This document shows positions 1 through 64,000 of a DNA stretch of 64,000 nt, piece by piece. The stretch covers positions 3,038,001 to 3,102,000 of the forward strand of contig NZ_LR215979.1 of assembly GCF_900683735.1 (NCBI RefSeq), in the 5' to 3' direction. Below the pieces are notes generated by a model that did no database searches, was not told the DNA's origin, and was given only the letters and a program-made list of their open reading frames with translations. The translations under genes were made by a program, and so were the position numbers. The stretch's first letter is position 1, and each line of letters begins with the position of its first letter. Origin of the DNA: Fusobacterium ulcerans ATCC 49185. GTDB lineage: Bacteria > Fusobacteriota > Fusobacteriia > Fusobacteriales > Fusobacteriaceae.

Positions 1-214
1 CCATTTCTAAAAGTTTTGATTTTTCCATAATGCTTCCTATTCCAAAGAAACATGCTAATGCAAGAGTTACATCAAAAAATATAACAATAAGTGCTGTTAT
101 AAATGCTCTGCTTTTCTTTTGAGTAAGAGCTGTATTTATAACAAATAAGTTTTGCAGTCCTATTGGAGCTACATATGCAAGTCCCATTGTAACACCTTGT
201 AATAGAAATTTCAT
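1..214 (-). CDS. LysE/ArgO-type amino-acid exporter, N-terminal part
   Basis: The ATG is at 214 and is preceded by an AAGGGGAAAA ribosome site. About 71 residues are visible before the gene runs off the window edge. The start MKFLLQGVTMGLAYVAPIGL, followed by QNLFVINTAL, is the characteristic first helix of LysE/RhtB-family exporters (glycine/proline-rich, PIGxQN), and a second hydrophobic helix follows at about 38-60. The family exports basic or other amino acids across the inner membrane. The substrate cannot be told from this fragment. Confidence 0.75.
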   Translation of the reverse strand, partial: MKFLLQGVTMGLAYVAPIGLQNLFVINTALTQKKSRAFITALIVIFFDVTLALACFFGIGSIMEKSKLLEM

Positions 215-294
215 TTTATTTTCCCCTTAATTTTTTATTTATTTAATTTTATCTTAAAAATATTGTACAGTCTAAACCTTAATAAAATTATATC

Positions 295-1095
295 TTACCA
301 TTTTTTTAAACTTCCTTTTTCAAAAAGCCATTCAGGTGTTACAAGTTTAGCATCCTCTACTTTATACCAAGGAGAAATATCAGAAATACTTTTTAAAATA
401 TGAAGTTCCTGAGATGGCATATAGCTTTGAACCAACATCATAATTCTTTCTCCTGTTTTTTTATTTACTGCAGTATCAACTATTATTACAGCATGCCCTG
501 GAGAGCCTCCTTGAATGAATACATCTCCTATTTCTATATCTTTTATATCTGCTTTTTTCATTTCTTTTGATAACGAAAGTGTTCCTGCATATGTATATAT
601 AAATTTGAGATACTCTTCAAATACTTCTCTTCCATATCCTGTTTTATAGTTCCCTTTTACCCATACAGTTTTATTTCCACTAACTTTAACTCTTTCTCCT
701 TTTACAAATTTTGAAAATGGAACTTTCATCCCATTTGTTAAATCAAAGGATATTGTATCATATTTTTTTTGCTTATATAAATATTCTGCTCTCAATTTTA
801 TCACTGCATCAGCACATTGAATCAAATCTTGAGGAAGAATAGGCATGTCTATCACTGAAATGTGCGATTTTACAAACTTCTCTCTTCCATCATACAACAA
901 TACTGGAGTCCCCATCTTTTTAAGTTTTAATTCTCTTAAATAAGTACCAAAAGAATCTTCTGGATAATTTTCTCTTTCATATCCTGATGGAACAAGAAAT
1001 CTACTGCTTACTGTATCTCCCTCTTTGACTATCAGGTTTTTAGAAAATGTCATTGCATGTAATATAAAAAGTATAAAAATAAGTATTTTTTTCAT
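295..1095 (-). CDS. secreted DUF4846-like protein
   Basis: A 266-residue protein with a clear signal peptide at residues 1-18 (KKILIFILFILHAMTFS). The body matches my memory of the DUF4846 family: an N-terminal YLRELKLK stretch, a central sugar-like/peptide-like region, and near the C-terminus GDVFIQGGSPGHAVIIVD followed by VQSYMPSQELHILK. The invariant-looking GGSPGHAV with a nearby Asp is reminiscent of NlpC/P60-like or transglutaminase-like hydrolase folds, but no enzymatic role is established that I know of. It probably acts in the periplasm. The ATG at 1095 has a GGAGATACATA ribosome site. It stands alone, separated from both neighbours. Confidence 0.65.
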   Translation of the reverse strand: MKKILIFILFILHAMTFSKNLIVKEGDTVSSRFLVPSGYERENYPEDSFGTYLRELKLKKMGTPVLLYDGREKFVKSHISVIDMPILPQDLIQCADAVIKLRAEYLYKQKKYDTISFDLTNGMKVPFSKFVKGERVKVSGNKTVWVKGNYKTGYGREVFEEYLKFIYTYAGTLSLSKEMKKADIKDIEIGDVFIQGGSPGHAVIIVDTAVNKKTGERIMMLVQSYMPSQELHILKSISDISPWYKVEDAKLVTPEWLFEKGSLKKW

Positions 1096-1167
1096 TATGT
1101 ATCTCCTTCTCCTAATGACTTTTTACTAATATCTATTATGTTTCCCTCTTACTTTTGTATATTTATT

Positions 1168-1527
1168 TTAGCTTACACTAACTCTGAAACGACATTTTTT
1201 TGCTCCACTTAAAACTGTTTCAATCATCTCAACATTTATATTTTTATCTGGCAATAAATTTCCAATGATATATAATATGCTTTGTCTTGAACATTCACAA
1301 TGCAATGGATTATTTATTTTTCCTGACAATACTTCAGGACAAACACATTTAGGATAACCAATCTCATAAATATGACCTGCTTCGATTATCTCTGCAAAAA
1401 GTGCCTCTGTATTTCCATATTTTTTATATTGTTCATCTAGATTATATCCACACTCTTCAAATTGTCTTTTTTGTTCCAATAAAACTGTGTCTTTTACACA
1501 ATTTATTGCTTTGTTTCTATAGTCCAC
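1168..1527 (-). CDS. small cysteine-rich cytoplasmic protein (DUF6144-like?)
   Basis: 119 residues starting at GTG 1527, with an AAGGAGG ribosome site four bases upstream. There is no signal or membrane segment. Cysteines cluster in the middle (KCVCP, then LHCECSRQS about 15 residues later) with one more in KKCRFRV near the end. This spacing suggests metal binding or a redox role, and resembles the C-terminal half of proteins grouped as DUF6144 or 4-vinyl-reductase-like. That likeness is from memory and weak. Function unknown. Confidence 0.6.
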   Translation of the reverse strand: MDYRNKAINCVKDTVLLEQKRQFEECGYNLDEQYKKYGNTEALFAEIIEAGHIYEIGYPKCVCPEVLSGKINNPLHCECSRQSILYIIGNLLPDKNINVEMIETVLSGAKKCRFRVSVS

Positions 1528-1652
1528 TGTTCCTCCTTGATTGTTACTTTTTTTTGTAATTTTAAAACGATTAAGACCATACTTAGATTTATTATAGCAT
1601 ATTTTCTTTTTCTTATCCTTAGTTATAAAGTTTCTTACATTTTCCTTAATTA

Positions 1653-1699
1653 AAATAAAAAACAGCTCTTTATGATTTTATTTTATCATAAAAAGCTGT
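1653..1699 (-). terminator. Rho-independent terminator of the sugar dehydrogenase gene
   Basis: On the minus strand ACAGCTTTTTATGAT pairs with ATCATAAAGAGCTGT around a short AT loop, followed by a T run. It lies about 40 bases beyond the stop codon at 1741. Confidence 0.75.
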
Positions 1700-1740
1700 C
1701 TTCATTTTGGGCTATCTGAATTTGAGAGTTAAATTATTTT

Positions 1741-3147
1741 TTATTTTTCACCATTATATTTAATCATTAATATTGAACCAGGATTTTGCAGTTTAGTAGT
1801 TGGTTTTAAATCCATATCTCTTGCTGATCCTGCACTGTCAGTTAGAATATAAAAAGTATTTCCATCTGGGCTTATGGCTATATCACGATAACGATTTGGT
1901 GTATGGAAGAATGTTGCTATCTCTCCCTGAACATTATCTTTTTGATTATTTAATTTTATTCTGAAAAGAGTTCCAGCTTTTAATGTAGTCATTAAAATAC
2001 TGTTATCCCAACCTTTCATAGGCCCATCAGCATAATAATTTATACTAGATGGTGCTACTGTTGGCCATTCAACATAAGATATATCTCCATAGGTATCTCC
2101 ATCATGGTAGTTATATCCTTCTCTAACTGTATAGAAAGTTTTTATAGGATCTTTATAGTTTGCTGGTGCTTTCCAATCTGATTCTAAATATACTTTTACA
2201 CGTGGATCAGGTACATTAGGATCTACAGCTGCATCTTTAGGAGCTGTTGACCAGTCTATAAATTTATATGACTGATTATCTTGGAATCCTGCAACATGTG
2301 GCCATCCATAATTTCCTCCGCTTACAAGGAGATTCAATTCATCATCTGAAGAAGGTCCATGCTCACTAGAGAAAATTTTATCCCCAACAACTACAATCCC
2401 TTGTGGGTTTCTATGTCCATAAGTAAATATATGACTTTTTACTCCATTAAGAACTGGGTTATCTTCTGGAATAGATCCATCTGGATTCATTCTTAAAACT
2501 TTTCCTACATATGCATCATGATTTCCATCTTGGATTTCTTTAGCTGTTGGTAATCTTTGAGCCTCATTTTTTTTGAAAGCATTTTTACCTTGATTATGAC
2601 CTAACTCACCAAGAGTCAGATATATTTTTCCATCAGGACCAAAAGTTACTCTACCACCATTATGGTCATCACCACTAGGAATTTTATCTATAATAACTGT
2701 TGGATTTTTTAAAGTTTCAGATTTTGTATCATATTGATATCTTACAAGTTTTTTATAACCAAATTCTGTATTATTATTTTCAGGAATATATGTATAAAAT
2801 ACATATATATAATTCTGGCTTCCTTTTTGTAAAAAATCTGGAGCTAATGCCATACCTAAAACTCCAAAATGCTGTCCTTCTGCTCTTGCTTCATCTATAG
2901 TTAATGCTACTTTTTTCACTCCTGTTTCAGGATTTACCCTTACAATACGCTTTCCTGTTCTTTCTGTAACCCAAAGCATATTGTCAGGACCATAACGTAT
3001 ATTCCAAGGATTATCTAATCCTTCAGTTAATACCTGTCCTGTGAATGGTTCTTCTACTTTCACAGGCTTGAGTTTGGCTAAAGCCATATTTCCTGATACT
3101 AGAAATGTAAAAGCAAATGTAACAAATGAAACCATAATTTTTTTCAT
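1741..3147 (-). CDS. secreted PQQ-dependent sugar dehydrogenase family protein (GSDH/YliI-like)
   Basis: 468 residues with a signal peptide (about residues 1-24, ending MALA). The rest is the GSDH beta-propeller: GLDNPWNIRYGPDNMLWVTE at the start, then GVLGMALAPDF, DHNGGRVTFGPDGKIYLTLG, GHRNPQGIVV, SEHGPSSDDELN, GGNYGWP, and a closing FRDIAISPDG-like blade. The H in DHNGG is the usual catalytic-base position, and the N/Q-rich blades bind PQQ and calcium in soluble glucose dehydrogenase. Family members oxidise aldoses (YliI/Asd) or sorbosone in the periplasm. It is monocistronic with its own terminator. The exact sugar and the electron acceptor are unknown, and no PQQ synthesis genes are in this window. 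Confidence 0.85.
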   Translation of the reverse strand: MKKIMVSFVTFAFTFLVSGNMALAKLKPVKVEEPFTGQVLTEGLDNPWNIRYGPDNMLWVTERTGKRIVRVNPETGVKKVALTIDEARAEGQHFGVLGMALAPDFLQKGSQNYIYVFYTYIPENNNTEFGYKKLVRYQYDTKSETLKNPTVIIDKIPSGDDHNGGRVTFGPDGKIYLTLGELGHNQGKNAFKKNEAQRLPTAKEIQDGNHDAYVGKVLRMNPDGSIPEDNPVLNGVKSHIFTYGHRNPQGIVVVGDKIFSSEHGPSSDDELNLLVSGGNYGWPHVAGFQDNQSYKFIDWSTAPKDAAVDPNVPDPRVKVYLESDWKAPANYKDPIKTFYTVREGYNYHDGDTYGDISYVEWPTVAPSSINYYADGPMKGWDNSILMTTLKAGTLFRIKLNNQKDNVQGEIATFFHTPNRYRDIAISPDGNTFYILTDSAGSARDMDLKPTTKLQNPGSILMIKYNGEK

Positions 3148-3362
3148 ATCGTCCCTCCTTTAAAAATTTTATCTAAAATATGTCTATAAACTTACTTGAT
3201 ATAATTATTCTGTTACAATGTTAAAATTCTTCTTTTTTATAAAAGAATTTTTTAAACAAAGTTAGATATTTTTTACATTATAATCTGCATATTTTATAAG
3301 CTCTTAATAATTTTATAAGATATTTTAAATAATAATTTGGATTAATTAAATATTATTATTTT

Positions 3363-3400
3363 GAAAATAAAAAAGAGAAAAGAACCATAGCCCTCTTCTC
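3363..3400 (-). terminator. Rho-independent terminator of the sulfite reductase gene
   Basis: On the minus strand GAGAAGAG pairs with CTTTTCTC (one G-T) across an 11-base loop, followed by TTTTTTATTTT. It begins 13 bases after the stop codon. Confidence 0.65.
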
Positions 3401-3413
3401 CTTCCTTATTACT

Positions 3414-4970
3414 TTATACTAAATATTTTTTTACTAGTTCTTCAAAATTTTCTTTTTCTTCAGTTATATATTTTTTATAATCCATATGACTTTTTTCAAG
3501 TTCTATTCCAAGCTCTCCAATAAATTCTGGTATTTGGCTCATAAGCATAGTTCCAAGTTTTGTTCCTAAAACTGTTTTTTCTCTGCTTACCATTCCTCCA
3601 GTGTAAATATCAAAAACATCTTCTATTTTATCTTCTACTCTTTTCTTTCCTCCAGCAAATCCTATATCTCCAACTTGATGCCTTCCACATGAATTTTGAC
3701 ATCCTGAAACATATACTGATGGAAGTTTTTCTTCAGAAATGTTATTTTTTTGAATATACTCAAGAATATTTTTAACCAAAGTCTGACTTTGTTCTATTCC
3801 TATCTGACAAGTAGGAATTCCTACACAACTCATACTCTGTTGTATTTTGGTTTTTTGTCTAAATTTATCTGTAATTTCCAAAAGTACTTTAGTTTGTTCT
3901 TCATTAATATTTCTGATATATATACTTTCAGTCATACTCAATCTAGCTTCTGCATTTCTATTTTCTTTCATAAACTTTACTACTTTTTTAAAATCAGCAG
4001 ATGATATTTGTCCATTTAATGGATGAATAATTACTGTATATAATCCATCCTGTCTTTGATGTACTACTGAAAGATTTTCTTTCAAATTATGAGAGTATTC
4101 TTTTTTTGTTTCTGATAGTATAACTTCTATATCTAAACCAAGATTTTTTTTCAATTTTACTTTTTCTAAATGCTTTTCATAAGTCTTTAAGAATTCCACT
4201 GTTCCCATTCTTCTTGGAATATATCTTGTTCTTGCCTTTGCTCTGTTTGTATAATCTCCTTCTGCTACAAAAAGATCTACCATAGCTTCTATATAATATA
4301 GTATTTCCTTAGGATCTACTTTTTTATCATATGGTATTGATATTCCTGGATTATTTCCTAATCCCCCTGCTAGATACATTCTGAAATATGGCTCTCCATT
4401 TTCTTCTGCTGCTATAAATCCTACATCATTGATAGTTGCTCCAGCAGCATCTTTATCACTTGAAGACATAGATACTTTTAATTTTCTTGGAAGTTTGTAT
4501 TCTGTTATTCTGCTCATAAAATATTCGCTTATCTTTAAAGCAAACTCTGTTACATCAAATATTTCTTCCTTTTCTACTCCTGACATTGGAGAAATAGCCA
4601 CATTTCTTGGATAGTTCCCTCCTCCTCCACGAGTATATAGTCCATGCTCCAGTGCTGTTTCCATAACATCACATATATCATCTATTTTTAAATGATGTAG
4701 CTGTATTGCCTGCCTTGTAGTAAAATGAATATCTTCTATTTCATATTTCTCAGTAAAATTTTTTATAAGCTCAAGATGATCCAGTGACATTAATCCTGAA
4801 TTTGTTCTAAATCTTATCATAAAATCCTGTCCACCACGTTGGGCATATACTCCCATTCCACCAGATATCCCTTTAAAATCTCCTACAGATATCTCTTTCT
4901 TTATAAATTTGTGTCCTGCTTCACGTAAATTATCTATTTCTAATTTCAGTACTTCATTCTGTCTATTCAC
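3414..4970 (-). CDS. siroheme [4Fe-4S] sulfite/nitrite reductase (ferredoxin-type)
   Basis: 518 residues built of two ferredoxin-like/siroheme half-domains. The N-terminal half shows GGMGVYAQRGGQDFMIRFRT and IEDIHFTTRQAIQLHHLK, and the C-terminal half has the cofactor cysteines in CVGIPTC (C-X5-C) and SGCQNSCG (C-X3-C), which carry the cubane bridged to siroheme. Such enzymes reduce sulfite to sulfide or nitrite to ammonia with six electrons. No flavin domain is present, so the donor is probably ferredoxin or a similar protein. The substrate (sulfite or nitrite) is not decidable from sequence. Precorrin-2 and sirohydrochlorin for siroheme can be made by the operon at 56.4-62.5 kb. Monocistronic. 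Confidence 0.9.
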   Translation of the reverse strand: MNRQNEVLKLEIDNLREAGHKFIKKEISVGDFKGISGGMGVYAQRGGQDFMIRFRTNSGLMSLDHLELIKNFTEKYEIEDIHFTTRQAIQLHHLKIDDICDVMETALEHGLYTRGGGGNYPRNVAISPMSGVEKEEIFDVTEFALKISEYFMSRITEYKLPRKLKVSMSSSDKDAAGATINDVGFIAAEENGEPYFRMYLAGGLGNNPGISIPYDKKVDPKEILYYIEAMVDLFVAEGDYTNRAKARTRYIPRRMGTVEFLKTYEKHLEKVKLKKNLGLDIEVILSETKKEYSHNLKENLSVVHQRQDGLYTVIIHPLNGQISSADFKKVVKFMKENRNAEARLSMTESIYIRNINEEQTKVLLEITDKFRQKTKIQQSMSCVGIPTCQIGIEQSQTLVKNILEYIQKNNISEEKLPSVYVSGCQNSCGRHQVGDIGFAGGKKRVEDKIEDVFDIYTGGMVSREKTVLGTKLGTMLMSQIPEFIGELGIELEKSHMDYKKYITEEKENFEELVKKYLV

Positions 4971-5356
4971 TTTTTTAGCTCCTTTATTTATAAATTTTAA
5001 CTTGTATTTAATTTTTTCAAAACCTTTTTAAGAGTATCATCTTTTTTTTACAATTCAAAATAAATTTTTTTTATTTATAAATAAAAAAAAATTATAGATA
5101 GTTTATACTCTTCTTTTTTCCGCTTTCTTTTTATCTATAGTTATACAATAAAAATTTAAAATTTCCTGTTCAATATTTCTCTATTTAAATTTTTAAACTA
5201 TAATTTCAGACTTTTTTATTTTATTTTAAAGTCTGTTTTCATTTTTTTACTGCTATTTTAATTAAAAAATTAGGAATTTATTCTTTTTAAATGGTATAAT
5301 TTTTTTAATCCAGTATATATTTATTCAAATCTTAAAATAATAATGGGGTGAAAAAG
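4971..5356 (+). promoter_or_regulatory. divergent intergenic region with extended -10 promoter for the two-component operon
   Basis: A very AT-rich spacer between divergent genes. An extended -10 (TGG-TATAAT, 5292-5300) points to the response-regulator gene; no convincing -35 is visible. A symmetrical hairpin CAGACTTT/AAAGTCTG lies at 5207-5235 without an obvious partner gene, and could be an operator or a weak terminator. I see no small ORF with a ribosome site here. Confidence 0.45.
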
Positions 5357-6004
5357 ATGATATTGATAGTAGAAGATACTGAACATATAAGAAAATTGAT
5401 AAAAGCGGTACTAAAAGATGAAAATATAGAAATTGAAGAAGTTGTTACTGGAGAAGAAGCAATTGATAAAATTCAACAGGGAAAAAGATATGAACTTATC
5501 CTTATGGATATAATGCTTCCTAAAATAGATGGAATCACTGCAACACAAAAAATAAGAGAAATAACAGAAACTCCTGTAATATTTTTGACTGCACTTTCAG
5601 ATGAAAAGAGTCAAATTATTGCCTATGAATCTGGGGCAGATGGATATATAACTAAGCCTTTTTCTAAAGAAATATTAAAATCTATAGTTAGAAGATATGT
5701 CTTTAAAAGTGGTGTAATAAAAAAATATGGAGATTTAGAAATAAATAAAAAAAGTGGAAAAGTTTTACTGAATAAAAAAGAACTAAATCTAACTATAAAA
5801 GAAAGAGATATCTTATTTTATCTGGAAGAAAATAAAGGTATAGCAAAAACCAGAGAACAGATAATTTCAGGTGTATGGGGATATGACTTTACTGGAACAG
5901 ATAGAACAGTAGATAAGCATCTAACAAGATTAAGAGAAAAATTAAACAACTGTTCTAAATATATAAAAACTGTAAAAGCTATTGGTTATAAATTTGAGGA
6001 GTAA
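5357..6004 (+). CDS. OmpR-family response regulator
   Basis: The receiver domain (residues about 1-115) has the acidic pair in ILIVEDTE, the phospho-acceptor Asp51 in LILMDIMLPKIDG, the switch Thr in FLTA and the Lys in YITKPF. A winged-helix OmpR/PhoB effector follows, with ELNLTIKERDILFYL, GYDFTGTDRTVDKHLTRLR and TVKAIGYKFE. I chose ATG 5357 because GGGGTG sits six bases upstream. An in-frame GTG at 5348 (three residues longer) has no ribosome site of its own. The histidine kinase gene follows after two bases, so the pair is translationally coupled. Target genes unknown. Confidence 0.9.
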   Translation: MILIVEDTEHIRKLIKAVLKDENIEIEEVVTGEEAIDKIQQGKRYELILMDIMLPKIDGITATQKIREITETPVIFLTALSDEKSQIIAYESGADGYITKPFSKEILKSIVRRYVFKSGVIKKYGDLEINKKSGKVLLNKKELNLTIKERDILFYLEENKGIAKTREQIISGVWGYDFTGTDRTVDKHLTRLREKLNNCSKYIKTVKAIGYKFEE

Positions 6005-6006
6005 TT

Positions 6007-7614
6007 ATGAAAATTAAAAATAAATTAATCTTAACTCTGTCTTTTATCCTTATGATTTTATTAGCAGCAGAAGTTATTCTAGGAGAATTTTATTTTGAAA
6101 AATATTTTAGATACAGTAAAATAAAGGAATTAGAAAATATAAATTTTATTGTGAATGATAAAGTAAATTATAATCTTCTAAAAAAATATCAGGATGATAA
6201 TAAAGGATTGGCTTTAATCCTAAAAGATGATGAAATTCTTACACTTGATAATTTTTTTTATTTAACCCTAATTAATGAAAAAAATGGTGAAAAAAAGATT
6301 TTTTTATTAGATGAATTGCTGGACAATTTATACTCTGAGGAAAAATTTGATGTAAAAGAAGGAGATTATTTAATTATAACCAGTATTAAAATTTTAGGCA
6401 ATTATTATATTCCAATAACTGTTGAAAAAGGTAAGGAAAAATTTACAGACTATAAAAATATAAATAGAAATCTCAATGTGGAAAAATTTTATGGAACTGT
6501 AGAGAAAATAGGAGCTCCTAATACTGTTTTCTCCCAAGCTGATGATTTTTTAGAATTTTTAATAGCAAAAAATATTAATGATGTTATAACTGATGATTAT
6601 ATAGATGATGATGGTGATGATGAATTCAGAATAATAAATAAAAATATTAAAGATTATAGAATTATGATTTTCTATTCCTATGAAGATATGAAAGATATAT
6701 TTCCAACTATAAAATCATATTTCTATTTTAAAGGTATAATAATGATTCTCATTGTTGCTGTTATAGGAAGAATTTTGGAAAAAAATATAGTTGATCCTAT
6801 TGAAAAACTTTCATTAATGGCTAAAAATATAGGTAAACTAAATTTTGAAAAAAAAGGTTATAGAAAAAGTAAGGATGAAGTTGAGGAACTGTATAAGGAA
6901 ATATATAGAATGAGTGATAATCTTGAAAATATAATTAATCTTTACAAAAAAGAATTAGAAGAAAATAAAAATATTAAAAAAAACATTGAAGAAAAAGTAA
7001 AGTATTTCACACATGAAATAAAAACTCCTTTATCTGCTATTATTGGATTTAGTGAATTATTATATGAAAGTAATAAAAGCGAAGAAATAGAAATAATCAA
7101 TACAGAGGGAAAAAGATTACTGAAATTAACTAATGAACTGGTGAAGCAAGATAATATTAATGATGAAAGGCACATAGAATTTGAAAATTTCAATCTATTT
7201 CAAATCCTACAAATGATATTAAAAATATATGAAAAAGAGTTAAAAAACTTTACTGTTCATACAAAATATAATGAAAATATCATGGTCATAGGAAATAAAA
7301 ATAAAATAGAACAGGTTATCTTTAATTTTTTAACCAATAGTATTCAACATGCAGAAAGAGAAATAACTTTATCTGTAGAAGAATTTGATAAAGAGGTAAA
7401 AATAACTATTGAAAATGATGGGAAAAAAATTAAAGAAGAAGACTTAAGTAAAGTATGGAATAAATATTTTACAACAAAGAAAAATGGAACTGGTTTAGGA
7501 CTTTATGTATGTAAGGAAATTCTAGATGCTCATGCTTCAAAATATAATATAGAAAATACTGCTACTGGAGTCGTTTTAGCTTTCACTTTAAAAAAATATA
7601 GTGATGAGATATAG
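6007..7614 (+). CDS. membrane sensor histidine kinase
   Basis: 535 residues. TM1 at about 8-27 and TM2 at about 240-257 enclose an acidic extracytoplasmic sensor domain of about 210 residues (it contains the run DDYIDDDGDDE). A HAMP-like linker (VDPIEKLSLMAKNIGKL) and coiled coil follow, then HisKA with His336 in YFTHEIKTPLSAIIG, the N-box in IEQVIFNFLTNSIQHA, and the G-box GTGLGLYVCKEIL. All kinase motifs are intact. It is the partner of the response regulator ending two bases upstream. The acidic sensor loop suggests a cationic or metal ligand, but that is only a guess. Confidence 0.9.
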   Translation: MKIKNKLILTLSFILMILLAAEVILGEFYFEKYFRYSKIKELENINFIVNDKVNYNLLKKYQDDNKGLALILKDDEILTLDNFFYLTLINEKNGEKKIFLLDELLDNLYSEEKFDVKEGDYLIITSIKILGNYYIPITVEKGKEKFTDYKNINRNLNVEKFYGTVEKIGAPNTVFSQADDFLEFLIAKNINDVITDDYIDDDGDDEFRIINKNIKDYRIMIFYSYEDMKDIFPTIKSYFYFKGIIMILIVAVIGRILEKNIVDPIEKLSLMAKNIGKLNFEKKGYRKSKDEVEELYKEIYRMSDNLENIINLYKKELEENKNIKKNIEEKVKYFTHEIKTPLSAIIGFSELLYESNKSEEIEIINTEGKRLLKLTNELVKQDNINDERHIEFENFNLFQILQMILKIYEKELKNFTVHTKYNENIMVIGNKNKIEQVIFNFLTNSIQHAEREITLSVEEFDKEVKITIENDGKKIKEEDLSKVWNKYFTTKKNGTGLGLYVCKEILDAHASKYNIENTATGVVLAFTLKKYSDEI

Positions 7615-7625
7615 AATAGATATTG

Positions 7626-7672
7626 AGGTGTTATTATTTTATATATAAAATAATAACACCTTTTTTATTTTT
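7626..7672 (+). terminator. strong terminator of the two-component operon
   Basis: AGGTGTTATTATTTTA pairs perfectly with TAAAATAATAACACCT over a 4-base loop, followed by TTTTTTATTTTT. It lies just past the kinase stop and just before the ribosome site of the next gene. Confidence 0.9.
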
Positions 7673-7683
7673 AAGGAGAATAT

Positions 7684-8766
7684 ATGAAAATACTTATAGT
7701 ACGTTTTAAAGAAATTGGAGATTCTATTTTAAGTTCTGTTATATGTAATACTCTCAAAAAAAGTTTTCCAGAAGCTGAAATTGACTATGTGGTGTATGAG
7801 CATATTGCACCTTTATTTAAAAACCACCCATATATCGATAATATTATTTCTATAACAAAAGAGGAACAAAAAAATCCTCTTAAATATATATCTAAAGTTT
7901 GGAGAGTTACAAGAAAAAAATATGATATTGTTATTGATATTATGTCTACCCCTAAAAGTGAATTTTTTACTTTCTTTTCATTAGGAAGTAAGTATAGAAT
8001 AGGAAGAAGAAAAAAATATAGAGGATTTACATATACTCATAAGATTTCAGAACCTACAGACTCAAAAGACAAAGTTGATAAATTTTTAAAAATGTTAGCC
8101 CCATTGGAAAAAGAATATCAAATAATATATGATAATAACTACATCACTTGCATAACCGAAGATGAAAAAGAATATATGAAAAATAAAATGCTGAAAGCTG
8201 GAATAAATTTTAAAAAAACAATCTTTATTTGTGCAGCAACTTCAAGAAGAGCAGAAAAGATTTATCCTATTAAAAAAATGGAGAAAACTATAAATAAAGT
8301 TATTGAAGAATTTGATTCTCAAATAATATTATTTTATTCTCCAGATGAAAAGGATTTCATTAAAACCTTTCACAAACAACTTAATAATAAAAATATTTTT
8401 GCAAATATAGAAACAAGATCAATAAGAGAGCTGGCAGCACTTATTTCCAATTGTGATATGTTTTTTGGAAATGAAGGTGGCCCTAGACATATGGCTCAAA
8501 GTCTGGATATTCCAAGTTTTGCCATTTTTAGCCCAAGAAGCAGTAAAAAAGAATGGCTTGCTAACTCCTGTAAAAAACATCAAGGTGTAGAACCCAAGGA
8601 TATTTATCCTGATTGTAATTCACTCAGCCATAAAGACTGTTATTCATTAATTCAACCAGATTATATCCTCAATAAAATAAAAGAAATTTATTCTCATTTC
8701 ATAAAAAATAAGAAGAAAGAAAAAAATGAAAAAATTTATATTTTTAATAATGATAGGTATGTATAG
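7684..8766 (+). CDS. glycosyltransferase family 9 (heptosyltransferase-like) protein
   Basis: 360 residues. The start MKILIVRFKEIGDSILSSV and the later GGPRHMAQSLDIPSFAIF (the GT9 donor-site region, normally D/E-GPxHxA) place it in GT9, the ADP-heptose:LPS heptosyltransferase family, acting at the inner face of the inner membrane on LPS core. The usual D of TNDSGP is replaced by NEGGP, as in many divergent members. The C-terminus is lysine-rich. AAGGAG lies six bases before the ATG. It is separate from the LPS-core run at 21.5-26 kb. The acceptor is unknown. Confidence 0.85.
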   Translation: MKILIVRFKEIGDSILSSVICNTLKKSFPEAEIDYVVYEHIAPLFKNHPYIDNIISITKEEQKNPLKYISKVWRVTRKKYDIVIDIMSTPKSEFFTFFSLGSKYRIGRRKKYRGFTYTHKISEPTDSKDKVDKFLKMLAPLEKEYQIIYDNNYITCITEDEKEYMKNKMLKAGINFKKTIFICAATSRRAEKIYPIKKMEKTINKVIEEFDSQIILFYSPDEKDFIKTFHKQLNNKNIFANIETRSIRELAALISNCDMFFGNEGGPRHMAQSLDIPSFAIFSPRSSKKEWLANSCKKHQGVEPKDIYPDCNSLSHKDCYSLIQPDYILNKIKEIYSHFIKNKKKEKNEKIYIFNNDRYV

Positions 8767-9081
8767 TTTAATTTTTACAAATGATAAATATGATATTCTT
8801 GAGGATAGGATAGAAAATACTCTTGAATATAATTTCAAAACTCTGAATGATGGAAAAAAGAAATTAAAAATTAAAAAATATGATATTGATATCTCTGAAA
8901 ATTATGTGAATTTAAAAGCAAAAATAAATTCTGAAGTTAAAAGCTTTGATTTTGATAAAGCATTTATTCCTGTTAGAGAAGAGATAAAAAAGAAATGAAA
9001 TGAAATCCTGAAATCAATATTGTAGTGGAATTAGAAAAAATGATAGGAAAGGATGAAATAATCTATAGCAAAACTTTTTAA
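8726..9081 (+). pseudogene. small secreted-protein gene, apparently frameshifted
   Basis: An ATG at 8726 opens inside the end of the preceding GT9 gene (41-base overlap). It encodes a signal-peptide-like start (KKFIFLIMIGMYSLIF) and a charged body, stopping at 8998 after 90 residues. The stop lies in a triple GAAAT tandem repeat (8992-9006). Just downstream, 9010-9081 reads in another frame as EINIVVELEKMIGKDEII plus five residues and a TAA, which looks like the lost C-terminus. Shortening the repeat by two units and the A run by one base would join the parts. It may instead be a genuine 90-residue protein. Function unknown. Confidence 0.4.
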
Positions 9082-9101
9082 AAATAAAATAATATTTCTT
9101 G

Positions 9102-9163
9102 GAAGATTATAAATAATTAAGATGACATATTATTTTTTTAATTATTTTAATCTTCTTTTTTTA
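9102..9163 (+). terminator. terminator after the GT9/small-protein pair
   Basis: GAAGATTATAAATAATTAA pairs imperfectly with TTAATTATTTTAATCTTC, followed by a TTTTTTT run. Confidence 0.65.
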
Positions 9164-9231
9164 TCTACACTTTTTTAATTTTTTCGTGTATATTATATAA
9201 GGGATCAATATACAAGGAGGAAATTACAAAA

Positions 9232-9918
9232 ATGGCAAAAATCAGCATAGGAAACATAAAAAATGAAAGTTTAAATACTTTAAAAAATAATTGGGGAACT
9301 GGAATATTAATACATCTCTGTTTCTTTTTAATTTCTCTCCTTTTAGAAATATTAAATTCTCTGGAAGAATTAGTTTTCACTCAAATAGAAAACAGCTTAT
9401 TGCTAATTTTAATTTTTCTTATTATCTTTATAATTATGAATATTTCTCTTGTAAATGCAAATGTTATGGGAAGTCTTAAATGTTTTCTTGAATTAGCAAA
9501 GGTAAAAAAATTAGAAGTTAAGCATTATTCTTTTGGTTTTAATCATATGTTTACTGCTTTTAAAGTGGGAGGAGCTTTTTGCTTATTTACATTTTTATGG
9601 TCTTTGTTTCTAGTTATTCCTGGAATTATAAAAAGTATAAGCTACTCTATGTCATTTCTTATAGCAATTGAATATCCTGAAATTTCAGGAAGGGAAGCTT
9701 TAAAATTGAGTATGAAGCTAACTGATGGATATAAATGGGATATTTTTCTTTTAGGACTATCTTTTATAGGATGGGCTTTTTTGTCTGTTCTTACTTTAGG
9801 GATTGGTTTCTTATGGCTTAGCTCATACATGGATACTGCTTACTGTATTCTATATTTAAAATTAAAATGCAACAGAATAGAGCTATTTGAAGAATTAGAA
9901 AGAGAAATTTATTTATAG
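9232..9918 (+). CDS. DUF975-family integral membrane protein
   Basis: 228 residues, with hydrophobic segments at about 25-45, 58-80, 112-135, 140-150 and 175-210. The hallmarks of DUF975 are present: IPGIIKSISYSMSFLIA, PEISGREALKLSMKLTDGYK (ending KW), and LSFIGWAFLSVLTLGIGFLW. The role of the family is not established, although members are common in Firmicutes and Fusobacteria near cell-envelope genes. The ATG at 9232 is preceded by AAGGAGGAAATTACAAAA. Single gene between two terminators. Confidence 0.8.
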   Translation: MAKISIGNIKNESLNTLKNNWGTGILIHLCFFLISLLLEILNSLEELVFTQIENSLLLILIFLIIFIIMNISLVNANVMGSLKCFLELAKVKKLEVKHYSFGFNHMFTAFKVGGAFCLFTFLWSLFLVIPGIIKSISYSMSFLIAIEYPEISGREALKLSMKLTDGYKWDIFLLGLSFIGWAFLSVLTLGIGFLWLSSYMDTAYCILYLKLKCNRIELFEELEREIYL

Positions 9919-9934
9919 GTTTTTATTTGAGATT

Positions 9935-9967
9935 AAGGACAGAAATAAATTTATTTCTGTCCTTTTT
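9935..9967. terminator. bidirectional terminator
   Basis: AAGGACAGAAATAAA pairs with TTTATTTCTGTCCTT, with A and T tracts on both sides. It separates the convergent DUF975 and M20 genes. Confidence 0.85.
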
Positions 9968-9974
9968 AATTATA

Positions 9975-11165
9975 CTAAGTTTGATTCAACCTATTAATCA
10001 CAACATTAATTAAGCTCTTTATTCCTATTTTTATCACTCTTTCATCTGCAATAAATTTAGAACTGTGTAATTTACATAATCCTTTATTTTTTTCACTTTC
10101 TCCTCCTAACCACATAAACACTGATGGAACTTTTCTGCTAATATATGAAAAATCTTCTCCTATTGAAGTAGGAATTGTATTTACAATAACATTTTCTTTT
10201 CCAAGTGTATCTTCTAGTATATTTTTTATATTATTTGATAAATTAACATCATTATATACTGAAACGTATCCATCTGTATATTCTAATTCTGCAATACACC
10301 CATAAGCCTTTGATATATATTCCACAATCTCTTTTAATTTTATTTTTACAGTACTATTTATCTCATCTCCAAATGTTCTCACAGTTCCTTCCATTATAAC
10401 ATCATTTGCAATAATATTGTATCTATCCCCTCCATAAATTTTTCCAATAGATATTACAGCTTTTTCAGAATAAGATAAATTTCTGCTAATAATAGTTTGA
10501 ATAGAGGTTATAATATTTCCTGCTACAATGATAGGATCTTTTCCCTCATTAGGCAGAGATCCATGGCAGCTTTTCCCTATTATTTTTATTTTAAACCTAT
10601 CTGATTTTGCTGTTGCAATACCAGGACAAATTTCTATTTTTCCTAATGGGATTCCTAATACATGCATTGCATATGCTTCATCTACTTCTTTCAAAACTCC
10701 TAAACTAATCATTTCTTTTGAACCACCTATTGGTGAGCTTTCTTCAGCATGTTGAAACATGAATCTAACATTTCCATTTAATTTTTCTTTTAATCTATTT
10801 AAAATAACAATAGTTCCTAATAAAATAGCTGAATGAAAGTCATGTCCACAAGCATGCATAACATGACTATTCTGTGAAGAATATATCAAATTTGTTTCCT
10901 CTTCTAAAGGCAAAGCGTCCATATCAGCTCTTAAAAGTAAAGTTTTTTTATTTTTATGTGAATTTATTTGACCTATAATTCCATAATTTAAAGAATTTAA
11001 TTTTAGATCATTTATATTATTTTTTTTCAATATTTTTATTATTTTTTTAGAAGTTTCTTTTTCATTATTACTCAATTCAGGATATCTGTGAATATCTCTT
11101 CTCAAAAGTAATATTTCATCAAAAGTTTCATTTATTAATTTTTCTATATATTCATTTTCAACCAT
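9975..11165 (-). CDS. M20D-family metallo-amidohydrolase (N-acyl amino acid deacylase type)
   Basis: 396 residues. Metal-site motifs: RADMDALPLEE, HACGHDFHSAILLG, and QHAEESSPIGGSKEMI with the catalytic Glu pair. The lid-domain motif is GKSCHGSLPNEGKDPI and the late His is in LHSSKF. This is the HipO/aminoacylase/N-acetyldiaminopimelate deacetylase group, which removes acyl groups from amino acids or small peptides in the cytoplasm. It is last in a four-gene operon after the RpiR regulator, transporter and nitrilase-type amidase, which suggests use of an imported amide or acylated amino acid. Substrate unknown. Confidence 0.85.
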   Translation of the reverse strand: MVENEYIEKLINETFDEILLLRRDIHRYPELSNNEKETSKKIIKILKKNNINDLKLNSLNYGIIGQINSHKNKKTLLLRADMDALPLEEETNLIYSSQNSHVMHACGHDFHSAILLGTIVILNRLKEKLNGNVRFMFQHAEESSPIGGSKEMISLGVLKEVDEAYAMHVLGIPLGKIEICPGIATAKSDRFKIKIIGKSCHGSLPNEGKDPIIVAGNIITSIQTIISRNLSYSEKAVISIGKIYGGDRYNIIANDVIMEGTVRTFGDEINSTVKIKLKEIVEYISKAYGCIAELEYTDGYVSVYNDVNLSNNIKNILEDTLGKENVIVNTIPTSIGEDFSYISRKVPSVFMWLGGESEKNKGLCKLHSSKFIADERVIKIGIKSLINVVINRLNQT

Positions 11166-11229
11166 AATCTACCTCATAAAAAAAATAGTTTCCATTACCA
11201 TTCATTTGGCCATTCTTCAATAAAATTAT

Positions 11230-11255
11230 AAACCACCACTTTATATGGTGGTTTA
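11230..11255. terminator. hairpin between amidase and deacylase genes
   Basis: TAAACCACCA pairs with TGGTGGTTTA across a 6-base loop and is flanked by AT-rich sequence. On the minus strand it lies 16 bases after the amidase stop, so it may reduce read-through to the M20 gene. Confidence 0.65.
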
Positions 11256-11270
11256 TAATAAAAATCTTTC

Positions 11271-12098
11271 TTATTGTTTTTTTAGCAATCCTTCTTTTTC
11301 ATAAAACTCAGGATGTCTATCTCTAAAAACATGTATAGTTTCCCTTATTTTATGTATTATTGAAAGATCAACACTTCCATAAACTATTTCCTCTTTCTCT
11401 CCTCCTTCAGCTATTATTTCTCCCCAAGGATCTATAATTAATGAATGTCCACAATAACTTCCCATAGGACTTTCACCAACACGATTGCATGCAATAACAA
11501 ATATTTGATTCTCTATAGCTCTAGCTTGCAGCAAAGTTCTCCAATGATTTACTCTAGGATTTGGAAAATCAGAAGTTACTATTATAGCCTCAGCGCCTTT
11601 TAATGCATATATTCTTGAAAGTTCACAAAATCTAATATCATAACATATCATAAAACCAAATTTTCCTACTTCTGTTTCTACAACTTCTGCTTTATTTCCT
11701 GGTTCAATCATAAAATTTTCGTCCATATCACTATACAAATGCATTTTACTATAATCAGCTATTATTTCTCCATTATTGTTAATAATAAAAGTAGTATTTC
11801 TTATTTTTCCATCTTCAGAACTCTTTGTCGCGATTGAACCTGCAACTACCAAAATTTTATATTTTTTTGCTAGTTCTTTTAAAATAGTTACTGATGGTCC
11901 ATTTTCTGCTTCACAATAATTTTCCATATCATGAAACATTTTATCAGAAAATCCATAACTCCAATCTTCAGGTAAAACTATAACATCTGGAGTTGGTATA
12001 TGTTCCATTGCTTTTTTAAATAATTTTTTTACATTTTCAAAATTATATTCAGTATCACAAAATTTTATATCTGTCTGTAAAAGTGCAAAATTTAACAT
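11271..12098 (-). CDS. carbon-nitrogen hydrolase (nitrilase superfamily, omega-amidase-like)
   Basis: 275 residues with the complete Glu-Lys-Cys triad: Glu44 in VLPEDWSYG, Lys118 in YSKMHLYSD and Cys152 in MICYDIRFCEL. The closing RHPEFY motif is also typical. The length and the IRFCEL sequence are like omega-amidases (deaminating alpha-ketoglutaramate or ketosuccinamate) and YafV/Nit2 proteins. It sits between a transporter and an M20 deacylase, which fits stepwise breakdown of an amide-containing compound. GGAGGGATTAAG precedes the ATG. Its precise substrate is not readable. Confidence 0.85.
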   Translation of the reverse strand: MLNFALLQTDIKFCDTEYNFENVKKLFKKAMEHIPTPDVIVLPEDWSYGFSDKMFHDMENYCEAENGPSVTILKELAKKYKILVVAGSIATKSSEDGKIRNTTFIINNNGEIIADYSKMHLYSDMDENFMIEPGNKAEVVETEVGKFGFMICYDIRFCELSRIYALKGAEAIIVTSDFPNPRVNHWRTLLQARAIENQIFVIACNRVGESPMGSYCGHSLIIDPWGEIIAEGGEKEEIVYGSVDLSIIHKIRETIHVFRDRHPEFYEKEGLLKKQ

Positions 12099-12190
12099 CT
12101 TAATCCCTCCTATATTTTTTATAAAAAATTAAAATGAAATTTGATTGATAAATCCATCATTTTTCTAAATTAAATAATAACTTTTTATTT

Positions 12191-13498
12191 TTATATTCCT
12201 TTAGCATAAAGAATAGCTCTAATAATAACTACTATGAAAGTTACAATAGTTATACACCATCCATTTTTTAACATTGCTTTTATATTTTTAGAATGAGCTA
12301 GTCCCATAGTTCCAACCATATCAACAGTAGGGCTTACAAAAAATGTTACTTGGCATGCTACTAATACTATAAATGCCCATATCCCCATATTTACTGACAT
12401 AGATATAACCAATGGTAAAAATAATTCATGTGTTATTTGAGCTTGAGCAACTCCTGCTCCTGAAATTCCAAAAACACCTATTGCTGCTGCAATAACTAAG
12501 AAAGCTCCTACTCCTCCAGCATCAATTAACGGTTTCATATAATTAGAAATTGATTCAAAAGCCCCTGATTTAGCTACATAATTTAAAAATGGATCAAACA
12601 AAATAAACATAAAAAACATCCAATACATTTTAGAAGATCCTTCTACTAATTTTTTTATAGCATCTGTCAAACTCATTCCAGCCGAAAGACCTGTAACTAG
12701 AGCTGCTGTAAGCATAACAACTATTGCATAAGATGCTCCAGCTTTTGCCACAATACCATAAACCAGCATTATAAGCATAGTCAATATAAATGTAAATGTC
12801 GCCCTATTTACTATTGGAGTAGCTTTAAAATCACTTGCTTTAGTTTCATTTTCTGCAAAATTTTCCTTTCCTCTAGTTAATTTTTGAGTATGACAAGCCA
12901 TAAAATATGTTGAAACCCATATTATAGTTCCCATTGGTATACCTGCATTTATCATAAATTTTGAATAAGTTAATCCTGTAAGCCCCATTATTGTTGCAAC
13001 TGGTGGAACAAATGGTCCAATTTGAAGTCCTGTGGCTGCAGCTCCATGAAATATAACTCCTAATGTACTTGGAGTCAATCCTAAACAAGCTACAATTGGT
13101 ATTAATATTGGTGCTACAATTGCAACTGAACCAGATAAAGTTCCCAACATAGAAACTAATAAAGTACAAGTGACCATAGATATTAAAATTGCTTGTTTTT
13201 CAGTTTTTATATTTGTTTTTTCTACAACAAAATATACAATATTTTGAGCGACTTTTGTATGAGTCAGCACTTCTCCAAGTCCTGATCCAAGAACAATTAT
13301 AAACCCAATTAAAGATAAAAATGAACTGAGAGAGTTTTTCAAGGTTTCCCCAAAGCCTATAACACTTTCTCCAGTCATAATAGCTCCAAGTAAAACGCAA
13401 AGAAGAACAGATAGATTCATATCTTTACCTTTTAGCATTAAATAAATATAAAGTATAAGTGGTAAAAATCCCAAAATTGGTGGTAAATCAAAAATCAT
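12191..13498 (-). CDS. IT-superfamily secondary transporter (NhaC/GntP/DcuC-like)
   Basis: 435 residues, almost wholly hydrophobic with about 11-12 predicted helices in two pseudo-repeats. Examples of conserved elements are GLGEVLTHTKVAQNI, LGTLSGSVAIVAPILIP, GAAATGLQIGPFVPP and the later GISGAGVAQAQITHELFLPL. The pattern of Gly/Ser/Pro-rich re-entrant hairpins fits the ion-transporter superfamily, which takes up organic anions or exchanges Na+/H+. Context (amidase plus deacylase plus RpiR regulator) favours uptake of an organic nitrogen compound over Na+/H+ exchange. It lies 33 bases after the regulator gene. Confidence 0.75.
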   Translation of the reverse strand: MIFDLPPILGFLPLILYIYLMLKGKDMNLSVLLCVLLGAIMTGESVIGFGETLKNSLSSFLSLIGFIIVLGSGLGEVLTHTKVAQNIVYFVVEKTNIKTEKQAILISMVTCTLLVSMLGTLSGSVAIVAPILIPIVACLGLTPSTLGVIFHGAAATGLQIGPFVPPVATIMGLTGLTYSKFMINAGIPMGTIIWVSTYFMACHTQKLTRGKENFAENETKASDFKATPIVNRATFTFILTMLIMLVYGIVAKAGASYAIVVMLTAALVTGLSAGMSLTDAIKKLVEGSSKMYWMFFMFILFDPFLNYVAKSGAFESISNYMKPLIDAGGVGAFLVIAAAIGVFGISGAGVAQAQITHELFLPLVISMSVNMGIWAFIVLVACQVTFFVSPTVDMVGTMGLAHSKNIKAMLKNGWCITIVTFIVVIIRAILYAKGI

Positions 13499-13531
13499 AA
13501 AAACTCCTCCCTTTAATTTATATGTTATTTT

Positions 13532-14377
13532 CTATAGATAAACTTTCATTTCCATAGCAATTTCCTTTAATTTTTCTAAACTTTCTAAAGTGTTTTCTTT
13601 ATTTAATTTAGCTAATTTTATACAAAGAGCATTTAAAATTGTCATTGCTCCTACAAAAGAATATGTTTTTTCTCCATTTTTACTCAAAAGAGCACAATCA
13701 GAAATCAATGCAAATGGTGAAGTTAAAGTGTCTGTTAGACAAATTATTTTATTATTTCTTTTCTTAAAAAATTGAGCTATTTTATAAGTAAAATCAGTAT
13801 AAGCATGAAATGAAATTGTAAATAATACATCATTTTCTTTTAAATAAAGTAACTTATGTGTATAATCTTCAGTTCCAGAAATTATTATTTCAACATTCTC
13901 TTTAAATTCTTTTAACATAAAGTAAAAATAATATCCTAAAGAATACGAAGATCTACTTGAAACTATATAAATTTTGCCAGAACTTTCTATAATTTCTAAT
14001 GCTTTTTTAAAATTTTCTTTTAAATTTTCATTTGGAAGTTTTTTTAAAATCTCTATATTTTGTAAGATTACATCATCTAACAATGTTTCTTCTTCCCCAA
14101 TTTGTAAAATAGATTCTTTAAATTCTTTCATTGGAGTTATTTCTTTTTTCAATATTTCTTGAATATTTTTTTGAAATTCTGGATATCCTTTAAATTTAAA
14201 ATACTGTGTAAATCTTATAATAGTAGCTGAACTTAATCCTGTAATTTCTGATATTTCCTTTATTGATAAAAATGGAATTTGAGTAATATTCTCAAAAATA
14301 AAATCTGCCATCACTTTAAAACTTTTCGTTAATTCGCTATATTGTTCTTTTATTGTATTAATAATATATATTTCCAT
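13532..14377 (-). CDS. RpiR/MurR-family transcriptional regulator
   Basis: 281 residues: an N-terminal HTH_6 domain (FLSIKEISEITGLSSATIIR at about 35-54, then FTQYFKFKGYPEFQ) and a C-terminal SIS domain (GKIYIVSSRSSYSLGYYF, NDVLFTISFHAYTDFT, KIICLTDTLTSPFALISD). I chose ATG 14377, with GAGAGGTG five bases upstream; an in-frame TTG at 14392 overlaps that site. SIS domains of this family usually sense a phosphosugar or amino-sugar phosphate. It is first in the operon with the transporter, amidase and deacylase, and probably controls them. Confidence 0.88.
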   Translation of the reverse strand: MEIYIINTIKEQYSELTKSFKVMADFIFENITQIPFLSIKEISEITGLSSATIIRFTQYFKFKGYPEFQKNIQEILKKEITPMKEFKESILQIGEEETLLDDVILQNIEILKKLPNENLKENFKKALEIIESSGKIYIVSSRSSYSLGYYFYFMLKEFKENVEIIISGTEDYTHKLLYLKENDVLFTISFHAYTDFTYKIAQFFKKRNNKIICLTDTLTSPFALISDCALLSKNGEKTYSFVGAMTILNALCIKLAKLNKENTLESLEKLKEIAMEMKVYL

Positions 14378-14515
14378 ACAATCACCTCTCAATTTTAATT
14401 GATTATACCTTATTCATAAAAAAAATGCAATAGTTTTTGTAATTTTTTTTACATTTTAAATAAAAAATGTAATTTTAATTACTTTAAAACAAATAAAATT
14501 TTTAATTTTTTTCAT

Positions 14516-14554
14516 AAAAAAAAGCCAAAAGTTTTTCCTTATGGAGCTTTTGAC
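14516..14554 (-). terminator. terminator of tsaD
   Basis: On the minus strand GTCAAAAG pairs with CTTTTGGC, followed by a T8 tract. It lies 13 bases past the tsaD stop. Confidence 0.75.
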
Positions 14555-14567
14555 CTTTTTTTATTCT

Positions 14568-15590
14568 TTAATATAAATCTTTAGTTACATCTAATGTTGC
14601 TATTCCATTTAATTCAAGTCCTGCAAAGCAGTCTTCTTCCTTCTCTGCACATTTAAGTTTAAAATATGCTGCCTCTGCTATCATAGCTGCATTATCTGTG
14701 CAAAGTTTCATTGATGGATAATGTACTTTTATTCCAAGTTTTGCTCCCTGTTCAGTAAGCTGACTTCTCAACAGCGAATTTGCTGCAACTCCTCCTGCAA
14801 GTATTATAGTTTTTACATTTTTATCCTTAGCTGCTTTTAAAGTTTTTTTGCAGAGAATATCCACTACCTTTCCTAAAAATGAAGCTGCAAGATCTTCTTT
14901 TTTAAATTCTTCATTTTTCATATTCATTTTATTTACAAAGTTAATAACAGCAGTTTTTACCCCTGAAAAACTGAAATCATATTCTCCAACTCTTGGTTCT
15001 GTTATTTGCAGAAAATTCCTATCTCCCAAATAATACATCTTATCTACAATTGGTCCACCAGGATACCCTAATCCTAGTACCCTTGCCACCTTATCACAGC
15101 TTTCTCCCACTGCATCATCAAGAGTTCCTCCCATATTTGTAAACTTATGATTTTCATCCATATATACAATATTAGTATGTCCTCCAGATACAACAAGAGC
15201 TATACATGGAAGTTCTATATCATGCTCTAAAAAGTTAGCATACATATGTCCTTTTATATGGTGTACTGGTATTATTGGTATATTATGAGCATAAGAAAGC
15301 CCCTTTGCAAAAGATACTCCTACTAAAAGGGCCCCTATCAATCCTGGTGCATAAGTTACTGCTATATAATCAACATCATCAAGAGTTATTTTAGCTTCTT
15401 CTAAGGCTTCATCTAATATAGCAGCAATATTTTTTATATGCTGTCTTGAAGCTATTTCAGGTACCACCCCTCCATATTCTTTATGTATCTCTATTTGAGA
15501 AGATATCTTATTAGTCAATATATCTTTTTCATCTTTTAATATAGCTATCGAAGTTTCGTCACAAGAACTCTCTATTCCTAAAATTATCAT
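14568..15590 (-). CDS. tsaD: tRNA threonylcarbamoyltransferase TsaD
   Basis: 340 residues, the standard length. It transfers threonylcarbamoyl from TC-AMP to A37 of ANN-decoding tRNAs, acting with TsaB and TsaE. Visible signatures: the start ILGIESSCDETSIAI, the Kae1 motif GGVVPEIASRQHIK, the metal ligands in HHIKGHMYANF, VVSGGHTNIVYM, GYPGGPIVDK, FSFSGVKTAV and AGGVAANSLLR. It has its own terminator, and pflA lies downstream of it on neither transcript. Essential, single-copy gene. Confidence 0.97.
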   Translation of the reverse strand: MIILGIESSCDETSIAILKDEKDILTNKISSQIEIHKEYGGVVPEIASRQHIKNIAAILDEALEEAKITLDDVDYIAVTYAPGLIGALLVGVSFAKGLSYAHNIPIIPVHHIKGHMYANFLEHDIELPCIALVVSGGHTNIVYMDENHKFTNMGGTLDDAVGESCDKVARVLGLGYPGGPIVDKMYYLGDRNFLQITEPRVGEYDFSFSGVKTAVINFVNKMNMKNEEFKKEDLAASFLGKVVDILCKKTLKAAKDKNVKTIILAGGVAANSLLRSQLTEQGAKLGIKVHYPSMKLCTDNAAMIAEAAYFKLKCAEKEEDCFAGLELNGIATLDVTKDLY

Positions 15591-15644
15591 TTAGTTCCTC
15601 CTTTTTTCTTCTTTCATCTACTGATTATTATATCACTTTTACAA

Positions 15645-15662
15645 GAAAAAAGCAGTTTTTTC
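15645..15662 (-). terminator. weak hairpin after pflA
   Basis: GAAAAAA-CTGC-TTTTTTC abuts the pflA stop codon. It is AT-only in the stem and so only moderately convincing. Confidence 0.4.
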
Positions 15663-16394
15663 CTAATTAACTTTTAAATTATATTTTTTAAAGATAGAAA
15701 CAGCATTTTCCAACCTTTCTTTAGAAAGTTCTTCTACCCCTTCCAGAGCATACTTCATTCCCAGTTCTTTGTATTTAAATTCTCCAAGTCTATGGTATGG
15801 AAGCAGTTCTACTTTTTCTACATTACCTAGAGCAGATACATATTCGGCTAATCTATTTAAAAGTTCATCATCATCTGTAATTCCAGGAACAATTACATGT
15901 CTTATCCAAACTTTTTTCCCTTTTTCCTTCAAATACTGGGCAAATTTCAATGTATTTTCCAGTTCTACACCTGTAAGTTCTTTATATACTTTTTCATCTA
16001 TAGCTTTTATATCTAAAAGTACAAGATCTGTATATTCCAATACCTCTTTTACTTTTTCATTAAATATATATCCTGAGGTGTCAACGACTGTATTTATCCC
16101 ATCTTCTTTACATAATTTAAAAAGTTCAAGAACAAAATCAGCTTGAAGAAGAGGCTCTCCTCCTGTTACAGTAAGTCCTCCCTTTTTTCCAAAATATCCC
16201 TTATATTTTCTTACTTTTTCAAAAGTTTCTTTTACTTCCTCTTTAATTTTTTCTTCTGACATATTCCATGTATCAGGATTATGACAAAACTTACATCTCA
16301 ATGGACATCCTTGAAGAAAAAGTACAAATCTTATTCCAGGTCCATCTACTGTCCCAAAACTCTCATATGAATGTATATTCCCAATCCTGTTCAT
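15663..16394 (-). CDS. pflA: pyruvate formate-lyase activating enzyme
   Basis: 243 residues, a radical-SAM enzyme. GCPLRCKFCHNPDTW supplies the C-X3-C-X2-C cluster ligands, preceded by YESFGTVDGPGIRFVLFLQ. GGLTVTGGEPLLQ is the SAM-binding GGE motif. It installs the glycyl radical on PflB using SAM and reduced flavodoxin or ferredoxin. I chose ATG 16394, with AAAGGAGATG just upstream, over a TTG at 16433. It lies downstream of pflB, with a hairpin between them. Confidence 0.95.
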   Translation of the reverse strand: MNRIGNIHSYESFGTVDGPGIRFVLFLQGCPLRCKFCHNPDTWNMSEEKIKEEVKETFEKVRKYKGYFGKKGGLTVTGGEPLLQADFVLELFKLCKEDGINTVVDTSGYIFNEKVKEVLEYTDLVLLDIKAIDEKVYKELTGVELENTLKFAQYLKEKGKKVWIRHVIVPGITDDDELLNRLAEYVSALGNVEKVELLPYHRLGEFKYKELGMKYALEGVEELSKERLENAVSIFKKYNLKVN

Positions 16395-16460
16395 ATTTCC
16401 ATCTCCTTTGAGAGATATTTGATTATCTCTCAATTTTTATTTTAGTATATCATATATTCA

Positions 16461-16511
16461 AAGAAAAGACTGATTCAAAATTGAAAGTCACTTCCCAAGT
16501 TTGAATCAGCC
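16461..16511 (-). terminator. terminator/attenuator between pflB and pflA
   Basis: On the minus strand GCTGATTCAAA pairs with TTTTGAATCAGT, followed by a short T-rich stretch (TTTTCTTTG). It probably gives pflB more transcript than pflA. Confidence 0.7.
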
Positions 16512-16539
16512 TCTTTGATTTAGTTTATATTATTTCAAA

Positions 16540-18768
16540 TTACATTCTTCCATTGATTGTTCTAGATAATACATCTAACTGTTGTTCTCTTGTTAATCTT
16601 ACAAAGTTTACTGCATATCCAGATACTCTGATTGTAAGCTGTGGATATTTTTCAGGATTTTCCATTGCATCTTCTAATAATTCTCTGTCGAATACATTGA
16701 CATTAAGATGTTGCCCTCCCTCTGGAGTAAAGTATCCATCCATCATAGAAACAAGATTTTCTATTCTGTCTTCTTGAGTTTTTCCTAACGCCCCTGGTGC
16801 TATTGCAAATGTATAAGATATTCCATCATTTGAATGGTGGAAAGGTAATTTTGCAACTGATGCAAGGGAAGCTATTGCTCCTCTAGTATCTCTTCCATTC
16901 ATTGGGTTTGCTCCTGGTGCAAATGGAGTTCCAGCTCTTCTTCCATCTGGAGTATTTCCTGTTTTCTTACCATATACAACATTTGATGTTATAGTAAGGA
17001 TAGATTGAGTTGCTCTTGAATTTCTGTAAGTTTCATGAGTTCTTAAATAGTTCATGAATTTTTCAGTAACTTTTACAGCAATTTCATCTGTAGAATCTTC
17101 ATTATTTCCAAAAGGAATATAATCTCCTTCTCTTTCAAAATCAATAATTAATCCTTCTTCATTTCTTATTACTTTTACTTTTGTATCTCTTATAGCTGCA
17201 AGTGAGTCAGCCACTATCGAAAGTCCTGCTATTCCTGTAGCTTGAGTTCTTTCAATATCAAGGTCATGTAATCCCATTTCAAATGCTTCATATGCATATT
17301 TATCATGCATATAGTGAATTATTTTTAGAGCATTTACATATACTCCTGCAAGCCATTTCATCATTTGTTCAAATTTTTCTACTACTTCATTAAATTCTAA
17401 ATAATCTCCAGTTACTGGCTCAAATTTAGGTGCCACTTGAACTCCAGTTTTCTCATCTTTTCCACCATTAAGTGCATAAAGAAGAGTTTTAGCAAGATTT
17501 GCTCTAGCTCCAAAGAACTGCATCCCTTTTCCTATTTTCATAGGGGATACACAACAAGCTATTCCATAGTCATCTCCAAATTCTGGTCTCATAAGATCAT
17601 CATTTTCATATTGAATAGAAGATGTATCTATTGAAACTTTTGCACAATAATTTTTCCAGTTTTCTGGAGAATTTACTGACCAAAGAACTGTTAAGTTTGG
17701 TTCTGGAGCTGGTCCTAAATTATATAAAGTATGAAGATATCTGAAAGATGTCTTAGTTACAAGTGTTCTTCCATCTACTCCTTGTCCCCCTAATGATTCA
17801 GTAGTCCATGTAGGATCTCCTGAGAATAGGGCATCATATTCTGGTGTTCTTAGGAATCTGATTATTCTTAATTTAATTATAAATTGATCTATCAGTTCCT
17901 GAGCTTCTTCTTCAGTTATAAGTCCAGCTTCAATATCTCTTTGAATATAGATATCTAAGAAAGTTGAAGTTCTTCCTAATGACATAGCAGCACCATCTTG
18001 ATCTTTAGTTGCTGCAAGATATCCAAAATATACAAATTGTACAGCTTCTTTTGCATTTTCCGCTGGTCTTGAAACATCAAATCCATAAGAAGCACACATC
18101 TTTACAAATCTTTTTAATGCTTGAATTTGTTCATGAGTTTCTTCTCTTCTTCTGATAGTTTCATCATCCATTTCAGGAATTTCTAATATTTTCATTTGAT
18201 TTTTTTTATCTTCTATTAATCTATCTATTCCATAAAGAGCCACTCTTCTGTAGTCCCCTATTATTCTTCCTCTTCCATAAGCATCAGGAAGTCCAGTTAT
18301 TATACCATACTTTCTTGCTGCCTTCATCTCATCAGTATATGCTGAGAAAACTCCTTCATTATGAGTCTTTCTATATCTTGTAAATATTTCCTCTGTCATT
18401 GGATCAATTTTATATCCAAAAGCTTCCAGAGAATTTTTTACCATTCTAAGTCCACCTTTTGGGTAGATTCCTCTTTTTAGAGGAGCATCAGTTTGAAGTC
18501 CAACAATAGCTTCAGCATCTTTTTCAATATATCCAGGTCCATAAGCATCAATTGCTTGAGGTTTTTTAGTTTCAGCATCGTAGATACCTTTTGCTCTTTC
18601 CTCTTTAAACATCTCAGTAAGTTTATCCCATACTTTTTTGGTATTTTCAGTAGATTTAACTAAGAAAGATTCATCTCCTTCATATGGAGTGTAGTTACAT
18701 TGTATAAAGTCTCTTACATTGATTTCTTTCTGCCAAAGATCCCCTTTAAAACCATTCCAATATTTCAT
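16540..18768 (-). CDS. pflB: pyruvate formate-lyase (formate acetyltransferase)
   Basis: 742 residues, like the Firmicutes enzyme (about 740). It converts pyruvate and CoA to acetyl-CoA and formate using a glycyl radical. The radical site is Gly717 in [12 protein letters not shown], and the active-site cysteine pair is in [13 protein letters not shown]. The start [20 protein letters not shown] is typical. GGAGGTATCATA precedes the ATG. A ZTP riboswitch with built-in terminator lies in the leader (18953-19050), so expression should rise when ZTP/ZMP signals low 10-formyl-THF. That fits the enzyme's role as formate donor for purine synthesis. Confidence 0.97.
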
Positions 18769-18952
18769 TATGATACCTCCTCATAAAATAAAAACTTAAT
18801 ATTTAAAAACTGAATGATATCAGTTCTACTAACTGTTTAAAATATTTATACTTTCCATTGATTCTCTTAATATATTTTTATTTTACCATTCCTTACACAG
18901 TAAGTCAACAATTATATTTGGTATTTTTGTTGTCTTTTCCAAAAAAATGTAT

Positions 18953-19050
18953 AAAAAAAACCGACAATCTAGGCTTGTTCGCCCAGACGGTCGGCATTAT
19001 CATCGTTATACTTCATGTGGTTAATTCCACGTTCCGTCAGTCATATAACT
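18953..19050 (-). ncRNA. ZTP (pfl-motif) riboswitch with overlapping terminator, controls pflB
   Basis: Read on the minus strand: P1 5' strand GTTATAT (19043-19049) pairs with GTATAAC (19005-19011). P2 is GTGG/CCAC (19027-19030 and 19017-19020). The invariant second-domain sequence GCCGACCGUCUGGGC (18980-18995) follows. The same CCGACCGTCTGGGC also forms the 5' arm of a terminator hairpin with GCCTAGATTGTCGG (18961-18974), followed by T8. Ligand binding to the aptamer should therefore block termination. This matches the known pfl RNA motif architecture. The motif, the gene downstream and the promoter position all agree. Confidence 0.92.
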
Positions 19051-19056
19051 GATATA

Positions 19057-19085
19057 ATATTAACATTTTACAATCTTCTTGTCAA
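19057..19085 (-). promoter_or_regulatory. sigma-70-type promoter of the ZTP riboswitch-pflB transcript
   Basis: A perfect -35 TTGACA (19080-19085), a 17-base spacer and -10 TAATAT (19057-19062). The predicted start falls a few bases before the P1 stem of the riboswitch. Confidence 0.85.
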
Positions 19086-19114
19086 TAAAAATATAGGCTT
19101 TTTTAATATAATCT

Positions 19115-19846
19115 TTATATAGCTTCAAAGTTATTAACTATGATATCTCTCACTTTTATATTTAAATTTTTTAATTCTTCTTTAGGAATATCTTCTACAA
19201 AAATTGGCTCATCTACTACTAAAGTTACTAACTTTCCTCTGTTCATTCTAAGAGTTCCTCTCTTTTGAATGTCATATGTTCCTTTTAATGTAAGGGGAAC
19301 AATTATTCCTTTAGTTTCAGTTGCCAGTTTGAAGCTTCCTTTTTTAAAACTTAATACATTTCCATTGATAGTTCTTTCCCCTTCAGGAAAAATTACAGTA
19401 GGATATCCTTTTTTTATAAGCTCTACAGCTTTTTTCATATCTTTTATTCCCTCTCTTGGATTCTCTCGGTTAAGAAAAATACAATTGCTTTTCTTCATCC
19501 AAGTTCCAAAAAAAGGCCATGATTTCATCTCATGTTTTGCTACAAATCCTACATCCATATGTAATGCTGTAACTATTGCTGGAATATCAAGATTACTTTG
19601 ATGATTACATACAAAAATTATTCCTTTAGTTTTGTCCAAAGAATTTATTGCTCTTCTATTTTTATATTTTACTCTTAATTTTACATTTAAACTTCCTAAT
19701 ACCATTCTTGAAAGCCATTTTAATTTTTTTCTCGAGTATTCTACTCCTTTTCTTTCACTAAAAAAATGAATCCTTGGAAGGTAAAATATACTTATAAATA
19801 TGAATGAAAAAAAACCTGTTAATGAAGCTAAAATTAAACCTAACAT
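19115..19846 (-). CDS. plsC: 1-acyl-sn-glycerol-3-phosphate acyltransferase
   Basis: 243 residues with one N-terminal membrane segment (LGLILASLTGFFSFIFISIF). Acyltransferase motifs: the catalytic NHQSNLDIP (H-X4-D), FLNREN, the substrate-binding FPEGERT, and IVPLTLKGTYD. It acylates lysophosphatidate to phosphatidate at the inner membrane. I chose ATG 19846 because GGAGG lies five bases upstream; an in-frame GTG at 19858 precedes that site. It is last in the run recA-recX-plsC, 13 bases after recX. Confidence 0.9.
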   Translation of the reverse strand: MLGLILASLTGFFSFIFISIFYLPRIHFFSERKGVEYSRKKLKWLSRMVLGSLNVKLRVKYKNRRAINSLDKTKGIIFVCNHQSNLDIPAIVTALHMDVGFVAKHEMKSWPFFGTWMKKSNCIFLNRENPREGIKDMKKAVELIKKGYPTVIFPEGERTINGNVLSFKKGSFKLATETKGIIVPLTLKGTYDIQKRGTLRMNRGKLVTLVVDEPIFVEDIPKEELKNLNIKVRDIIVNNFEAI

Positions 19847-19859
19847 TTTATCCTCCACA

Positions 19860-20405
19860 TTACTCCAGCTCTGACACTGCTTTTTTTATGTCTTGATATT
19901 CAAATCCCTTTCTCATCAAAGAAAGTATCTTTTTTTCCTTTTCTTTATCCCCAAGTTTAATCCATAATTTTTTTATCTCTTCTAATTCATTTGCAGAATT
20001 TTCCCCTATAACTTCCTTTATCACAGTTTGAGAAAGTCCTTTTTGAAAAAGCATGAATTCCATCTTTTTCTTTCCATAATTATGATTTCTTACATAACTT
20101 CTTCCATATTCATAGTCATCTAAATAGTTTTTTCCCCTAAATTCTTCTATAATCTCATCTATTATATGCTTTTCTCTATATTTTAGCAATAGTTTAGTTT
20201 TTAATTCTTTGATTGAATAATCCTGTTTTGACAAAAGAAAGTATCCCATGCTTAAAGCTCTTAATCTAATAAGAGTCTCATATTCCTCATCTGTAAGATA
20301 CTCCTTATTCTTCAAATCAAATTCTGCTATAGTATTTTTATTCAAATCTATATAGAATATTTCATCAAAGTATACCTTATTACCTTTCAGACTAAACTTC
20401 CTCAA
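19860..20405 (-). CDS. recX: RecX regulatory protein
   Basis: 181 residues, with repeated three-helix modules ([20 protein letters not shown], then [15 protein letters not shown] and [17 protein letters not shown]). RecX caps and disassembles RecA filaments. The gene starts at TTG 20405 inside the last codons of recA (14-base overlap), a typical coupled recA-recX arrangement that keeps RecX low. The start is supported by overlap and context, not by a strong ribosome site. Confidence 0.88.
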
Positions 20406-21483
20406 AACTTAATACTCCCTCTTTGGCCTCTGGTTTCTCAGTTCCTTTTTCATCTTTTTTCTCTGGTTTGATAGAATTTTTTACTTCTTCTTCTATTTTT
20501 GCAAGAAGTTCTGGTTCAGTTTCCAATCTTACCTTTACATTTTCTTTTCCCTGTCCAAGTCTAATATCTCCAAAACTAAACCAAGCTCCAGATTTTGCAA
20601 CTATATCTTTTTCAATAGCCATATCAAGAATTTCTCCAACTCTCGATATTCCTTTTCCATACATTATTTGGAATGCTGCTTCTTTAAATGGTGGAGCTAT
20701 TTTATTTTTAGTTACTTTTACAACAGTTTCATTTCCTATTATCTCATCGCCTTGTTTTACTGACCCTATTCTTTTTACTTCCATTCTTACTGATGAATAA
20801 AATTTTAAAGCCTTTCCTCCAGTAGTTGTAGTCTGAGGTCCAAATCCAAATCCACCGATTTTATCTCTGATCTGGTTTATAAATATCATTGTAGTTTTTG
20901 ATTTATTTAATGTAGCTGTAAGTTTTCTTAAAGCTTTTGACATAAGTCTAGCTTGAAGTCCCATCTGCTGATCTCCCATTTCTCCATCTATTTCTACTTT
21001 TGGTACAAGTGCAGCCACTGAGTCTACAATTATAGCATCTACTGCTCCTGATCTTACCAGCATATCTGCTATTTCCAATGCTTGTTCTCCATAATCTGGC
21101 TGTGATATAAGAAGCTCATCTACATCAACTCCTAAAGCCTTAGCATACACAGGATCTAAAGCATGTTCTGCATCTATAAAGGCTACTATTCCTCCAGCTT
21201 TTTGTGCTTCTGCTGCTATATGAAGTGCTATTGTTGTTTTTCCTGAACTTTCAGCCCCATATATTTCAACTACTCTTCCTCTTGGTACTCCTCCCAGACC
21301 TAATGCAGCATCTAGATTTATACTTCCAGTTGAGATGACCTCTACATTCATTTCCTGATTATCACCAAGTTTCATTATAGAGCCTTCACCAAAATCTTTT
21401 TTTATCTGTTTCATTGCCAGTTCTAATGCTTTTTCTTTTTCGCTGACTTCACGATTTTTTTCTGTGTTCTTTGCTTTTGCCAT
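20392..21483 (-). CDS. recA: recombinase RecA
   Basis: 363 residues. Walker [10 protein letters not shown], the [10 protein letters not shown] Walker B region, the loop NQIRDKIGG, and the start [20 protein letters not shown] are all intact. It forms filaments on single-stranded DNA for recombination and stimulates self-cleavage of LexA/S24 proteins, so it is a plausible trigger for the repressor at 51.2 kb. Only 19 bases separate it from the upstream glycosyltransferase gene, so read-through from the LPS-core operon is likely in addition to any own promoter. Confidence 0.98.
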
Positions 21484-21502
21484 CTCTTATTCACCACTTC
21501 CT

Positions 21503-22489
21503 TTATATTTTTACACTGTTTTCTATTGTATCAAAAACTTCTTTTCCTGTTATCTGTCTCATACAATCAAAGTGCCCTTTTGGACACTCTTTATCACCAT
21601 GAAGACTGCAAGGAGAACATTTTACATTTTTATCTATTAATACAGTATTTTTATCAAAGTCAAACATTTCTGGACTTGTGGGACCAAATATTACAAAGGT
21701 TCTGCACTTTACTCCCCTTGCTATATGAAAGGGCCCTGAATCATTTGTGACAAGAAAAGAAGCTCTGGATAAAATTGCTCCACTCTCTTTAAGAGAAAGT
21801 TTTCCAGCCATATTTATTGTATGTCCTCCACTTATTTTATCTATTTCATTACAGATTTCAAAATCTTCTTTTCCTCCAATAAGAATAGTTTTTTTGCCAT
21901 ACTTCTCATAAATTAGATTTACCAGTTCTCCAAATCCTTCTTTTGTCCATTTTTTAGTATTTTTTGAAGCTCCTGGTGCCATTACAGGTAATCCCTCATA
22001 TTCTTTATGTATATCATCTTTTTCAGAAAAAGCAAAACTTATGTCTTCACCTTTATATTCCAATCCAAAATCTTTAAATGCACCAAAATAATTTTTAACT
22101 ATTGTATTATCAACTTTATATTTTATCAATCTCATTTTTACAAGAAGAGTTTTCCACCAGCTTCTTTTTCTGTATTTGAAAGTCTTTACTCCAATATTCT
22201 TTGAAATAACTTTTGATCTTATTTTAGAATGAAGATCAAATATATAGTCATAACCATTTTTTTTCAGTTCTTTTCCAAATATTTCCATATTATGAAGTCC
22301 ATCATTCTTTTCCTTATTAAATAATATCACATTATCAACATATGAAACTCCCTCTATGGAATCCTTAAATTTGTCCAGAACTAAAAAATCTATCACCGAT
22401 TCTGGATATTTTTCTTTAAACGCTTTCAACACAGGTGTAGTCAATATAATATCTCCTATCGAACTCAGCCTGATAACCAGTATTTTCAC
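21503..22489 (-). CDS. GT9 ADP-heptose:LPS heptosyltransferase-like protein
   Basis: 328 residues. The start KILVIRLSSIGDIILTTPVLK is the GT9 N-terminal Rossmann motif. The donor site is TNDSGPFHIARG, preceded by MAGKLSLKESGAIL, and there is a Cys-rich tail CSPCSLHGDKECPKGHFDC that is usual in heptosyltransferases. It starts at GTG 22489, overlapping the kinase gene by four bases. It is one of three GT9 genes in this LPS-core run and would add a heptose (or related sugar) to lipid A-Kdo or the growing core on the cytoplasmic face. Confidence 0.9.
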   Translation of the reverse strand: MKILVIRLSSIGDIILTTPVLKAFKEKYPESVIDFLVLDKFKDSIEGVSYVDNVILFNKEKNDGLHNMEIFGKELKKNGYDYIFDLHSKIRSKVISKNIGVKTFKYRKRSWWKTLLVKMRLIKYKVDNTIVKNYFGAFKDFGLEYKGEDISFAFSEKDDIHKEYEGLPVMAPGASKNTKKWTKEGFGELVNLIYEKYGKKTILIGGKEDFEICNEIDKISGGHTINMAGKLSLKESGAILSRASFLVTNDSGPFHIARGVKCRTFVIFGPTSPEMFDFDKNTVLIDKNVKCSPCSLHGDKECPKGHFDCMRQITGKEVFDTIENSVKI

Positions 22490-23184
22490 TTTTTTCTTCT
22501 CCTAATACTCTTTAATTTCCTCTTGATCCTTGAAAGCAGTGTTAGATAACCTCTCAGCATCCTAGCCCCTTTAAAATAGATATTATCCTTATCAAAATCT
22601 ATTTTTTCAGGACAGCTCTCTTCAAGATACATAAATTCAAAACTCTTCCCAAAATTTCCATATTTATTTTTTTCTAACTTTGTATCTATAAGATATACTT
22701 TCCCCTTTTTTATTAAAAAATTATTCAAATGAGAATCCCCATGAAGAAATCCTAAATCATGTATTTTTTTTAATTCATGACTTATTATCTCTATATCTTC
22801 AAAATTACTTTCTCTTCCATCTATATATGAATAAATAAGATATGAATCTATTACCACTAATCCCCCTTTTTTTTCCACAGCTAGCCTAGGATCAGCTCCA
22901 TTCAATCCAACTTCTCTTATTTTTTCTATATTTTTAAATTCTCTTCTGCTTTCACTTCCTCTAAATATAGAAAGAAATCTCTGCCATTTTCTATTATTTT
23001 TTTCAATAGGCTGTTTATATACAAGATTTTCTCCTTCTATTTCTATGAGTGATACATAACTTCTATGATCATCTTTAAGTATTTTTATAACTTTATATTC
23101 TTTATTTTCAATTCTTTCATACAGTTTCCTGTCTTTTTTTTCTTTATAGTATAAAAAAGTATTCCCCAGTTTTTCTTTATCCAT
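22486..23184 (-). CDS. LPS core kinase (WaaY/RfaY-like)
   Basis: 232 residues with a reduced protein-kinase-like fold. FLHGDSHLNNFLI is the catalytic loop (HGD, with Asp as base) and VYLIDTKLEK supplies the metal-binding Asp. ENLVYKQPIEKNNR holds the probable ATP-binding Lys. This matches the RfaY heptose II kinase family, which phosphorylates the LPS inner core. Position between two heptosyltransferase genes (4-base overlap downstream, 4-base gap upstream) supports that role. Whether the acceptor is heptose is inferred. Confidence 0.82.
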   Translation of the reverse strand: MDKEKLGNTFLYYKEKKDRKLYERIENKEYKVIKILKDDHRSYVSLIEIEGENLVYKQPIEKNNRKWQRFLSIFRGSESRREFKNIEKIREVGLNGADPRLAVEKKGGLVVIDSYLIYSYIDGRESNFEDIEIISHELKKIHDLGFLHGDSHLNNFLIKKGKVYLIDTKLEKNKYGNFGKSFEFMYLEESCPEKIDFDKDNIYFKGARMLRGYLTLLSRIKRKLKSIRRRKK

Positions 23185-23188
23185 AAAA

Positions 23189-24208
23189 TCAGACTCTCTC
23201 TATTATTTTTAGTATTTCATTTAATACTATTTCTGGCTTTATATCCAGCATACATTTGAAATGTTTTTGAGGACATTTATCTCCTCCATGAAGGGAACAA
23301 GGTCTACATAATAGCCCTTCTGTTTCGAATATAATACTATTTTTAGACCAAGGAAAAAATCCCAATTCTTTCACAGTTGGCCCAAATATTGCGAGTATTT
23401 TAACATTTTTCCATGCTGAAGCTATGTGTATAGGAGATGAATCATTAGTTAAAACAAGTTCCGATCTCCTTATAAGTTCTGCAAGTTCCAAAAGGGTAGT
23501 TTTTCCTCTGAAATCAACTATATTCCCTCCAGTAACAATATTTAGAGCTAATTCATCTGCTCCACCTATTATTCCAGTTATTATATCTTCTCTATTCATT
23601 AACTGACCAATTACTTCATTAAAATATTCTAAAGGCCACTTTTTAGTAAACCACTTACTTCCAGGTGCTAAAAGTATAAGCTTTTTTTCACCATATCCTG
23701 TTAACATTTCATTTACTTTTTTTATATCCTGTTTATTTGGATATAGTTCTATTTCATATCTTTTCTCTTCTTTTCCAGAAACAAAAGATAATAATTTTTC
23801 TACTTCATGTTTATTTCTGTCATAAGGAATTTTTTCTGTATATAGAAAAGAAGCTGCTGCATTTTTATATCCTTTTCTTACAGGAGAGCCAGTTAGCCAT
23901 GACAAAACAGAACTTCTTAAATATCTATGAGGAGTTATTACCAGATTAAAATTTTCATATTTTAACCTTTTCCCCAGTTGATATATCCCTTTTAATCCTT
24001 TATGCTTTCCTCTTTTATCGTACTCTATTATCTCACTTATATTAGGATTATTCCTCAATATAGAAGCTCCTACTGGTGTTGTAACATAAGTTATATCACT
24101 CCAGGGATACACTTCTTTCAGCTTTTTTACCAATGGTGTAGAGAGGACTATATCTCCTATAAAAGCTGTGTGTATTATTAGTATTCTAATTTTTACCACC
24201 TTCCTCAA
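23189..24208 (-). CDS. GT9 heptosyltransferase (WaaF-like)
   Basis: Up to 339 residues. IRILIIHTAFIGDIVLSTPL begins the domain and LTNDSSPIHIASAWKNV is the donor site. KWPLEYFNEV and a Cys-rich C-terminal CRPCSLHGGDKCPQKHFKC complete the WaaF-type features. The start is uncertain: TTG 24208, GTG 24199 and even the ATT overlapping the upstream stop are possible, and GAGGAAGG lies between them. It overlaps the upstream GT9 gene. It is predicted to add the second heptose of the inner core. Confidence 0.88.
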   Translation of the reverse strand: MRKVVKIRILIIHTAFIGDIVLSTPLVKKLKEVYPWSDITYVTTPVGASILRNNPNISEIIEYDKRGKHKGLKGIYQLGKRLKYENFNLVITPHRYLRSSVLSWLTGSPVRKGYKNAAASFLYTEKIPYDRNKHEVEKLLSFVSGKEEKRYEIELYPNKQDIKKVNEMLTGYGEKKLILLAPGSKWFTKKWPLEYFNEVIGQLMNREDIITGIIGGADELALNIVTGGNIVDFRGKTTLLELAELIRRSELVLTNDSSPIHIASAWKNVKILAIFGPTVKELGFFPWSKNSIIFETEGLLCRPCSLHGGDKCPQKHFKCMLDIKPEIVLNEILKIIERV

Positions 24209-25226
24209 GCTTTAAAGCTCTTTCTAAAGCTAATATCAGCTCAAGTTCCATATTTTTATCATACTTATCAAAATATGGATTATTATAATCTTCTGAAGGG
24301 TTATTCTGATCTGGTATCAGATAAAATACTTTATCATTTCCAAGAATTCCCCATCTTGTAGGACTCTGTGTTTTTTTAGCTGGATAAATAGCAACTATTC
24401 TTTTTTTCAATGCTCCTGCTATATGAGTAGGTCCTGTAGAAGCTCCCAAATATACATCTGCTCTGTCTATTATTGCAGCTATGTTTAAAAGTTCTCCTCC
24501 ATTGGCATAGAGATATACACCTTTTTCTAAAGAATCTTTTACAAGTTTTTCTCCTCTTTCCTCTTCAGAAATATGACATGTAATTATAATAGCTATCTCT
24601 GGATTTCTTCTCTTAAAATTCATAATAAGACTTGCATATTCCTCATCTTTTATATTTTTGGCAGACCCTCCAATAAATGGATTTACCACTAAAGCCTGAC
24701 CTTTTATATTATTCATTTTGAAGAAAAGTTCTGCTGCATTCCTATGTTTCTCTTCATAATTCATCTTGGTATTTAATTCATATACCTTCTGATAAAGTTC
24801 TTTATCTAATTTTTTAACAAGATCAAGATTATATTTTCCCTCATTTTTTATAGATTTTGATCTTTTCTGCCATACCCCTTTATTATAGGTAAAAATTGAT
24901 GAAAGTTTAGAAATAGGCCCTATTTTTATTTTTGCCCTGCTTGCTCTTGCTAGTTTTGCCACAAAAGAGTCATTATATAAAGCAATAAATACATCTGCCT
25001 TAAAATATGCTATTTTCTCTATAAGTTCGCTTTGAGAATATTCATCTATCTTCATAATTCTATCTATGTAAGGAAGATTTTTTACAATCTCATAGTTATA
25101 TTTTCTCACTAAAACTACCAGTTCTGCATTAGGGTACATTTTCTTTATCATAAAAAAACTAGGAATAGACAATATTAAATCCCCTATTTTATCAGTTCTG
25201 GAAACTATTATTCTTTTTATATCCAT
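24186..25226 (-). CDS. GT9 heptosyltransferase-like protein
   Basis: 346 residues. The start RIIVSRTDKIGDLILSIPSF and donor region DVYLGASTGPTHIAGALKK are GT9 hallmarks. Instead of the Cys-rich tail of its two neighbours it ends in an Asn/Tyr-rich segment (NPSEDYNNPYFDKYDKNMEL) and an acidic helix, so it is a different subgroup and may transfer a different sugar or act at a different position. It lies 15 bases after the GT2 gene. Confidence 0.85.
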   Translation of the reverse strand: MDIKRIIVSRTDKIGDLILSIPSFFMIKKMYPNAELVVLVRKYNYEIVKNLPYIDRIMKIDEYSQSELIEKIAYFKADVFIALYNDSFVAKLARASRAKIKIGPISKLSSIFTYNKGVWQKRSKSIKNEGKYNLDLVKKLDKELYQKVYELNTKMNYEEKHRNAAELFFKMNNIKGQALVVNPFIGGSAKNIKDEEYASLIMNFKRRNPEIAIIITCHISEEERGEKLVKDSLEKGVYLYANGGELLNIAAIIDRADVYLGASTGPTHIAGALKKRIVAIYPAKKTQSPTRWGILGNDKVFYLIPDQNNPSEDYNNPYFDKYDKNMELELILALERALKLEEGGKN

Positions 25227-25241
25227 TGTCAGCTCCCTCTA

Positions 25242-26012
25242 TCAGTTTTTCTTATTCACATAACTTCCATTCTTATAAATTTCTCTGAGTTTAAAATATT
25301 TTACCATTGAGTACATAGAACTTGTACTTGCTAAGAGAAATCCCTCTACTCCATCTAAAAATCCAAGTCTTATAATATACATTCTTATAAATTTATATAT
25401 TGGATTAAAAATTATCTGCCCTATACTTGCTTTTTTTCCTTTTTTGTAGTATTCCAAAGCTCCCTCAGTAGTATAACGATTGAATTTAGAAAAATAATCT
25501 TCTAAAGTCAGATAACTATGATGGTATATATCTTCTTTTATTTTATATACTTCTTCTTGTGTCACAAAACTTTCATGCACTGTATTATCATTAAATCTTC
25601 CTGCTGTTTTCAAAAAAAGCCTTACAGCATAAGATGTTCCCCATCCTCCATGTTTTATCTGCTTTCCAAAACATACAGAGAGTCTATTTATTTCATACAC
25701 TTTTTTATCTTCAGTTCCATTTATTATTTCAATTATTTTTTGTTTCAGTTCAGGAGAAAGTTCTTCATCTGCATCTACTGCCAATATCCATTTTCCATTA
25801 CAGCTTTCTATTGCAGCATTTCTTTGTTTTCCATATCCAAGCCATGGCTGATAAATAAATTTAGCTCCATATTTTTCTGCAACCACTTTAGTTCCATCAG
25901 TAGAGCCACTATCTACAATAACTATCTCATCACATATATCAGCTAAAGCCTTCAAAGTTCTCTCTAAGTTTCTTTCTTCATTGAAAGTCATTATTGCTGC
26001 TGATAACTTCAT
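25242..26012 (-). CDS. GT2 glycosyltransferase (WaaE/KdtX-like LPS-core type)
   Basis: 256 residues. The GT-A fold shows SAAIMTFNEERNLERTLKAL, the nucleotide site IVIVDSGSTDGTKVVAE, the DXD-type ILAVDADEELS, and the WaaE-like NRLSVCFGKQIKHGGW. The C-terminus has a membrane-associating hydrophobic stretch (PIYKFIRMYIIRLGFLDGVEGF). Members add a beta-linked hexose to the heptose core. It is first in the minus-strand run GT2-GT9-GT9-kinase-GT9-recA. Confidence 0.9.
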   Translation of the reverse strand: MKLSAAIMTFNEERNLERTLKALADICDEIVIVDSGSTDGTKVVAEKYGAKFIYQPWLGYGKQRNAAIESCNGKWILAVDADEELSPELKQKIIEIINGTEDKKVYEINRLSVCFGKQIKHGGWGTSYAVRLFLKTAGRFNDNTVHESFVTQEEVYKIKEDIYHHSYLTLEDYFSKFNRYTTEGALEYYKKGKKASIGQIIFNPIYKFIRMYIIRLGFLDGVEGFLLASTSSMYSMVKYFKLREIYKNGSYVNKKN

Positions 26013-26092
26013 AAAATTCCTCCCAAAAACTTTTATATCAATACACTAATTATATCAAATATCAGTTCTTTTTCAAAGCAAATATCTTTGTT

Positions 26093-26130
26093 CAAAAAAA
26101 GAAAAAAGATGAACCGGCCAAGCTCATCTT
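26093..26130 (-). terminator. terminator of tRNA-Met
   Basis: AAGATGA pairs with TCATCTT (inner GC pairs around GGCC) on the minus strand, followed by TTTTTTCTTTTTTTG. It lies about 77 bases past the tRNA. Confidence 0.7.
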
Positions 26131-26206
26131 CTTCCATAAAAATATTTAGGGTTAGACTACAACATATGAATCTAAAAAGTGGGGTTTAAAAAAATTATTT
26201 GGAATA

Positions 26207-26283
26207 TGGTGCCTAGAAATGGATTCGAACCATCGACCGTACGGGTATGAACCGTATGCTCTAGCCAACTGAGCTATCTAGGC
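26207..26283 (-). tRNA. tRNA-Met (CAT), elongator type
   Basis: A 77-base cloverleaf with encoded CCA. The acceptor GCCTAGA/TCTAGGC is fully paired, so it is not an initiator. The anticodon arm is TACGG-TTCATAC-CCGTA, the sequence usual for elongator methionine tRNA. The T arm is GATGG-TTCGAAT-CCATT. Confidence 0.95.
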
Positions 26284-26295
26284 ATATGATTATTA

Positions 26296-26324
26296 ATAGT
26301 ACACTATTTTTTGTCCTTTGTCAA
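26296..26324 (-). promoter_or_regulatory. promoter of tRNA-Met
   Basis: TTGACA (26319-26324), a 17-base spacer and TACTAT (26296-26301). The start is predicted a few bases before the tRNA. Confidence 0.8.
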
Positions 26325-26345
26325 TATTTTTTTAACTTTTGTTGT

Positions 26346-26377
26346 AAAAAGACACGCCATATTAGACGTGTCCTTTT
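26346..26377 (-). terminator. terminator of the perR-superoxide reductase-rubredoxin operon
   Basis: GGACACG pairs with CGTGTCT(T), with T5 on the minus-strand 3' side. It lies just past the rubredoxin stop. Confidence 0.8.
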
Positions 26378-26393
26378 TTAAAACTTTCATTAA

Positions 26394-26552
26394 TTAAATT
26401 GCTTCAAATTCGTCTTTTTCTGCTGAACATAAAGGACATACCCAATCCTCTGGAAGATCTTCAAAAGCAGTTCCAGGTGCTACTCCATTGTCTGGATCTC
26501 CATCTACTGGATCATAAATATATCCACATACCTTACATTCATATTTTTTCAT
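26394..26552 (-). CDS. rubredoxin
   Basis: A 52-residue protein, the standard length. The iron ligands are in [12 protein letters not shown] (C-X2-C) and [14 protein letters not shown] (C-X2-C), with the usual [10 protein letters not shown] loop. It carries single electrons in the cytoplasm. It lies 47 bases after superoxide reductase and in the same direction, so it is the likely electron donor to that enzyme. GGAGGAAACACA precedes the ATG. Confidence 0.96.
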
Positions 26553-26599
26553 TGTGTTTCCTCCTGGTTTTGCTAATTTTATTTTAACCTTATTTTAAA

Positions 26600-26986
26600 T
26601 TATCTATCTTTCCATAATCCATGAATATTGCAGTATTCATATGCTACAACTTCTTTTCCTTTTGGTACTTCAAAGAAAGCTTCTGGTTCTTCTCCTGGTT
26701 TCAAATACTTTCTATAAAGTTTATCTCCATCTACTATAATTTCGATAAATTCTATATAGTGAGCTTCAAGCATAGGATGTTTAGTATCTTTTCCAACTTT
26801 TACAAGATATCCATTTTCTTTTTCTTCTACATAAGGAACATGCTTTTCAGTTGAAGCATCCTGAGTTTTAGCCTCTAATTTTTCTACTTTATCATTCCCA
26901 GCAGCAGTTGAGCATCCTTTTCCTTCAGAAACTACCTCAAATACCATATCACAATCTTTACATTTAAAAAATTCATTTTTTGTCAT
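26600..26986 (-). CDS. desulfoferrodoxin-type superoxide reductase with degenerate N-terminal site
   Basis: 128 residues from ATG 26986 (GGAGGTG upstream). The catalytic His4-Cys iron site is complete: His49 (EKHVPY), His70 and His76 (KHPMLEAHY), and Cys119 and His122 (YEYCNIHG). It reduces superoxide to peroxide without making oxygen. The N-terminal desulforedoxin-like domain has Cys9, Cys12 and only one further Cys (Cys25, in GKGCST) where the family normally has adjacent CC. The Fe(Cys)4 centre is therefore probably incomplete. It sits in an operon with perR and rubredoxin. Confidence 0.92.
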   Translation of the reverse strand: MTKNEFFKCKDCDMVFEVVSEGKGCSTAAGNDKVEKLEAKTQDASTEKHVPYVEEKENGYLVKVGKDTKHPMLEAHYIEFIEIIVDGDKLYRKYLKPGEEPEAFFEVPKGKEVVAYEYCNIHGLWKDR

Positions 26987-27018
26987 AAATAACACCTCCA
27001 TAATAATTTCACGTTACT

Positions 27019-27435
27019 TTAATTATTCAAACAGTTTTTACAAATTCCTTTAAAATAAAGATGCTGTTCTTTAATTTCACACGCATCTAATTCTTTAGAA
27101 TTTAATAATTCCTTATTTATATCTAAATCATATATTTTTCCACATTGTTCACATTTAAAATGACCATGTATACTCATATCTATATCATATCTAGTTTCAT
27201 TTTCTTCTATTACTATAACATTGGCTATTTCTTTTTCAATAAAAAGATTCAATGTATTGTAAACAGTTGTTTTTGATAATGTTGGTATTTCAGTGCAAAG
27301 GGCTTTATATATCATGTCTACTGTCGGATGGTTTCTCTCTTCATATAAATATTGAAATACTTTCATTCTCTGATATGACGGCTTTATTGAATGGCATTTC
27401 AAATATTCACCAATGTTCTCTATTTCTATTCCCAT
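27019..27435 (-). CDS. perR: Fur-family peroxide-type regulator (PerR-like)
   Basis: 138 residues from ATG 27435, with AAGGAGGGG upstream. The winged helix contains YQRMKVFQYL, HPTVDMIYKAL and LSKTTVYNTLNLF. The metal-sensing dimer domain has HGHFKCEQCGKIYDL and a second pair in CKNC, the structural zinc site. Context (superoxide reductase, rubredoxin) and a PerR-box-like sequence at its own promoter favour PerR over Fur or Zur, and suggest autoregulation. It is first in the operon. Confidence 0.85.
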   Translation of the reverse strand: MGIEIENIGEYLKCHSIKPSYQRMKVFQYLYEERNHPTVDMIYKALCTEIPTLSKTTVYNTLNLFIEKEIANVIVIEENETRYDIDMSIHGHFKCEQCGKIYDLDINKELLNSKELDACEIKEQHLYFKGICKNCLNN

Positions 27436-27468
27436 TATTTTCCCCTCCTTAACCAATCTAAGTCAAAA

Positions 27469-27517
27469 TTGTAATGATTATATATTTAATGATATAACGA
27501 TTTTTATATTATGTCAA
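27469..27517 (-). promoter_or_regulatory. promoter and PerR-box of the oxidative-stress operon
   Basis: TTGACA (27512-27517), a 17-base spacer and TATCAT (27489-27494). Right after the -10, ATATAATCATTACAA (27469-27483) matches 13 of 15 positions of the PerR-box consensus TTATAATNATTATAA, placing the operator on the start site. Confidence 0.75.
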
Positions 27518-27525
27518 GTTAGTTT

Positions 27526-27978
27526 TCAAATCACTAATTTTTTTTTCATTAAATATCTATGTATTCCTTTTCCATACTCATTCTCTTGATATTCCACTAT
27601 CTCATATCCAAGATGCTCATACATCTCAATAGCTATCTTATTTTCTGGGTCTACAGTTAATGATATAGCTTCATATCCTTTTTCTTTAAGGTACTTTTCA
27701 CTTTCATTCATTATTTTTTTTGCATTTCCCATATGTCTAAACTCTCTCAAAGTACATATACCATAAAGAAAAACTTCTTTTTTATCAAAGCACTGCATAT
27801 ATTCCACTATTGAAATTATTTTTTTTTCTTTTTCCAAAACAAATACTTTTCCATATCTAAGAAGAGCTTTCAATATCCAAAGATCTACTCCTCCTTTTCC
27901 TCCAAATGCTTCTTCTTCTAATTCTACTATTTCACTTATCAGAGGCAAATCTGCTCTATTCAATTCTTTTAAAATCAT
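27526..27978 (-). CDS. GNAT-family N-acetyltransferase (RimI-like)
   Basis: 150 residues. Motif A, which binds acetyl-CoA, is LREFRHMGNAKKIMNESEKYL; motif B is ISLTVDPENKIAIEMYEHLGY, followed by IVEYQENEYGKG and an end in HRYLMKK. The pattern resembles RimI-type protein acetyltransferases, but the acceptor is not predictable. It lies 21 bases after truA in the same direction. Its end is followed closely by the perR promoter. Confidence 0.8.
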   Translation of the reverse strand: MILKELNRADLPLISEIVELEEEAFGGKGGVDLWILKALLRYGKVFVLEKEKKIISIVEYMQCFDKKEVFLYGICTLREFRHMGNAKKIMNESEKYLKEKGYEAISLTVDPENKIAIEMYEHLGYEIVEYQENEYGKGIHRYLMKKKLVI

Positions 27979-27998
27979 TTTCTTCTCCTATCTGTCAA

Positions 27999-28727
27999 TC
28001 AATAATTGACTTCTGAAAGATAAAGACCATAAGGGTCTGCAACTTTTTTTATAAAATCCTTATTTGGATTTTTCAACATATCTCTCAAGCAATCTTCATT
28101 CTGGTTTCCAAAATATATATCTAATGCTGTTCCCATCATTATTCTTATTTGAGATTTCAAAAAGGAATTTCCTTTTATATCTATAATCAGTTTATTTTCT
28201 TTCTCTTCTCCTGTTATACTGTATATCTCTCGTATAGACGTTTTACTTCCACAATCACTGAGCCTAAAATTATTGAAATCATTAACTCCTATTAAAGGAC
28301 TCAGTATTCTTATAAATCTATTTTTATCCATTTTTTCATGAACCAATGTCACATATCTGCTTTCAAAAGGATTCTTTATCCAGCTTATTATATATCTGTA
28401 TGCTCTATTTTTTGCCATAAATCTAGAGTTAAACTCTATATCTACATCTTTCACTTCAAATACCTCTATATCCAAAGGCAATCCTTTATTAAGAGCATAT
28501 TTAAGTTTTTCTGTTGGTATGGGAGAGCTTGTAAGAAAATTAGATACTTGTTCTAACGCATGAACTCCTCTGTCTGTTCTCCCAGCAGATATCATATTTA
28601 CTTTTTCTCTTAAAACTATGTCTAAAAGTTTTTCTATTTCTCCCTGTACAGTTCTTTTTCCAGGCTGCCTTTGAAATCCATAGAACATACTTCCATCAAA
28701 TCTGTATCTGATTCTTATGTTTCTCAT
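27999..28727 (-). CDS. truA: tRNA pseudouridine(38-40) synthase TruA
   Basis: 242 residues from ATG 28727 (GGAGAAGAAAA upstream). The catalytic Asp lies in ISAGRTDRGVHALEQVSNF. RIRYRFDGSMFYGFQRQPG opens the protein, and KSQIRIMMGTALDIY is the C-terminal dimer motif. It modifies the anticodon stem-loop of many tRNAs. It lies immediately downstream of the tRNA cluster, with a terminator between. Confidence 0.95.
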   Translation of the reverse strand: MRNIRIRYRFDGSMFYGFQRQPGKRTVQGEIEKLLDIVLREKVNMISAGRTDRGVHALEQVSNFLTSSPIPTEKLKYALNKGLPLDIEVFEVKDVDIEFNSRFMAKNRAYRYIISWIKNPFESRYVTLVHEKMDKNRFIRILSPLIGVNDFNNFRLSDCGSKTSIREIYSITGEEKENKLIIDIKGNSFLKSQIRIMMGTALDIYFGNQNEDCLRDMLKNPNKDFIKKVADPYGLYLSEVNY

Positions 28728-28758
28728 TTTTCTTCTCCATATCTCAGTTTCAAAAAAT

Positions 28759-28788
28759 ATAAAAAAAGAGATCCTTTTAGAATCTCTT
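28759..28788 (-). terminator. terminator of the six-tRNA operon
   Basis: AAGAGATT pairs with GATCTCTT on the minus strand and is followed by TTTTTTATATTTTTT. It lies 11 bases past the tRNA-Leu CCA and upstream of the truA start. Confidence 0.8.
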
Positions 28789-28798
28789 ATCAGCAAAA

Positions 28799-28882
28799 TG
28801 GTGCGAAGAGAGAGACTTGAACTCTCACGTCTGGGACACTAGATCCTAAGTCTAGCGCGTCTGCCAATTCCGCCATCCTCGC
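28799..28882 (-). tRNA. tRNA-Leu (TAG)
   Basis: Acceptor GCGAGGA/TCTTCGC with encoded CCA, anticodon arm CTAGA-CTTAGGA-TCTAG, and a long class-II variable arm. It is last of the six-tRNA cluster. Confidence 0.95.
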
Positions 28883-28886
28883 ACGA

Positions 28887-28962
28887 TGGTGCGTCATACA
28901 AGATTTGAACTTGTGGCAACACGATTAAAAGTCGTGTGCTCTACCAGCTGAGCTAATGACGC
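28887..28962 (-). tRNA. tRNA-Lys (TTT)
   Basis: Acceptor GCGTCAT/ATGACGC, CCA encoded, anticodon arm CACGA-CTTTTAA-TCGTG. Confidence 0.96.
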
Positions 28963-28976
28963 ATATTAAATTTTAA

Positions 28977-29053
28977 TGGGGTGATCGACGAGGCTTGAAC
29001 TCGCGACAACCAGTGCCACAAACTGGCGCTCTACCAACTGAACTACGATCACC
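28977..29053 (-). tRNA. tRNA-His (GTG)
   Basis: Acceptor GTGATCG/CGATCAC with an encoded G-1 opposite C73, as expected for histidine tRNA. The anticodon arm is CCAGT-TTGTGGC-ACTGG and CCA is encoded. Confidence 0.96.
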
Positions 29054-29085
29054 ATATCTAAATCATAAATCTGTAATTTGGATAG

Positions 29086-29162
<77 letters not shown>

Positions 29163-29178
29163 ACTCAGTAGTCTTAAA

Positions 29179-29254
<76 letters not shown>

Positions 29255-29259
29255 ATAGA

Positions 29260-29336
29260 TGGTCGGAATAGCAAGATTCGAACTTGCGGCCCCCTGCTCC
29301 CAAGGCAGGTGCGCTACCGGACTGCGCTATATTCCG
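29260..29336 (-). tRNA. tRNA-Pro (TGG)
   Basis: Acceptor CGGAATA/TATTCCG, anticodon arm CCTGC-CTTGGGA-GCAGG, CCA encoded. It is first of the cluster, 25 bases after the -10. Confidence 0.96.
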
Positions 29337-29361
29337 AGGCCTTTCTTTCAAGACAAGAATG

Positions 29362-29390
29362 ATTATATCATTTATACAAAAACATGTCAA
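29362..29390 (-). promoter_or_regulatory. consensus promoter of the tRNA cluster
   Basis: Perfect TTGACA (29385-29390), a 17-base spacer and perfect TATAAT (29362-29367), as expected for a highly expressed stable-RNA operon. Confidence 0.92.
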
Positions 29391-29474
29391 CACTTTTTTC
29401 AAAATATTTCAAAAAAAAATTTTAAATCATTTCAAAGAATTGTAGAACCTTTATAAAACCTAGGAAATTTGGGA

Positions 29475-29503
29475 TTGTATTTTATTAAAATTAATAATAT
29501 AAT
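29475..29503 (+). promoter_or_regulatory. promoter of the OmpA-like lipoprotein gene
   Basis: TTGTAT (29475-29480), a 17-base spacer and TATAAT (29498-29503). It gives a leader of about 110 bases without a visible ORF. Confidence 0.65.
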
Positions 29504-29622
29504 ATTAAATATATAAAGGAATTTATTCCTACTTCTCGAAAATTACACTAATAACAGAGAAAAAATTTATTGATTTTTATTTAAAATTGATAAATTACTT
29601 TTTATCATAAGGAGGATTTAAT

Positions 29623-30276
29623 ATGAATACAAGAAAAGCTATGTCTAGTCTTTTACTAGCTTTAATAATTACTGGATGTACATCTTCACCTTTTTTAGAT
29701 GAAACTGGTTCTGTAAGTGGTAAAACTAAAGGAACTGCTGGTGGAGCAGCAGCAGGAGCTTTAATAGGACAGCTTATAGGTAAAGATACAAAAGGAACTC
29801 TCATAGGTGCTGGTGTTGGTGCCCTTGCAGGATTAGGATGGGGAGCATACAGAGATCGTCAAGAGCAAGAACTTAGAGAGCGTTTAAAAAATACAGAAGT
29901 ACAAGTAAGCCAAAATGGAGATAATCTAAATCTAAATCTTCCTGGAGGAGTTACTTTTGCTACTGATAGTTCTAATATAGTTTCTAGTTTCTATGGTCCA
30001 TTAAATTCTATAGCCACTGTACTTGTTCAATATCCTGAAACTAGAATCATAGTTAATGGTTATACTGATAATGTAGGAAGTGCAAGCTACAATGTAAGTT
30101 TATCAGAAAGAAGAGCTGCAAGTGTTAGAAACTATCTTATTCAACAAGGTGTTTCTGCTAGAAGAATATCTTATGTAGGATATGGAATGGATAATCCTAG
30201 AGCTACTAACAGTACTGCTGCTGGAAGAGCTGAAAACAGAAGAGTAGAGCTAGAAATATTGCCTATGAACAATTAA
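29623..30276 (+). CDS. OmpA-family lipoprotein with glycine-zipper (YiaD-like)
   Basis: 217 residues. The signal peptide ends in the lipobox IITGC, with Cys19 as lipidated residue. A glycine-zipper segment (GTAGGAAAGALIGQLIG, then GTLIGAGVGALAGLGWG) could insert in or lie on the outer membrane. The C-terminal OmpA domain (about 105-215) has the peptidoglycan-binding NGYTDNVGSASYNVSLSERR and GRAENRRVELEI. It probably anchors the outer membrane to the cell wall. AAGGAGGATTTAAT precedes the ATG. Monocistronic. Confidence 0.93.
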   Translation: MNTRKAMSSLLLALIITGCTSSPFLDETGSVSGKTKGTAGGAAAGALIGQLIGKDTKGTLIGAGVGALAGLGWGAYRDRQEQELRERLKNTEVQVSQNGDNLNLNLPGGVTFATDSSNIVSSFYGPLNSIATVLVQYPETRIIVNGYTDNVGSASYNVSLSERRAASVRNYLIQQGVSARRISYVGYGMDNPRATNSTAAGRAENRRVELEILPMNN

Positions 30277-30295
30277 TATTCATCTTCATAATTAA

Positions 30296-30324
30296 GAGGG
30301 CATGAGAATTCATGCTCTTTTTTT
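30296..30324 (+). terminator. terminator of the OmpA-like lipoprotein gene
   Basis: GAGGGCATGA pairs with TCATGCTC, followed by T7. Confidence 0.8.
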
Positions 30325-30416
30325 ATTAATTATTTTTCTGTTTTAAGACTACTTTTTTGTTTTTTAAACATTTTATTTTCATTTTATATTTTTTTAGAAA
30401 TATTTTTTCGATTTTC

Positions 30417-30445
30417 TTGACACCTTTATTTGATAATGATATGAT
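30417..30445 (+). promoter_or_regulatory. promoter of the 2-hydroxyacid dehydrogenase gene
   Basis: Perfect TTGACA (30417-30422), a 17-base spacer and TATGAT (30440-30445). Confidence 0.85.
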
Positions 30446-30477
30446 GTAAAAATCAAAGTACAAGGGGGATACTTTTT

Positions 30478-31437
30478 ATGGTCAATACAAGAAAAATAGG
30501 AATTATAGGAGCTGGACATGTTGGAAGCCATTGTGCTTTTTCTATGATATTACAAGGTATATGTGATGATATAACTTTTGTAGATGTAAATAAAGAAAAG
30601 GCTGTATCTCAAGCTTTAGACTGTATGGATACTCTTGCTTTTCTGCCACATAAAGTAGTTATAAAAAGTGGTGAAATAAAAGATTTAGGTGACAAAGATA
30701 TCATAATAATATGTGTAGGTACCATTGACAATGTATCAAAAGATCGCCTTTGTGAACTTGATCATTCTTTAAAAATAATAAAATCTTTTGTTCCCGAAAT
30801 AATGAAAACTGGATTTAAAGGTCATTTTATAGTTATAACAAACCCTGTGGATATAATCACATACTATGTACAACAGCTTTCAGGACTTCCATATAATAAA
30901 GTAATAGGAACTGGGACTGGTCTTGATTCTGCAAGACTTCGTAGAATATTAAGTGTTGAAACTGGAATAGATGCAAAATCGATCCAAGCATATATGCTTG
31001 GAGAGCATGGAGATTCTCAAGTAGCAGCATTTTCATGCACTACTATAAATGGAAAATATCTTCCTGAACTTATAACAGAAAAACCAAAAAAATTTAATAA
31101 GATAGATTTTGAAGCAATTGAAAAGAAAACAGCAGAAACTGGATGGGATATTCTTTGTGGTAAGGGCAGTACTGAATTTGGAATCGCTTGCACATGCAGT
31201 GATATGATAAGAGCTATCTTTCATGATGAAAAAAAAGTTATGCCTTGCAGTGCCTTTCTTCAAGGAGAATATGGAGCTTCTGGTATATACGCTGGTGTTC
31301 CAGCTGTTATTGGAAAAGAAGGTATAGAATATATAATTGAGCTTCCATTAAACGAAATAGAAAAGAAAAAACTCTCTAATGCTTTTGAAATTATTAAACA
31401 TCATGTGGAAATAGGTAAAGAAGCAATTGAAGATTAA
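30478..31437 (+). CDS. L-2-hydroxyacid dehydrogenase of the LDH/MDH family (L-HicDH-like)
   Basis: 319 residues. NAD site IGIIGAGHVGSHCAF, TNPVDIITYYVQQ, the substrate-binding Arg in GTGTGLDSARLRR, and the catalytic His in GEHGDSQ. The residues after the coenzyme fold that set specificity read TIDNVSKDRLCEL. This aligns far better, as I remember it, with L-2-hydroxyisocaproate dehydrogenases (QDNPTGDRFAEL) than with lactate dehydrogenases (the Gln/Pro/Gly-Glu-Thr loop). It may therefore reduce branched-chain or aromatic 2-oxo acids from amino-acid fermentation rather than, or besides, pyruvate. Monocistronic with strong promoter and terminator. Confidence 0.88.
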   Translation: MVNTRKIGIIGAGHVGSHCAFSMILQGICDDITFVDVNKEKAVSQALDCMDTLAFLPHKVVIKSGEIKDLGDKDIIIICVGTIDNVSKDRLCELDHSLKIIKSFVPEIMKTGFKGHFIVITNPVDIITYYVQQLSGLPYNKVIGTGTGLDSARLRRILSVETGIDAKSIQAYMLGEHGDSQVAAFSCTTINGKYLPELITEKPKKFNKIDFEAIEKKTAETGWDILCGKGSTEFGIACTCSDMIRAIFHDEKKVMPCSAFLQGEYGASGIYAGVPAVIGKEGIEYIIELPLNEIEKKKLSNAFEIIKHHVEIGKEAIED

Positions 31438-31453
31438 TAAATATCTACACCTA

Positions 31454-31492
31454 AAAAAGATGACATAATTTAAAAATATGTCATCTTTTTTT
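31454..31492. terminator. bidirectional terminator
   Basis: AAAGATGACATA pairs with TATGTCATCTTT and is flanked by A and T runs, between convergent genes. Confidence 0.85.
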
Positions 31493-31498
31493 ATACAT

Positions 31499-32344
31499 TT
31501 ATTTTTCAAATTCTGTTCTATATTTTTTTAAAAACTTTTCTCCATCTATAAACCCTTGCCGATATGCTACAAGAAGCTTATCTTTATTTTTTTCAAATCT
31601 GTCTATTATAAGAGGTTTTTCTGGAGCTATTACCCAGGCTTTTCCCTCTTTTTCTAATTTTACTATTTCTTTTTGATTTTCTCTATATACTATATGGTGT
31701 TTTTTTAATAGTTCTGCCATTGCTGGATATTTTCTCATTACCAAAGAGCAGAAAGTTTGAAATTTTATAGCAGGTTTTATAAATTTTCTATGACGTGTAA
31801 GCACAACAATAAGTTTATCACATCCATCTTTCAAAGCCTCATTTACTGGTATAGGACTTGATGTTCCTCCATCAAGATATTTCTTCCCTTTATATTCTAC
31901 AACAGGAGCTACAAGAGGAATAGAAGCTGAAGCTTTTAGCACTGTACTTCCATCTCTCAAAGAATCTTTTCCATAAAACTCTGCTTTTCCTGTTTCAACA
32001 TTTGTCACTCCAACTTTAAAGTCACAAGGATTTGCAAAAAAAGCATCATAATCAAAGGGATCTATAGTTTTAGGAAGCTCATCATATAAAAAATCCATTC
32101 CAAAAAGTGAGCCTTTTGTCAATAAATTATAAAAGCTTAAATATCTCTTATCATTTATATACTCAGTATTTGTACGAAGTGCTCTCCCTTTTTGCCCTGA
32201 TATGTATGATACCCCATTTGAAGCTCCTGCTGAAACACCAATTAAGTAATGTGGCATAAAACTATGTTTAGTAAAGGCATCCAATACTCCAACTGTATAT
32301 ACCCCTCTCATCCCACCACCTTCTAATACTAAGCCTGTTTTCAT
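31499..32344 (-). CDS. patatin-like phospholipase (YjjU/RssA group)
   Basis: 281 residues. Oxyanion-hole motif LEGGGMRGVYTVGVLDAF, nucleophile Ser in IGVSAGASNGVSY, and catalytic Asp in YLDGGTSSPIPV complete the Ser-Asp dyad. Family members hydrolyse acyl esters of lipids. No signal peptide or membrane domain is visible, so it is likely cytoplasmic or membrane-associated. It starts at ATG 32344 with an AAGGTGGG ribosome site. It has no clear operon partners. Confidence 0.92.
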   Translation of the reverse strand: MKTGLVLEGGGMRGVYTVGVLDAFTKHSFMPHYLIGVSAGASNGVSYISGQKGRALRTNTEYINDKRYLSFYNLLTKGSLFGMDFLYDELPKTIDPFDYDAFFANPCDFKVGVTNVETGKAEFYGKDSLRDGSTVLKASASIPLVAPVVEYKGKKYLDGGTSSPIPVNEALKDGCDKLIVVLTRHRKFIKPAIKFQTFCSLVMRKYPAMAELLKKHHIVYRENQKEIVKLEKEGKAWVIAPEKPLIIDRFEKNKDKLLVAYRQGFIDGEKFLKKYRTEFEK

Positions 32345-32460
32345 AATATCCCACCTTTATATAAGTATTTATAATTTATTTTACTTTATTTTTTGCAAAT
32401 TTCCTATAAGAAAATAAGCATAATTCCATTTTGATTAAAATTACTATGCTTATTTTAAAT

Positions 32461-32497
32461 AAAAAAGACCAGTTTTTATATAAAAAATCTGATCTTT
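32461..32497 (-). terminator. terminator of dacB
   Basis: AGATCAGATTTTTTATA pairs imperfectly with TATAAAAACTGGTCT, followed by TTTTTTATTT on the minus strand. Confidence 0.65.
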
Positions 32498-32519
32498 CTA
32501 TTTCAATATTATTTTTTAT

Positions 32520-33947
32520 TTAAAACAAACCATTTAATAATTTTTCCATTTCATTCCTTAAATCTGTACGATCTCCATTCCAGTGGTTTACTATTAAAGC
32601 AAAAACGTATCTCTTCCCATCCTTCTCTAAATATCCTGCATATGACTGAATTCCACTCATACTTCCACTTTTAACTCTCGCATTCCCACTTAATGGTGTT
32701 TCTTTGAGAAATTTTGCCACTGTTCCATCTTGACCTGCTATTGGCAGTAATTCTTCAAACTTAAGTTCTCTTTTTTCATCCATATAAACAAGAATATCAG
32801 TCAATAATTTTGCTGAAAGTGTATCTCCACGTGAAAGTCCACTTCCATCTTTCATAGTTAAAGAATCTACATCCAATCCTTTCTCCTTCCAAAACTCCAC
32901 AACATTTACTCCTTCAACTTTCTCTAAAAGCTGAAATAAATGTTCAGCATAGTGGTTATCACTTCTAGTTAGCAATACTTTTATAATCTCAGAAACAGGA
33001 GCTGATTCAGTTACAGCTAATATCACTGGATTTTTAGGTCTTTTTGCTGTAACTCTAGCAGTAGTTACTTTTCCCTTAAATTTTATTCCATTCTTTCTCA
33101 TATAGTCAGAAAAATATTGTCCAAGAAAAAAGCCAGGATCAGGTATATCACTTTTAATAGTAAGTTCTGCTCTATTTTCTGGTACTATTCCATAGAATCC
33201 TCTTCTATTTTCAAAAGGCACTCCTCTTACATAAATATCTCTTTTCCCATCTGGTGATACAACAGCCTGATTGTCAAAAGTTAAATCTTTCATTTCAGGT
33301 TTAGTTCCAATAATTTTAGGAGTAGTTCCTGGTCCTCCTGAACTTAAATATAGAGTGTATATATTATCAAAAATACTTATTCCATAAGTTCCTGGTGCAT
33401 AGTCAGTTCCCATGTCTTCCCAAAGCCATTTTCCAGGTATCCCATCATATCCAAAGAGATCATCTAAAACTATAATATCTCCATTTACAGAAGTTATTCT
33501 AGCTTTTTTCATCTCTTTAACCCAATCTGCCAAAAAAGCTTCTGGAGCTGCTGAAATTCCATCAGAACCCAAAGTTGGATCTCCTCCACCTTGAATATAT
33601 AAATCACCTTTTAATAACCCAGCTTTATCAATTTTTCCTTCATACATAAGCTTAGTTTCAAAAGTCTTATCTCCTCCCATAACTTCAAGAGCTGCTGCTG
33701 AAGTTACTATCTTCATAACTGAAGCAGGAACTAATGCACTTTTTTCTCTGTGAGCTGCCACAACTTTTCCCGTTTTTAAATCAACTGCATAAAAACTTAA
33801 ATCTCCATGTTCAACAATTTCAGCTCCTACAAACTCTTTTACAGCTTTTGGCTGACTAGATAATTCTCCAGATGACACAGGTAATTTTGTACAACTACTT
33901 AGAAAAATTCCTAAAAGAACAATCCATAAACAAACTCTTTTTTTCAT
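32520..33947 (-). CDS. dacB: D-alanyl-D-alanine carboxypeptidase/endopeptidase, PBP4 (S13) family, lipoprotein
   Basis: 475 residues. The signal peptide ends in LSSC with lipidated Cys19. Penicillin-binding motifs are Ser76 in the SVMK tetrad (LVPASVMKIVTSAA), SDN in TRSDNHYAEHL, and KSGSMSG near the C-terminus. GGGDPTLGS is the usual PBP4 insert. It trims pentapeptides and cuts cross-links in peptidoglycan, here probably tethered to a membrane facing the periplasm. Monocistronic. Confidence 0.93.
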   Translation of the reverse strand: MKKRVCLWIVLLGIFLSSCTKLPVSSGELSSQPKAVKEFVGAEIVEHGDLSFYAVDLKTGKVVAAHREKSALVPASVMKIVTSAAALEVMGGDKTFETKLMYEGKIDKAGLLKGDLYIQGGGDPTLGSDGISAAPEAFLADWVKEMKKARITSVNGDIIVLDDLFGYDGIPGKWLWEDMGTDYAPGTYGISIFDNIYTLYLSSGGPGTTPKIIGTKPEMKDLTFDNQAVVSPDGKRDIYVRGVPFENRRGFYGIVPENRAELTIKSDIPDPGFFLGQYFSDYMRKNGIKFKGKVTTARVTAKRPKNPVILAVTESAPVSEIIKVLLTRSDNHYAEHLFQLLEKVEGVNVVEFWKEKGLDVDSLTMKDGSGLSRGDTLSAKLLTDILVYMDEKRELKFEELLPIAGQDGTVAKFLKETPLSGNARVKSGSMSGIQSYAGYLEKDGKRYVFALIVNHWNGDRTDLRNEMEKLLNGLF

Positions 33948-34174
33948 AAAAACACCTCTTTTTTAACATATTTACACTTCTTTATATACTTCACTCTTTT
34001 CTAAATGACAAATATTTCTTTTCTATATATTCAATAATGTTTCTATATATCATTATAAAAAAATTTATAATATATATAATAGTTATCTTTATTTATTCTA
34101 AAACTTCTATATACTTAATAAAGAAGTTCAATATTTTAAAATTATATTTCTATGAAAATTATTCGTAATATAAC

Positions 34175-34206
34175 AAAGAGGTTCAAATTAAAAATTTGAA
34201 CCTCTT
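34175..34206 (-). terminator. hairpin after the FMN-binding protein gene
   Basis: AAGAGGTTCAAATT pairs perfectly with AATTTGAACCTCTT over a 4-base loop. The T tract is poor (TTTG), but position after the stop fits a terminator. Confidence 0.7.
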
Positions 34207-34224
34207 CTAAATAATATTAAATTC

Positions 34225-34590
34225 TTATTTTATTTTTGAACAAGCATTTTTCATTGCATCAATAAATCCTTCTGAAGTATAAGTAGCCCCTGCAACAGTA
34301 TCCAGTGACTCTATATCTTGAGTAGATTTAATTGTAGCTATTAAGCTTTCCACAGCAGGTCCTGCAATAGCTTCTGTATCTCCATGAGTACATACTATTT
34401 CAGTTATTCTAAGTTCTCCCTTACTATTTTTCTTAGCCAATATTTCAACTTTTACCTCACTGTCAAATCCTTCAGCAGTCCCTACATATTTTTTAGGTCC
34501 TTGAGATTTTTCAACAAAGATACAAGCCAATCCCACTACTATAAATCCTATCACACAATACTTTCTAATCTTTTCTACTTTGCTTTCCAT
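34225..34590 (-). CDS. FMN-binding-domain protein, membrane-anchored
   Basis: 121 residues from ATG 34590 (GAGGGGGATAAG upstream). There is one N-terminal membrane helix (CVIGFIVVGLACIFV). A small FMN_bind domain (about residues 35-121) ends in the flavinylation motif DTVAGATYTSEGF, where the Thr of the AT(Y)TS context is the attachment site in RnfG/NqrC-type proteins modified by ApbE. It is probably a periplasm-facing electron carrier. It stands alone and its partner is unknown. Confidence 0.85.
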   Translation of the reverse strand: MESKVEKIRKYCVIGFIVVGLACIFVEKSQGPKKYVGTAEGFDSEVKVEILAKKNSKGELRITEIVCTHGDTEAIAGPAVESLIATIKSTQDIESLDTVAGATYTSEGFIDAMKNACSKIK

Positions 34591-34792
34591 CTTATCCCCC
34601 TCATCAATAATTTTTTTATTTTTCAACCTATCACTTTATTTTAATTTTTTAATGTCCTGTATATTTTAAATTAATTATCATTTTTTTTCAATATTTTTTT
34701 GAATTTTTTCCTTTAATAATTGAATTATAGATATACTATATAAAAAATATTCACTTTATACTACTATTTTTTTAAAAAAATAATAATATCTA

Positions 34793-34866
34793 CAAAAAAG
34801 AAAAATCCCTTCTTCTTTGGAGGGATTTTCTTTTACCTATATATTAAAACATCTTGGGGAAAGATT
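34793..34866 (-). ncRNA. candidate small RNA, copy 1 of a duplicated intergenic element
   Basis: An 89-base core (34794-34882) is identical to 35797-35885. On the minus strand it offers a promoter-like upstream region with two TTCACA boxes (34892-34897 and 34903-34908, 11 bases apart), an AT-rich -10 zone, a short hairpin ATCTT-TCCCC-AAGAT (34851-34865), a U/A-rich linker, and a terminator AAAATCCC/GGGATTTT with T6. The C-rich loop could pair with GGGG-type ribosome sites. It might instead serve only as a terminator for the HxlR gene. Transcription is inferred, not seen. Confidence 0.4.
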
Positions 34867-34912
34867 TTATATTTTTAATATATCAAGTTTCTGTGAAAAT
34901 TTTGTGAAATTT

Positions 34913-35236
34913 CTAGCAATTATTTTTCTTATATTCCTCTCCCCACATAAACATGGAGTTTAATACCCTTTTTAAACTATACCCAGTATCTGTCAAAGTA
35001 TATTCTACTTTAGGTGGAACTTCAGCAAAAACTTTTCTTTCCAGCAATCCATCATCTTCCATAGCCCTTAAATTTTGTGTAAGAACTTTCTGTGTTATTG
35101 CTCCAATAGATTTTTTTAATTCTCCAAATCTTTTAGTTCCTTCCATAAGTTCTCTCAAAATTAATATTTTCCATTTATTTCCTATAAGTTCCATAGTTAT
35201 TTCCACAGGACATGGTGGCAGCTCTCTTTTTTTCAT
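34913..35236 (-). CDS. HxlR-family transcriptional regulator
   Basis: 107 residues with a winged helix. Signature CPVEITMELIGNKWKILILR, then RFGELKKSIGAITQKVLTQN and LRAMEDDGLLERKVF. It keeps the N-terminal Cys (LPPCPVE) that many HxlR proteins use to sense thiol-reactive or oxidising compounds. It is divergent from the flavin-oxidase-like gene at 35383 and probably controls it across the 146-base shared promoter region. Confidence 0.92.
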   Translation of the reverse strand: MKKRELPPCPVEITMELIGNKWKILILRELMEGTKRFGELKKSIGAITQKVLTQNLRAMEDDGLLERKVFAEVPPKVEYTLTDTGYSLKRVLNSMFMWGEEYKKNNC

Positions 35237-35382
35237 TTTTCTCTCCTCTCAAATTACTGTTTTTTCATAATAGTATCTTTTTAGCTCTTATATAACTTTA
35301 AAGTGCTTACTTTACAAAATATATCTATATGTTTATTATATACATAGGGAAATAAAATTACAAGTTATCAAGGAGGAAAATT

Positions 35383-35787
35383 ATGAATGAAGTATTAAAC
35401 TTTTTAAAAAGTAATCCTGTGCAATTTTTTGCTACTGTAGGTTTAGACAATAAACCAAAAGTTCGTCCATTCCAATTTATGTTGGAAAAAGATGGAAAGC
35501 TGTTTTTCTGTACTTCAAATGAAAAAGAAGTTTATAAAGAGATAAAAAATAATTCATATGTAGAATTATGTTCATCTACTCCAGAAGCATTATGGATGAG
35601 GCTTCATGGAAAAGTTATTTTTGAAAATAATGCAGATATAAAATCAAAAATATTAGAAATTAATCCACTTGTTAAATCAATTTATCAAACTCCTGATAAT
35701 CCTACTTTTGAAATCTTTTATTTAGAGGGAGCAGAGGCAGTATTTTATGATTTCTCTGGAAATCCACCTAAAAAATATTCTTTATAG
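35383..35787 (+). CDS. pyridoxamine 5'-phosphate oxidase-like flavoprotein
   Basis: 134 residues forming the split-barrel FMN fold: VQFFATVGLDNKPKVRPFQF, DGKLFFCTSNEKEVYKEI, YVELCSS and ALWMRLHGKVIF. The family includes NimA-type nitroreductases and F420/FMN-binding detoxification proteins. The divergent HxlR regulator suggests induction by a toxic or oxidised small molecule. AAGGAGGAAAATT precedes the ATG. It is followed immediately by the second copy of the repeated element. Confidence 0.85.
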   Translation: MNEVLNFLKSNPVQFFATVGLDNKPKVRPFQFMLEKDGKLFFCTSNEKEVYKEIKNNSYVELCSSTPEALWMRLHGKVIFENNADIKSKILEINPLVKSIYQTPDNPTFEIFYLEGAEAVFYDFSGNPPKKYSL

Positions 35788-35795
35788 TAAGTTTC

Positions 35796-35869
35796 AAAAA
35801 AAGAAAAATCCCTTCTTCTTTGGAGGGATTTTCTTTTACCTATATATTAAAACATCTTGGGGAAAGATT
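35796..35869 (-). ncRNA. candidate small RNA, copy 2 of a duplicated intergenic element
   Basis: The 89-base core 35797-35885 is identical to copy 1. The two TTCACA boxes recur at 35895-35900 and 35906-35911 with the same 11-base spacing, although the bases between and around them differ. The hairpin ATCTT-TCCCC-AAGAT is at 35854-35868. The hairpin at 35803-35833 can also terminate the plus-strand flavoprotein gene. Both copies lie directly downstream of a minus-strand gene (HxlR, EamA). Confidence 0.4.
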
Positions 35870-35928
35870 TTATATTTTTAATATACCAAGAGCTTGTGAA
35901 ATTACTGTGAACTTTACAGTACATTTTT

Positions 35929-36819
35929 TTACCAATCTTTTTTAGTTAAGAATTTCCATTTAGTTTCTTGTGTAACTATTGCTATAAAAACTAGTACACA
36001 TCCTATCTCCATTTGAAAGGTCATTCTCTCATTTAGATACCATACAGCAAAAATAGCTCCAAAAACTGATTGAAGAGTTAATATCAACGCTGTACTAGTA
36101 GAAGAAATATGTCTTTGAACAATTGTCTGAATAGCAAAAGGAATAACTGTACTTATAACTACAAGATATCCTAAAGTCCATTTTATTCTAGGAAGTATTA
36201 AAAAATCAAATCCTTCAAAGTACCCTGTAAGAATAATAAATATTCCTGCTGTTACTATAAATTGAATTACAGTAATAAGTATAGGATCAGATTCTTTTCC
36301 ATATCTCTCAATCGCTATCATGTGTGCTGCAAAGAAAAAAGAGCAACATCCTGCCACAATATCCCATATATTAAATGCTATTTCCTTTTCAATAGTAAGA
36401 AAGCCAAGTCCAATAGTCGCCAAAATAGCTCCTATTACAGCATATCTATCAGGTTTTTTCCTATTTATTACCCATGCAAGAAATGGAACTATCAATACAT
36501 ATGCTCCTATTATAAATGAGACTTTTGATGCTGTAGTATTTTTTATACTAATTATCATAAAATAAAATGCAAGAAACATAAATATTCCTATTATACTTCC
36601 ATTCTTTATATCCTTTAGTTTTACTTTTTTTATCTTTCCTATATAGAGAACAGAAAGAAGTAAAGCTGAAAATCCAAATCTCAACATCATAAGTGAAAAA
36701 GGCTGAACAACACTCAAGGTATCTTTTATCACAGCGAATGTAGTTCCCCATACTAAAGCTACTATTGCTAGTGCTACTGAAGATACCAGTTTTAATTTTT
36801 CATTTTTATCATTCTTCAT
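35929..36819 (-). CDS. EamA/DMT-family transporter
   Basis: 296 residues with ten predicted helices in two EamA repeats. The first opens AIVALVWGTTFAVIKDT and PFSLMMLRFGFSALLL, and the second ends STALILTLQSVFGAIFAVWY followed by LNERMTFQMEIGCVLVF. These pumps usually export amino acids or small metabolites across the inner membrane. It is the last gene of the run purine permease-amidohydrolase-EamA (31-base gap). Substrate unknown. Confidence 0.9.
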   Translation of the reverse strand: MKNDKNEKLKLVSSVALAIVALVWGTTFAVIKDTLSVVQPFSLMMLRFGFSALLLSVLYIGKIKKVKLKDIKNGSIIGIFMFLAFYFMIISIKNTTASKVSFIIGAYVLIVPFLAWVINRKKPDRYAVIGAILATIGLGFLTIEKEIAFNIWDIVAGCCSFFFAAHMIAIERYGKESDPILITVIQFIVTAGIFIILTGYFEGFDFLILPRIKWTLGYLVVISTVIPFAIQTIVQRHISSTSTALILTLQSVFGAIFAVWYLNERMTFQMEIGCVLVFIAIVTQETKWKFLTKKDW

Positions 36820-36850
36820 CTTTCCCCCTCAAGTGTCATTTTCAGTTAAA

Positions 36851-38221
36851 CTATTTTATTTCTATTACAGGAAATCTATCTGGTATAACTATTCCAGCTT
36901 TATCCATAACTTTTTTATTTTGTATTTTTATTTTTTCTAAAAGTTCTTTTTCATCTAGGAAAAGAATCTCTCTGTTTTTCATTAACCATTTCCCATTGCA
37001 CATACTAGATTCTACATTTTCACTGCTCATAGCATATACTATATTTGTCACAGGATCAATTACAGGAAGTGAGTGAATAGTATCTGGATTTAAAATTATA
37101 AGATCAGCTTTTTTACCAACTTCCAAACTTCCTATTTCTTTCTCCATCAATGCACACCTAGCTCCATTTATTGTAGCCATCTCCAGTACTTGTTCTGCTG
37201 ATACAGTTTTTGGATTTAAAGTTCTTCCTTTGTGAATAAGAGAAGTAAGATACATATCCCTCATCATATCCATTCTATTGTTTGAAGGAGCTCCATCTGT
37301 TCCAATAGAAACTGCTATTCCTTTCTCCAACATTTCAGGTATTTTAGCAAATCCAAGAACTACTTTCATAGCTGCTCCAGGATTATGTGAAACTTTTACG
37401 TCATATAGTCTGAATAAATCTATTTCTCTTTCTGTCAGCCATACTGTATGAGCTGCTACAAGATTAGGGCCTAAAGCTCCAAGTCTGTTCATATGCTCAA
37501 CTGTTGTCTCTCCTCTTGTAGCTCTTGTGTAATCCATTTCCTCTTTTACTTCAAGAACATGCATATGAATCCCTGTCTTATATTTATCAGCTAATATCTT
37601 AGTTCCTTTTATCAGTTCATCAGAGTTGTTAAATATAGTTCTCAGCCCAAACCATATTTTTATCCTCCCCTCTGCTGTATTATTATATTTTTTAAATAAT
37701 TCTTCTTGAAAATCAAGTTCTTCCTGAGTTGTTTTCTGCCATGCTTTTGGCAGCCCCTCTCCTTCATCCATTGTAGATTTAGAAAGACATGCTCTTAATC
37801 CACATTTTTCTACAGCTTCAGCCATAGCATCTACATACTGTCCTCCTGCCTCCAAAAATGTTGTTACCCCTGTTTTTATAAGTTCTACGCAACATGCAGT
37901 AGAAGACACAAGAGAATCCTCATAGTCAAAACTACTTTCATATGGCCATACTCTTTCTCTCAGCCAAGTAAGAAGAACTACATCGTCTGCTACTCCTCTT
38001 CCTAATTGCTGTGAAAGATGTACATGAGTATTTATAAATCCAGGCAGGATAATTTTCCCCAGCGCATTATAGACTTCAACATCAGAATTTATAAGTGAAG
38101 GATCAACTCTTCCCACAGCTTTTACTCTATCATTTTCTATCAATATTGAACCATTTTTAAATATTTCCCTATTTTTATTCATAGAGATAACATATCCATT
38201 TTTTATTAAAATTTGAGACAT
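36851..38221 (-). CDS. amidohydrolase of the ATZ/TRZ (SAH/MTA or purine deaminase-like) group
   Basis: 456 residues from ATG 38221 (GAGGGAGGAAAAT upstream). Metal ligands: NTHVHLSQQL (HxH), GIHMHVLE, AAHTVWLT and IGTDGAPSNN. The C-terminal barrel strand carries GSLEVGKKADLIILN. The group deaminates S-adenosylhomocysteine, methylthioadenosine, guanine or other heterocycles in the cytoplasm. The nearest neighbour is a purine permease 21 bases upstream in the same operon, which points to a purine-like substrate. Confidence 0.88.
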   Translation of the reverse strand: MSQILIKNGYVISMNKNREIFKNGSILIENDRVKAVGRVDPSLINSDVEVYNALGKIILPGFINTHVHLSQQLGRGVADDVVLLTWLRERVWPYESSFDYEDSLVSSTACCVELIKTGVTTFLEAGGQYVDAMAEAVEKCGLRACLSKSTMDEGEGLPKAWQKTTQEELDFQEELFKKYNNTAEGRIKIWFGLRTIFNNSDELIKGTKILADKYKTGIHMHVLEVKEEMDYTRATRGETTVEHMNRLGALGPNLVAAHTVWLTEREIDLFRLYDVKVSHNPGAAMKVVLGFAKIPEMLEKGIAVSIGTDGAPSNNRMDMMRDMYLTSLIHKGRTLNPKTVSAEQVLEMATINGARCALMEKEIGSLEVGKKADLIILNPDTIHSLPVIDPVTNIVYAMSSENVESSMCNGKWLMKNREILFLDEKELLEKIKIQNKKVMDKAGIVIPDRFPVIEIK

Positions 38222-38242
38222 ATTTTCCTCCCTCTTACTCAA

Positions 38243-39544
38243 CTACACAATTAAATTTATTATAGAAAGTATTCCTATTACCCAAAGAATAGGACTTATT
38301 TTATCATATTCTTTAGCTATTACATGCATTATTATATATGATATGAACCCAAAACTTAACCCTATGCTGATACTGTAAGTCAATGGCATAAATATTATAG
38401 TTATGAATGCTGGTACTGATATTTTAGTATCATTTAAGTCTAAAGCCTTTACACTTTTGAACATAAATACTCCAACCATAACTAAAGATGGTGCAGCAGC
38501 AAACATAGGAACTATACCAACTATTGGCGTTATCAAAAGAGCTACAAGAAACAATATTCCTGTTACAAAAGAAGCAAGTCCAGTTTTAGCTCCAGCAGCT
38601 ATCCCTGCAGCTGATTCTCCAAATGTTGTAACTGTACTAGTTCCCAAAAATGCTCCTATTATAGTAGAAGAAACATCTGCAAACATCATTTTTCCAAGTC
38701 CCTTATAATGTCCATTCTCATCTTCCAGACCTATCTCTTTAAAACATGCAATCAAAAATCCAAGGGAATCAAATAAATCTATAAACATAAATGAAAATAT
38801 TGAACCTAAAAGTGATATTTTTAAAGCTCCAAATATATTAAGCTTAAAAGCTATTGGTGTAATGCTTGGAGGCATAGCTATTACTGAATTCGGCATAGCA
38901 ACAAGTCCAAATATCATTCCCAATACAGTAGTTATTACTATACTTATTAGTATGCCTCCTCTTACTTTTTTCATTTCAAATCCAGCCATCATCATAAGCC
39001 CCAATACTGAAAGAACTACAGGAAGATTAAATTTCCCAAGTGCTACAAGAGTAGCTTCATTTCCAACTATTATTCCCATATTTTTTAATCCTATAAATGC
39101 TATAAATAGACCTATTCCAGCAGTTGAAGCTGTAGTTATTGGTGCTGGTATCGCATTTGCTAGCTTTTCTCTAAATCCTAAAGCTGCAAGAATAAAAAAG
39201 AACATGCCCGATAAAAACACAACCCCAAGAGCATCTTGCCAAGATACCCCTTTTCCCATTACAAGGGTAAAGGTAAAGAATGCATTCAGTCCCATTCCAG
39301 GAGCCATAGCTATTGGCACATTCCCCATAAATGCTGCTAAAAATGTTCCTATTGCTGTAGCAAGACAAGTAACTGTAATAAGTGCCCCTTTGTCCATTCC
39401 AGACATGGAAAGAATAGCTGGATTAACAAATATTATATATGCCATTGCTAGAAACGTTGTTACTCCCCCTATTACCTCTGTTTTTACACTGCTGTTTCTT
39501 TCTTTGATTTTAAATACTTTTTCTAAAAATAACTCTTTAGACAA
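38243..39544 (-). CDS. AzgA-type purine permease (NCS2 superfamily)
   Basis: 433 residues, 12-14 helices. The signature start TEVIGGVTTFLAMAYIIFVN and MAPGMGLNAFFTFTLV, plus the later GTSTVTTFGESAAGIAAGAK (TM10 substrate motif), identify AzgA-like adenine/guanine/hypoxanthine:proton symporters. It is first in the operon with the deaminase-like amidohydrolase and EamA transporter, suggesting nucleobase uptake and deamination. Confidence 0.93.
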   Translation of the reverse strand: MSKELFLEKVFKIKERNSSVKTEVIGGVTTFLAMAYIIFVNPAILSMSGMDKGALITVTCLATAIGTFLAAFMGNVPIAMAPGMGLNAFFTFTLVMGKGVSWQDALGVVFLSGMFFFILAALGFREKLANAIPAPITTASTAGIGLFIAFIGLKNMGIIVGNEATLVALGKFNLPVVLSVLGLMMMAGFEMKKVRGGILISIVITTVLGMIFGLVAMPNSVIAMPPSITPIAFKLNIFGALKISLLGSIFSFMFIDLFDSLGFLIACFKEIGLEDENGHYKGLGKMMFADVSSTIIGAFLGTSTVTTFGESAAGIAAGAKTGLASFVTGILFLVALLITPIVGIVPMFAAAPSLVMVGVFMFKSVKALDLNDTKISVPAFITIIFMPLTYSISIGLSFGFISYIIMHVIAKEYDKISPILWVIGILSIINLIV

Positions 39545-39595
39545 AATCTTTCCTCCTTAAATTTTATGTATTTTAAATTATTTATGACTAAAGAA

Positions 39596-39622
39596 TAAAA
39601 GGGATATTAAAAATACCCTTTC
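39596..39622 (-). terminator. terminator of lysO
   Basis: AAAGGGTATT pairs with AATATCCCTTT on the minus strand, followed by TTATT. Confidence 0.7.
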
Positions 39623-39636
39623 AGTTATTATATTTT

Positions 39637-40587
39637 TTACCCAATAAATATTTTCCCTAAGATGGGTAAAAGAACAGGTACAGAAAATGTTAATATAATT
39701 CCTGTTATAAGAGTAACTAATCCTAGTTCTGCTCCTACAAATTTAGTTATAGGCATAAGCATTGTATCCATATTTCCTGCTCCACCAGCTGCAATAGCAC
39801 TTCCTTTACTTATTTTAATTAATATAGGAAGAAAGAATACAGTAAAGAACTCCCTCATTATATTTACAATGAAACCATAAGTTCCAGCTTCTATTCCAAA
39901 TTTACTAGTCATAAATGCTCCAGTCAAACTGTAATACCCCATTCCTCCAGCTGAAATAATAGAAATGTTTTCAGGAACACCCAATATTTTTCCAGCTATG
40001 GCTCCTCCTAAAAGACTTCCTATCAATATAGTTAAAGATATCAAAATAATTTTTACTCCTATTATTTTTACATATTCCAACACTTTTAAATTACTTCCAA
40101 GAAATATTCCTACCCCTGTATATAACATTATTAAAGAGATAATCAAAGAATAATTTAAAATTATCTCATAAGATTTGTCCATAAAAAAAACACCAATAAT
40201 AACACCTAATATTACACTTATTGGAATAATTGCAGTAAGAAAAGACTTGCCCTCTTCTATTTCTTCATTATCCTTTTTATTTTCATAATTTCTAAGTTCT
40301 ATTTCCTTTTTTATTTTTTCTAAAGGAAGGATAGTTTTTTCCAATATTATAGTTAAAATTATGCTGAATAATATCCCCAAAATAGAAATAATAGCACAAT
40401 TCCAACCTATTTTTCCAAGTTCCGATATAATCTCTTCATTAATTCCTATATTCATTCCAATAGTAGTCATTAAAATAATTATAACCATATTTGTCACTAT
40501 ATCTATTTTTTTCATAATCTTTTTTGAAAGATTTCTTGTTCCTATTATGATTCCAAAAAAAAGACAGATAAAAGGCATTATTGTCAT
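39637..40587 (-). CDS. lysO: LysO-family (DUF340) lysine exporter
   Basis: 316 residues and about eight helices. The C-terminal LysO motif GGAGNMDTMLMPITKF, the preceding AGGMGYYSLTGAFMTSKFG and the DUF340 core VGIFLGSNLKVLEYVK identify the YbjE/LysO family, which exports lysine and thialysine. It lies between the purine operon and the tail cluster and marks the edge of ordinary chromosomal genes. Confidence 0.85.
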   Translation of the reverse strand: MTIMPFICLFFGIIIGTRNLSKKIMKKIDIVTNMVIIILMTTIGMNIGINEEIISELGKIGWNCAIISILGILFSIILTIILEKTILPLEKIKKEIELRNYENKKDNEEIEEGKSFLTAIIPISVILGVIIGVFFMDKSYEIILNYSLIISLIMLYTGVGIFLGSNLKVLEYVKIIGVKIILISLTILIGSLLGGAIAGKILGVPENISIISAGGMGYYSLTGAFMTSKFGIEAGTYGFIVNIMREFFTVFFLPILIKISKGSAIAAGGAGNMDTMLMPITKFVGAELGLVTLITGIILTFSVPVLLPILGKIFIG

Positions 40588-40626
40588 GTTTCAACTCCTC
40601 TTAATACTTTTATAAAATCACTCTTT

Positions 40627-40655
40627 ATTCTATCATCTTTTTTGAAAGATTACAA
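40627..40655 (-). promoter_or_regulatory. promoter of lysO
   Basis: TTGTAA (40650-40655), a 17-base spacer and TAGAAT (40627-40632). Confidence 0.55.
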
Positions 40656-40740
40656 TTTAAAGATGTTATCATATAATAAGCAAGACACTAGATTGAGTAC
40701 AAATAAAAAATTATTTTTATACAAATTTAATCAGTAAAAA

Positions 40741-40763
40741 AGGAGCTCAAGATGAACTCCCTC
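40741..40763 (-). terminator. terminator at the end of the tail cluster
   Basis: GGAG-T-TCATCTTGA-G-CTCC with TTTTTT on the minus strand, about 30 bases beyond the holin stop. Confidence 0.65.
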
Positions 40764-40793
40764 TTTAGGATATATTTATTCCTTTAATTAAAT

Positions 40794-41132
40794 CTAATTT
40801 TTCAATTTTTTATCCAAATGTTTTTTACCTAATATTACTGCTCCAAGGCTTCCAATTAAAGCTGTTAATTCTCCTGGAATAGGAAGACTATATATTTCAA
40901 CTCCCATAAAAGCAGTTAGATAAGGGGTTATTATATGATGAAATATTACTAATATACTATACACATAAAACAAATGTAGAATCCCTCCTCTTTCAAGAAA
41001 TTTTGAAAATACCTGTAGTCTTTCCTTTTCCACATCAGCCATTATTTGATCCACTTCCTCTGGCTGTAAATATTTTCTTAATATATCTGGTAAAAAACTG
41101 CTTACTACATTTAATACAGTTTTTTGAAACAT
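40794..41132 (-). CDS. phage-type holin, three-TM (GTA-holin-like)
   Basis: 112 residues from ATG 41132 (GAGAGGTGATATTA upstream). An N-terminal amphipathic/charged half (DILRKYLQPEEVDQIMADVEK) is followed by hydrophobic segments at about 56-76 and 85-108, and a lysine-rich end (GKKHLDKKLKN). This resembles the 3TM holin family of gene-transfer agents and tailocins, which permeabilises the inner membrane. Its place right after the endolysin supports this. Identity is by architecture and context. Confidence 0.65.
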   Translation of the reverse strand: MFQKTVLNVVSSFLPDILRKYLQPEEVDQIMADVEKERLQVFSKFLERGGILHLFYVYSILVIFHHIITPYLTAFMGVEIYSLPIPGELTALIGSLGAVILGKKHLDKKLKN

Positions 41133-41146
41133 TAATATCACCTCTC

Positions 41147-41734
41147 TTATTTCCAATTGTTCTCTATGTTTAAATATCTTCTTTTTATATCTTGAGGCGC
41201 TTTTTTACCCCATTTCAACCCCAGTTTAAAATTATATATATCTTCAGATTTTAATACTTTTTTACTTTTTATAAAATTATGCATAAGCCCATTCTTACTA
41301 AGGTTAAACTGATTATGATAATCTACTAAGTGGACAAAAGTTTTTTCATCTTCAAATTCTGTCAGCTCATTGAGATTGGCTACATAGTTTACCATTTCTT
41401 TTATATGTTCTTTATCCAGTTCATCTATATCCTTTCTATGATTTTTTAATTTATTATTAAGATCACTTATTTCCTTATCTAATCTTAATAATCTATCAAT
41501 ATCACCAGTTGTAAATCTGCATTTTTCTTTTAAAAAATTTCTGGCTTTTGAATTATGTTTTACATCAAACTGACTTCTGCCAAAACTATATCCTGATATT
41601 CCTCCTGCATAGCTAAATTTACAGATCACATTTTCATTTCCTGATATTTCATTTAGAGATATTACATACATAATTTTATTTAAATCAATATTTTTTATTA
41701 TTTCTTTTATATTTATAAATATCACTCCTTTCAT
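41147..41734 (-). CDS. endolysin, lysozyme-like
   Basis: 195 residues. The N-terminal half has LNEISGNENVICKFSYAGGI followed by SGYSFGRSQFDVKHN, similar to the GSYGRxQFD region of phage lysozyme-like transglycosylases, with the Glu of LNEISG as likely catalytic acid. The C-terminal half is helical and charged. There is no signal peptide, so export through the neighbouring holin is expected. The start is uncertain: ATG 41734 lacks a ribosome site, and AAAGGAGTG falls just inside the ORF. Confidence 0.6.
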   Translation of the reverse strand: MKGVIFINIKEIIKNIDLNKIMYVISLNEISGNENVICKFSYAGGISGYSFGRSQFDVKHNSKARNFLKEKCRFTTGDIDRLLRLDKEISDLNNKLKNHRKDIDELDKEHIKEMVNYVANLNELTEFEDEKTFVHLVDYHNQFNLSKNGLMHNFIKSKKVLKSEDIYNFKLGLKWGKKAPQDIKRRYLNIENNWK

Positions 41735-41743
41735 TTAAAAGTT

Positions 41744-43477
41744 TTATAGTGTTTCTACTTTTCTTCCTAAATATATTTGTCTTTTCAAATTTTGTTCAAC
41801 AGGAAAGTTTTGAATCCAATTTGTCATATCTGAAACGCCCACATTTTGAGTCCAATATGGTGGAAATTGTAGAAAAAAATATGGTGCTATATCAGCTGTT
41901 TCAAAATTAGTTGGAGTTTTTCTCCATAATTCTATTTTAAATACCTCCATATTCAAACAATTATTATTAGTTGCAATTTCAATTCCAATAGCAGCTGTAT
42001 CTTTTTCTCCATTGCCAGTTTGCATATAATTATCTAAATACCCTTGTGGATACTGCATTGTATTCATTTGCATTCCATAAAGATCATAATATTTATTTTT
42101 ATCCTGCTCATCTGTTTGAATATAAACATTTTCACTTGCTCTTGCTAGCTGTATATTGTTCACGAAATTATAATATCCTGTACTTGTATCAAACCACTGC
42201 CAGATCATATGGTCATCTGTATCTCTAGCCCAAGCATTCATTCTAACATGGAAAATACAAAGTATTTTATCATTATTTCTTATAGCTTCTTCAATTAGTT
42301 TCCCTGAAAATTTTATAATTAATGGATATGAAATATTATTTGGTTGTTCTTGAGGTATTGAAGAAGAAAATGGAAATTTTACATAATTATTATCTTTTTG
42401 AGTTCCTCCATTTATAGCATCTATTAATGGAGTGATATCCATATCAGTTTTAACTGGAACCTGGGAGTTATGTAAATCAAAGCATCTCATTTCTACTTTA
42501 AAATCTTCATTATTATTAGCGGATGTTATTTGAGGATTTAACCTTTCCCATTTTTCATATTTCCACTTTACTTTCCCTTCTAATTCTGGATAATTTTCTC
42601 TATAAATTGGCCTATAATTTTCAAGAGATAGCCAGTCTTCTGGAGTTTCCACTGTCCTATCTAAAGTATCAACAATATCTCCTGCTGTAGCTCCTGTTCC
42701 TGAAATTCCTGCCTCTCCTTTCCAAGTTGACCACTGAAATTCAGTCCCATCATCATATATAAATTTATAATATACTTTTTCATTATCTTCTCTCACAAAT
42801 TGAGTTCTTACTATCCCATTTCCTTTCCTTCCTTGCTCTCCTTGTTCTCCTTTTTCTCCAATATCTCCTTTTGGAAGTACAAAATTCAATACTTGCTCTG
42901 GACTTTCACCATTTATTGTTACTTGAGCTTGTTCTCCTTTTTCAACAGTTCCAATAGAGAGAATATTTCCAGGTCCAATATCTCCTCTATCGCCTTTTTC
43001 ACCTTTCAAATCATTACTATATTGATATTCTGTTTCTCCCTCTACTCTTATTCCTAATTTATTTTCTTCCCAAGTAAATTCTAACCCTCTTCCTATAAGA
43101 GACAGCAGCCATTCTTCTTCTGTTCCTTCAAATCCATTATCAACAGCCACTTCATAAGCATTTTCTCCATCTTCTACCATAAATCTATCTGTAGTTCCAT
43201 CTGTATAAGTAAATTCATAAGTTGTTACTGGCCCTTGTTTATTTTTCTTAAAAAAAGATAGTATCCCTCTTCCTGTTTCTCCTTTCTCTCCCTGTATTCC
43301 TTGATTTCCTCTTTTAACTCTCACTTCACCTATTATATTTCCATCTTCTCTTATAACTTCATAAACATTATCTCCATTAGATGAGGTTTCCTTATATTTT
43401 AGTTCTTTAATAGAAAGACCTCTTGGTCCCTCTATTACTCCTGCATTTATTTCTAATGCTACATTTCCTTTCTTCAT
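41744..43477 (-). CDS. tail fibre with collagen-like repeats and C-terminal receptor-binding domain
   Basis: 577 residues from ATG 43477 (TAATG overlap with the previous stop). Three Gly-X-Y stretches (for example GNQGIQGEKGETGRG, KGEKGDRGDIGPG, GDIGEKGEQGEQGRKGNG) alternate with small modules such as ENAYEVAVDNGFEGTEEEWL, known from many phage tail fibres. The last 300 residues are non-repetitive, rich in Asn, Trp and Tyr, and probably form the trimeric adhesin tip that selects the target cell. Confidence 0.8.
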   Translation of the reverse strand: MKKGNVALEINAGVIEGPRGLSIKELKYKETSSNGDNVYEVIREDGNIIGEVRVKRGNQGIQGEKGETGRGILSFFKKNKQGPVTTYEFTYTDGTTDRFMVEDGENAYEVAVDNGFEGTEEEWLLSLIGRGLEFTWEENKLGIRVEGETEYQYSNDLKGEKGDRGDIGPGNILSIGTVEKGEQAQVTINGESPEQVLNFVLPKGDIGEKGEQGEQGRKGNGIVRTQFVREDNEKVYYKFIYDDGTEFQWSTWKGEAGISGTGATAGDIVDTLDRTVETPEDWLSLENYRPIYRENYPELEGKVKWKYEKWERLNPQITSANNNEDFKVEMRCFDLHNSQVPVKTDMDITPLIDAINGGTQKDNNYVKFPFSSSIPQEQPNNISYPLIIKFSGKLIEEAIRNNDKILCIFHVRMNAWARDTDDHMIWQWFDTSTGYYNFVNNIQLARASENVYIQTDEQDKNKYYDLYGMQMNTMQYPQGYLDNYMQTGNGEKDTAAIGIEIATNNNCLNMEVFKIELWRKTPTNFETADIAPYFFLQFPPYWTQNVGVSDMTNWIQNFPVEQNLKRQIYLGRKVETL

Positions 43478-44205
43478 TATATCAACCCCCATATTCCTTC
43501 AACTCTTCCAGTATATCCATCTTTAGGCCCTGGATGGTGACTTACTGTTACTTGTAAATCCCCATTCCATAAAACGCTTATACTCCCTCCACCATATCTA
43601 GTTCCATCTCTGGAAATAATTCTTTGACCTGGTATTAAAATTAAAAAATGTACATCATCTTCTGTTCCACCTGCTTTTATTATTAAAACCTTATATTTTT
43701 TAGCTTTTTCATTGAGAGTAATAGCTCTTGTTCCTCCATAAATGTTAAAACTTCCATTAATATCTAATTTTTCAACAGTATTCATATCATCTCTTGATAT
43801 TGTATTTGTCAATTTTCTAAATTCTGTAAAATTATTAGTATACTTAATTATTCCATCAGAATCTTTATATGCTATTCCACTATTCGAAGCAATAGCCCCA
43901 TTGTTTAAAGGTGTTGTTGTGTATATATCTCCCACTTTTATTCCACCATTTGTTCCTCTCTGAACCAGTTTACTCCCTACATTCTCCATTGACATATCTT
44001 CTTTATATAGAGTTTCTTTTAGAAAATCTTTTATTATCTTATATGAATTTATAATATTGTCCCAATTGATATTTAAAGCATGACCTGCTGGAATGTCTGC
44101 CATAGGTTTATTTATTTCTGTTTTTAATTTTGAATAAACCTCTGGATCATACATCAAAGCTATTGCTGTTGCTATTTCTTCTAATCTTCCTTTATCAAGT
44201 GCCAT
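43477..44205 (-). CDS. tail-tip/fibre-associated protein, function unassigned
   Basis: 242 residues. I do not recognise a named family. The N-terminal 60 residues are helical (RLEEIATAIALMYDPEVYSK). The middle is a beta-rich repeat-like region (GIKVGDIYTTTPLNNGAIAS), and the end (GPKDGYTGRVEGIWGLI) resembles the compact tip domains of phage appendage proteins. It overlaps the fibre gene by the TAATG junction and lies ten bases after the hub gene, so it is likely a structural adaptor between hub and fibre. Confidence 0.6.
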   Translation of the reverse strand: MALDKGRLEEIATAIALMYDPEVYSKLKTEINKPMADIPAGHALNINWDNIINSYKIIKDFLKETLYKEDMSMENVGSKLVQRGTNGGIKVGDIYTTTPLNNGAIASNSGIAYKDSDGIIKYTNNFTEFRKLTNTISRDDMNTVEKLDINGSFNIYGGTRAITLNEKAKKYKVLIIKAGGTEDDVHFLILIPGQRIISRDGTRYGGGSISVLWNGDLQVTVSHHPGPKDGYTGRVEGIWGLI

Positions 44206-44214
44206 TTTTCCTCC

Positions 44215-45951
44215 TTATACTATAATTATCTCTTTATCATCTTTTATTTTACTATCATTATATAGCCATTCATTGAGTTTATATTGAATCTTTCCTCCCC
44301 CTGTAATAACAGTATTACATTGAAGTTCTCCTGTATCTCCAACTGAAATTGAATGTTCAATAGAATAAGCTCTCAAAAATAATGGTCTCTCTGTTAAATT
44401 TTCATGAATATACCATAGTTCATCATTTAGTTTCAATTTAGGCATCAAAGTTGTTTCGATTGTATAATTTACTACTGGATCTTTTAAATCTTTCAATGCC
44501 TGAGTTGCCAATTTCATAGCCATATCATTTGTAGTTATTATATTTTCTGTTAAATCAAGTCCTAAAGTTAATCTGTTTTCTCTATATCTAAGTATTGAAT
44601 CCTCATCTTTAAGTTCTATTGTTTTTACTTTATTGTTATCATTCTGATCCTTGTATACTACTGACACAATATTCCTTACCCTTGTCAAATCTCCTATATA
44701 GCTGAATTCTCCAACTACATCTCCTCTAAGAAGCTGATAAGTTATATAACTTGCTGAAATTGTATCTTCAAAAATTAACACCTGTTTATTTTTTGTTCTA
44801 TCATATCTAAAGTACAAACTCCATCCCTTTGATAGTGCAAGCTTTTGTATTGAATCCCATATAGTTGTATCTTCAACTGAATAATCTTCTGTCAAAGTAG
44901 CAGTATTGTATGGATCATATAGAAATTCAATATCTTCTCTTTTATTGTCAATTAATATCTGTTTTATTGTATCTTCAAATGTCATTCCTTTAGAATAGGT
45001 TTTATTTATTGCCATTACATCAAGATCATATGAAAAATCCTGACATTCCAAAGAGACATTATGGTAACCTCTTCCTTCATATCTTCTTATTTTTCCATCA
45101 AATATTATGATGTCTTCAGCTGCATTAAAGAATAATCCAATTACCATTCTTTCATTTACTGGAAGTTCAGTATTCAATCTTACTTTTATTCCATCTCTTT
45201 CTCTAGTAATATTTTCTATATAATATGGAAAATTATCTGGATCATCCTCTTTAGCAAAATAGAGATATTCTACTCCATATGTATCTGAAAAATATTTTCT
45301 TGAAAAATATCCAATAGCCCATGGCAAATATGAATATTTATAGTATCCTAAAATCTCAACAATGTCTGGATCTACATTTGGAATAAAATATTCCCTTGCT
45401 CCTGTTCCTTCAAATTCTGCTCTATCAGCATCTAAATCACTTGCTGTTGTTATTATTAAAAAGCTTACCTTTTCATACTGTCTTACCACTCTGTTAAAAT
45501 ATACATATAGACCATTTGCCATTTGAGAAGTATTTTCTATTTTTAAATCAGCCTCTGAAGGAGATAGAGAACATTCTTCATTATAGACACTAACCAAATC
45601 TATTCCTTCTACTCCTCTTATGTTTTTTAAAAGAATATATGTTTTATCTTCACCAGTTAAATTTAAATTGTAATGATTTGTAGATTTTGCTGTTCTTACC
45701 TTTACTCTTACTCTTCTTCCTAGTTGAAATTGATTAGTTGATAAGATAGGCCCTGTTGTAAGTTTTTTATTCTTATCATTATGAATGGTAAGATTAGCAA
45801 ACTTTTTTAAACTGTCTATTCCGAAATCTTCACTTCCAACTTCAGCTATATTTCCAAGATTTATAGTTGTAGTCCCTACAACCTGCTCTGTAAAGTCTTT
45901 CCATAATCCTTCATTACCAAGGAGTTCGTATTTAACTAGAAACTTTCTCAT
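44215..45951 (-). CDS. tail hub/baseplate protein
   Basis: 578 residues. The start (FLVKYELLGNEGLWKDFTEQ), the long beta-rich body, and the central DTIKQILIDNKREDIEFLYD and TIWDSIQKLALSKGWSLYFR fit a siphovirus tail hub (gp27/gpD-like module, as in Tal proteins or minocin-type particles). A GDTGELQCNTVITGGGKIQ stretch near the end is like the OB-fold hub domain. No lysozyme or peptidase domain is fused. Assignment rests on order after the distal tail gene and on domain style. Confidence 0.65.
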   Translation of the reverse strand: MRKFLVKYELLGNEGLWKDFTEQVVGTTTINLGNIAEVGSEDFGIDSLKKFANLTIHNDKNKKLTTGPILSTNQFQLGRRVRVKVRTAKSTNHYNLNLTGEDKTYILLKNIRGVEGIDLVSVYNEECSLSPSEADLKIENTSQMANGLYVYFNRVVRQYEKVSFLIITTASDLDADRAEFEGTGAREYFIPNVDPDIVEILGYYKYSYLPWAIGYFSRKYFSDTYGVEYLYFAKEDDPDNFPYYIENITRERDGIKVRLNTELPVNERMVIGLFFNAAEDIIIFDGKIRRYEGRGYHNVSLECQDFSYDLDVMAINKTYSKGMTFEDTIKQILIDNKREDIEFLYDPYNTATLTEDYSVEDTTIWDSIQKLALSKGWSLYFRYDRTKNKQVLIFEDTISASYITYQLLRGDVVGEFSYIGDLTRVRNIVSVVYKDQNDNNKVKTIELKDEDSILRYRENRLTLGLDLTENIITTNDMAMKLATQALKDLKDPVVNYTIETTLMPKLKLNDELWYIHENLTERPLFLRAYSIEHSISVGDTGELQCNTVITGGGKIQYKLNEWLYNDSKIKDDKEIIIV

Positions 45952-45954
45952 TAT

Positions 45955-46671
45955 CTATACCTCCTCTAAACTGAAAGAATATATTTTACAATTTTTTACT
46001 ATTCCATCAATTACTGCTGTTTGTGAACTCTCATTCACCTCATCTTTCAAAATAACTGTATAGTCTTTTCCTAATAATGTAAATGTTTTATACCCTCCTA
46101 TATCGCTGTATAGAACTTTTTCAAACTCTTCTATAGTGTTACAATAAACATCTGGGTAAAGCATATATTCAACATCTGCTAATGGAACTGTTGTTATATT
46201 AAATCTTTTTTTTCTTTGAGTATCAAATGTAGTGGAAATAATTAGATTTCCTTGATGATTTCTTGTACTATTCAACATAGTAGCAAAGTTAGCATTATCA
46301 ATACTGGCTATACAGTTTAACCTTATTCCATTCATAATTATTCCATTATCTTTCAGTGCTTGTGAAATATATTTGAATTCTCCCTTATACTTATCTGATG
46401 TTTTACAAACAAATATCAATTCTTTATAATCTTTTATCCTTGCTAAAAGATTATAGGTAATGTCTCTTGTTCCTGTATCATCAGCTTTAAGTACAAAACC
46501 TCCTTCAAATTCATACTCTTCTTCTTTTCCCATAGCCCATAAAGGAAGAGTGAAACGAGGAGCTGCTTCAGGAACAAGTCCAAAATCAAATTCTATTGTT
46601 ATTTCTTCTTCTTTTTTTGTTATTGTTATTACATGATTACTGTTGTCTGCTTTTATAATTTCTCTTCTCAT
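45955..46671 (-). CDS. distal tail protein (Dit-like)
   Basis: 238 residues, mostly beta. The N-terminal half (HVITITKKEEEITIEFDFGL) is followed by a helical insert and IISTTFDTQRKKRFNIT. It ends with a jelly-roll-like segment (YKTFTLLGKDYTVILKDEV). It follows the tape measure with a one-base overlap and precedes the hub, the position of Dit in siphophages. Family membership is inferred from order, size and fold style. Confidence 0.6.
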   Translation of the reverse strand: MRREIIKADNSNHVITITKKEEEITIEFDFGLVPEAAPRFTLPLWAMGKEEEYEFEGGFVLKADDTGTRDITYNLLARIKDYKELIFVCKTSDKYKGEFKYISQALKDNGIIMNGIRLNCIASIDNANFATMLNSTRNHQGNLIISTTFDTQRKKRFNITTVPLADVEYMLYPDVYCNTIEEFEKVLYSDIGGYKTFTLLGKDYTVILKDEVNESSQTAVIDGIVKNCKIYSFSLEEV

Positions 46672-49217
46672 TAAAACTTATTCCTCCTTGCTTTTCTTAT
46701 GCTGTCACTTGTTATTTTTATTATTCTTTTATCTAATAATTGATCTCCAAGAGTTATAGGAATCTCAATTTCAAATGTGCCATTAAATTCACTTGTCACT
46801 TTTTGTCCTAAATTGTATTTCCATAAATTTGTAGACATTCCTTGAACTGCATTTTTACTCATATTTTTATTCAGATTATTCATACTTCCTGTCAAATTAT
46901 CCACATTCAATCCTAGTTCTCTAAATAATTCTTCCAGTTTCTCATTAGAAATTTCTGTATATTTTTTAATAAGCTCCATATATTGTGTAAGTGATAAACT
47001 TTCTAAATCTCCTGTTTCAAGATCAATTCCAAGATTACTATCTTTTACAAACATTTCTTTTACTACATCTGCTACTTTATCTGACATTCCATTGAATAGA
47101 GCTTTTGACATTTCAGTATTAACAAAAGCATTTTTCAAACTTTCAGCAAGCATACCTTCAATATCATTTCCAAGATCTTCCATACCACCAAAAAAACCTT
47201 TTTTAACAACTGCTGCTAAACTATCCGCTGAGAAATTTATAATTCCCTTAATTGTTGCTTTAAGTGTTTTTTCAAGATCTCTATTAGCATTTGTTACTTG
47301 TTTTGCAAGTTCTCCAATATCAATAGCTCCATACTTTCCTTCCCCTGTACTTAAAATATCTCCTTTCAACACTGCTCCACCAGTTAAAGATTTAAACCAA
47401 TCCATTATCTGTTGTTCATTGTACTGTGGCATCAATTGTTTAAGAGTTGTCATACTAACTCCATCAGAACCAGATTTTGCACCATTAAGACTTGATAGTA
47501 CATTATCATAATCAGTATTTGCTGAAACCTTGTCATAAAGATTAATATAGCTTCCTGCTCCCAATTTTAAAAGATCTTCATTATATGCTTCCATAACATC
47601 CTGCCATTTGTATTGTCCAGATATTAATCCTCTTTGTAATCTTTCCTGAGCAGCCTTTCTTTTTCTTTCTTCTCTCTTTTTCTTCTTTTTACTCTTGCTT
47701 CCAAAGAGACTTCCACCAATACTTCCAATAGCTCCACCTACAATACTTCCCACTGGCCCGCCTACTGCTGTTCCTATTCCACTTCCAATCATGCTTCCAA
47801 GATTTCCCTCAGTTCCTCCACCTAAAGCTCCACTTATTATATTTCCTATTCCCATTCCTTGATTAAAGTTTTCAAATCCAGGTATTGCCTTATTTCCAAG
47901 AAATCCAGCTAATTTCTCTGCTCCAATACTTGTATTTTTAAATGCTTCAAATAAAGAACTTCCTGTTCCTAATACATTAGAGATATCTTTTATAGATTGT
48001 TTACCTGTAACCTCTCCTAACATTTGAAACATACTTGAAAGATTTTTAAGTCCTGTCCCTGCATTATTAATAGAATTTTGAATATTTACTTGTATATCAT
48101 TATATTTTTTATCATTTTCTTCTTTTTCACTATTGGTTTTAATTATTTCCAATTTAGAATCTATATTTTCAATATCAATTTTTGTTGCTCCAGGTTTATT
48201 TTTTTGATGTTGAAAAAGCTTTTCTATTTTTTCATCTTCAAGTTTTTTTAAATTAATTTCATGTTTTTGCTTTTCTATTTTAATCTCATTCATTTTTCTC
48301 TCTGCTAAAAGTTTTTCTATTTTTTTATTAAACTCTTTTGTCTCTTCTAAAACTTTTTTATTATAGTCAACATTTATTTTTAATTCTTCTTGTTTGTATT
48401 TTTCTTCAGCATCATTTTTATTTACTTTTTTTTCTTCAACCTTTTTTAATTCTGTAATATTATTCTTTGCTTTTTTTTCAACTATTTTTTTTTCCTTTTC
48501 ATTATCAAATATATTATTTATAATATTTTTTTCTTCTACATCTTTTATTGCTGTTTGTTTTAAATTTTCAAGTTCTTTTATTCTCTTTTCATTTTTGATA
48601 TATCTTTCTAATTCTTCATTTTTCCCTTTTGATCCTTCTCTTTTTTTCATATTTTCAATTGATTCTAATACAACTTTTCTATCTTCTTCTTTAATATTTG
48701 CCTTATTCTTTCCACCTGCCATTTTTTTACCTAACTTGGGAGTTACTCGTAACTGATGCTTTTGTTCATATTTACTATTTTCATTAAATAATTTTTGATA
48801 TTCTTTTTCATATTCTAAATATTTTTCTTGAGAATCTATTATATAATTTCTTAAGTCAAGTTTTGATTTTGTTTCATCTTTTTGACTGAGATAATCTGCA
48901 TAACTAATCTCTTTCATTTTAAATTTTTCATAAGAATTAGCTAGTCTTACATCTGCTTTTTTTAAATATTCTAATACTTTATTCAACTTTTTTTGTTCTT
49001 TTATTGTTAAAACTTGTTTGTTATCCAATTCATTTAATATTTTTAAATTTTTTTCTATTTCAATACTAATTTGTTTTTCTGCTTTTACATTTTCTTCTGC
49101 TTCTTCAATTATTTCTTGTATCTTTTTTTGAGCAAGCTCATAACTCTCTTGAACTGCTAATCCTATCATTGCACTAATTATAGCATCTGCAATAACTTTC
49201 GCTGTTATTAGGTCCAT
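46671..49217 (-). CDS. tape measure protein
   Basis: 848 residues. A hydrophobic N-terminus (AKVIADAIISAMIGLAVQES) is followed by about 370 residues of Lys/Glu coiled coil, then a Gly/Ala/Ile-rich segment (about 455-510, for example GSMIGSGIGTAVGGPVGSI) that looks membrane-active, a basic KSKKKKKREERKRK patch, and a helical C-terminus. It is the longest gene of the cluster and sets tail length. At about 0.15 nm per residue it predicts a tail near 125-130 nm. Confidence 0.88.
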   Translation of the reverse strand: MDLITAKVIADAIISAMIGLAVQESYELAQKKIQEIIEEAEENVKAEKQISIEIEKNLKILNELDNKQVLTIKEQKKLNKVLEYLKKADVRLANSYEKFKMKEISYADYLSQKDETKSKLDLRNYIIDSQEKYLEYEKEYQKLFNENSKYEQKHQLRVTPKLGKKMAGGKNKANIKEEDRKVVLESIENMKKREGSKGKNEELERYIKNEKRIKELENLKQTAIKDVEEKNIINNIFDNEKEKKIVEKKAKNNITELKKVEEKKVNKNDAEEKYKQEELKINVDYNKKVLEETKEFNKKIEKLLAERKMNEIKIEKQKHEINLKKLEDEKIEKLFQHQKNKPGATKIDIENIDSKLEIIKTNSEKEENDKKYNDIQVNIQNSINNAGTGLKNLSSMFQMLGEVTGKQSIKDISNVLGTGSSLFEAFKNTSIGAEKLAGFLGNKAIPGFENFNQGMGIGNIISGALGGGTEGNLGSMIGSGIGTAVGGPVGSIVGGAIGSIGGSLFGSKSKKKKKREERKRKAAQERLQRGLISGQYKWQDVMEAYNEDLLKLGAGSYINLYDKVSANTDYDNVLSSLNGAKSGSDGVSMTTLKQLMPQYNEQQIMDWFKSLTGGAVLKGDILSTGEGKYGAIDIGELAKQVTNANRDLEKTLKATIKGIINFSADSLAAVVKKGFFGGMEDLGNDIEGMLAESLKNAFVNTEMSKALFNGMSDKVADVVKEMFVKDSNLGIDLETGDLESLSLTQYMELIKKYTEISNEKLEELFRELGLNVDNLTGSMNNLNKNMSKNAVQGMSTNLWKYNLGQKVTSEFNGTFEIEIPITLGDQLLDKRIIKITSDSIRKARRNKF

Positions 49218-49237
49218 TTTATACCTCCTTCCAAATC

Positions 49238-49849
49238 TTAATTTATTCTCTTCTTATCCAACAATATTCCTATCTCATGAAATGTTGAATAATCTCTATA
49301 TTCTTCTTTTTTCTTTCTCCCAAGAATATCTATTGTTTCTTTGCTTCCAACTATCCCAGCTATTGTATTAATCAATGCATTAGTATGAAACACTTCTCTT
49401 TCTAAATGCTTATAATCAGCTTCAAATATGAGATTTATATCCCAATAAGTCATATCTAATACCTCTTCCTGCTTATATCCTTTGCTCATCAATGTAATAA
49501 TAAGCTCTCTAAAATCAATTTTCTCTGATTTTTTTTCTTCAATTTTTATATCTGATTTTTCTTTAATCTCTATATTTAAAGGATTTCCAGCTTCTTCTAT
49601 CAATTTTTGAAAAACTTTATAAAACATCTCATAGCTTTCTTTGATATCAGGATAACTTTCCAGAAACTCTTCATAAGAAAGTTGAGATCCCTGAAGTGAA
49701 CAATAGATTATCTTAGTAATAATTTCTAAATTTCCCATTCCTGCCTTTTTATACATTTCAATCTCATCTGGATAATATTTTGAAAGTTTTATTCTTGCTC
49801 TTAAATTAAGTTTTAATTTATATTCTTTATCATTTATTTCTACTCTCAT
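49238..49849 (-). CDS. tail assembly chaperone
   Basis: 203 residues, small and acidic/helical. The N-terminal part (about 1-90) begins VEINDKEYKLKLNLRARIKL, typical of tail chaperones. A hinge rich in Glu/Lys (IEIKEKSDIKIEEKKSEKI) is followed by FRELIITLMSKGYKQEEVLD and WDINLIFEADYKHL. Many phages make this second part by a -1 frameshift, but here both halves are one frame. It lies between tail tube and tape measure, as expected. Confidence 0.7.
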   Translation of the reverse strand: MRVEINDKEYKLKLNLRARIKLSKYYPDEIEMYKKAGMGNLEIITKIIYCSLQGSQLSYEEFLESYPDIKESYEMFYKVFQKLIEEAGNPLNIEIKEKSDIKIEEKKSEKIDFRELIITLMSKGYKQEEVLDMTYWDINLIFEADYKHLEREVFHTNALINTIAGIVGSKETIDILGRKKKEEYRDYSTFHEIGILLDKKRIN

Positions 49850-49916
49850 TTAGCCTCCCATCTTATTTTTTTAAATCAAAATATTTGAATATTTTCATTT
49901 AAAAGAACAAGGGAAA

Positions 49917-49930
49917 GGGGATTTCTCCCC
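49917..49930 (-). terminator. partial terminator after the tail tube gene
   Basis: A GGGGA-GAAA-TCCCC hairpin with only a short T/C tract sits 9-22 bases past the tail tube stop. It would reduce read-through, so tube protein is made in excess over tape measure. Confidence 0.5.
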
Positions 49931-49938
49931 TATTCTCC

Positions 49939-50736
49939 TTATTGAAATACTTTCTTTTCTATCATTCCTGATTGAAGTTTTAAGCTTGCTGTATAAGACA
50001 GAGCACTTCCACCATCTAGAGTTCCTGAATGTGTAAATTCTGCGACTTTATAAACTCCTTCAATATATGGAGTATTTCTTTGTTTTAATGCTCCATGTCT
50101 TGCTTTAATAGTAAATTCACCATCAAATGCAAAGTTTATTGTAGCTACTGAAGGAAAATCTGGATGATAGTATCCTTGAATTCCATCAATTGAAGATGTT
50201 TTTAATCCTCCTATTGCACTTTCATATCCATTTGAATGTTTGTTGTTTGTACTTATTTCTGCCTGCTGCTCAGTAGATGAAAAATCTGTTATTTGAGCTA
50301 CATCAATATATCCATCATTTTCAAGTAAAATAGCATTTATAAAAGCTGAATTTACAGGTTCATTTGCTAACGTAATTGAACTTGCAGTTGTTGCAGTTAC
50401 TTTTACTATTTCAACAAGATTAGGGTTTGCCATTCCTTTAAAATTTTCAGCAGTTGCTAATCCAGCTAATTCAGATTTATCAAATAGAGCTACTACAACA
50501 TTTTTAGGTGCTGCCATTACTTCTGCTGTACCTGTTGTGATTGTGAATTCTTTTCCAGCTAATGTTCCTGTCAAAAGCTCCATTTTTGGAATTATAGTTT
50601 TCATTGAATCTGTATATTCACTTTCATTTTTTATAGCTTCATATGCCTGCATTCCAATGTAAAGGCCAGCTCCATTAGGCTGTACCTCTAAAAATCTTTC
50701 CTTACTGTTGTGTACTACTTCTTTTATATTTACCAC
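49939..50736 (-). CDS. major tail tube protein
   Basis: 265 residues from GTG 50736, with AGGAGG eight bases upstream. Beta-rich with Gly/Thr-rich loops: NGAGLYIGMQAYEAIKNESE, GKEFTITTGTAEVMAAPKNV and FAFDGEFTIKARHGALKQRN. The closing GVYKVAEFTHSGTLDGGSAL is like the tail tube proteins of siphophages. It is the first structural gene after the operator-controlled promoter, ahead of the chaperone and tape measure, and is expected to be the most abundant product. Confidence 0.75.
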   Translation of the reverse strand: MVNIKEVVHNSKERFLEVQPNGAGLYIGMQAYEAIKNESEYTDSMKTIIPKMELLTGTLAGKEFTITTGTAEVMAAPKNVVVALFDKSELAGLATAENFKGMANPNLVEIVKVTATTASSITLANEPVNSAFINAILLENDGYIDVAQITDFSSTEQQAEISTNNKHSNGYESAIGGLKTSSIDGIQGYYHPDFPSVATINFAFDGEFTIKARHGALKQRNTPYIEGVYKVAEFTHSGTLDGGSALSYTASLKLQSGMIEKKVFQ

Positions 50737-51069
50737 TTTGTATACCTCCTGTATTTTTCTTTGTTTTAGGTTCTCATGTTAAATTCTCCAGAATTTTCAA
50801 TTACTTATTTTCATATCTTTAAATGTCAAATCAAGGTTTTTATTTCTTACATGAAAGAGTTCATTCATCCCAATATTAAAATATTGATGCTCTGATAAAT
50901 TAATTTAACTTTTTATACTTTTTTGTATAATGTTTTTTAAAAAAAATATTAAAAATAAATAACCATAGTCCTTGAAAATTAACATAAGAACCAAGGGAAA
51001 CATTGTTTACCTCAATTGTGAATCTGTTTTTAATAGGTTTTAGATATTTCATGAAATCATCTTAAATTT
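50737..51069 (-). other. leader of the tail operon with two vestigial small ORFs
   Basis: Between the promoter and the tail tube gene lie two short reading frames. One (50900-51052, 50 residues, MKYLKPIKNRFTIEVNNVSL then GSYVNFQGLW) faintly resembles the N-terminus of tail-tube-type proteins. The other (50797-50868, 23 residues, MNELFHVRNKNLDLTFKDMK) seems to continue in another frame to 50766 as GEFNMRT. Neither has a good ribosome site except GGGATGAATG for the second. They look like remnants of deleted phage genes. An operator half-palindrome pair (50913-50930) lies inside this leader. Confidence 0.35.
50913..50930. promoter_or_regulatory. operator O1 (TTATAC-N6-GTATAA)
   Basis: A perfect inverted repeat TTATAC/GTATAA separated by six bases, located downstream of the tail-operon promoter. 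Confidence 0.65.
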
Positions 51070-51098
51070 ATTATACAATTTTGTATAATAAAAGTCAA
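51070..51098 (-). promoter_or_regulatory. tail-operon promoter with embedded operator O2
   Basis: TTGACT (51093-51098), a 17-base spacer and TATAAT (51070-51075). The operator TTATAC-AATTTT-GTATAA (51071-51088) covers the -10 and most of the spacer, so a bound repressor would exclude RNA polymerase. This is the strongest promoter in the block. Confidence 0.8.
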
Positions 51099-51150
51099 TA
51101 GAAATTTTTATATTATTTTTCTTTCATTTTAAAATGTTCTCTTTTACTGT

Positions 51151-51930
51151 TTATTTAGTTTCTTTTTTCTTTTCGATTAGTCCTTTAAGCATACTTTCTA
51201 TCATTTCTCTTTCATTCATATCTAGTTTATCTATATATGACATCAAAGGATCTTTTCTTCTTTTAGTTGTATTATTTATTACCTGGATAACTTTTCCATA
51301 AGCTGTTATATCACTATTTTCTATCCTTAAATCTCCATATTCCTTATTATCACTTTCTAATACATACTCACCATTTTTATATTTTAATCTTTTTACCAGC
51401 CCATCAGCATGATCGCTTCCTTTAGTCAAAAACACACCTATTTCTCCAACTTCTGGCATCAATTCTGTATTTACAACAACAATAGACCCATCTAAAATAG
51501 TATCTTCCATAGAATTTCCCTGTACTAAAATAGCAACTATATTATTACCAGCTGTCTTTGGTATTGAAATAAAATCTATAGGTTCAGCAATAGTTTCTCT
51601 CCCTAGTCCAGCAGAAACACTTGAAAATAATGGAACCTCCATCAGTTTTATTGGTTTTATATTTTTTAGTTCAAGAATATTATCTTTAATTACTTTTGGT
51701 GTTTTATCAATAGCTATCGCCATTGTAATTTCTTTTTTTTCTTGAGAACTTAAATTAAAACCAGAGACAAATTTATCAATAAAATCATTTTTAGGAGTTC
51801 TTCTCCCAGTCTTATAATGACCTATTGTAGCAACAGGAACCCCTGTTTCTCTCGAAATCTGTTCTAAATTATATCCATTTTTTTTCATAAAATTTTCAAG
51901 ATATTTTGAAAATTCCTTTTTTTTCTCCAT
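51151..51930 (-). CDS. XRE/S24 self-cleaving repressor (CI/LexA-like) of the tail cluster
   Basis: 259 residues. The N-terminal HTH spans about 8-60 (YNLEQISRETGVPVATIGHY). A linker leads to the S24 domain: cleavage site Ala107-Gly108 in SSVSAGLGRE, nucleophile Ser140 in VQGNSMEDTILDG, and general base Lys180 in GLVKRLKY. All three are intact, so RecA-stimulated autoproteolysis is expected on DNA damage. It lies upstream of the structural operon in the same direction, with two operators in front of each. The tail promoter lies between this gene and the tail genes. Confidence 0.88.
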   Translation of the reverse strand: MEKKKEFSKYLENFMKKNGYNLEQISRETGVPVATIGHYKTGRRTPKNDFIDKFVSGFNLSSQEKKEITMAIAIDKTPKVIKDNILELKNIKPIKLMEVPLFSSVSAGLGRETIAEPIDFISIPKTAGNNIVAILVQGNSMEDTILDGSIVVVNTELMPEVGEIGVFLTKGSDHADGLVKRLKYKNGEYVLESDNKEYGDLRIENSDITAYGKVIQVINNTTKRRKDPLMSYIDKLDMNEREMIESMLKGLIEKKKETK

Positions 51931-51975
51931 CTCACTCCCACCTTTCTATGTTAATTTATTTCTATTATATCTTTT

Positions 51976-52015
51976 TTATACAAATTTGTAAAATATTTTA
52001 TCTGAATTTGTATAA
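51976..52015. promoter_or_regulatory. operators O3 and O4 upstream of the repressor gene
   Basis: TTATAC-AAATTT-GTAAAA (51976-51993) and TTATCT-GAATTT-GTATAA (51998-52015) match the O1/O2 consensus with one and two changes and keep the 6-base spacer. They lie 46 or more bases upstream of the repressor start, consistent with autoregulation. Confidence 0.6.
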
Positions 52016-52063
52016 TTTTGTCGTTTATTAATTATCATACAATAATAAATTTAAAATTTATTG

Positions 52064-52098
52064 AGCAAAAATAAAGAGCCCTGATTTCTCAAGGCTCT
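52064..52098 (-). terminator. terminator of the gap-pgk-GNAT region
   Basis: AGAGCC pairs with GGCTCT over a 12-base loop (52075-52098), followed on the minus strand by TTTATTTTTG. Confidence 0.75.
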
Positions 52099-52130
52099 AT
52101 ATATAATCATTAAGATAATTGATTGTATGT

Positions 52131-52565
52131 TTACTTTTTTTCTATATCCTTCATGAAAAGTTTAAATCCCATCTCATCATATTTAAACTCTGCTCCCTTG
52201 AACATTGTTAATGATGATATATTGTCTGATTTAACCAATCCAGTCAGTATTTCAAGACCATTATCTCTAGCTTTTTCCTCAGCATATTTTAAGAGTTTTT
52301 TTCCTATAGCCCTATTTTGAAAATCTTTTCTTACACCTATAAGGTCTACCCACATTCCATCATAATGAAGATTACTTACATAAAGTAATCCTAGATAAGC
52401 AACTGGAATATTCTCTTCATAGTATACAAATACTCTGTAATGATCATTCTTTTTTATCTTTTCACACAGTATCTCAGAAGTATATGGTATATCTTGAAAA
52501 GATTCACTGTCTATCAATAACAATTCATCTGCCATTTTCAAAGAACCATCAAACTCTTTTATCAT
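52131..52565 (-). CDS. GNAT-family N-acetyltransferase
   Basis: 144 residues. Motif A LIGVRKDFQNRAIGKKLLKY holds the acetyl-CoA pyrophosphate loop (Q-N-R-A-I-G-K). EILTGLVKSDNISSLTMFKG and FKYDEMGFKLFMK complete the fold. It is 36 bases after pgk and probably on the same transcript. The acceptor is unknown. Confidence 0.82.
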   Translation of the reverse strand: MIKEFDGSLKMADELLLIDSESFQDIPYTSEILCEKIKKNDHYRVFVYYEENIPVAYLGLLYVSNLHYDGMWVDLIGVRKDFQNRAIGKKLLKYAEEKARDNGLEILTGLVKSDNISSLTMFKGAEFKYDEMGFKLFMKDIEKK

Positions 52566-52601
52566 AACATCACACTCCCTGCTGTTGTGAAAATATATCT
52601 G

Positions 52602-53801
52602 TTATTTATTAGAAATAGATTCTACTCCTGGTAATTTTTTACCTTCTAAGTATTCTAGAGAAGCTCCTCCACCTGTAGAGATATGAGTAAATTTATCAGC
52701 ATATCCTAAGCTTATAGCTGCAGCTGCTGAATCTCCTCCTCCTATGATAGTAGTTGCTCCTTTAAGGTTAGCTATAGCTTCACATACTCCTATAGTTCCT
52801 TTTGCGTAACTAGGCATTTCAAATACACCCATTGGTCCATTCCACACTACTGTTTTAGCTCCATTGATTTCTTTTGTGAATAATTCAACAGTTCCAGCTC
52901 CAACATCTAATCCCATTTCATCAGAAGGAATTTCATCTACTGATACAGTTTTATGAGGTGCATCATTATTAAATTCTTTTGCTACTACAGCATCTATTGG
53001 AAGAATTAATTTCCCATTTGATTTAGCTAATAATTCTTTTGCCAATTCAACTTTATCTTCTTCAACCAATGAAGTTCCTGTATTTTTTCCTAAAGCTTTT
53101 AAGAAAGTAAACATCATAGCTCCACCAACTAAAACTTTATCAGCTTTAACTAGTAAATTTTCTATAACTCCAATTTTATCAGATACTTTAGCTCCTCCTA
53201 ATATTGCTACTAGAGGTCTTTCTGGAGCATCAACAGCTCCTCCTATAAATTTTATTTCTTTTTCCATTAAGAATCCTGCTGCTGTTTTTCCTTCTCCAAT
53301 GTTTGCTGCAATACCTACATTTGAAGCATGTGCTCTGTGAGCAGTTCCAAATGCATCATTTACAAAAACATCTCCTAAAGAAGCCCAATATTTTCCTAAT
53401 TCAGGATCATTTTTAGATTCTTTTTTACCATCAAGATCTTCAAATCTTGTGTTTTCAAACATCATGATTTCTCCATCTTTTAGTCCAGCAACTGCTGCTT
53501 CTAATTCAGCACCTCTTGTAGCAGGTACAAATTTAACTGGTTGTCCTAAAAGTTCAGCTAATCTTTCAGAAACTGCTTTTAAAGATTTTTTAGCTAAATC
53601 TTCCTCAGTTTTTACTTTTCCTAAGTGAGAAAAAGCTATTACTTTCCCTCCATTTTCAAGTACATATTTGATAGTTGGAAGAGCTGCAACTATTCTGTTG
53701 TCATCAGTTATTTTTCCATCTTTCATAGGTACATTAAAATCTACTCTCATTAATACTTTTTTACCTTTAACATCTAAATCTGTTACTATCTTCTTAGCCA
53801 T
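52602..53801 (-). CDS. pgk: phosphoglycerate kinase
   Basis: 399 residues from ATG 53801. [52 protein letters not shown] and the nucleotide-site [11 protein letters not shown] are all present. It makes ATP from 1,3-bisphosphoglycerate in glycolysis. GGAGG lies about ten bases upstream, and an earlier ATG at 53810 is too close to that site. It follows gap with a terminator between, so read-through is partial or it has its own promoter. Confidence 0.97.
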
Positions 53802-53825
53802 TATTTTCATTCCTCCAAATTTGTT

Positions 53826-53859
53826 TTTAAAAATAGCGGAACCTTTAAGTTCCGCTATT
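53826..53859 (-). terminator. terminator between gap and pgk
   Basis: AATAGCGGAAC pairs perfectly with GTTCCGCTATT across six bases, with TTTTTAAAAA after it on the minus strand. Confidence 0.85.
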
Positions 53860-53890
53860 CATTTCTATTTAGTTATTCCAAATTCAGTAA

Positions 53891-54898
53891 TTATTTAGAT
53901 AATTCTACGAATTTTTTAAGAGTTCTGATTAATTGAGAAGTGTAAGACATTTCATTGTCATACCAAGCAACAGTTTTAACTAATTGTCTGTCTCCTACTG
54001 TCATTACTCTTGTTTGAGTTGCATCAAATAAAGATCCATAGTGGATTCCAATGATATCACTAGATACTAATTCTTCTTCAGTATATCCAAAAGATTCGTT
54101 AGTAGCAGCTTTCATTGCAGCGTTTATTTCTTCTACAGTTACTTGTTTATTAAGAACTGTTACAAGCTCAGTTAATGATCCAGTAATTACAGGAACTCTT
54201 TGTGCAGCTCCATCTAATTTTCCTTTTAAAGCTGGAATTACTAATCCAATAGCTTTTGCAGCTCCAGTTGTGTTAGGAACGATGTTAGCAGCAGCAGCTC
54301 TTGCTCTTCTAAGATCTCCTTTTTTATGTGGTCCATCAAGTGTATTTTGGTCATTTGTATAAGCATGGATAGTAGTCATTAATCCTTCTACAATTCCATA
54401 TTTGTCTTCTAATACTTTAGCCATAGGTGCTAAACAGTTAGTAGTACAAGATGCTCCAGAGATAACTGTTTCAGTTCCATCAAGAATATCATCATTTACA
54501 TTGAAAACTACAGTTTTAAGATCTCCAGTTGCTGGTGCAGAAATAACAACTTTTTTAGCTCCTGCTTTAATATGATCTTCTGCTTTTTCTTTTTTAGTAA
54601 AGAATCCAGTACACTCAAGAACTACATCTACTCCTAAATCTCCCCATGGTAAGTTTTTAGGATCAGCTTGTGCAAAAGTTTTGATTGTATGTCCATTAAC
54701 TACAAAAGCATTTTCTTTAACTTCTATAGTTCCATTGAATCTTCCTTGTGCTGAGTCATATTTAAATAAGTGTGCCAACATATGTGCATCTGTTAAGTCA
54801 TTAATTGCTACAACATCAAATTCTGGATTCTCAACCATTAATCTTAATGCTAATCTTCCAATTCTTCCAAATCCGTTAATTGCTACTTTAACTGCCAT
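53891..54898 (-). CDS. gap: glyceraldehyde-3-phosphate dehydrogenase
   Basis: 335 residues. NAD-binding start [15 protein letters not shown], catalytic Cys in [33 protein letters not shown], and the end [16 protein letters not shown]. It oxidises glyceraldehyde-3-phosphate to 1,3-bisphosphoglycerate. GGAGGAATACAA precedes the ATG. The promoter is at 54969-54997. Confidence 0.97.
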
Positions 54899-54968
54899 TT
54901 GTATTCCTCCTAAAATTTATTATTTTTTATTTTATAGTAATATAGTTTTTTGCTTATTTTCTATATTA

Positions 54969-54997
54969 ACTATATAATATGTTTGCCTCTTTGTCAA
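54969..54997 (-). promoter_or_regulatory. promoter of gap
   Basis: Perfect TTGACA (54992-54997), a 17-base spacer and TATAGT (54969-54974), with a leader of about 65 bases. Confidence 0.8.
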
Positions 54998-55043
54998 TTA
55001 ATATGACAGAACTAATTTTAATCTTTTTACGATTAGTTTTTTA

Positions 55044-55194
55044 TCATGCAGTTTGTTTATTTTCTGCTTTCTTCTCTCTTGTTTTATAGTTTTTATCCTT
55101 TTCTGTATTTAGTTTTCTATTTCTGTATCCTTTTTGTTCATCAATTGGTTTTCCTTATGAGCGTTCCATTATTTGATGATGGTAAATAATTCAT
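55044..55194 (-). pseudogene. small basic protein gene with a +1 frame break
   Basis: Immediately after the pseudouridine synthase stop, GGGAGGGAG sits four bases before ATG 55194. The frame MNYLPSSNNGTLIRKTN ends at 55141, but one base over, from the AGGAAAACC run, the reading continues PIDEQKGYRNRKLNTEKDKN and ends in NKQTA at 55044. Together this is a 49-residue Lys/Glu/Asn-rich peptide. The break sits in an A4 run, so it may be decay, a sequencing error or a programmed +1 shift. Function unknown. Confidence 0.4.
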
Positions 55195-55207
55195 TGGACT
55201 CCCTCCC

Positions 55208-56074
55208 TTATTCTTCTGATAAGATCTTTTTCATATCATCAGGGATGTCTATTTCCACTGTTTTAAGTTGTCCTGTCTCTACATCTGAAAATTGTGTTTT
55301 GTAAGAATGAAGCATCTGTCTTTTAGCTCTTTTATCTTCTCCGCCATAAAGCTCATCTCCTAAGAGAGGATATCCTTCCAGAGCCATGTGAGCTCTGATC
55401 TGATGGGTTCTTCCTGTAAGAAGTTCTGCTTCTATCAGAGTAATATCTTTAAATCTTTTTATTACTTTTATTTTAGTTTGAGCTTCTTGACCTCCATTCT
55501 CTACAGATATCTCTCTTCTTCTCAGATCATCTCCTATTTTTCCAATAGGTCTGTCTATAAGGAATTCATCTTTTTCTACTATTCCTTTTACTATAGCTTT
55601 ATAGAATTTATTTACTATCCCTTTTTCTTGAAGAAAAGATTGTGCAAAAGAATTTTTAGCCACTATGATAAGACCTGAAGTATTCATATCCAGCCTGTTG
55701 TAAAATCTTGGCACCATTATTTTTCCAGTTGTTTTCAGAAAATAATTTACCACTCCATTAGCAAGTGTCTTATCTACTTTCTTTTGAGTAGGATGCACTA
55801 TTATGTAGGGATCTTTATCAATAAGAAGTACATTCTTATCTTCATAAGCTACCTTGATTGGTATCTCCATAGGTATTATTCCAGTTTCCTTTTCCTTTTC
55901 CTTTATTAAAAGTCTGTTTAGCTTCCTGACCTTCTTGCTATTATTTTTAACTCTTTTTCCATTAAGATATATTTCCAAATTTCTCAAGCCTCTTCCAGAA
56001 TACCCCTTTGTTTCTTTCAGATATGTTCCTATTTCATAACCATCATACTCTGGTTCTATTATAAATTTTTTCAT
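55208..56074 (-). CDS. RluA-family pseudouridine synthase
   Basis: 288 residues. The catalytic Asp is in RFYNRLDMNTSGLIIVAKN (RLD-type motif), LLTGRTHQIRAHMA is the conserved substrate loop, and DELYGG follows. The first 60 residues (GRGLRNLEIYLNGKRVKNNS) form an S4-like RNA-binding start. It isomerises specific uridines in rRNA or tRNA; the exact target (RluC/RluD/RluA type) is not decidable. ATG 56074 with GGAACTA upstream. Confidence 0.92.
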   Translation of the reverse strand: MKKFIIEPEYDGYEIGTYLKETKGYSGRGLRNLEIYLNGKRVKNNSKKVRKLNRLLIKEKEKETGIIPMEIPIKVAYEDKNVLLIDKDPYIIVHPTQKKVDKTLANGVVNYFLKTTGKIMVPRFYNRLDMNTSGLIIVAKNSFAQSFLQEKGIVNKFYKAIVKGIVEKDEFLIDRPIGKIGDDLRRREISVENGGQEAQTKIKVIKRFKDITLIEAELLTGRTHQIRAHMALEGYPLLGDELYGGEDKRAKRQMLHSYKTQFSDVETGQLKTVEIDIPDDMKKILSEE

Positions 56075-56402
56075 TAGTTCCTCTCAATTCTTAAGAATTT
56101 TTTATGCTTATACTTATATTTTACTATAATTATCAAAAAAAGTTAATCAATATATTTTTAAATCCAATTTCAATCAAATTATTTTTATAATATATTTTAT
56201 GCATTTATTTTTTATATTGTTAATAGTTAAAAAACGCTATTTTATCTACTTTATATATAGAAATAATATATATATTGAATTTAAAATTTGAATATGCTTA
56301 CCCTTAAAAGGATATAATAAAAGTTAATTTTTCTCCTATAATATTATATAATATAAGGAGTGAAAAGTTAAATTATATACAGTGTTACACAAGGAGTAAA
56401 AA
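56075..56402 (+). promoter_or_regulatory. promoter and leader hairpin of the tetrapyrrole operon
   Basis: A promoter-like pair TTGAAT (56288-56293) and TATAAT (56313-56318), spacing 19, stands before hemA. The leader then folds into a long hairpin (TTAATTTTT, 56324-56332, with AAAAGTTAA, 56363-56371; inner TCCT with AGGA) that buries a GGAG site. The true hemA ribosome site AAGGAG (56391-56396) is outside it. No named riboswitch is recognised. The rest (56075-56280) is AT-rich and featureless. Confidence 0.45.
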
Positions 56403-57404
56403 ATGAATTTAGATAAACTTGTTGTCTTTGGTATATCTCATAAAGAATTAAGTATGTCTGAACGTGAAAAATTTATTCATCAGAATCCTGAAGAGATTAT
56501 TAATTCACTTCTATCTCAAAGAAAGATAGATGGTTATGTAAATCTTTCAACATGTCTGAGAGTAGAATTTTATCTTCAAATTGCAGAAAATTTCTCAATT
56601 GAAGAACTTTTAGAATGTTTATCTTTTAAGAAAGGGATATTTATAAAAACAGGAGAAACTGCTGCTGAGTATCTTTTTAAAGTAAGTTGTGGTTTTTATT
56701 CTGTTATCAAAGGTGAGGATCAAATACTTGCTCAGATAAAAAAAGCTCATGCTTTTGCTATGGAAAATAACACCTCTTCAAAAATACTTAATATTGTATT
56801 TAATAAAGCTATAGAGCTTGGAAAAAAATTCAGGACGGAAAGCAAAGTATGCCATAATGCTCTTTCTCTTGAAGCTATTTCTCTGAAATTTATCAAGGAA
56901 TCTATTGGTTTCCTTTCAGATAAAAAAGTTCTTATTCTTGGAGTAGGAGATTTGGCACAAGCTATTCTCTATCTGCTGGTAAAAGAAAATGTAAAAAATA
57001 TAACAATAACTAACAGAACTCACCATAAAGCTCTGGAAATCCAGAGTATTTTTGATGTAGATGTTATCAGCTTTGAGCATAAAAATACCGCTGCTGTAGA
57101 AAGCGATGTAATAATAAGTGCTACTTCTGCACCTCATTTAGTCCTCAAATCTGAAGAGATAGTCCCTTATCTCCATAGTAATAAAAAATACACATTCCTT
57201 GATCTTGCTGTTCCTAGAGATATAGATAATATAATAGGTACTCCTGAAAATGTATCCCTTTTCAACCTTGATGATATATGGAGTGTATATAACAAAAATT
57301 TAGAAACAAGAGATTCTCTAATGAATAGTTACAGTTATCTGATTGATAAACAAATGATAAATCTAAAAAAATGGTTTCAATATTATGAAGAAAGGACTAT
57401 ATAA
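56403..57404 (+). CDS. hemA: glutamyl-tRNA reductase, short form
   Basis: 333 residues against about 410-430 in most bacteria. Domains: the N-terminal catalytic domain with the nucleophile Cys in NLSTCLRVEFY and GEDQILAQIKKA, the NADPH-binding domain with KVLILGVGDLAQAIL and ITNRTHHKALEI, then FLDLAVPRDID. The protein ends within the first helices of the usual C-terminal dimerisation domain. It reduces Glu-tRNA to glutamate-1-semialdehyde, the first C5-pathway step. AAGGAG precedes the ATG. It is first of the operon and overlaps the hemC start region. Confidence 0.9.
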   Translation: MNLDKLVVFGISHKELSMSEREKFIHQNPEEIINSLLSQRKIDGYVNLSTCLRVEFYLQIAENFSIEELLECLSFKKGIFIKTGETAAEYLFKVSCGFYSVIKGEDQILAQIKKAHAFAMENNTSSKILNIVFNKAIELGKKFRTESKVCHNALSLEAISLKFIKESIGFLSDKKVLILGVGDLAQAILYLLVKENVKNITITNRTHHKALEIQSIFDVDVISFEHKNTAAVESDVIISATSAPHLVLKSEEIVPYLHSNKKYTFLDLAVPRDIDNIIGTPENVSLFNLDDIWSVYNKNLETRDSLMNSYSYLIDKQMINLKKWFQYYEERTI

Positions 57405-57405
57405 A

Positions 57406-58305
57406 ATGAAAAAAAAGATTGTGATTGGGAGCAGAGGAAGTATTCTGGCAATGGCTCAAAGTGAAATGGTAAAAAAAATGCTGGAAAATAATTTTCCTGA
57501 ATTAGAATTTGAAATAAAAAAGATTGTTACAAGTGGAGATACTGATCTTGTGAGCAACTGGAACAACAGTGATAAATCTCTCAAAAGTTTCTTTACAAAA
57601 GAGATTGAAGTTGAGCTTCTAAATGAAACAATAGACCTTGCTGTACACTCTATGAAAGATATGCCTGTTATTTCTCCAGAAGGATTAATATGTGGAGCTG
57701 TTCCTGACAGAGAGGACTCTAGAGATGTTCTTGTATCTAAGTCTGGAAAAACTCTTATGGAACTTCCAGCAGGAGCTATAGTTGGTACAAGTTCTCTCAG
57801 AAGAACAATGAATCTTAAAAATCTTAGAAATGACCTTGAAATAAAACAATTGAGAGGTAATATTCATACAAGATTAAACAAATTAAAAAATGAAGATTAT
57901 GATGCTATTCTTCTTGCTGCTGCTGGTTTAAAAAGAGTTGGATTAGAAAAAGAGATCACGGAATATCTTGATCCTGAAAAATTTCTTCCTGCTCCTGCAC
58001 AAGGTGTCCTTCATATCCAATGCAGAGAAAATGATGAGGAAGTAAAAAAAATATTGAAATCTATCCATAATGAAGATATAGAAAAAGTGGTAGTAATAGA
58101 AAGAGAATTTTCTAAAATATTTGATGGAGGATGTCACACTCCTATGGGATGTCACTGTATCTTAGATGGAGATAAAATTACTCTTACAGGTATCTATTTC
58201 AAAGGAGAAACTGGATATTCTGCCTCTATCACAGAAGATGCTGCTTTAGGAATAAAAACTGCTCAAAAACTTGCAGATATCATAAAGGAGAAAATAAATG
58301 ACTAA
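57406..58305 (+). CDS. hemC: hydroxymethylbilane synthase
   Basis: 299 residues from ATG 57406, two bases after the hemA stop. It polymerises four porphobilinogens. Motifs: VIGSRGSILAMAQSEMVKK, HSMKDMPV, GTSSLRRTMNLK and LRGNIHTRLNKL. The dipyrromethane-cofactor Cys is in FDGGCHTPMGCH. AAAGGA sits about nine bases upstream, and an in-frame ATG at 57385 inside hemA has no such site. Confidence 0.96.
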   Translation: MKKKIVIGSRGSILAMAQSEMVKKMLENNFPELEFEIKKIVTSGDTDLVSNWNNSDKSLKSFFTKEIEVELLNETIDLAVHSMKDMPVISPEGLICGAVPDREDSRDVLVSKSGKTLMELPAGAIVGTSSLRRTMNLKNLRNDLEIKQLRGNIHTRLNKLKNEDYDAILLAAAGLKRVGLEKEITEYLDPEKFLPAPAQGVLHIQCRENDEEVKKILKSIHNEDIEKVVVIEREFSKIFDGGCHTPMGCHCILDGDKITLTGIYFKGETGYSASITEDAALGIKTAQKLADIIKEKIND

Positions 58306-59764
58306 CAAAGGTAAAGTTTACATAATGGGAGCTGGCCCTGGTGATCTTGAACTGCTTACTTTAAAAGGAAAGAGAGCTGTAGAGGAAGCTGACTGTATAG
58401 TTTATGACAGACTTATCAATCCAAGAATACTTAATTTTGCAAAAAAAGATGCTGAAATGATCTACCTAGGTAAAGGAAATACTGAAGGTGGGGTTATTCA
58501 AGATGAAATAAACAGAACAATTGTAGTAAAAGCTTTAGAGGGAAAAACTGTTGCAAGAGTAAAAGGAGGAGATCCTTTTGTTTTTGGAAGAGGAGGAGAG
58601 GAGATTCAATCTCTTTATGACAATAATATCCCTTTTGAAATAATCCCAGGAATAACTTCTTCTATATCAGTACCTGCATATGCAGGTATTCCTGTAACTC
58701 ACAGAGGAGTAGCAAGATCATTCCATGTATTTACTGGTCACACTATGGAAGATGGAACTTGGCATAATTTTGAAGCAATAGCTAAACTTGAAGGAACTCT
58801 TGTATTTCTTATGGGAATAAAGACTCTTCCTATTATAGTAGAAGATCTTGTTTCTAATGGTAAATGTCCTGACACTCCTGTTGCAATTATAGAAAAAGGA
58901 GCTACATCAGATCAAAGAGTAACTGTTGGAACTTTAAAAACTATTGTTGACATAGCAAAAGAGAAAAAGATAGTTCCTCCTGCTATTACAATAATTGGTG
59001 AAGTAGTAAATTTAAGGGAAACTTTCAAATGGTTTGAAGAAAAAAATCTTTTTGGTAAAAAAATACTTGTAACAAGAGATAAAAGACAAGCTGGAGAATT
59101 TTCAGATAAAATAGAAAAAATGGGTGGAATAGCTGTTGAGCTTCCTTTTATAGAAATTGAATCTACATTGGGAACAGTTTCAAAAGATATGCTTCAGGAT
59201 TATTCAGCTATACTTTTTAACTCTCCTAATGGTGTGAGAGAATTTATGAATAAAATAGATGACATAAGGATCCTTGCTCATTTGAAAATAGGAGCTGTGG
59301 GAAGCAAAACTAAAGAAATTCTTGAAAGCTATAAGTTAAAAGCTGATTTTATCCCTGATGAATATTTAGTCTCTAAACTTGCTGAACTATCTCTTGATTA
59401 TACAAAATCTGGAGATAAAATTTTAATAATAACATCAGATATATCACCTTGTGATACTGATAAATTTAACTCTATCTATGATAGAGAATTTCATAAACTG
59501 GTAGCTTATAACACAAAAAAAATTGTAAGAGATAAAGAAGAAGTTTTAAAAGCTTTATCAAAAACAGAAATAGTTACTTTTTTAAGTTCATCTACTGTTG
59601 ATGCTTTCTATGAGAGTATAGATGGAGATATTGAAGCTGTAAAAAACATCAAACTTGCTTCTATAGGTCCAGTAACAAGTGATACAATGAAAAAATATGG
59701 TTTTTCTGTAGATTATGAAGCTAAAGTTTATGACGTAAATGGCATCTTAGAAGCTGTTAAATAG
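58298..59764 (+). CDS. cobA-hemD: uroporphyrinogen-III C-methyltransferase / uroporphyrinogen-III synthase fusion
   Basis: 488 residues, two enzymes in one chain. Residues about 1-245 are CobA/SUMT: VYIMGAGPGDLELLTLKGKR, VARVKGGDPFVFGRGGEEI, IIPGITSSISVPAYAGIPVT and LVFLMGIKTL. Residues about 250-488 are HemD: KKILVTRDKRQAGEFSDKIE, AILFNSPNGVREF and VTFLSSSTVDAFYE. It converts hydroxymethylbilane to uroporphyrinogen III and methylates it twice to precorrin-2. It overlaps hemC by eight bases. The fusion channels product toward siroheme and cobalamin. Confidence 0.95.
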   Translation: MTNKGKVYIMGAGPGDLELLTLKGKRAVEEADCIVYDRLINPRILNFAKKDAEMIYLGKGNTEGGVIQDEINRTIVVKALEGKTVARVKGGDPFVFGRGGEEIQSLYDNNIPFEIIPGITSSISVPAYAGIPVTHRGVARSFHVFTGHTMEDGTWHNFEAIAKLEGTLVFLMGIKTLPIIVEDLVSNGKCPDTPVAIIEKGATSDQRVTVGTLKTIVDIAKEKKIVPPAITIIGEVVNLRETFKWFEEKNLFGKKILVTRDKRQAGEFSDKIEKMGGIAVELPFIEIESTLGTVSKDMLQDYSAILFNSPNGVREFMNKIDDIRILAHLKIGAVGSKTKEILESYKLKADFIPDEYLVSKLAELSLDYTKSGDKILIITSDISPCDTDKFNSIYDREFHKLVAYNTKKIVRDKEEVLKALSKTEIVTFLSSSTVDAFYESIDGDIEAVKNIKLASIGPVTSDTMKKYGFSVDYEAKVYDVNGILEAVK

Positions 59765-59775
59765 GAGGAATATTT

Positions 59776-60753
59776 ATGTTTGTTAGAACTAGAAGACTTA
59801 GAAGTTCTAAAGCCTTAAGAGATATGGTGAGAAATGTAACAATTAATCTTAGTGATTTCATATATCCGCTTTTTATGGAAGAAGGAGAAAATATAAAGGA
59901 AGAAATATCATCTATGCCTGGACAATACAGATGGTCAATCGATAGAGTAGGAGAGGAACTTACAGAGTTAAAAGAACTTGGTGTAACTTCTATTCTTCTT
60001 TTTGGTATTCCAAAGCACAAAGATCCACAAGGCTCTGAAGCATATAATGATAAAGGGATTGTACAGGAAGCTATAAGATATATCAAGAAAAATTTCCCAG
60101 AATTTCTTATAGTTACTGATGTATGTATGTGTGAATATACTTCTCATGGACATTGTGGAATACTTGATGGATGTGAAGTTTTAAATGATGAAACTCTTAA
60201 ATATATAGCAAAAACTGCCCTTTCTCATGTAAAGGCTGGAGCTGATATAGTTGCCCCATCAGATATGATGGATGGAAGAATACTGGCTATAAGAGAAATT
60301 TTAGATGAAAATGGATATGTAAATACTCCTATCATGGCATATAGTGCAAAATATTCATCAAACTACTATGGACCTTTCAGAGAAGCAGCTGATTCTGCTC
60401 CTAGTTTTGGAGACAGAAAGACTTATCAGATGGATTTCAGAAACTCTAAGGAATATTTTAGAGAAGTCGAAGCTGATATGGCAGAAGGAGCTGATTTTAT
60501 AATGGTAAAACCTGCTCTTGCTTATCTTGATGTTATCAATGCCATATCTAATATCGATCTTCCCATTGTTGCCTATAATGTAAGTGGTGAATACTCTATG
60601 GTAAAAGCTGCTGCTCAAAATGGCTGGATAGATGAAAAAGGTATTGTTATGGAAAATATGTTTGCTATGAAAAGAGCTGGAGTCAATATAATAATAACTT
60701 ATCATGCTAAGGATATAGCAAAATGGTATAAAAATAATGAAGTTGTTTTTTAA
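59776..60753 (+). CDS. hemB: porphobilinogen synthase (5-aminolevulinate dehydratase)
   Basis: 325 residues. Zn-type cysteines in DVCMCEYTSHGHCGIL, Schiff-base lysines in MAYSAKYSSNYYGPFR and MVKPALAYLD. RTRRLRSSKALRDMVRN opens the protein. It joins two 5-aminolevulinates to porphobilinogen. GGAGGAATATTT precedes the ATG. It is eleven bases after cobA-hemD, in operon order. Confidence 0.97.
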   Translation: MFVRTRRLRSSKALRDMVRNVTINLSDFIYPLFMEEGENIKEEISSMPGQYRWSIDRVGEELTELKELGVTSILLFGIPKHKDPQGSEAYNDKGIVQEAIRYIKKNFPEFLIVTDVCMCEYTSHGHCGILDGCEVLNDETLKYIAKTALSHVKAGADIVAPSDMMDGRILAIREILDENGYVNTPIMAYSAKYSSNYYGPFREAADSAPSFGDRKTYQMDFRNSKEYFREVEADMAEGADFIMVKPALAYLDVINAISNIDLPIVAYNVSGEYSMVKAAAQNGWIDEKGIVMENMFAMKRAGVNIIITYHAKDIAKWYKNNEVVF

Positions 60754-60773
60754 AGATTGTACAAGGAGGAAAA

Positions 60774-62084
60774 ATGGAACATAAGATTTCAACTGAAATT
60801 TTTAAAAAAGCTGAGAAATATATCCCTGGCGGAGTAAATAGTCCTGTAAGAGCTTTTAAATCTGTAAATAGAAAAGCTCCTATCTTTGCATGTAAAGGAA
60901 AAGGTGCAAGGATATGGGATGAAGATGGGAATGAATATATAGATTACATCTGTTCTTGGGGTCCATTAATTCTAGGACATAACCCTGAAAATGTAATAAA
61001 TGGAGTTAGAGAAGCTATAGAAATGGGGAGTTCTTTTGGTCTTCCTACTAAAATGGAGGTAGAACTTGCTGAACTTATTACTAAATGCTGTCCTTCTATC
61101 GAAAAAGTAAGACTCACTACTTCTGGTACAGAAGCTACTATGTCTGCTGTAAGAGTAGCTAGAGCATATACAAATAGAAATAAAATATTAAAATTTGAAG
61201 GATGTTATCATGGCCACTCTGATTCACTTTTAGTGAAATCTGGATCAGGACTTTTAACTGATGGATATCAAGATAGCAACGGAATTACAGATGGAGTATT
61301 AAAAGACACTCTTACTGTACCTTTTGGGGATATATCTGCTATTAAAGCTGTTCTTGAAAAGAAAGATGTAGCCTGTCTTATTATGGAGCCTGTTCCTGCT
61401 AACATGGGTATGATTTATCCTAATGTAAAATTTTTAAAAGAAATAAGAGAAGTCTGCACTTCTACAGGAACTATTCTAATATTTGATGAAGTTATATCTG
61501 GATTCAGATTATCTCTTGGAGGAGCACAGGAATTTTTTGGTATTACTCCTGATATGACTACCCTTGGAAAAATAATAGGTGGAGGATATCCTGTTGGAGC
61601 ATTTGGTGGTAAAGCTGAGATAATGGAACTCATTGCTCCTGTTGGAAGAGTATATCACGCTGGAACTCTATCTGGAAATCCTGTATCTGTGAGAGCTGGA
61701 TATGAAACTATAAGTTATTTGTATAACAACAGAGAAACTTTATATAAAACTTTAGAGGAAAAAACTCAATATCTTGTAAATAATATAAAAGAGCTTGCTG
61801 CAAAATATAATGTTCCTGCATGTGTAAATACAATAGGTTCTCTTTTCACTATATTCTTTACTGAGAGACCTGAAGTAAATAATCTTGAAGATGCTCTTTC
61901 TTCTAATACTGAAAATTTTGCAATCTACTTCAATACAATGCTTGAAGATGGAATTGTTTGTCCTCCATCTCAATTTGAAGCTCACTTCATTTCAATGGCT
62001 CACACTAAAGAAGATCTAGATAAAACTCTTTTGTCTATTGAAAAAGCTTTTAAATCTATTGGAGAAAAAAACAATGGAAAATAA
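60774..62084 (+). CDS. hemL: glutamate-1-semialdehyde 2,1-aminomutase
   Basis: 436 residues, a class-III PLP enzyme. IPGGVNSPVRAFKSV, TTSGTEATMSAVRVAR, LIFDEVISGFR and the PLP lysine in TTLGKIIGGGYPVGAFGG are intact. It makes 5-aminolevulinate from the HemA product. CAAGGAGGAAAA precedes the ATG. Its end overlaps the next gene by eleven bases. Confidence 0.97.
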   Translation: MEHKISTEIFKKAEKYIPGGVNSPVRAFKSVNRKAPIFACKGKGARIWDEDGNEYIDYICSWGPLILGHNPENVINGVREAIEMGSSFGLPTKMEVELAELITKCCPSIEKVRLTTSGTEATMSAVRVARAYTNRNKILKFEGCYHGHSDSLLVKSGSGLLTDGYQDSNGITDGVLKDTLTVPFGDISAIKAVLEKKDVACLIMEPVPANMGMIYPNVKFLKEIREVCTSTGTILIFDEVISGFRLSLGGAQEFFGITPDMTTLGKIIGGGYPVGAFGGKAEIMELIAPVGRVYHAGTLSGNPVSVRAGYETISYLYNNRETLYKTLEEKTQYLVNNIKELAAKYNVPACVNTIGSLFTIFFTERPEVNNLEDALSSNTENFAIYFNTMLEDGIVCPPSQFEAHFISMAHTKEDLDKTLLSIEKAFKSIGEKNNGK

Positions 62085-62520
62085 TTTTTTCCCTGTGTTT
62101 TTAGATATGCAGAATAAAAAAGTCCTTGTAATAGGAGCTGGAAAAATAGCCTTTAGAAAAACTGAAACTCTTTTGAGTTATGGGGCAAAAATTAAAGTTA
62201 TTACCAGGGATATAAAAGAAGAGAAATTTAAAGAACTGAAAAATATTGAATTGTCTTTAGAAGACTTTAAAGAAGATATGCTGGAAGATATATTTATGGT
62301 AGTTGCTGCTACTGATGATTCTGTATTTAATAAATATATTTTTGAATTATGCAGTAAAAAAAATATACTTGTAAATAATATTACTTCTAAAACAGAAATG
62401 AACTGTCGTTTTTCAAGTATTTATGAAAATGGTGAGTATCAAATTGCTATTTCTGCAAAAGGAGATCCTAAAAAATCAAAGGCTCTTAAAGAAAAAATAA
62501 GTAAATTTTTTAACAATTAA
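62074..62520 (+). CDS. precorrin-2 dehydrogenase (SirC/Met8 N-domain type)
   Basis: 148 residues from ATG 62074 inside the hemL end, with GGAG nine bases upstream. It has only the NAD-binding domain (VLVIGAGKIAFRKTETLL) and the short linker (INNITSKTEMN-like: NNITSKTEMNCRFSS). The C-terminal helical chelatase domain of CysG or Met8 is missing. It oxidises precorrin-2 to sirohydrochlorin. Iron insertion must be done by another protein (SirB/CbiK type), not seen here. This step feeds the siroheme reductase at 3.4 kb. Confidence 0.88.
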   Translation: MENNFFPVFLDMQNKKVLVIGAGKIAFRKTETLLSYGAKIKVITRDIKEEKFKELKNIELSLEDFKEDMLEDIFMVVAATDDSVFNKYIFELCSKKNILVNNITSKTEMNCRFSSIYENGEYQIAISAKGDPKKSKALKEKISKFFNN

Positions 62521-62537
62521 TATATTAGGAGGTAGTA

Positions 62538-62915
62538 ATGAAAAGAATTATCCATACTGAAAAAGCTCCTGCTGCTTTAGGACCATATTCACAAGCTGTA
62601 GAAGTTAACGGAACTATTTTTGTATCTGGACAGATACCCTTTGTTCCTGAAACTATGTCTCTTATATCAGAAGATATACAGGATCAGACTAAACAATCTC
62701 TTGAAAATGTGAAAGCCATCCTTGAAGCTGCTGGATATACTTTTAAAAATGTGGTAAAAGCTACTGTCTTCATAAAAAATATGGAGGATTTTGCTCTTAT
62801 GAATGAGGTATATAATGAATACCTTGGAAATATAAGACCTGCAAGAGCATGTGTAGAAGTTGCAAGACTTCCTAAAGATGTAAAAGTAGAAATAGAAGTT
62901 ATTGCTGTAAAATAA
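62538..62915 (+). CDS. ridA: RidA/YjgF family enamine/imine deaminase
   Basis: 125 residues. EKAPAALGPYSQAVEVNGTI and the active-site Arg in RPARACVEVARLPKDVKVEI are intact. It hydrolyses reactive 2-aminoacrylate/iminobutyrate, protecting PLP enzymes. AGGAGG precedes the ATG. It is last in the tetrapyrrole operon, where the PLP enzyme HemL might benefit. Confidence 0.95.
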   Translation: MKRIIHTEKAPAALGPYSQAVEVNGTIFVSGQIPFVPETMSLISEDIQDQTKQSLENVKAILEAAGYTFKNVVKATVFIKNMEDFALMNEVYNEYLGNIRPARACVEVARLPKDVKVEIEVIAVK

Positions 62916-62952
62916 CAAAAAAGGTCAGTACAACATTTACTGACCTTTTATA
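62914..62952 (+). terminator. terminator of the tetrapyrrole operon
   Basis: AAGGTCAGTA pairs perfectly with TACTGACCTT (62921-62948), with A and T tracts, between convergent genes. Confidence 0.85.
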
Positions 62953-62959
62953 ATTCATA

Positions 62960-63232
62960 TTATTTTCCTATTTTTACTTTAGTAGGAATAAATTTTACTA
63001 TTGGTAAAGGATAGATTGTCATTCTTTCTCTTGTTTTTGGATTGCTGATTACTCTAGGCTTTCTTTTAAGAAGAGAAAAAGTTCCTATTCCTTTGAATTT
63101 TATGCTTCCAGCTTCAACAATATTGTTTTCTATCAGGTTTAGAAATACCTCTACATCTTTTTTTGCATCAGCATTAGTTATTCTTCTATCATGATTTTCT
63201 TTATACTCTTTTATAAATTGTAGTTTATCCAT
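62960..63232 (-). CDS. HU-family DNA-binding protein
   Basis: 90 residues, the usual HU length. EVFLNLIENNIVEAGSIKFK and GIGTFSLLKRKPRV, followed by NPKTRERM and a C-terminal KVKIGK, show the HU fold. The DNA-binding arm motif (RKPRVISNPKT) keeps the conserved Pro/Asn region. It bends DNA nonspecifically. It overlaps the upstream HU-like gene by eight bases. Confidence 0.9.
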   Translation of the reverse strand: MDKLQFIKEYKENHDRRITNADAKKDVEVFLNLIENNIVEAGSIKFKGIGTFSLLKRKPRVISNPKTRERMTIYPLPIVKFIPTKVKIGK

Positions 63233-63530
63233 CTATCTTCCCCTCTTCAATCTCATTATGTATAGACTTTATAAGGCCTTTCCCTGAACTGAATTTTATC
63301 TTTCTGCTTCCAGGAATTATCATATCTCTTTTTGTTTTAAGTTCTACTATTCTTCTAGGTCTAATATCTTTCATATCAAAATTTCCCCAATCTTTGAACT
63401 TAACTTTTTCCCCTCTTTCAAGAGCCCCTTTTACAGTTTTCCAAAAAGTATCGATTTTTTCTTTAGCCTCGTCTAAATTTTTTAACCCTCTTTCTTTCAT
63501 ATACAGTTTTAAAAACTCTTTTTCTCCCAT
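63225..63530 (-). CDS. divergent HU-like DNA-binding protein
   Basis: 101 residues from ATG 63530, with AAGGAG five bases upstream. The HU fold is visible: ERGEKVKFKDWGNFDMKDI and then RPRRIVELKTKRDMIIPGSR. Compared with ordinary HU the arm has no proline-asparagine tip, and the C-terminus is extended and acidic (NEIEEGKIDG). It may pair with the following HU gene as a heterodimer, as the eight-base overlap implies coupled synthesis. Confidence 0.85.
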   Translation of the reverse strand: MGEKEFLKLYMKERGLKNLDEAKEKIDTFWKTVKGALERGEKVKFKDWGNFDMKDIRPRRIVELKTKRDMIIPGSRKIKFSSGKGLIKSIHNEIEEGKIDG

Positions 63531-63533
63531 CAT

Positions 63534-63833
63534 AGCTCCTTTTAAAACTAATTTTATTTCCCCGTGATATTAAAAACTGAACTTATCATGTGACATTTTA
63601 TTAAACTCTTAAAAGCACATCTATTCAAACCATTTATTACCTATTTTAACGTTTAAATCTCTTTATGTCAATATAATTTCTTATTTTTATCATTATTAGA
63701 AAAAATATCATGTAAGTTTTAGTATTTAACCTATTTTTTTATACAAAAAAAAGAACGACTATAATTTTTTTAACAAATCCATAGATGCTATTAATCTCTG
63801 GATTTTAATCTATTTTAGCCGTTCTCGTTATTT
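63534..63833 (-). terminator. intergenic region with large terminator hairpin of the bactofilin gene
   Basis: On the minus strand GAACGGCTAAAAT (63813-63825) pairs with ATTATAGTCGTTC (63752-63764), with an inner stem AATCCA/TGGATT, and ends in T8 (63743-63751). The hairpin therefore ends transcripts coming from the bactofilin gene. The remaining 63534-63740 is AT-rich with no ORF or clear promoter, apart from the upstream region of the HU pair. Confidence 0.65.
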
Positions 63834-64000
63834 TTACTTCATTTCTATATATTCACTTGGTTGTTTTTTCTGATTTTTACCTTCAAAATATGAATCTTCT
63901 TCCACTATTAATTTAGAACTTGTTATATCTCCTACTACTTTACTATTGGTTAATATTTCAACAATATCAGCTTCCAGTTCTCCTTTGCATATACCACTTA
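63834..64000 (-). CDS. bactofilin (polymer-forming cytoskeletal protein), C-terminal part
   Basis: The reading frame enters from the right edge and ends at TAA 63834-63836. Visible residues include CKGELEADIVEILTNSK, VVGDITSSKLIVEEDSYFEG and a tail of about a dozen residues, ending YIEMK. The regular hydrophobic repeats with G-E/D-I and the terminal FEG are those of the bactofilin beta-helix (DUF583). Bactofilins form filaments that organise the envelope. The N-terminus is outside the window. Confidence 0.8.
   Translation of the reverse strand, partial: SGICKGELEADIVEILTNSKVVGDITSSKLIVEEDSYFEGKNQKKQPSEYIEMK

Follow-up and report, generated by a model that had tools for sequence, protein, structure and literature searches.

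F-type pyocins are headless, non-contractile tails whose gene cluster begins at the tube gene and includes lysis genes, and their production is controlled by PrtN/PrtR. F-type tailocins are rare, and the report on one of them, rhizoviticin from Allorhizobium vitis, names F-pyocin and monocin besides it and cites, in the title of a reference, a relationship between F-type pyocins and phage lambda (PMC10811719). Rhizoviticin is described there as a RecA-dependent product of a headless prophage region with a LexA-family repressor, a chimeric region that also carries DnaA-domain, DnaB-like and RuvC genes (PMC10811719). Monocin, made by the Gram-positive Listeria monocytogenes, comes from a locus without capsid genes or an early phage module, to which its report assigns 17 genes including four putative regulators, and a metalloprotease anti-repressor (PMC6872733).

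The locus analysed here, from Fusobacterium ulcerans ATCC 49185, shares with the F-type pyocins the headless non-contractile tail that it is predicted to encode, the tube-first cluster and the lysis genes, and with monocin the lack of capsid genes and early module, both comparisons being by description alone; with rhizoviticin it shares a headless prophage-like region and a LexA-family repressor. It differs from monocin in host and in having one S24 repressor and nine tail and lysis genes, from rhizoviticin in lacking the DnaA-domain, DnaB-like and RuvC genes, and from the pyocins in that its nearest relatives are fusobacterial prophages rather than lambda and its control is seemingly local. 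The sequence leads us to regard it, with a probability of roughly 0.8, as an SOS-inducible tailocin of the F (non-contractile) type that has been domesticated; derivation from a fusobacterial siphophage is the best reading of its origin, and a protein weapon against competing bacteria is most likely what it encodes. A search of open-licence literature (titles and abstract openings) found no earlier description of such a locus in Fusobacteria, in agreement with the sequence-only reading, which knew of no tailocin of this kind from Fusobacterium.

The window, which is the whole stretch of 64,000 nucleotides that was analysed, carries at 40735-52098 on its minus strand a unit of ten genes, with the repressor gene first and the holin gene last, in the following order:

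51151-51930, minus strand: S24 (LexA/CI-like) repressor with HTH (PF00717, 2.8e-19)
49939-50736, minus strand: major tail tube protein, GTG start (phrog_1407, a weak match at E 0.016, and synteny)
49238-49849, minus strand: tail assembly chaperone, TAC (phrog_183, 6.8e-10; PF12363, 3.1e-5, just below the cut-off)
46671-49217, minus strand: tape measure protein, TMP, 848 aa, without the N-terminal PhageMin_Tail domain (phrog_167, 5.5e-9)
45955-46671, minus strand: Dit (distal tail) protein, assigned from its place in the order (43-78% identical to its counterparts in prophages)
44215-45951, minus strand: tail hub, Tal-like (phrog_1887, 5.3e-11)
43477-44205, minus strand: tip protein, N-terminus conserved, C-terminal domain differing
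41744-43492, minus strand: collagen-like tail fibre, C-terminal part variable (phrog_14726, 3.6e-12)
41147-41734, minus strand: predicted endolysin, lysozyme-like (relatives in phage lysis positions; middling lysozyme-superfamily fold match)
40794-41156, minus strand: holin, a small predicted membrane protein (synteny with phage lysis genes)

Nine of these genes had been named in the sequence-only reading, and each was found, open and on the minus strand; the tip-protein gene is an addition to that list. The set required for a non-contractile tail is present (tube, TAC, TMP, Dit, hub and fibre), with Dit and tube assigned partly by synteny. Family searches gave no reliable match for the Dit, tip, lysin and holin proteins, which are therefore named from synteny with related phages. 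The structure model of the tube protein is poor (pLDDT 41), the hub protein had no match among 50,697 phage records, and a search of viral contigs with the tip protein, a candidate receptor-binding or fibre-attachment protein, returned 10 stretches, none of which is a relative. A relation of the fibre to tail sheaths, raised by its sole sheath match (phrog_15433, 8.1e-7, residues 78-167), was rejected because the fibre families phrog_9525 and phrog_14726 match the same stretch. Lysis genes of the unit's own are predicted by synteny with phage lysis positions: relatives of the lysin occur in 6 IMG/VR phage contigs, in 4 of which the gene neighbourhood was examined, and one relative of the holin directly follows the lysin in L038 (84% identity), another coming after a different lysis-position gene in L009 (80%). 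Since Foldseek gave no match for the lysin model at E <= 0.001, its reading as a lysozyme stands on this context and on the VIA fold match, with a Z of up to 6.5 that the tool grades as middling.

None of the ten genes is a head, packaging, replication or integration gene, as had been claimed, and the terminase, capsid and integrase expected of an intact prophage are missing from the unit, as are the sheath and contractile baseplate genes of an R-type tailocin or contractile injection system. The description of the flanks as core genes also holds, in that all nine neighbouring genes scanned are ordinary (GNAT, PGK, GAPDH, pseudouridine synthase and GlutR; LysO, permease, amidohydrolase and EamA). 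No head, terminase or integrase gene is among them, and the genome-wide matches are far off: of 11 matches to PF00589, the tyrosine integrase domain, the nearest lies at 2,942,911, about 136 kb from the unit, and the searches for terminase and capsid, which used the families phrog_2 and phrog_247, matched only a distinct prophage around 1.21 Mb, at a distance of 1.9 Mb.

In a comparison of 12 genus genomes, one per species, the headless unit is present in four species with identical order and site; the site is empty in the sister species G028, and the other seven genomes have no hub match, so that no prophage allele of the site was encountered. The four copies form a single group (100/100), and the tube protein is 96-98% identical in the G025 and G027 units. 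For the S24, tube, TAC, Dit, hub, lysin and holin genes, dN/dS is 0-0.22 (four pairwise comparisons, two for the tube) at synonymous divergences of 0.13 to about 0.9, which is like the 0.006-0.21 of the flanking genes; for the repressor it is 0.04-0.08. In four species the locus has thus stayed in one place in the chromosome, with its core genes under purifying selection. The exception is the G026 copy, whose tube gene carries a frameshift, as does its TMP gene close to the start, through either faulty assembly or loss in this strain; the claim that all frames are intact is accordingly correct for the window copy, and all frames are open in three of the four copies, but it does not extend to G026.

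The genome also contains a related, intact-looking prophage (L025) at 1.205-1.244 Mb, which encodes TerS, TerL, capsid, minor head protein and integrase, all five of them absent from the unit. Other relatives are a prophage of G027 (1.506-1.545 Mb), one on G002 contig 9, and the IMG/VR contigs L009 and L010. These fusobacterial siphovirus-type prophages have homologous tube (44-89% identity, same position), TAC, TMP C-terminus, Dit, hub, tip N-terminus and fibre N-terminus, but, unlike the unit, they carry head and packaging genes upstream of the tube, by family matches in the own-genome prophage and by layout in the others, and those in genomes sit at other sites. The coexistence of the unit with a related prophage that has head genes, and the homology of the hub and tip proteins of the two, would suit a helper locus whose tails join the heads of a resident prophage or satellite and change its host range. 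We consider this quite unlikely, because the unit lacks the N-terminal region of the TMP and the four small genes (142, 116, 108 and 107 aa) that lie between capsid and tube in L025, one of which matches the tail-completion family phrog_5, and because G025 and G026 have the unit but no second match in the hub search.

The predicted regulatory sequences of the unit, some of which are found in all four loci, are as follows:

52075-52098, minus strand: Rho-independent terminator separating the unit from the GNAT gene (stem of 10 bp with 5 GC pairs, followed by a T-rich tail), with similar sequence in all four loci
52005-52015, minus strand: half site TTATACAAATT resembling the operator, located upstream of the promoter of the repressor, in four loci
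51964-51993, minus strand: promoter-like site of the repressor gene, TTTACA-17-TATAAT (51992-51964), with operator TTTTACAAATTTGTATAA lying across it (51976-51993)
51070-51098, minus strand: promoter-like site of the tail operon, TTGACT-17-TATAAT, whose spacer and -10 contain the palindromic operator TTATACAAAATTGTATAA (51071-51088)
50737-51066, minus strand: tail-operon 5' leader of about 330 nt, holding a third operator at 50913-50930
49850-49938, minus strand: two conserved RNA hairpins between the tube and chaperone genes
40735-40767, minus strand: terminator-like hairpin at the operon end (-17.4 kcal/mol, z -4.6), similar in four loci

Promoter-like matches are frequent (98 found, 72.3 expected), and the palindromic putative operator overlaps both such sites, that of the repressor and that of the tail operon. 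With at most one mismatch, the palindrome gives 16 matches at 9 places in the 12 genus genomes, all inside the four units, and its interpretation as a genome-wide LexA box was discarded on this ground. With at most two mismatches it gives 21 matches in the own genome versus 12 for a reversed control, so that the weaker sites are indistinguishable from chance. Three viral contigs (L044-L046) match a shortened operator pattern. A 50-aa ORF at 50900-51052 was dismissed as a Cro-like gene, there being no ORF of at least 45 aa listed there in three relatives. The operon-end hairpin is absent from the output of the consensus terminator scan, and Rfam searches with the leader and the hairpins gave two matches only, both far under the gathering scores.

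The locus might instead be the remnant of a decaying prophage whose tail module was retained by chance, and both its clear kinship to a line of siphophages that persists in prophage form and the G026 frameshifts are compatible with this. Such a remnant is nonetheless unlikely given the low dN/dS at these divergences, the identical gene set at one site, the open frames of the other three copies, and the retention of operators and terminator-like hairpins. The earlier preference for a tailocin over a decaying prophage is thus borne out by conservation in four species at one site, by purifying selection and by locus-specific putative operators.

The tip domains, namely the C-terminus of the tip protein and the C-terminal part of the fibre, differ between copies. 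One may also imagine a tail-like device that serves some other end than bacterial killing, with another target or cargo (e.g. one directed at eukaryotic cells, or one whose lysis step releases matrix material). This is very improbable, because no cargo or effector family is convincingly matched among the ten genes, and diversified tips together with a lysis cassette suit bacteriocins.

If the unit is a tailocin, the S24 repressor would during normal growth bind the operators at its own and the tail promoters. Ala107-Gly108, Ser140 and Lys180 of the repressor are invariant, and since the LexA-type cleavage residues are kept, SOS induction is likely: upon DNA damage, RecA would trigger self-cleavage of the repressor, and the derepressed tail operon would yield a headless siphovirus-type tail. 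Tail length is about 0.15 nm per tape-measure residue, which gives an estimate of about 130 nm. The lysin and holin would then burst the producer and release the tails. By analogy with known tailocins, the tip protein and fibre would attach to a receptor at the surface of related bacteria, and the tube and tape-measure complex would damage the inner membrane of the target.

The TMP is 735-893 aa long in the units versus 1384-1492 aa in the prophage relatives, and PhageMin_Tail was detected in all three prophage TMPs scanned and in none of the four unit TMPs. We tentatively suggest that domestication may have included removal of the N-terminal PhageMin_Tail region, whose usual role would be to link the tail with the head and with DNA delivery, and of the connector genes, leaving a shorter, membrane-killing tail with a new, fast-changing N-terminal stretch and a length that drifts between species. 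If this is general, loss of PhageMin_Tail would be a sequence signature that sets F-type tailocins apart from siphophages.

A tailocin and a prophage in one genome would provide closely related pairs of tails, which could separate the parts needed for killing from those needed for DNA delivery. The genus has been linked to colorectal cancer (PMC5720691), and the unit would suggest a narrow-spectrum agent within the genus. A conserved fusobacterial F-type tailocin that apparently arose from a phage lineage of its own, and whose switch is compact and local, would carry this class of weapon to another phylum.

The unit runs from 52098 to 40735 on the minus strand, with a terminator-like hairpin at each end, and contains ten genes in the order S24 (a LexA/CI-like repressor), tube, tail assembly chaperone (TAC), tape measure (TMP), distal tail protein (Dit), hub, tip protein, collagen-like fibre, lysin and holin. 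Family searches of the unit proteins back the identities of S24, hub, TMP, TAC and fibre and give a weak match for the tube; Dit, tip protein, lysin and holin are without a reliable match in these searches, and are named because of their gene position. Homologues of tube, TAC, Dit, hub and tip protein stand at equivalent places in related prophages. The sites discussed below are as follows.

52075-52098, minus strand: terminator-like hairpin at the upstream end, from the consensus terminator scan
52005-52015: palindrome half site
51992-51964, minus strand: promoter-like site of S24, TTTACA-17-TATAAT, 11 of 12 consensus bases
51098-51070, minus strand: promoter-like site of the tail operon, TTGACT-17-TATAAT, 11 of 12 consensus bases
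50913-50930: third, operator-like palindrome copy, in the tail-operon leader
40735-40767, minus strand: terminator-like hairpin at the downstream end, -17.4 kcal/mol, z -4.6, absent from the consensus scan

The sequence-only reading had named head, terminase or integrase genes just outside the unit as a finding that would refute it. All nine flanking genes scanned (GNAT, PGK, GAPDH, pseudouridine synthase and GlutR at one end; LysO, permease, amidohydrolase and EamA at the other) are ordinary, and the nearest of the genome's 11 tyrosine-integrase-domain matches lies about 136 kb away. The genome-wide search for terminase and capsid, which covered the families phrog_2 and phrog_247, found a single match to each in the 3.84-Mb genome, both near 1.21 Mb and inside a prophage for which family matches (7 of 10 proteins scanned) also include TerS, a minor head protein, a tail-completion protein, an integrase and an endolysin. 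Between its TAC and TMP this prophage (L025) carries two small genes of 93 and 90 aa (L025:16754-17301), absent from the headless unit, which by eye resemble an antitoxin-toxin pair.

The comparison of locus presence and synteny that the same reading had proposed, with one genome per species, places the headless unit at one site, beside gnat-pgk and in identical gene order, in 4 of 12 genus genomes (the source genome, G025, G026 and G027). Hub searches matched 5 of 61 family genomes, the source included, a number unchanged when a profile was run over 98 genomes of the phylum; the other three hub places (source genome, G027 and G002) are all in prophages. Directly after the unit comes an EamA-type ORF in G026, LysO, permease and amidohydrolase before EamA in the source genome and G025, and two other ORFs and LysO before EamA in G027. 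In G028 the unit is absent and gnat (52%) adjoins EamA (72%); a single further ORF separates pgk from gnat. The 10-18 kb read near pgk in G018-G021 and G023 contained no gnat and no tail genes; G022 and G024 have no hub match and are uninformative for the site, the pgk of G022 being at a contig end and G024 having no pgk match.

In a tree of tube, TAC, Dit and hub from eight loci, the four units share one side of a branch with 100/100 support (they form a clade provided that the root is elsewhere in the tree), and label shuffling gave an equally low value in 21 of 500 cases. Branches are short for the G027 prophage and the IMG/VR phage contig L009 and long for the G002 and source-genome prophages, the order among prophages being tentative. 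Nei-Gojobori dN/dS (source versus G025, G026 and G027, and G026 versus G027) is low for S24 (0.04-0.08), tube (0.05-0.07, two comparisons, with the frameshifted G026 tube left out), TAC (0.06-0.15), Dit (0.11-0.17), hub (0.05-0.06), lysin (0.08-0.22) and holin (0-0.07), the flanks giving 0.006-0.05 for pgk, 0.14-0.21 for gnat, 0.18-0.20 for LysO and 0.04 for permease (one comparison). The dS of core unit genes versus flanks is 0.13-0.44 versus 0.19-0.39 for source and G025, 0.40-0.67 versus 0.21 and 0.69 for source and G026, 0.23-0.67 versus 0.18-0.84 for source and G027, and 0.28-0.89 versus 0.20 and 0.38 for G026 and G027, a pattern that broadly matches what vertical descent would predict.

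Tip protein, fibre and TMP evolve faster (dN/dS 0.15-0.67). Between the source and its three relatives the tip protein is 77-80% identical in its N-terminal part and 21-28% in its C-terminal part, which in the source is similar to that in the source-genome and G027 prophages, and in the other three units to that in phage L009. The distal part of the source fibre is 94% identical to that of G025 and 49% to those of G026 and G027. Such an apparent exchange of tip domains would be expected of a weapon or a phage tracking receptors.

Unit TMPs measure 848, 735, at least 760 (this one has a break in its frame close to the start) and 893 aa, and prophage TMPs 1384-1492 aa. PhageMin_Tail (PF10145) is present in all three prophage TMPs scanned (E <= 7.7e-22) and in none of the four unit TMPs (the G026 scan covered the open part downstream of the break). 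Shared sequence covers the C-terminal ~575 residues, and the N-terminal stretches vary from unit to unit. In a diffocin structure, TMP N-termini touch the collar and C-termini the spike (PMC11329794), so the lost part would be head-proximal; the units also lack the genes seen between capsid and tube in prophages. The N-terminal loss may be linked to domestication.

The S24 and tail-operon promoter-like sites are the best two on the minus strand of 40300-52600, a region in which such sites are common (98 found versus 72.3 expected). Palindrome copies TTTTACAAATTTGTATAA and TTATACAAAATTGTATAA overlap them, and the three palindrome positions and the half site are retained in all four unit loci. 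At up to one mismatch, the palindrome gave 16 rows at 9 places in the 12 genus genomes, all within the four units and none in the other eight genomes, the reversed-pattern control giving 6. S24 aligns with the LexA of PDB 3k2z over the Ala-Gly and Ser positions; Ala107-Gly108, presumably the cleavage site, and Ser140 and Lys180, presumably the dyad, are conserved without change in all four copies and in a G022 repressor of 40% identity. The best reading is that S24 is a dedicated, self-cleaving repressor, which would bind these operators and respond to DNA damage. The ~330-nt leader before the tube gene (50737-51066, minus strand), whose operator-like copy lies ~140-157 bp downstream of the tail-operon promoter, adopts a long predicted rod fold in all four species (source: z -2.7, 1 of 100 shuffles equally good).

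Two further RNA hairpins in the tube-TAC gap (49850-49938, minus strand), which may set the tube/chaperone expression ratio, differ hardly at all among the four units; both are retained, with changed sequence, in four prophage relatives (compared: the window and loci L018-L021, L009, L025 and L023); of 27 consensus pairs, 3 have double changes, with a covariation term of 0.03. Elsewhere, a ZMP/ZTP riboswitch lies at 18974-19054 (minus strand, 57.9 bits).

Lysin relatives occur in 6 IMG/VR phage contigs, among late phage genes in all four read (L034, L036, L038 and L039), and in one of these directly 5' of an 84% holin relative. The lysin model (pLDDT 74.6) has no Foldseek match at E <= 0.001, and its VIA matches are middling (GH46 chitosanase, the best, Z 6.5; a prophage muramidase, 6.4; two phage endolysins, 6.0 and 5.7; T4 lysozymes, 5.3-5.6), values under 8 possibly reflecting no more than a common arrangement; rows titled as receptors we take to be T4-lysozyme fusions. 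A radical-SAM-like ORF (CxxxCxxC by eye) adjoins one phage-contig lysin, at L038:8536-9987.

The unit is probably an F-type tailocin, because the sequence-level features testable here are present, the G026 copy excepted. Against this stand the reliance on one genome per species, a tube for which structure prediction gave no usable model, and two frameshifts in the G026 copy, in the tube gene (L019:4592-4613) and near the TMP start (about L019:5750-5840), which are either pseudogenisation or assembly error; if they are real, that strain makes no tails.

Compared with published descriptions, the unit shares a three-module plan with monocin (PMC6872733), and rhizoviticin depends on RecA and carries a LexA-like repressor (PMC10811719); the unit is smaller than both, and its nearest relatives are fusobacterial prophages. 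The rhizoviticin authors call F-type tailocins rare (PMC10811719). A paper on F. varium speaks of three potential prophages, and no word starting with phage, tail or bacteriocin was matched in it (PMC5720691). Gene set, site, selection and operator sites are observed; in the proposed working model, DNA damage would lead to S24 cleavage and expression, tails would assemble without heads and be freed by lysis, and tip protein and fibre would bind a target, with membrane damage following. By analogy with known tailocins, the unit's tails would kill.
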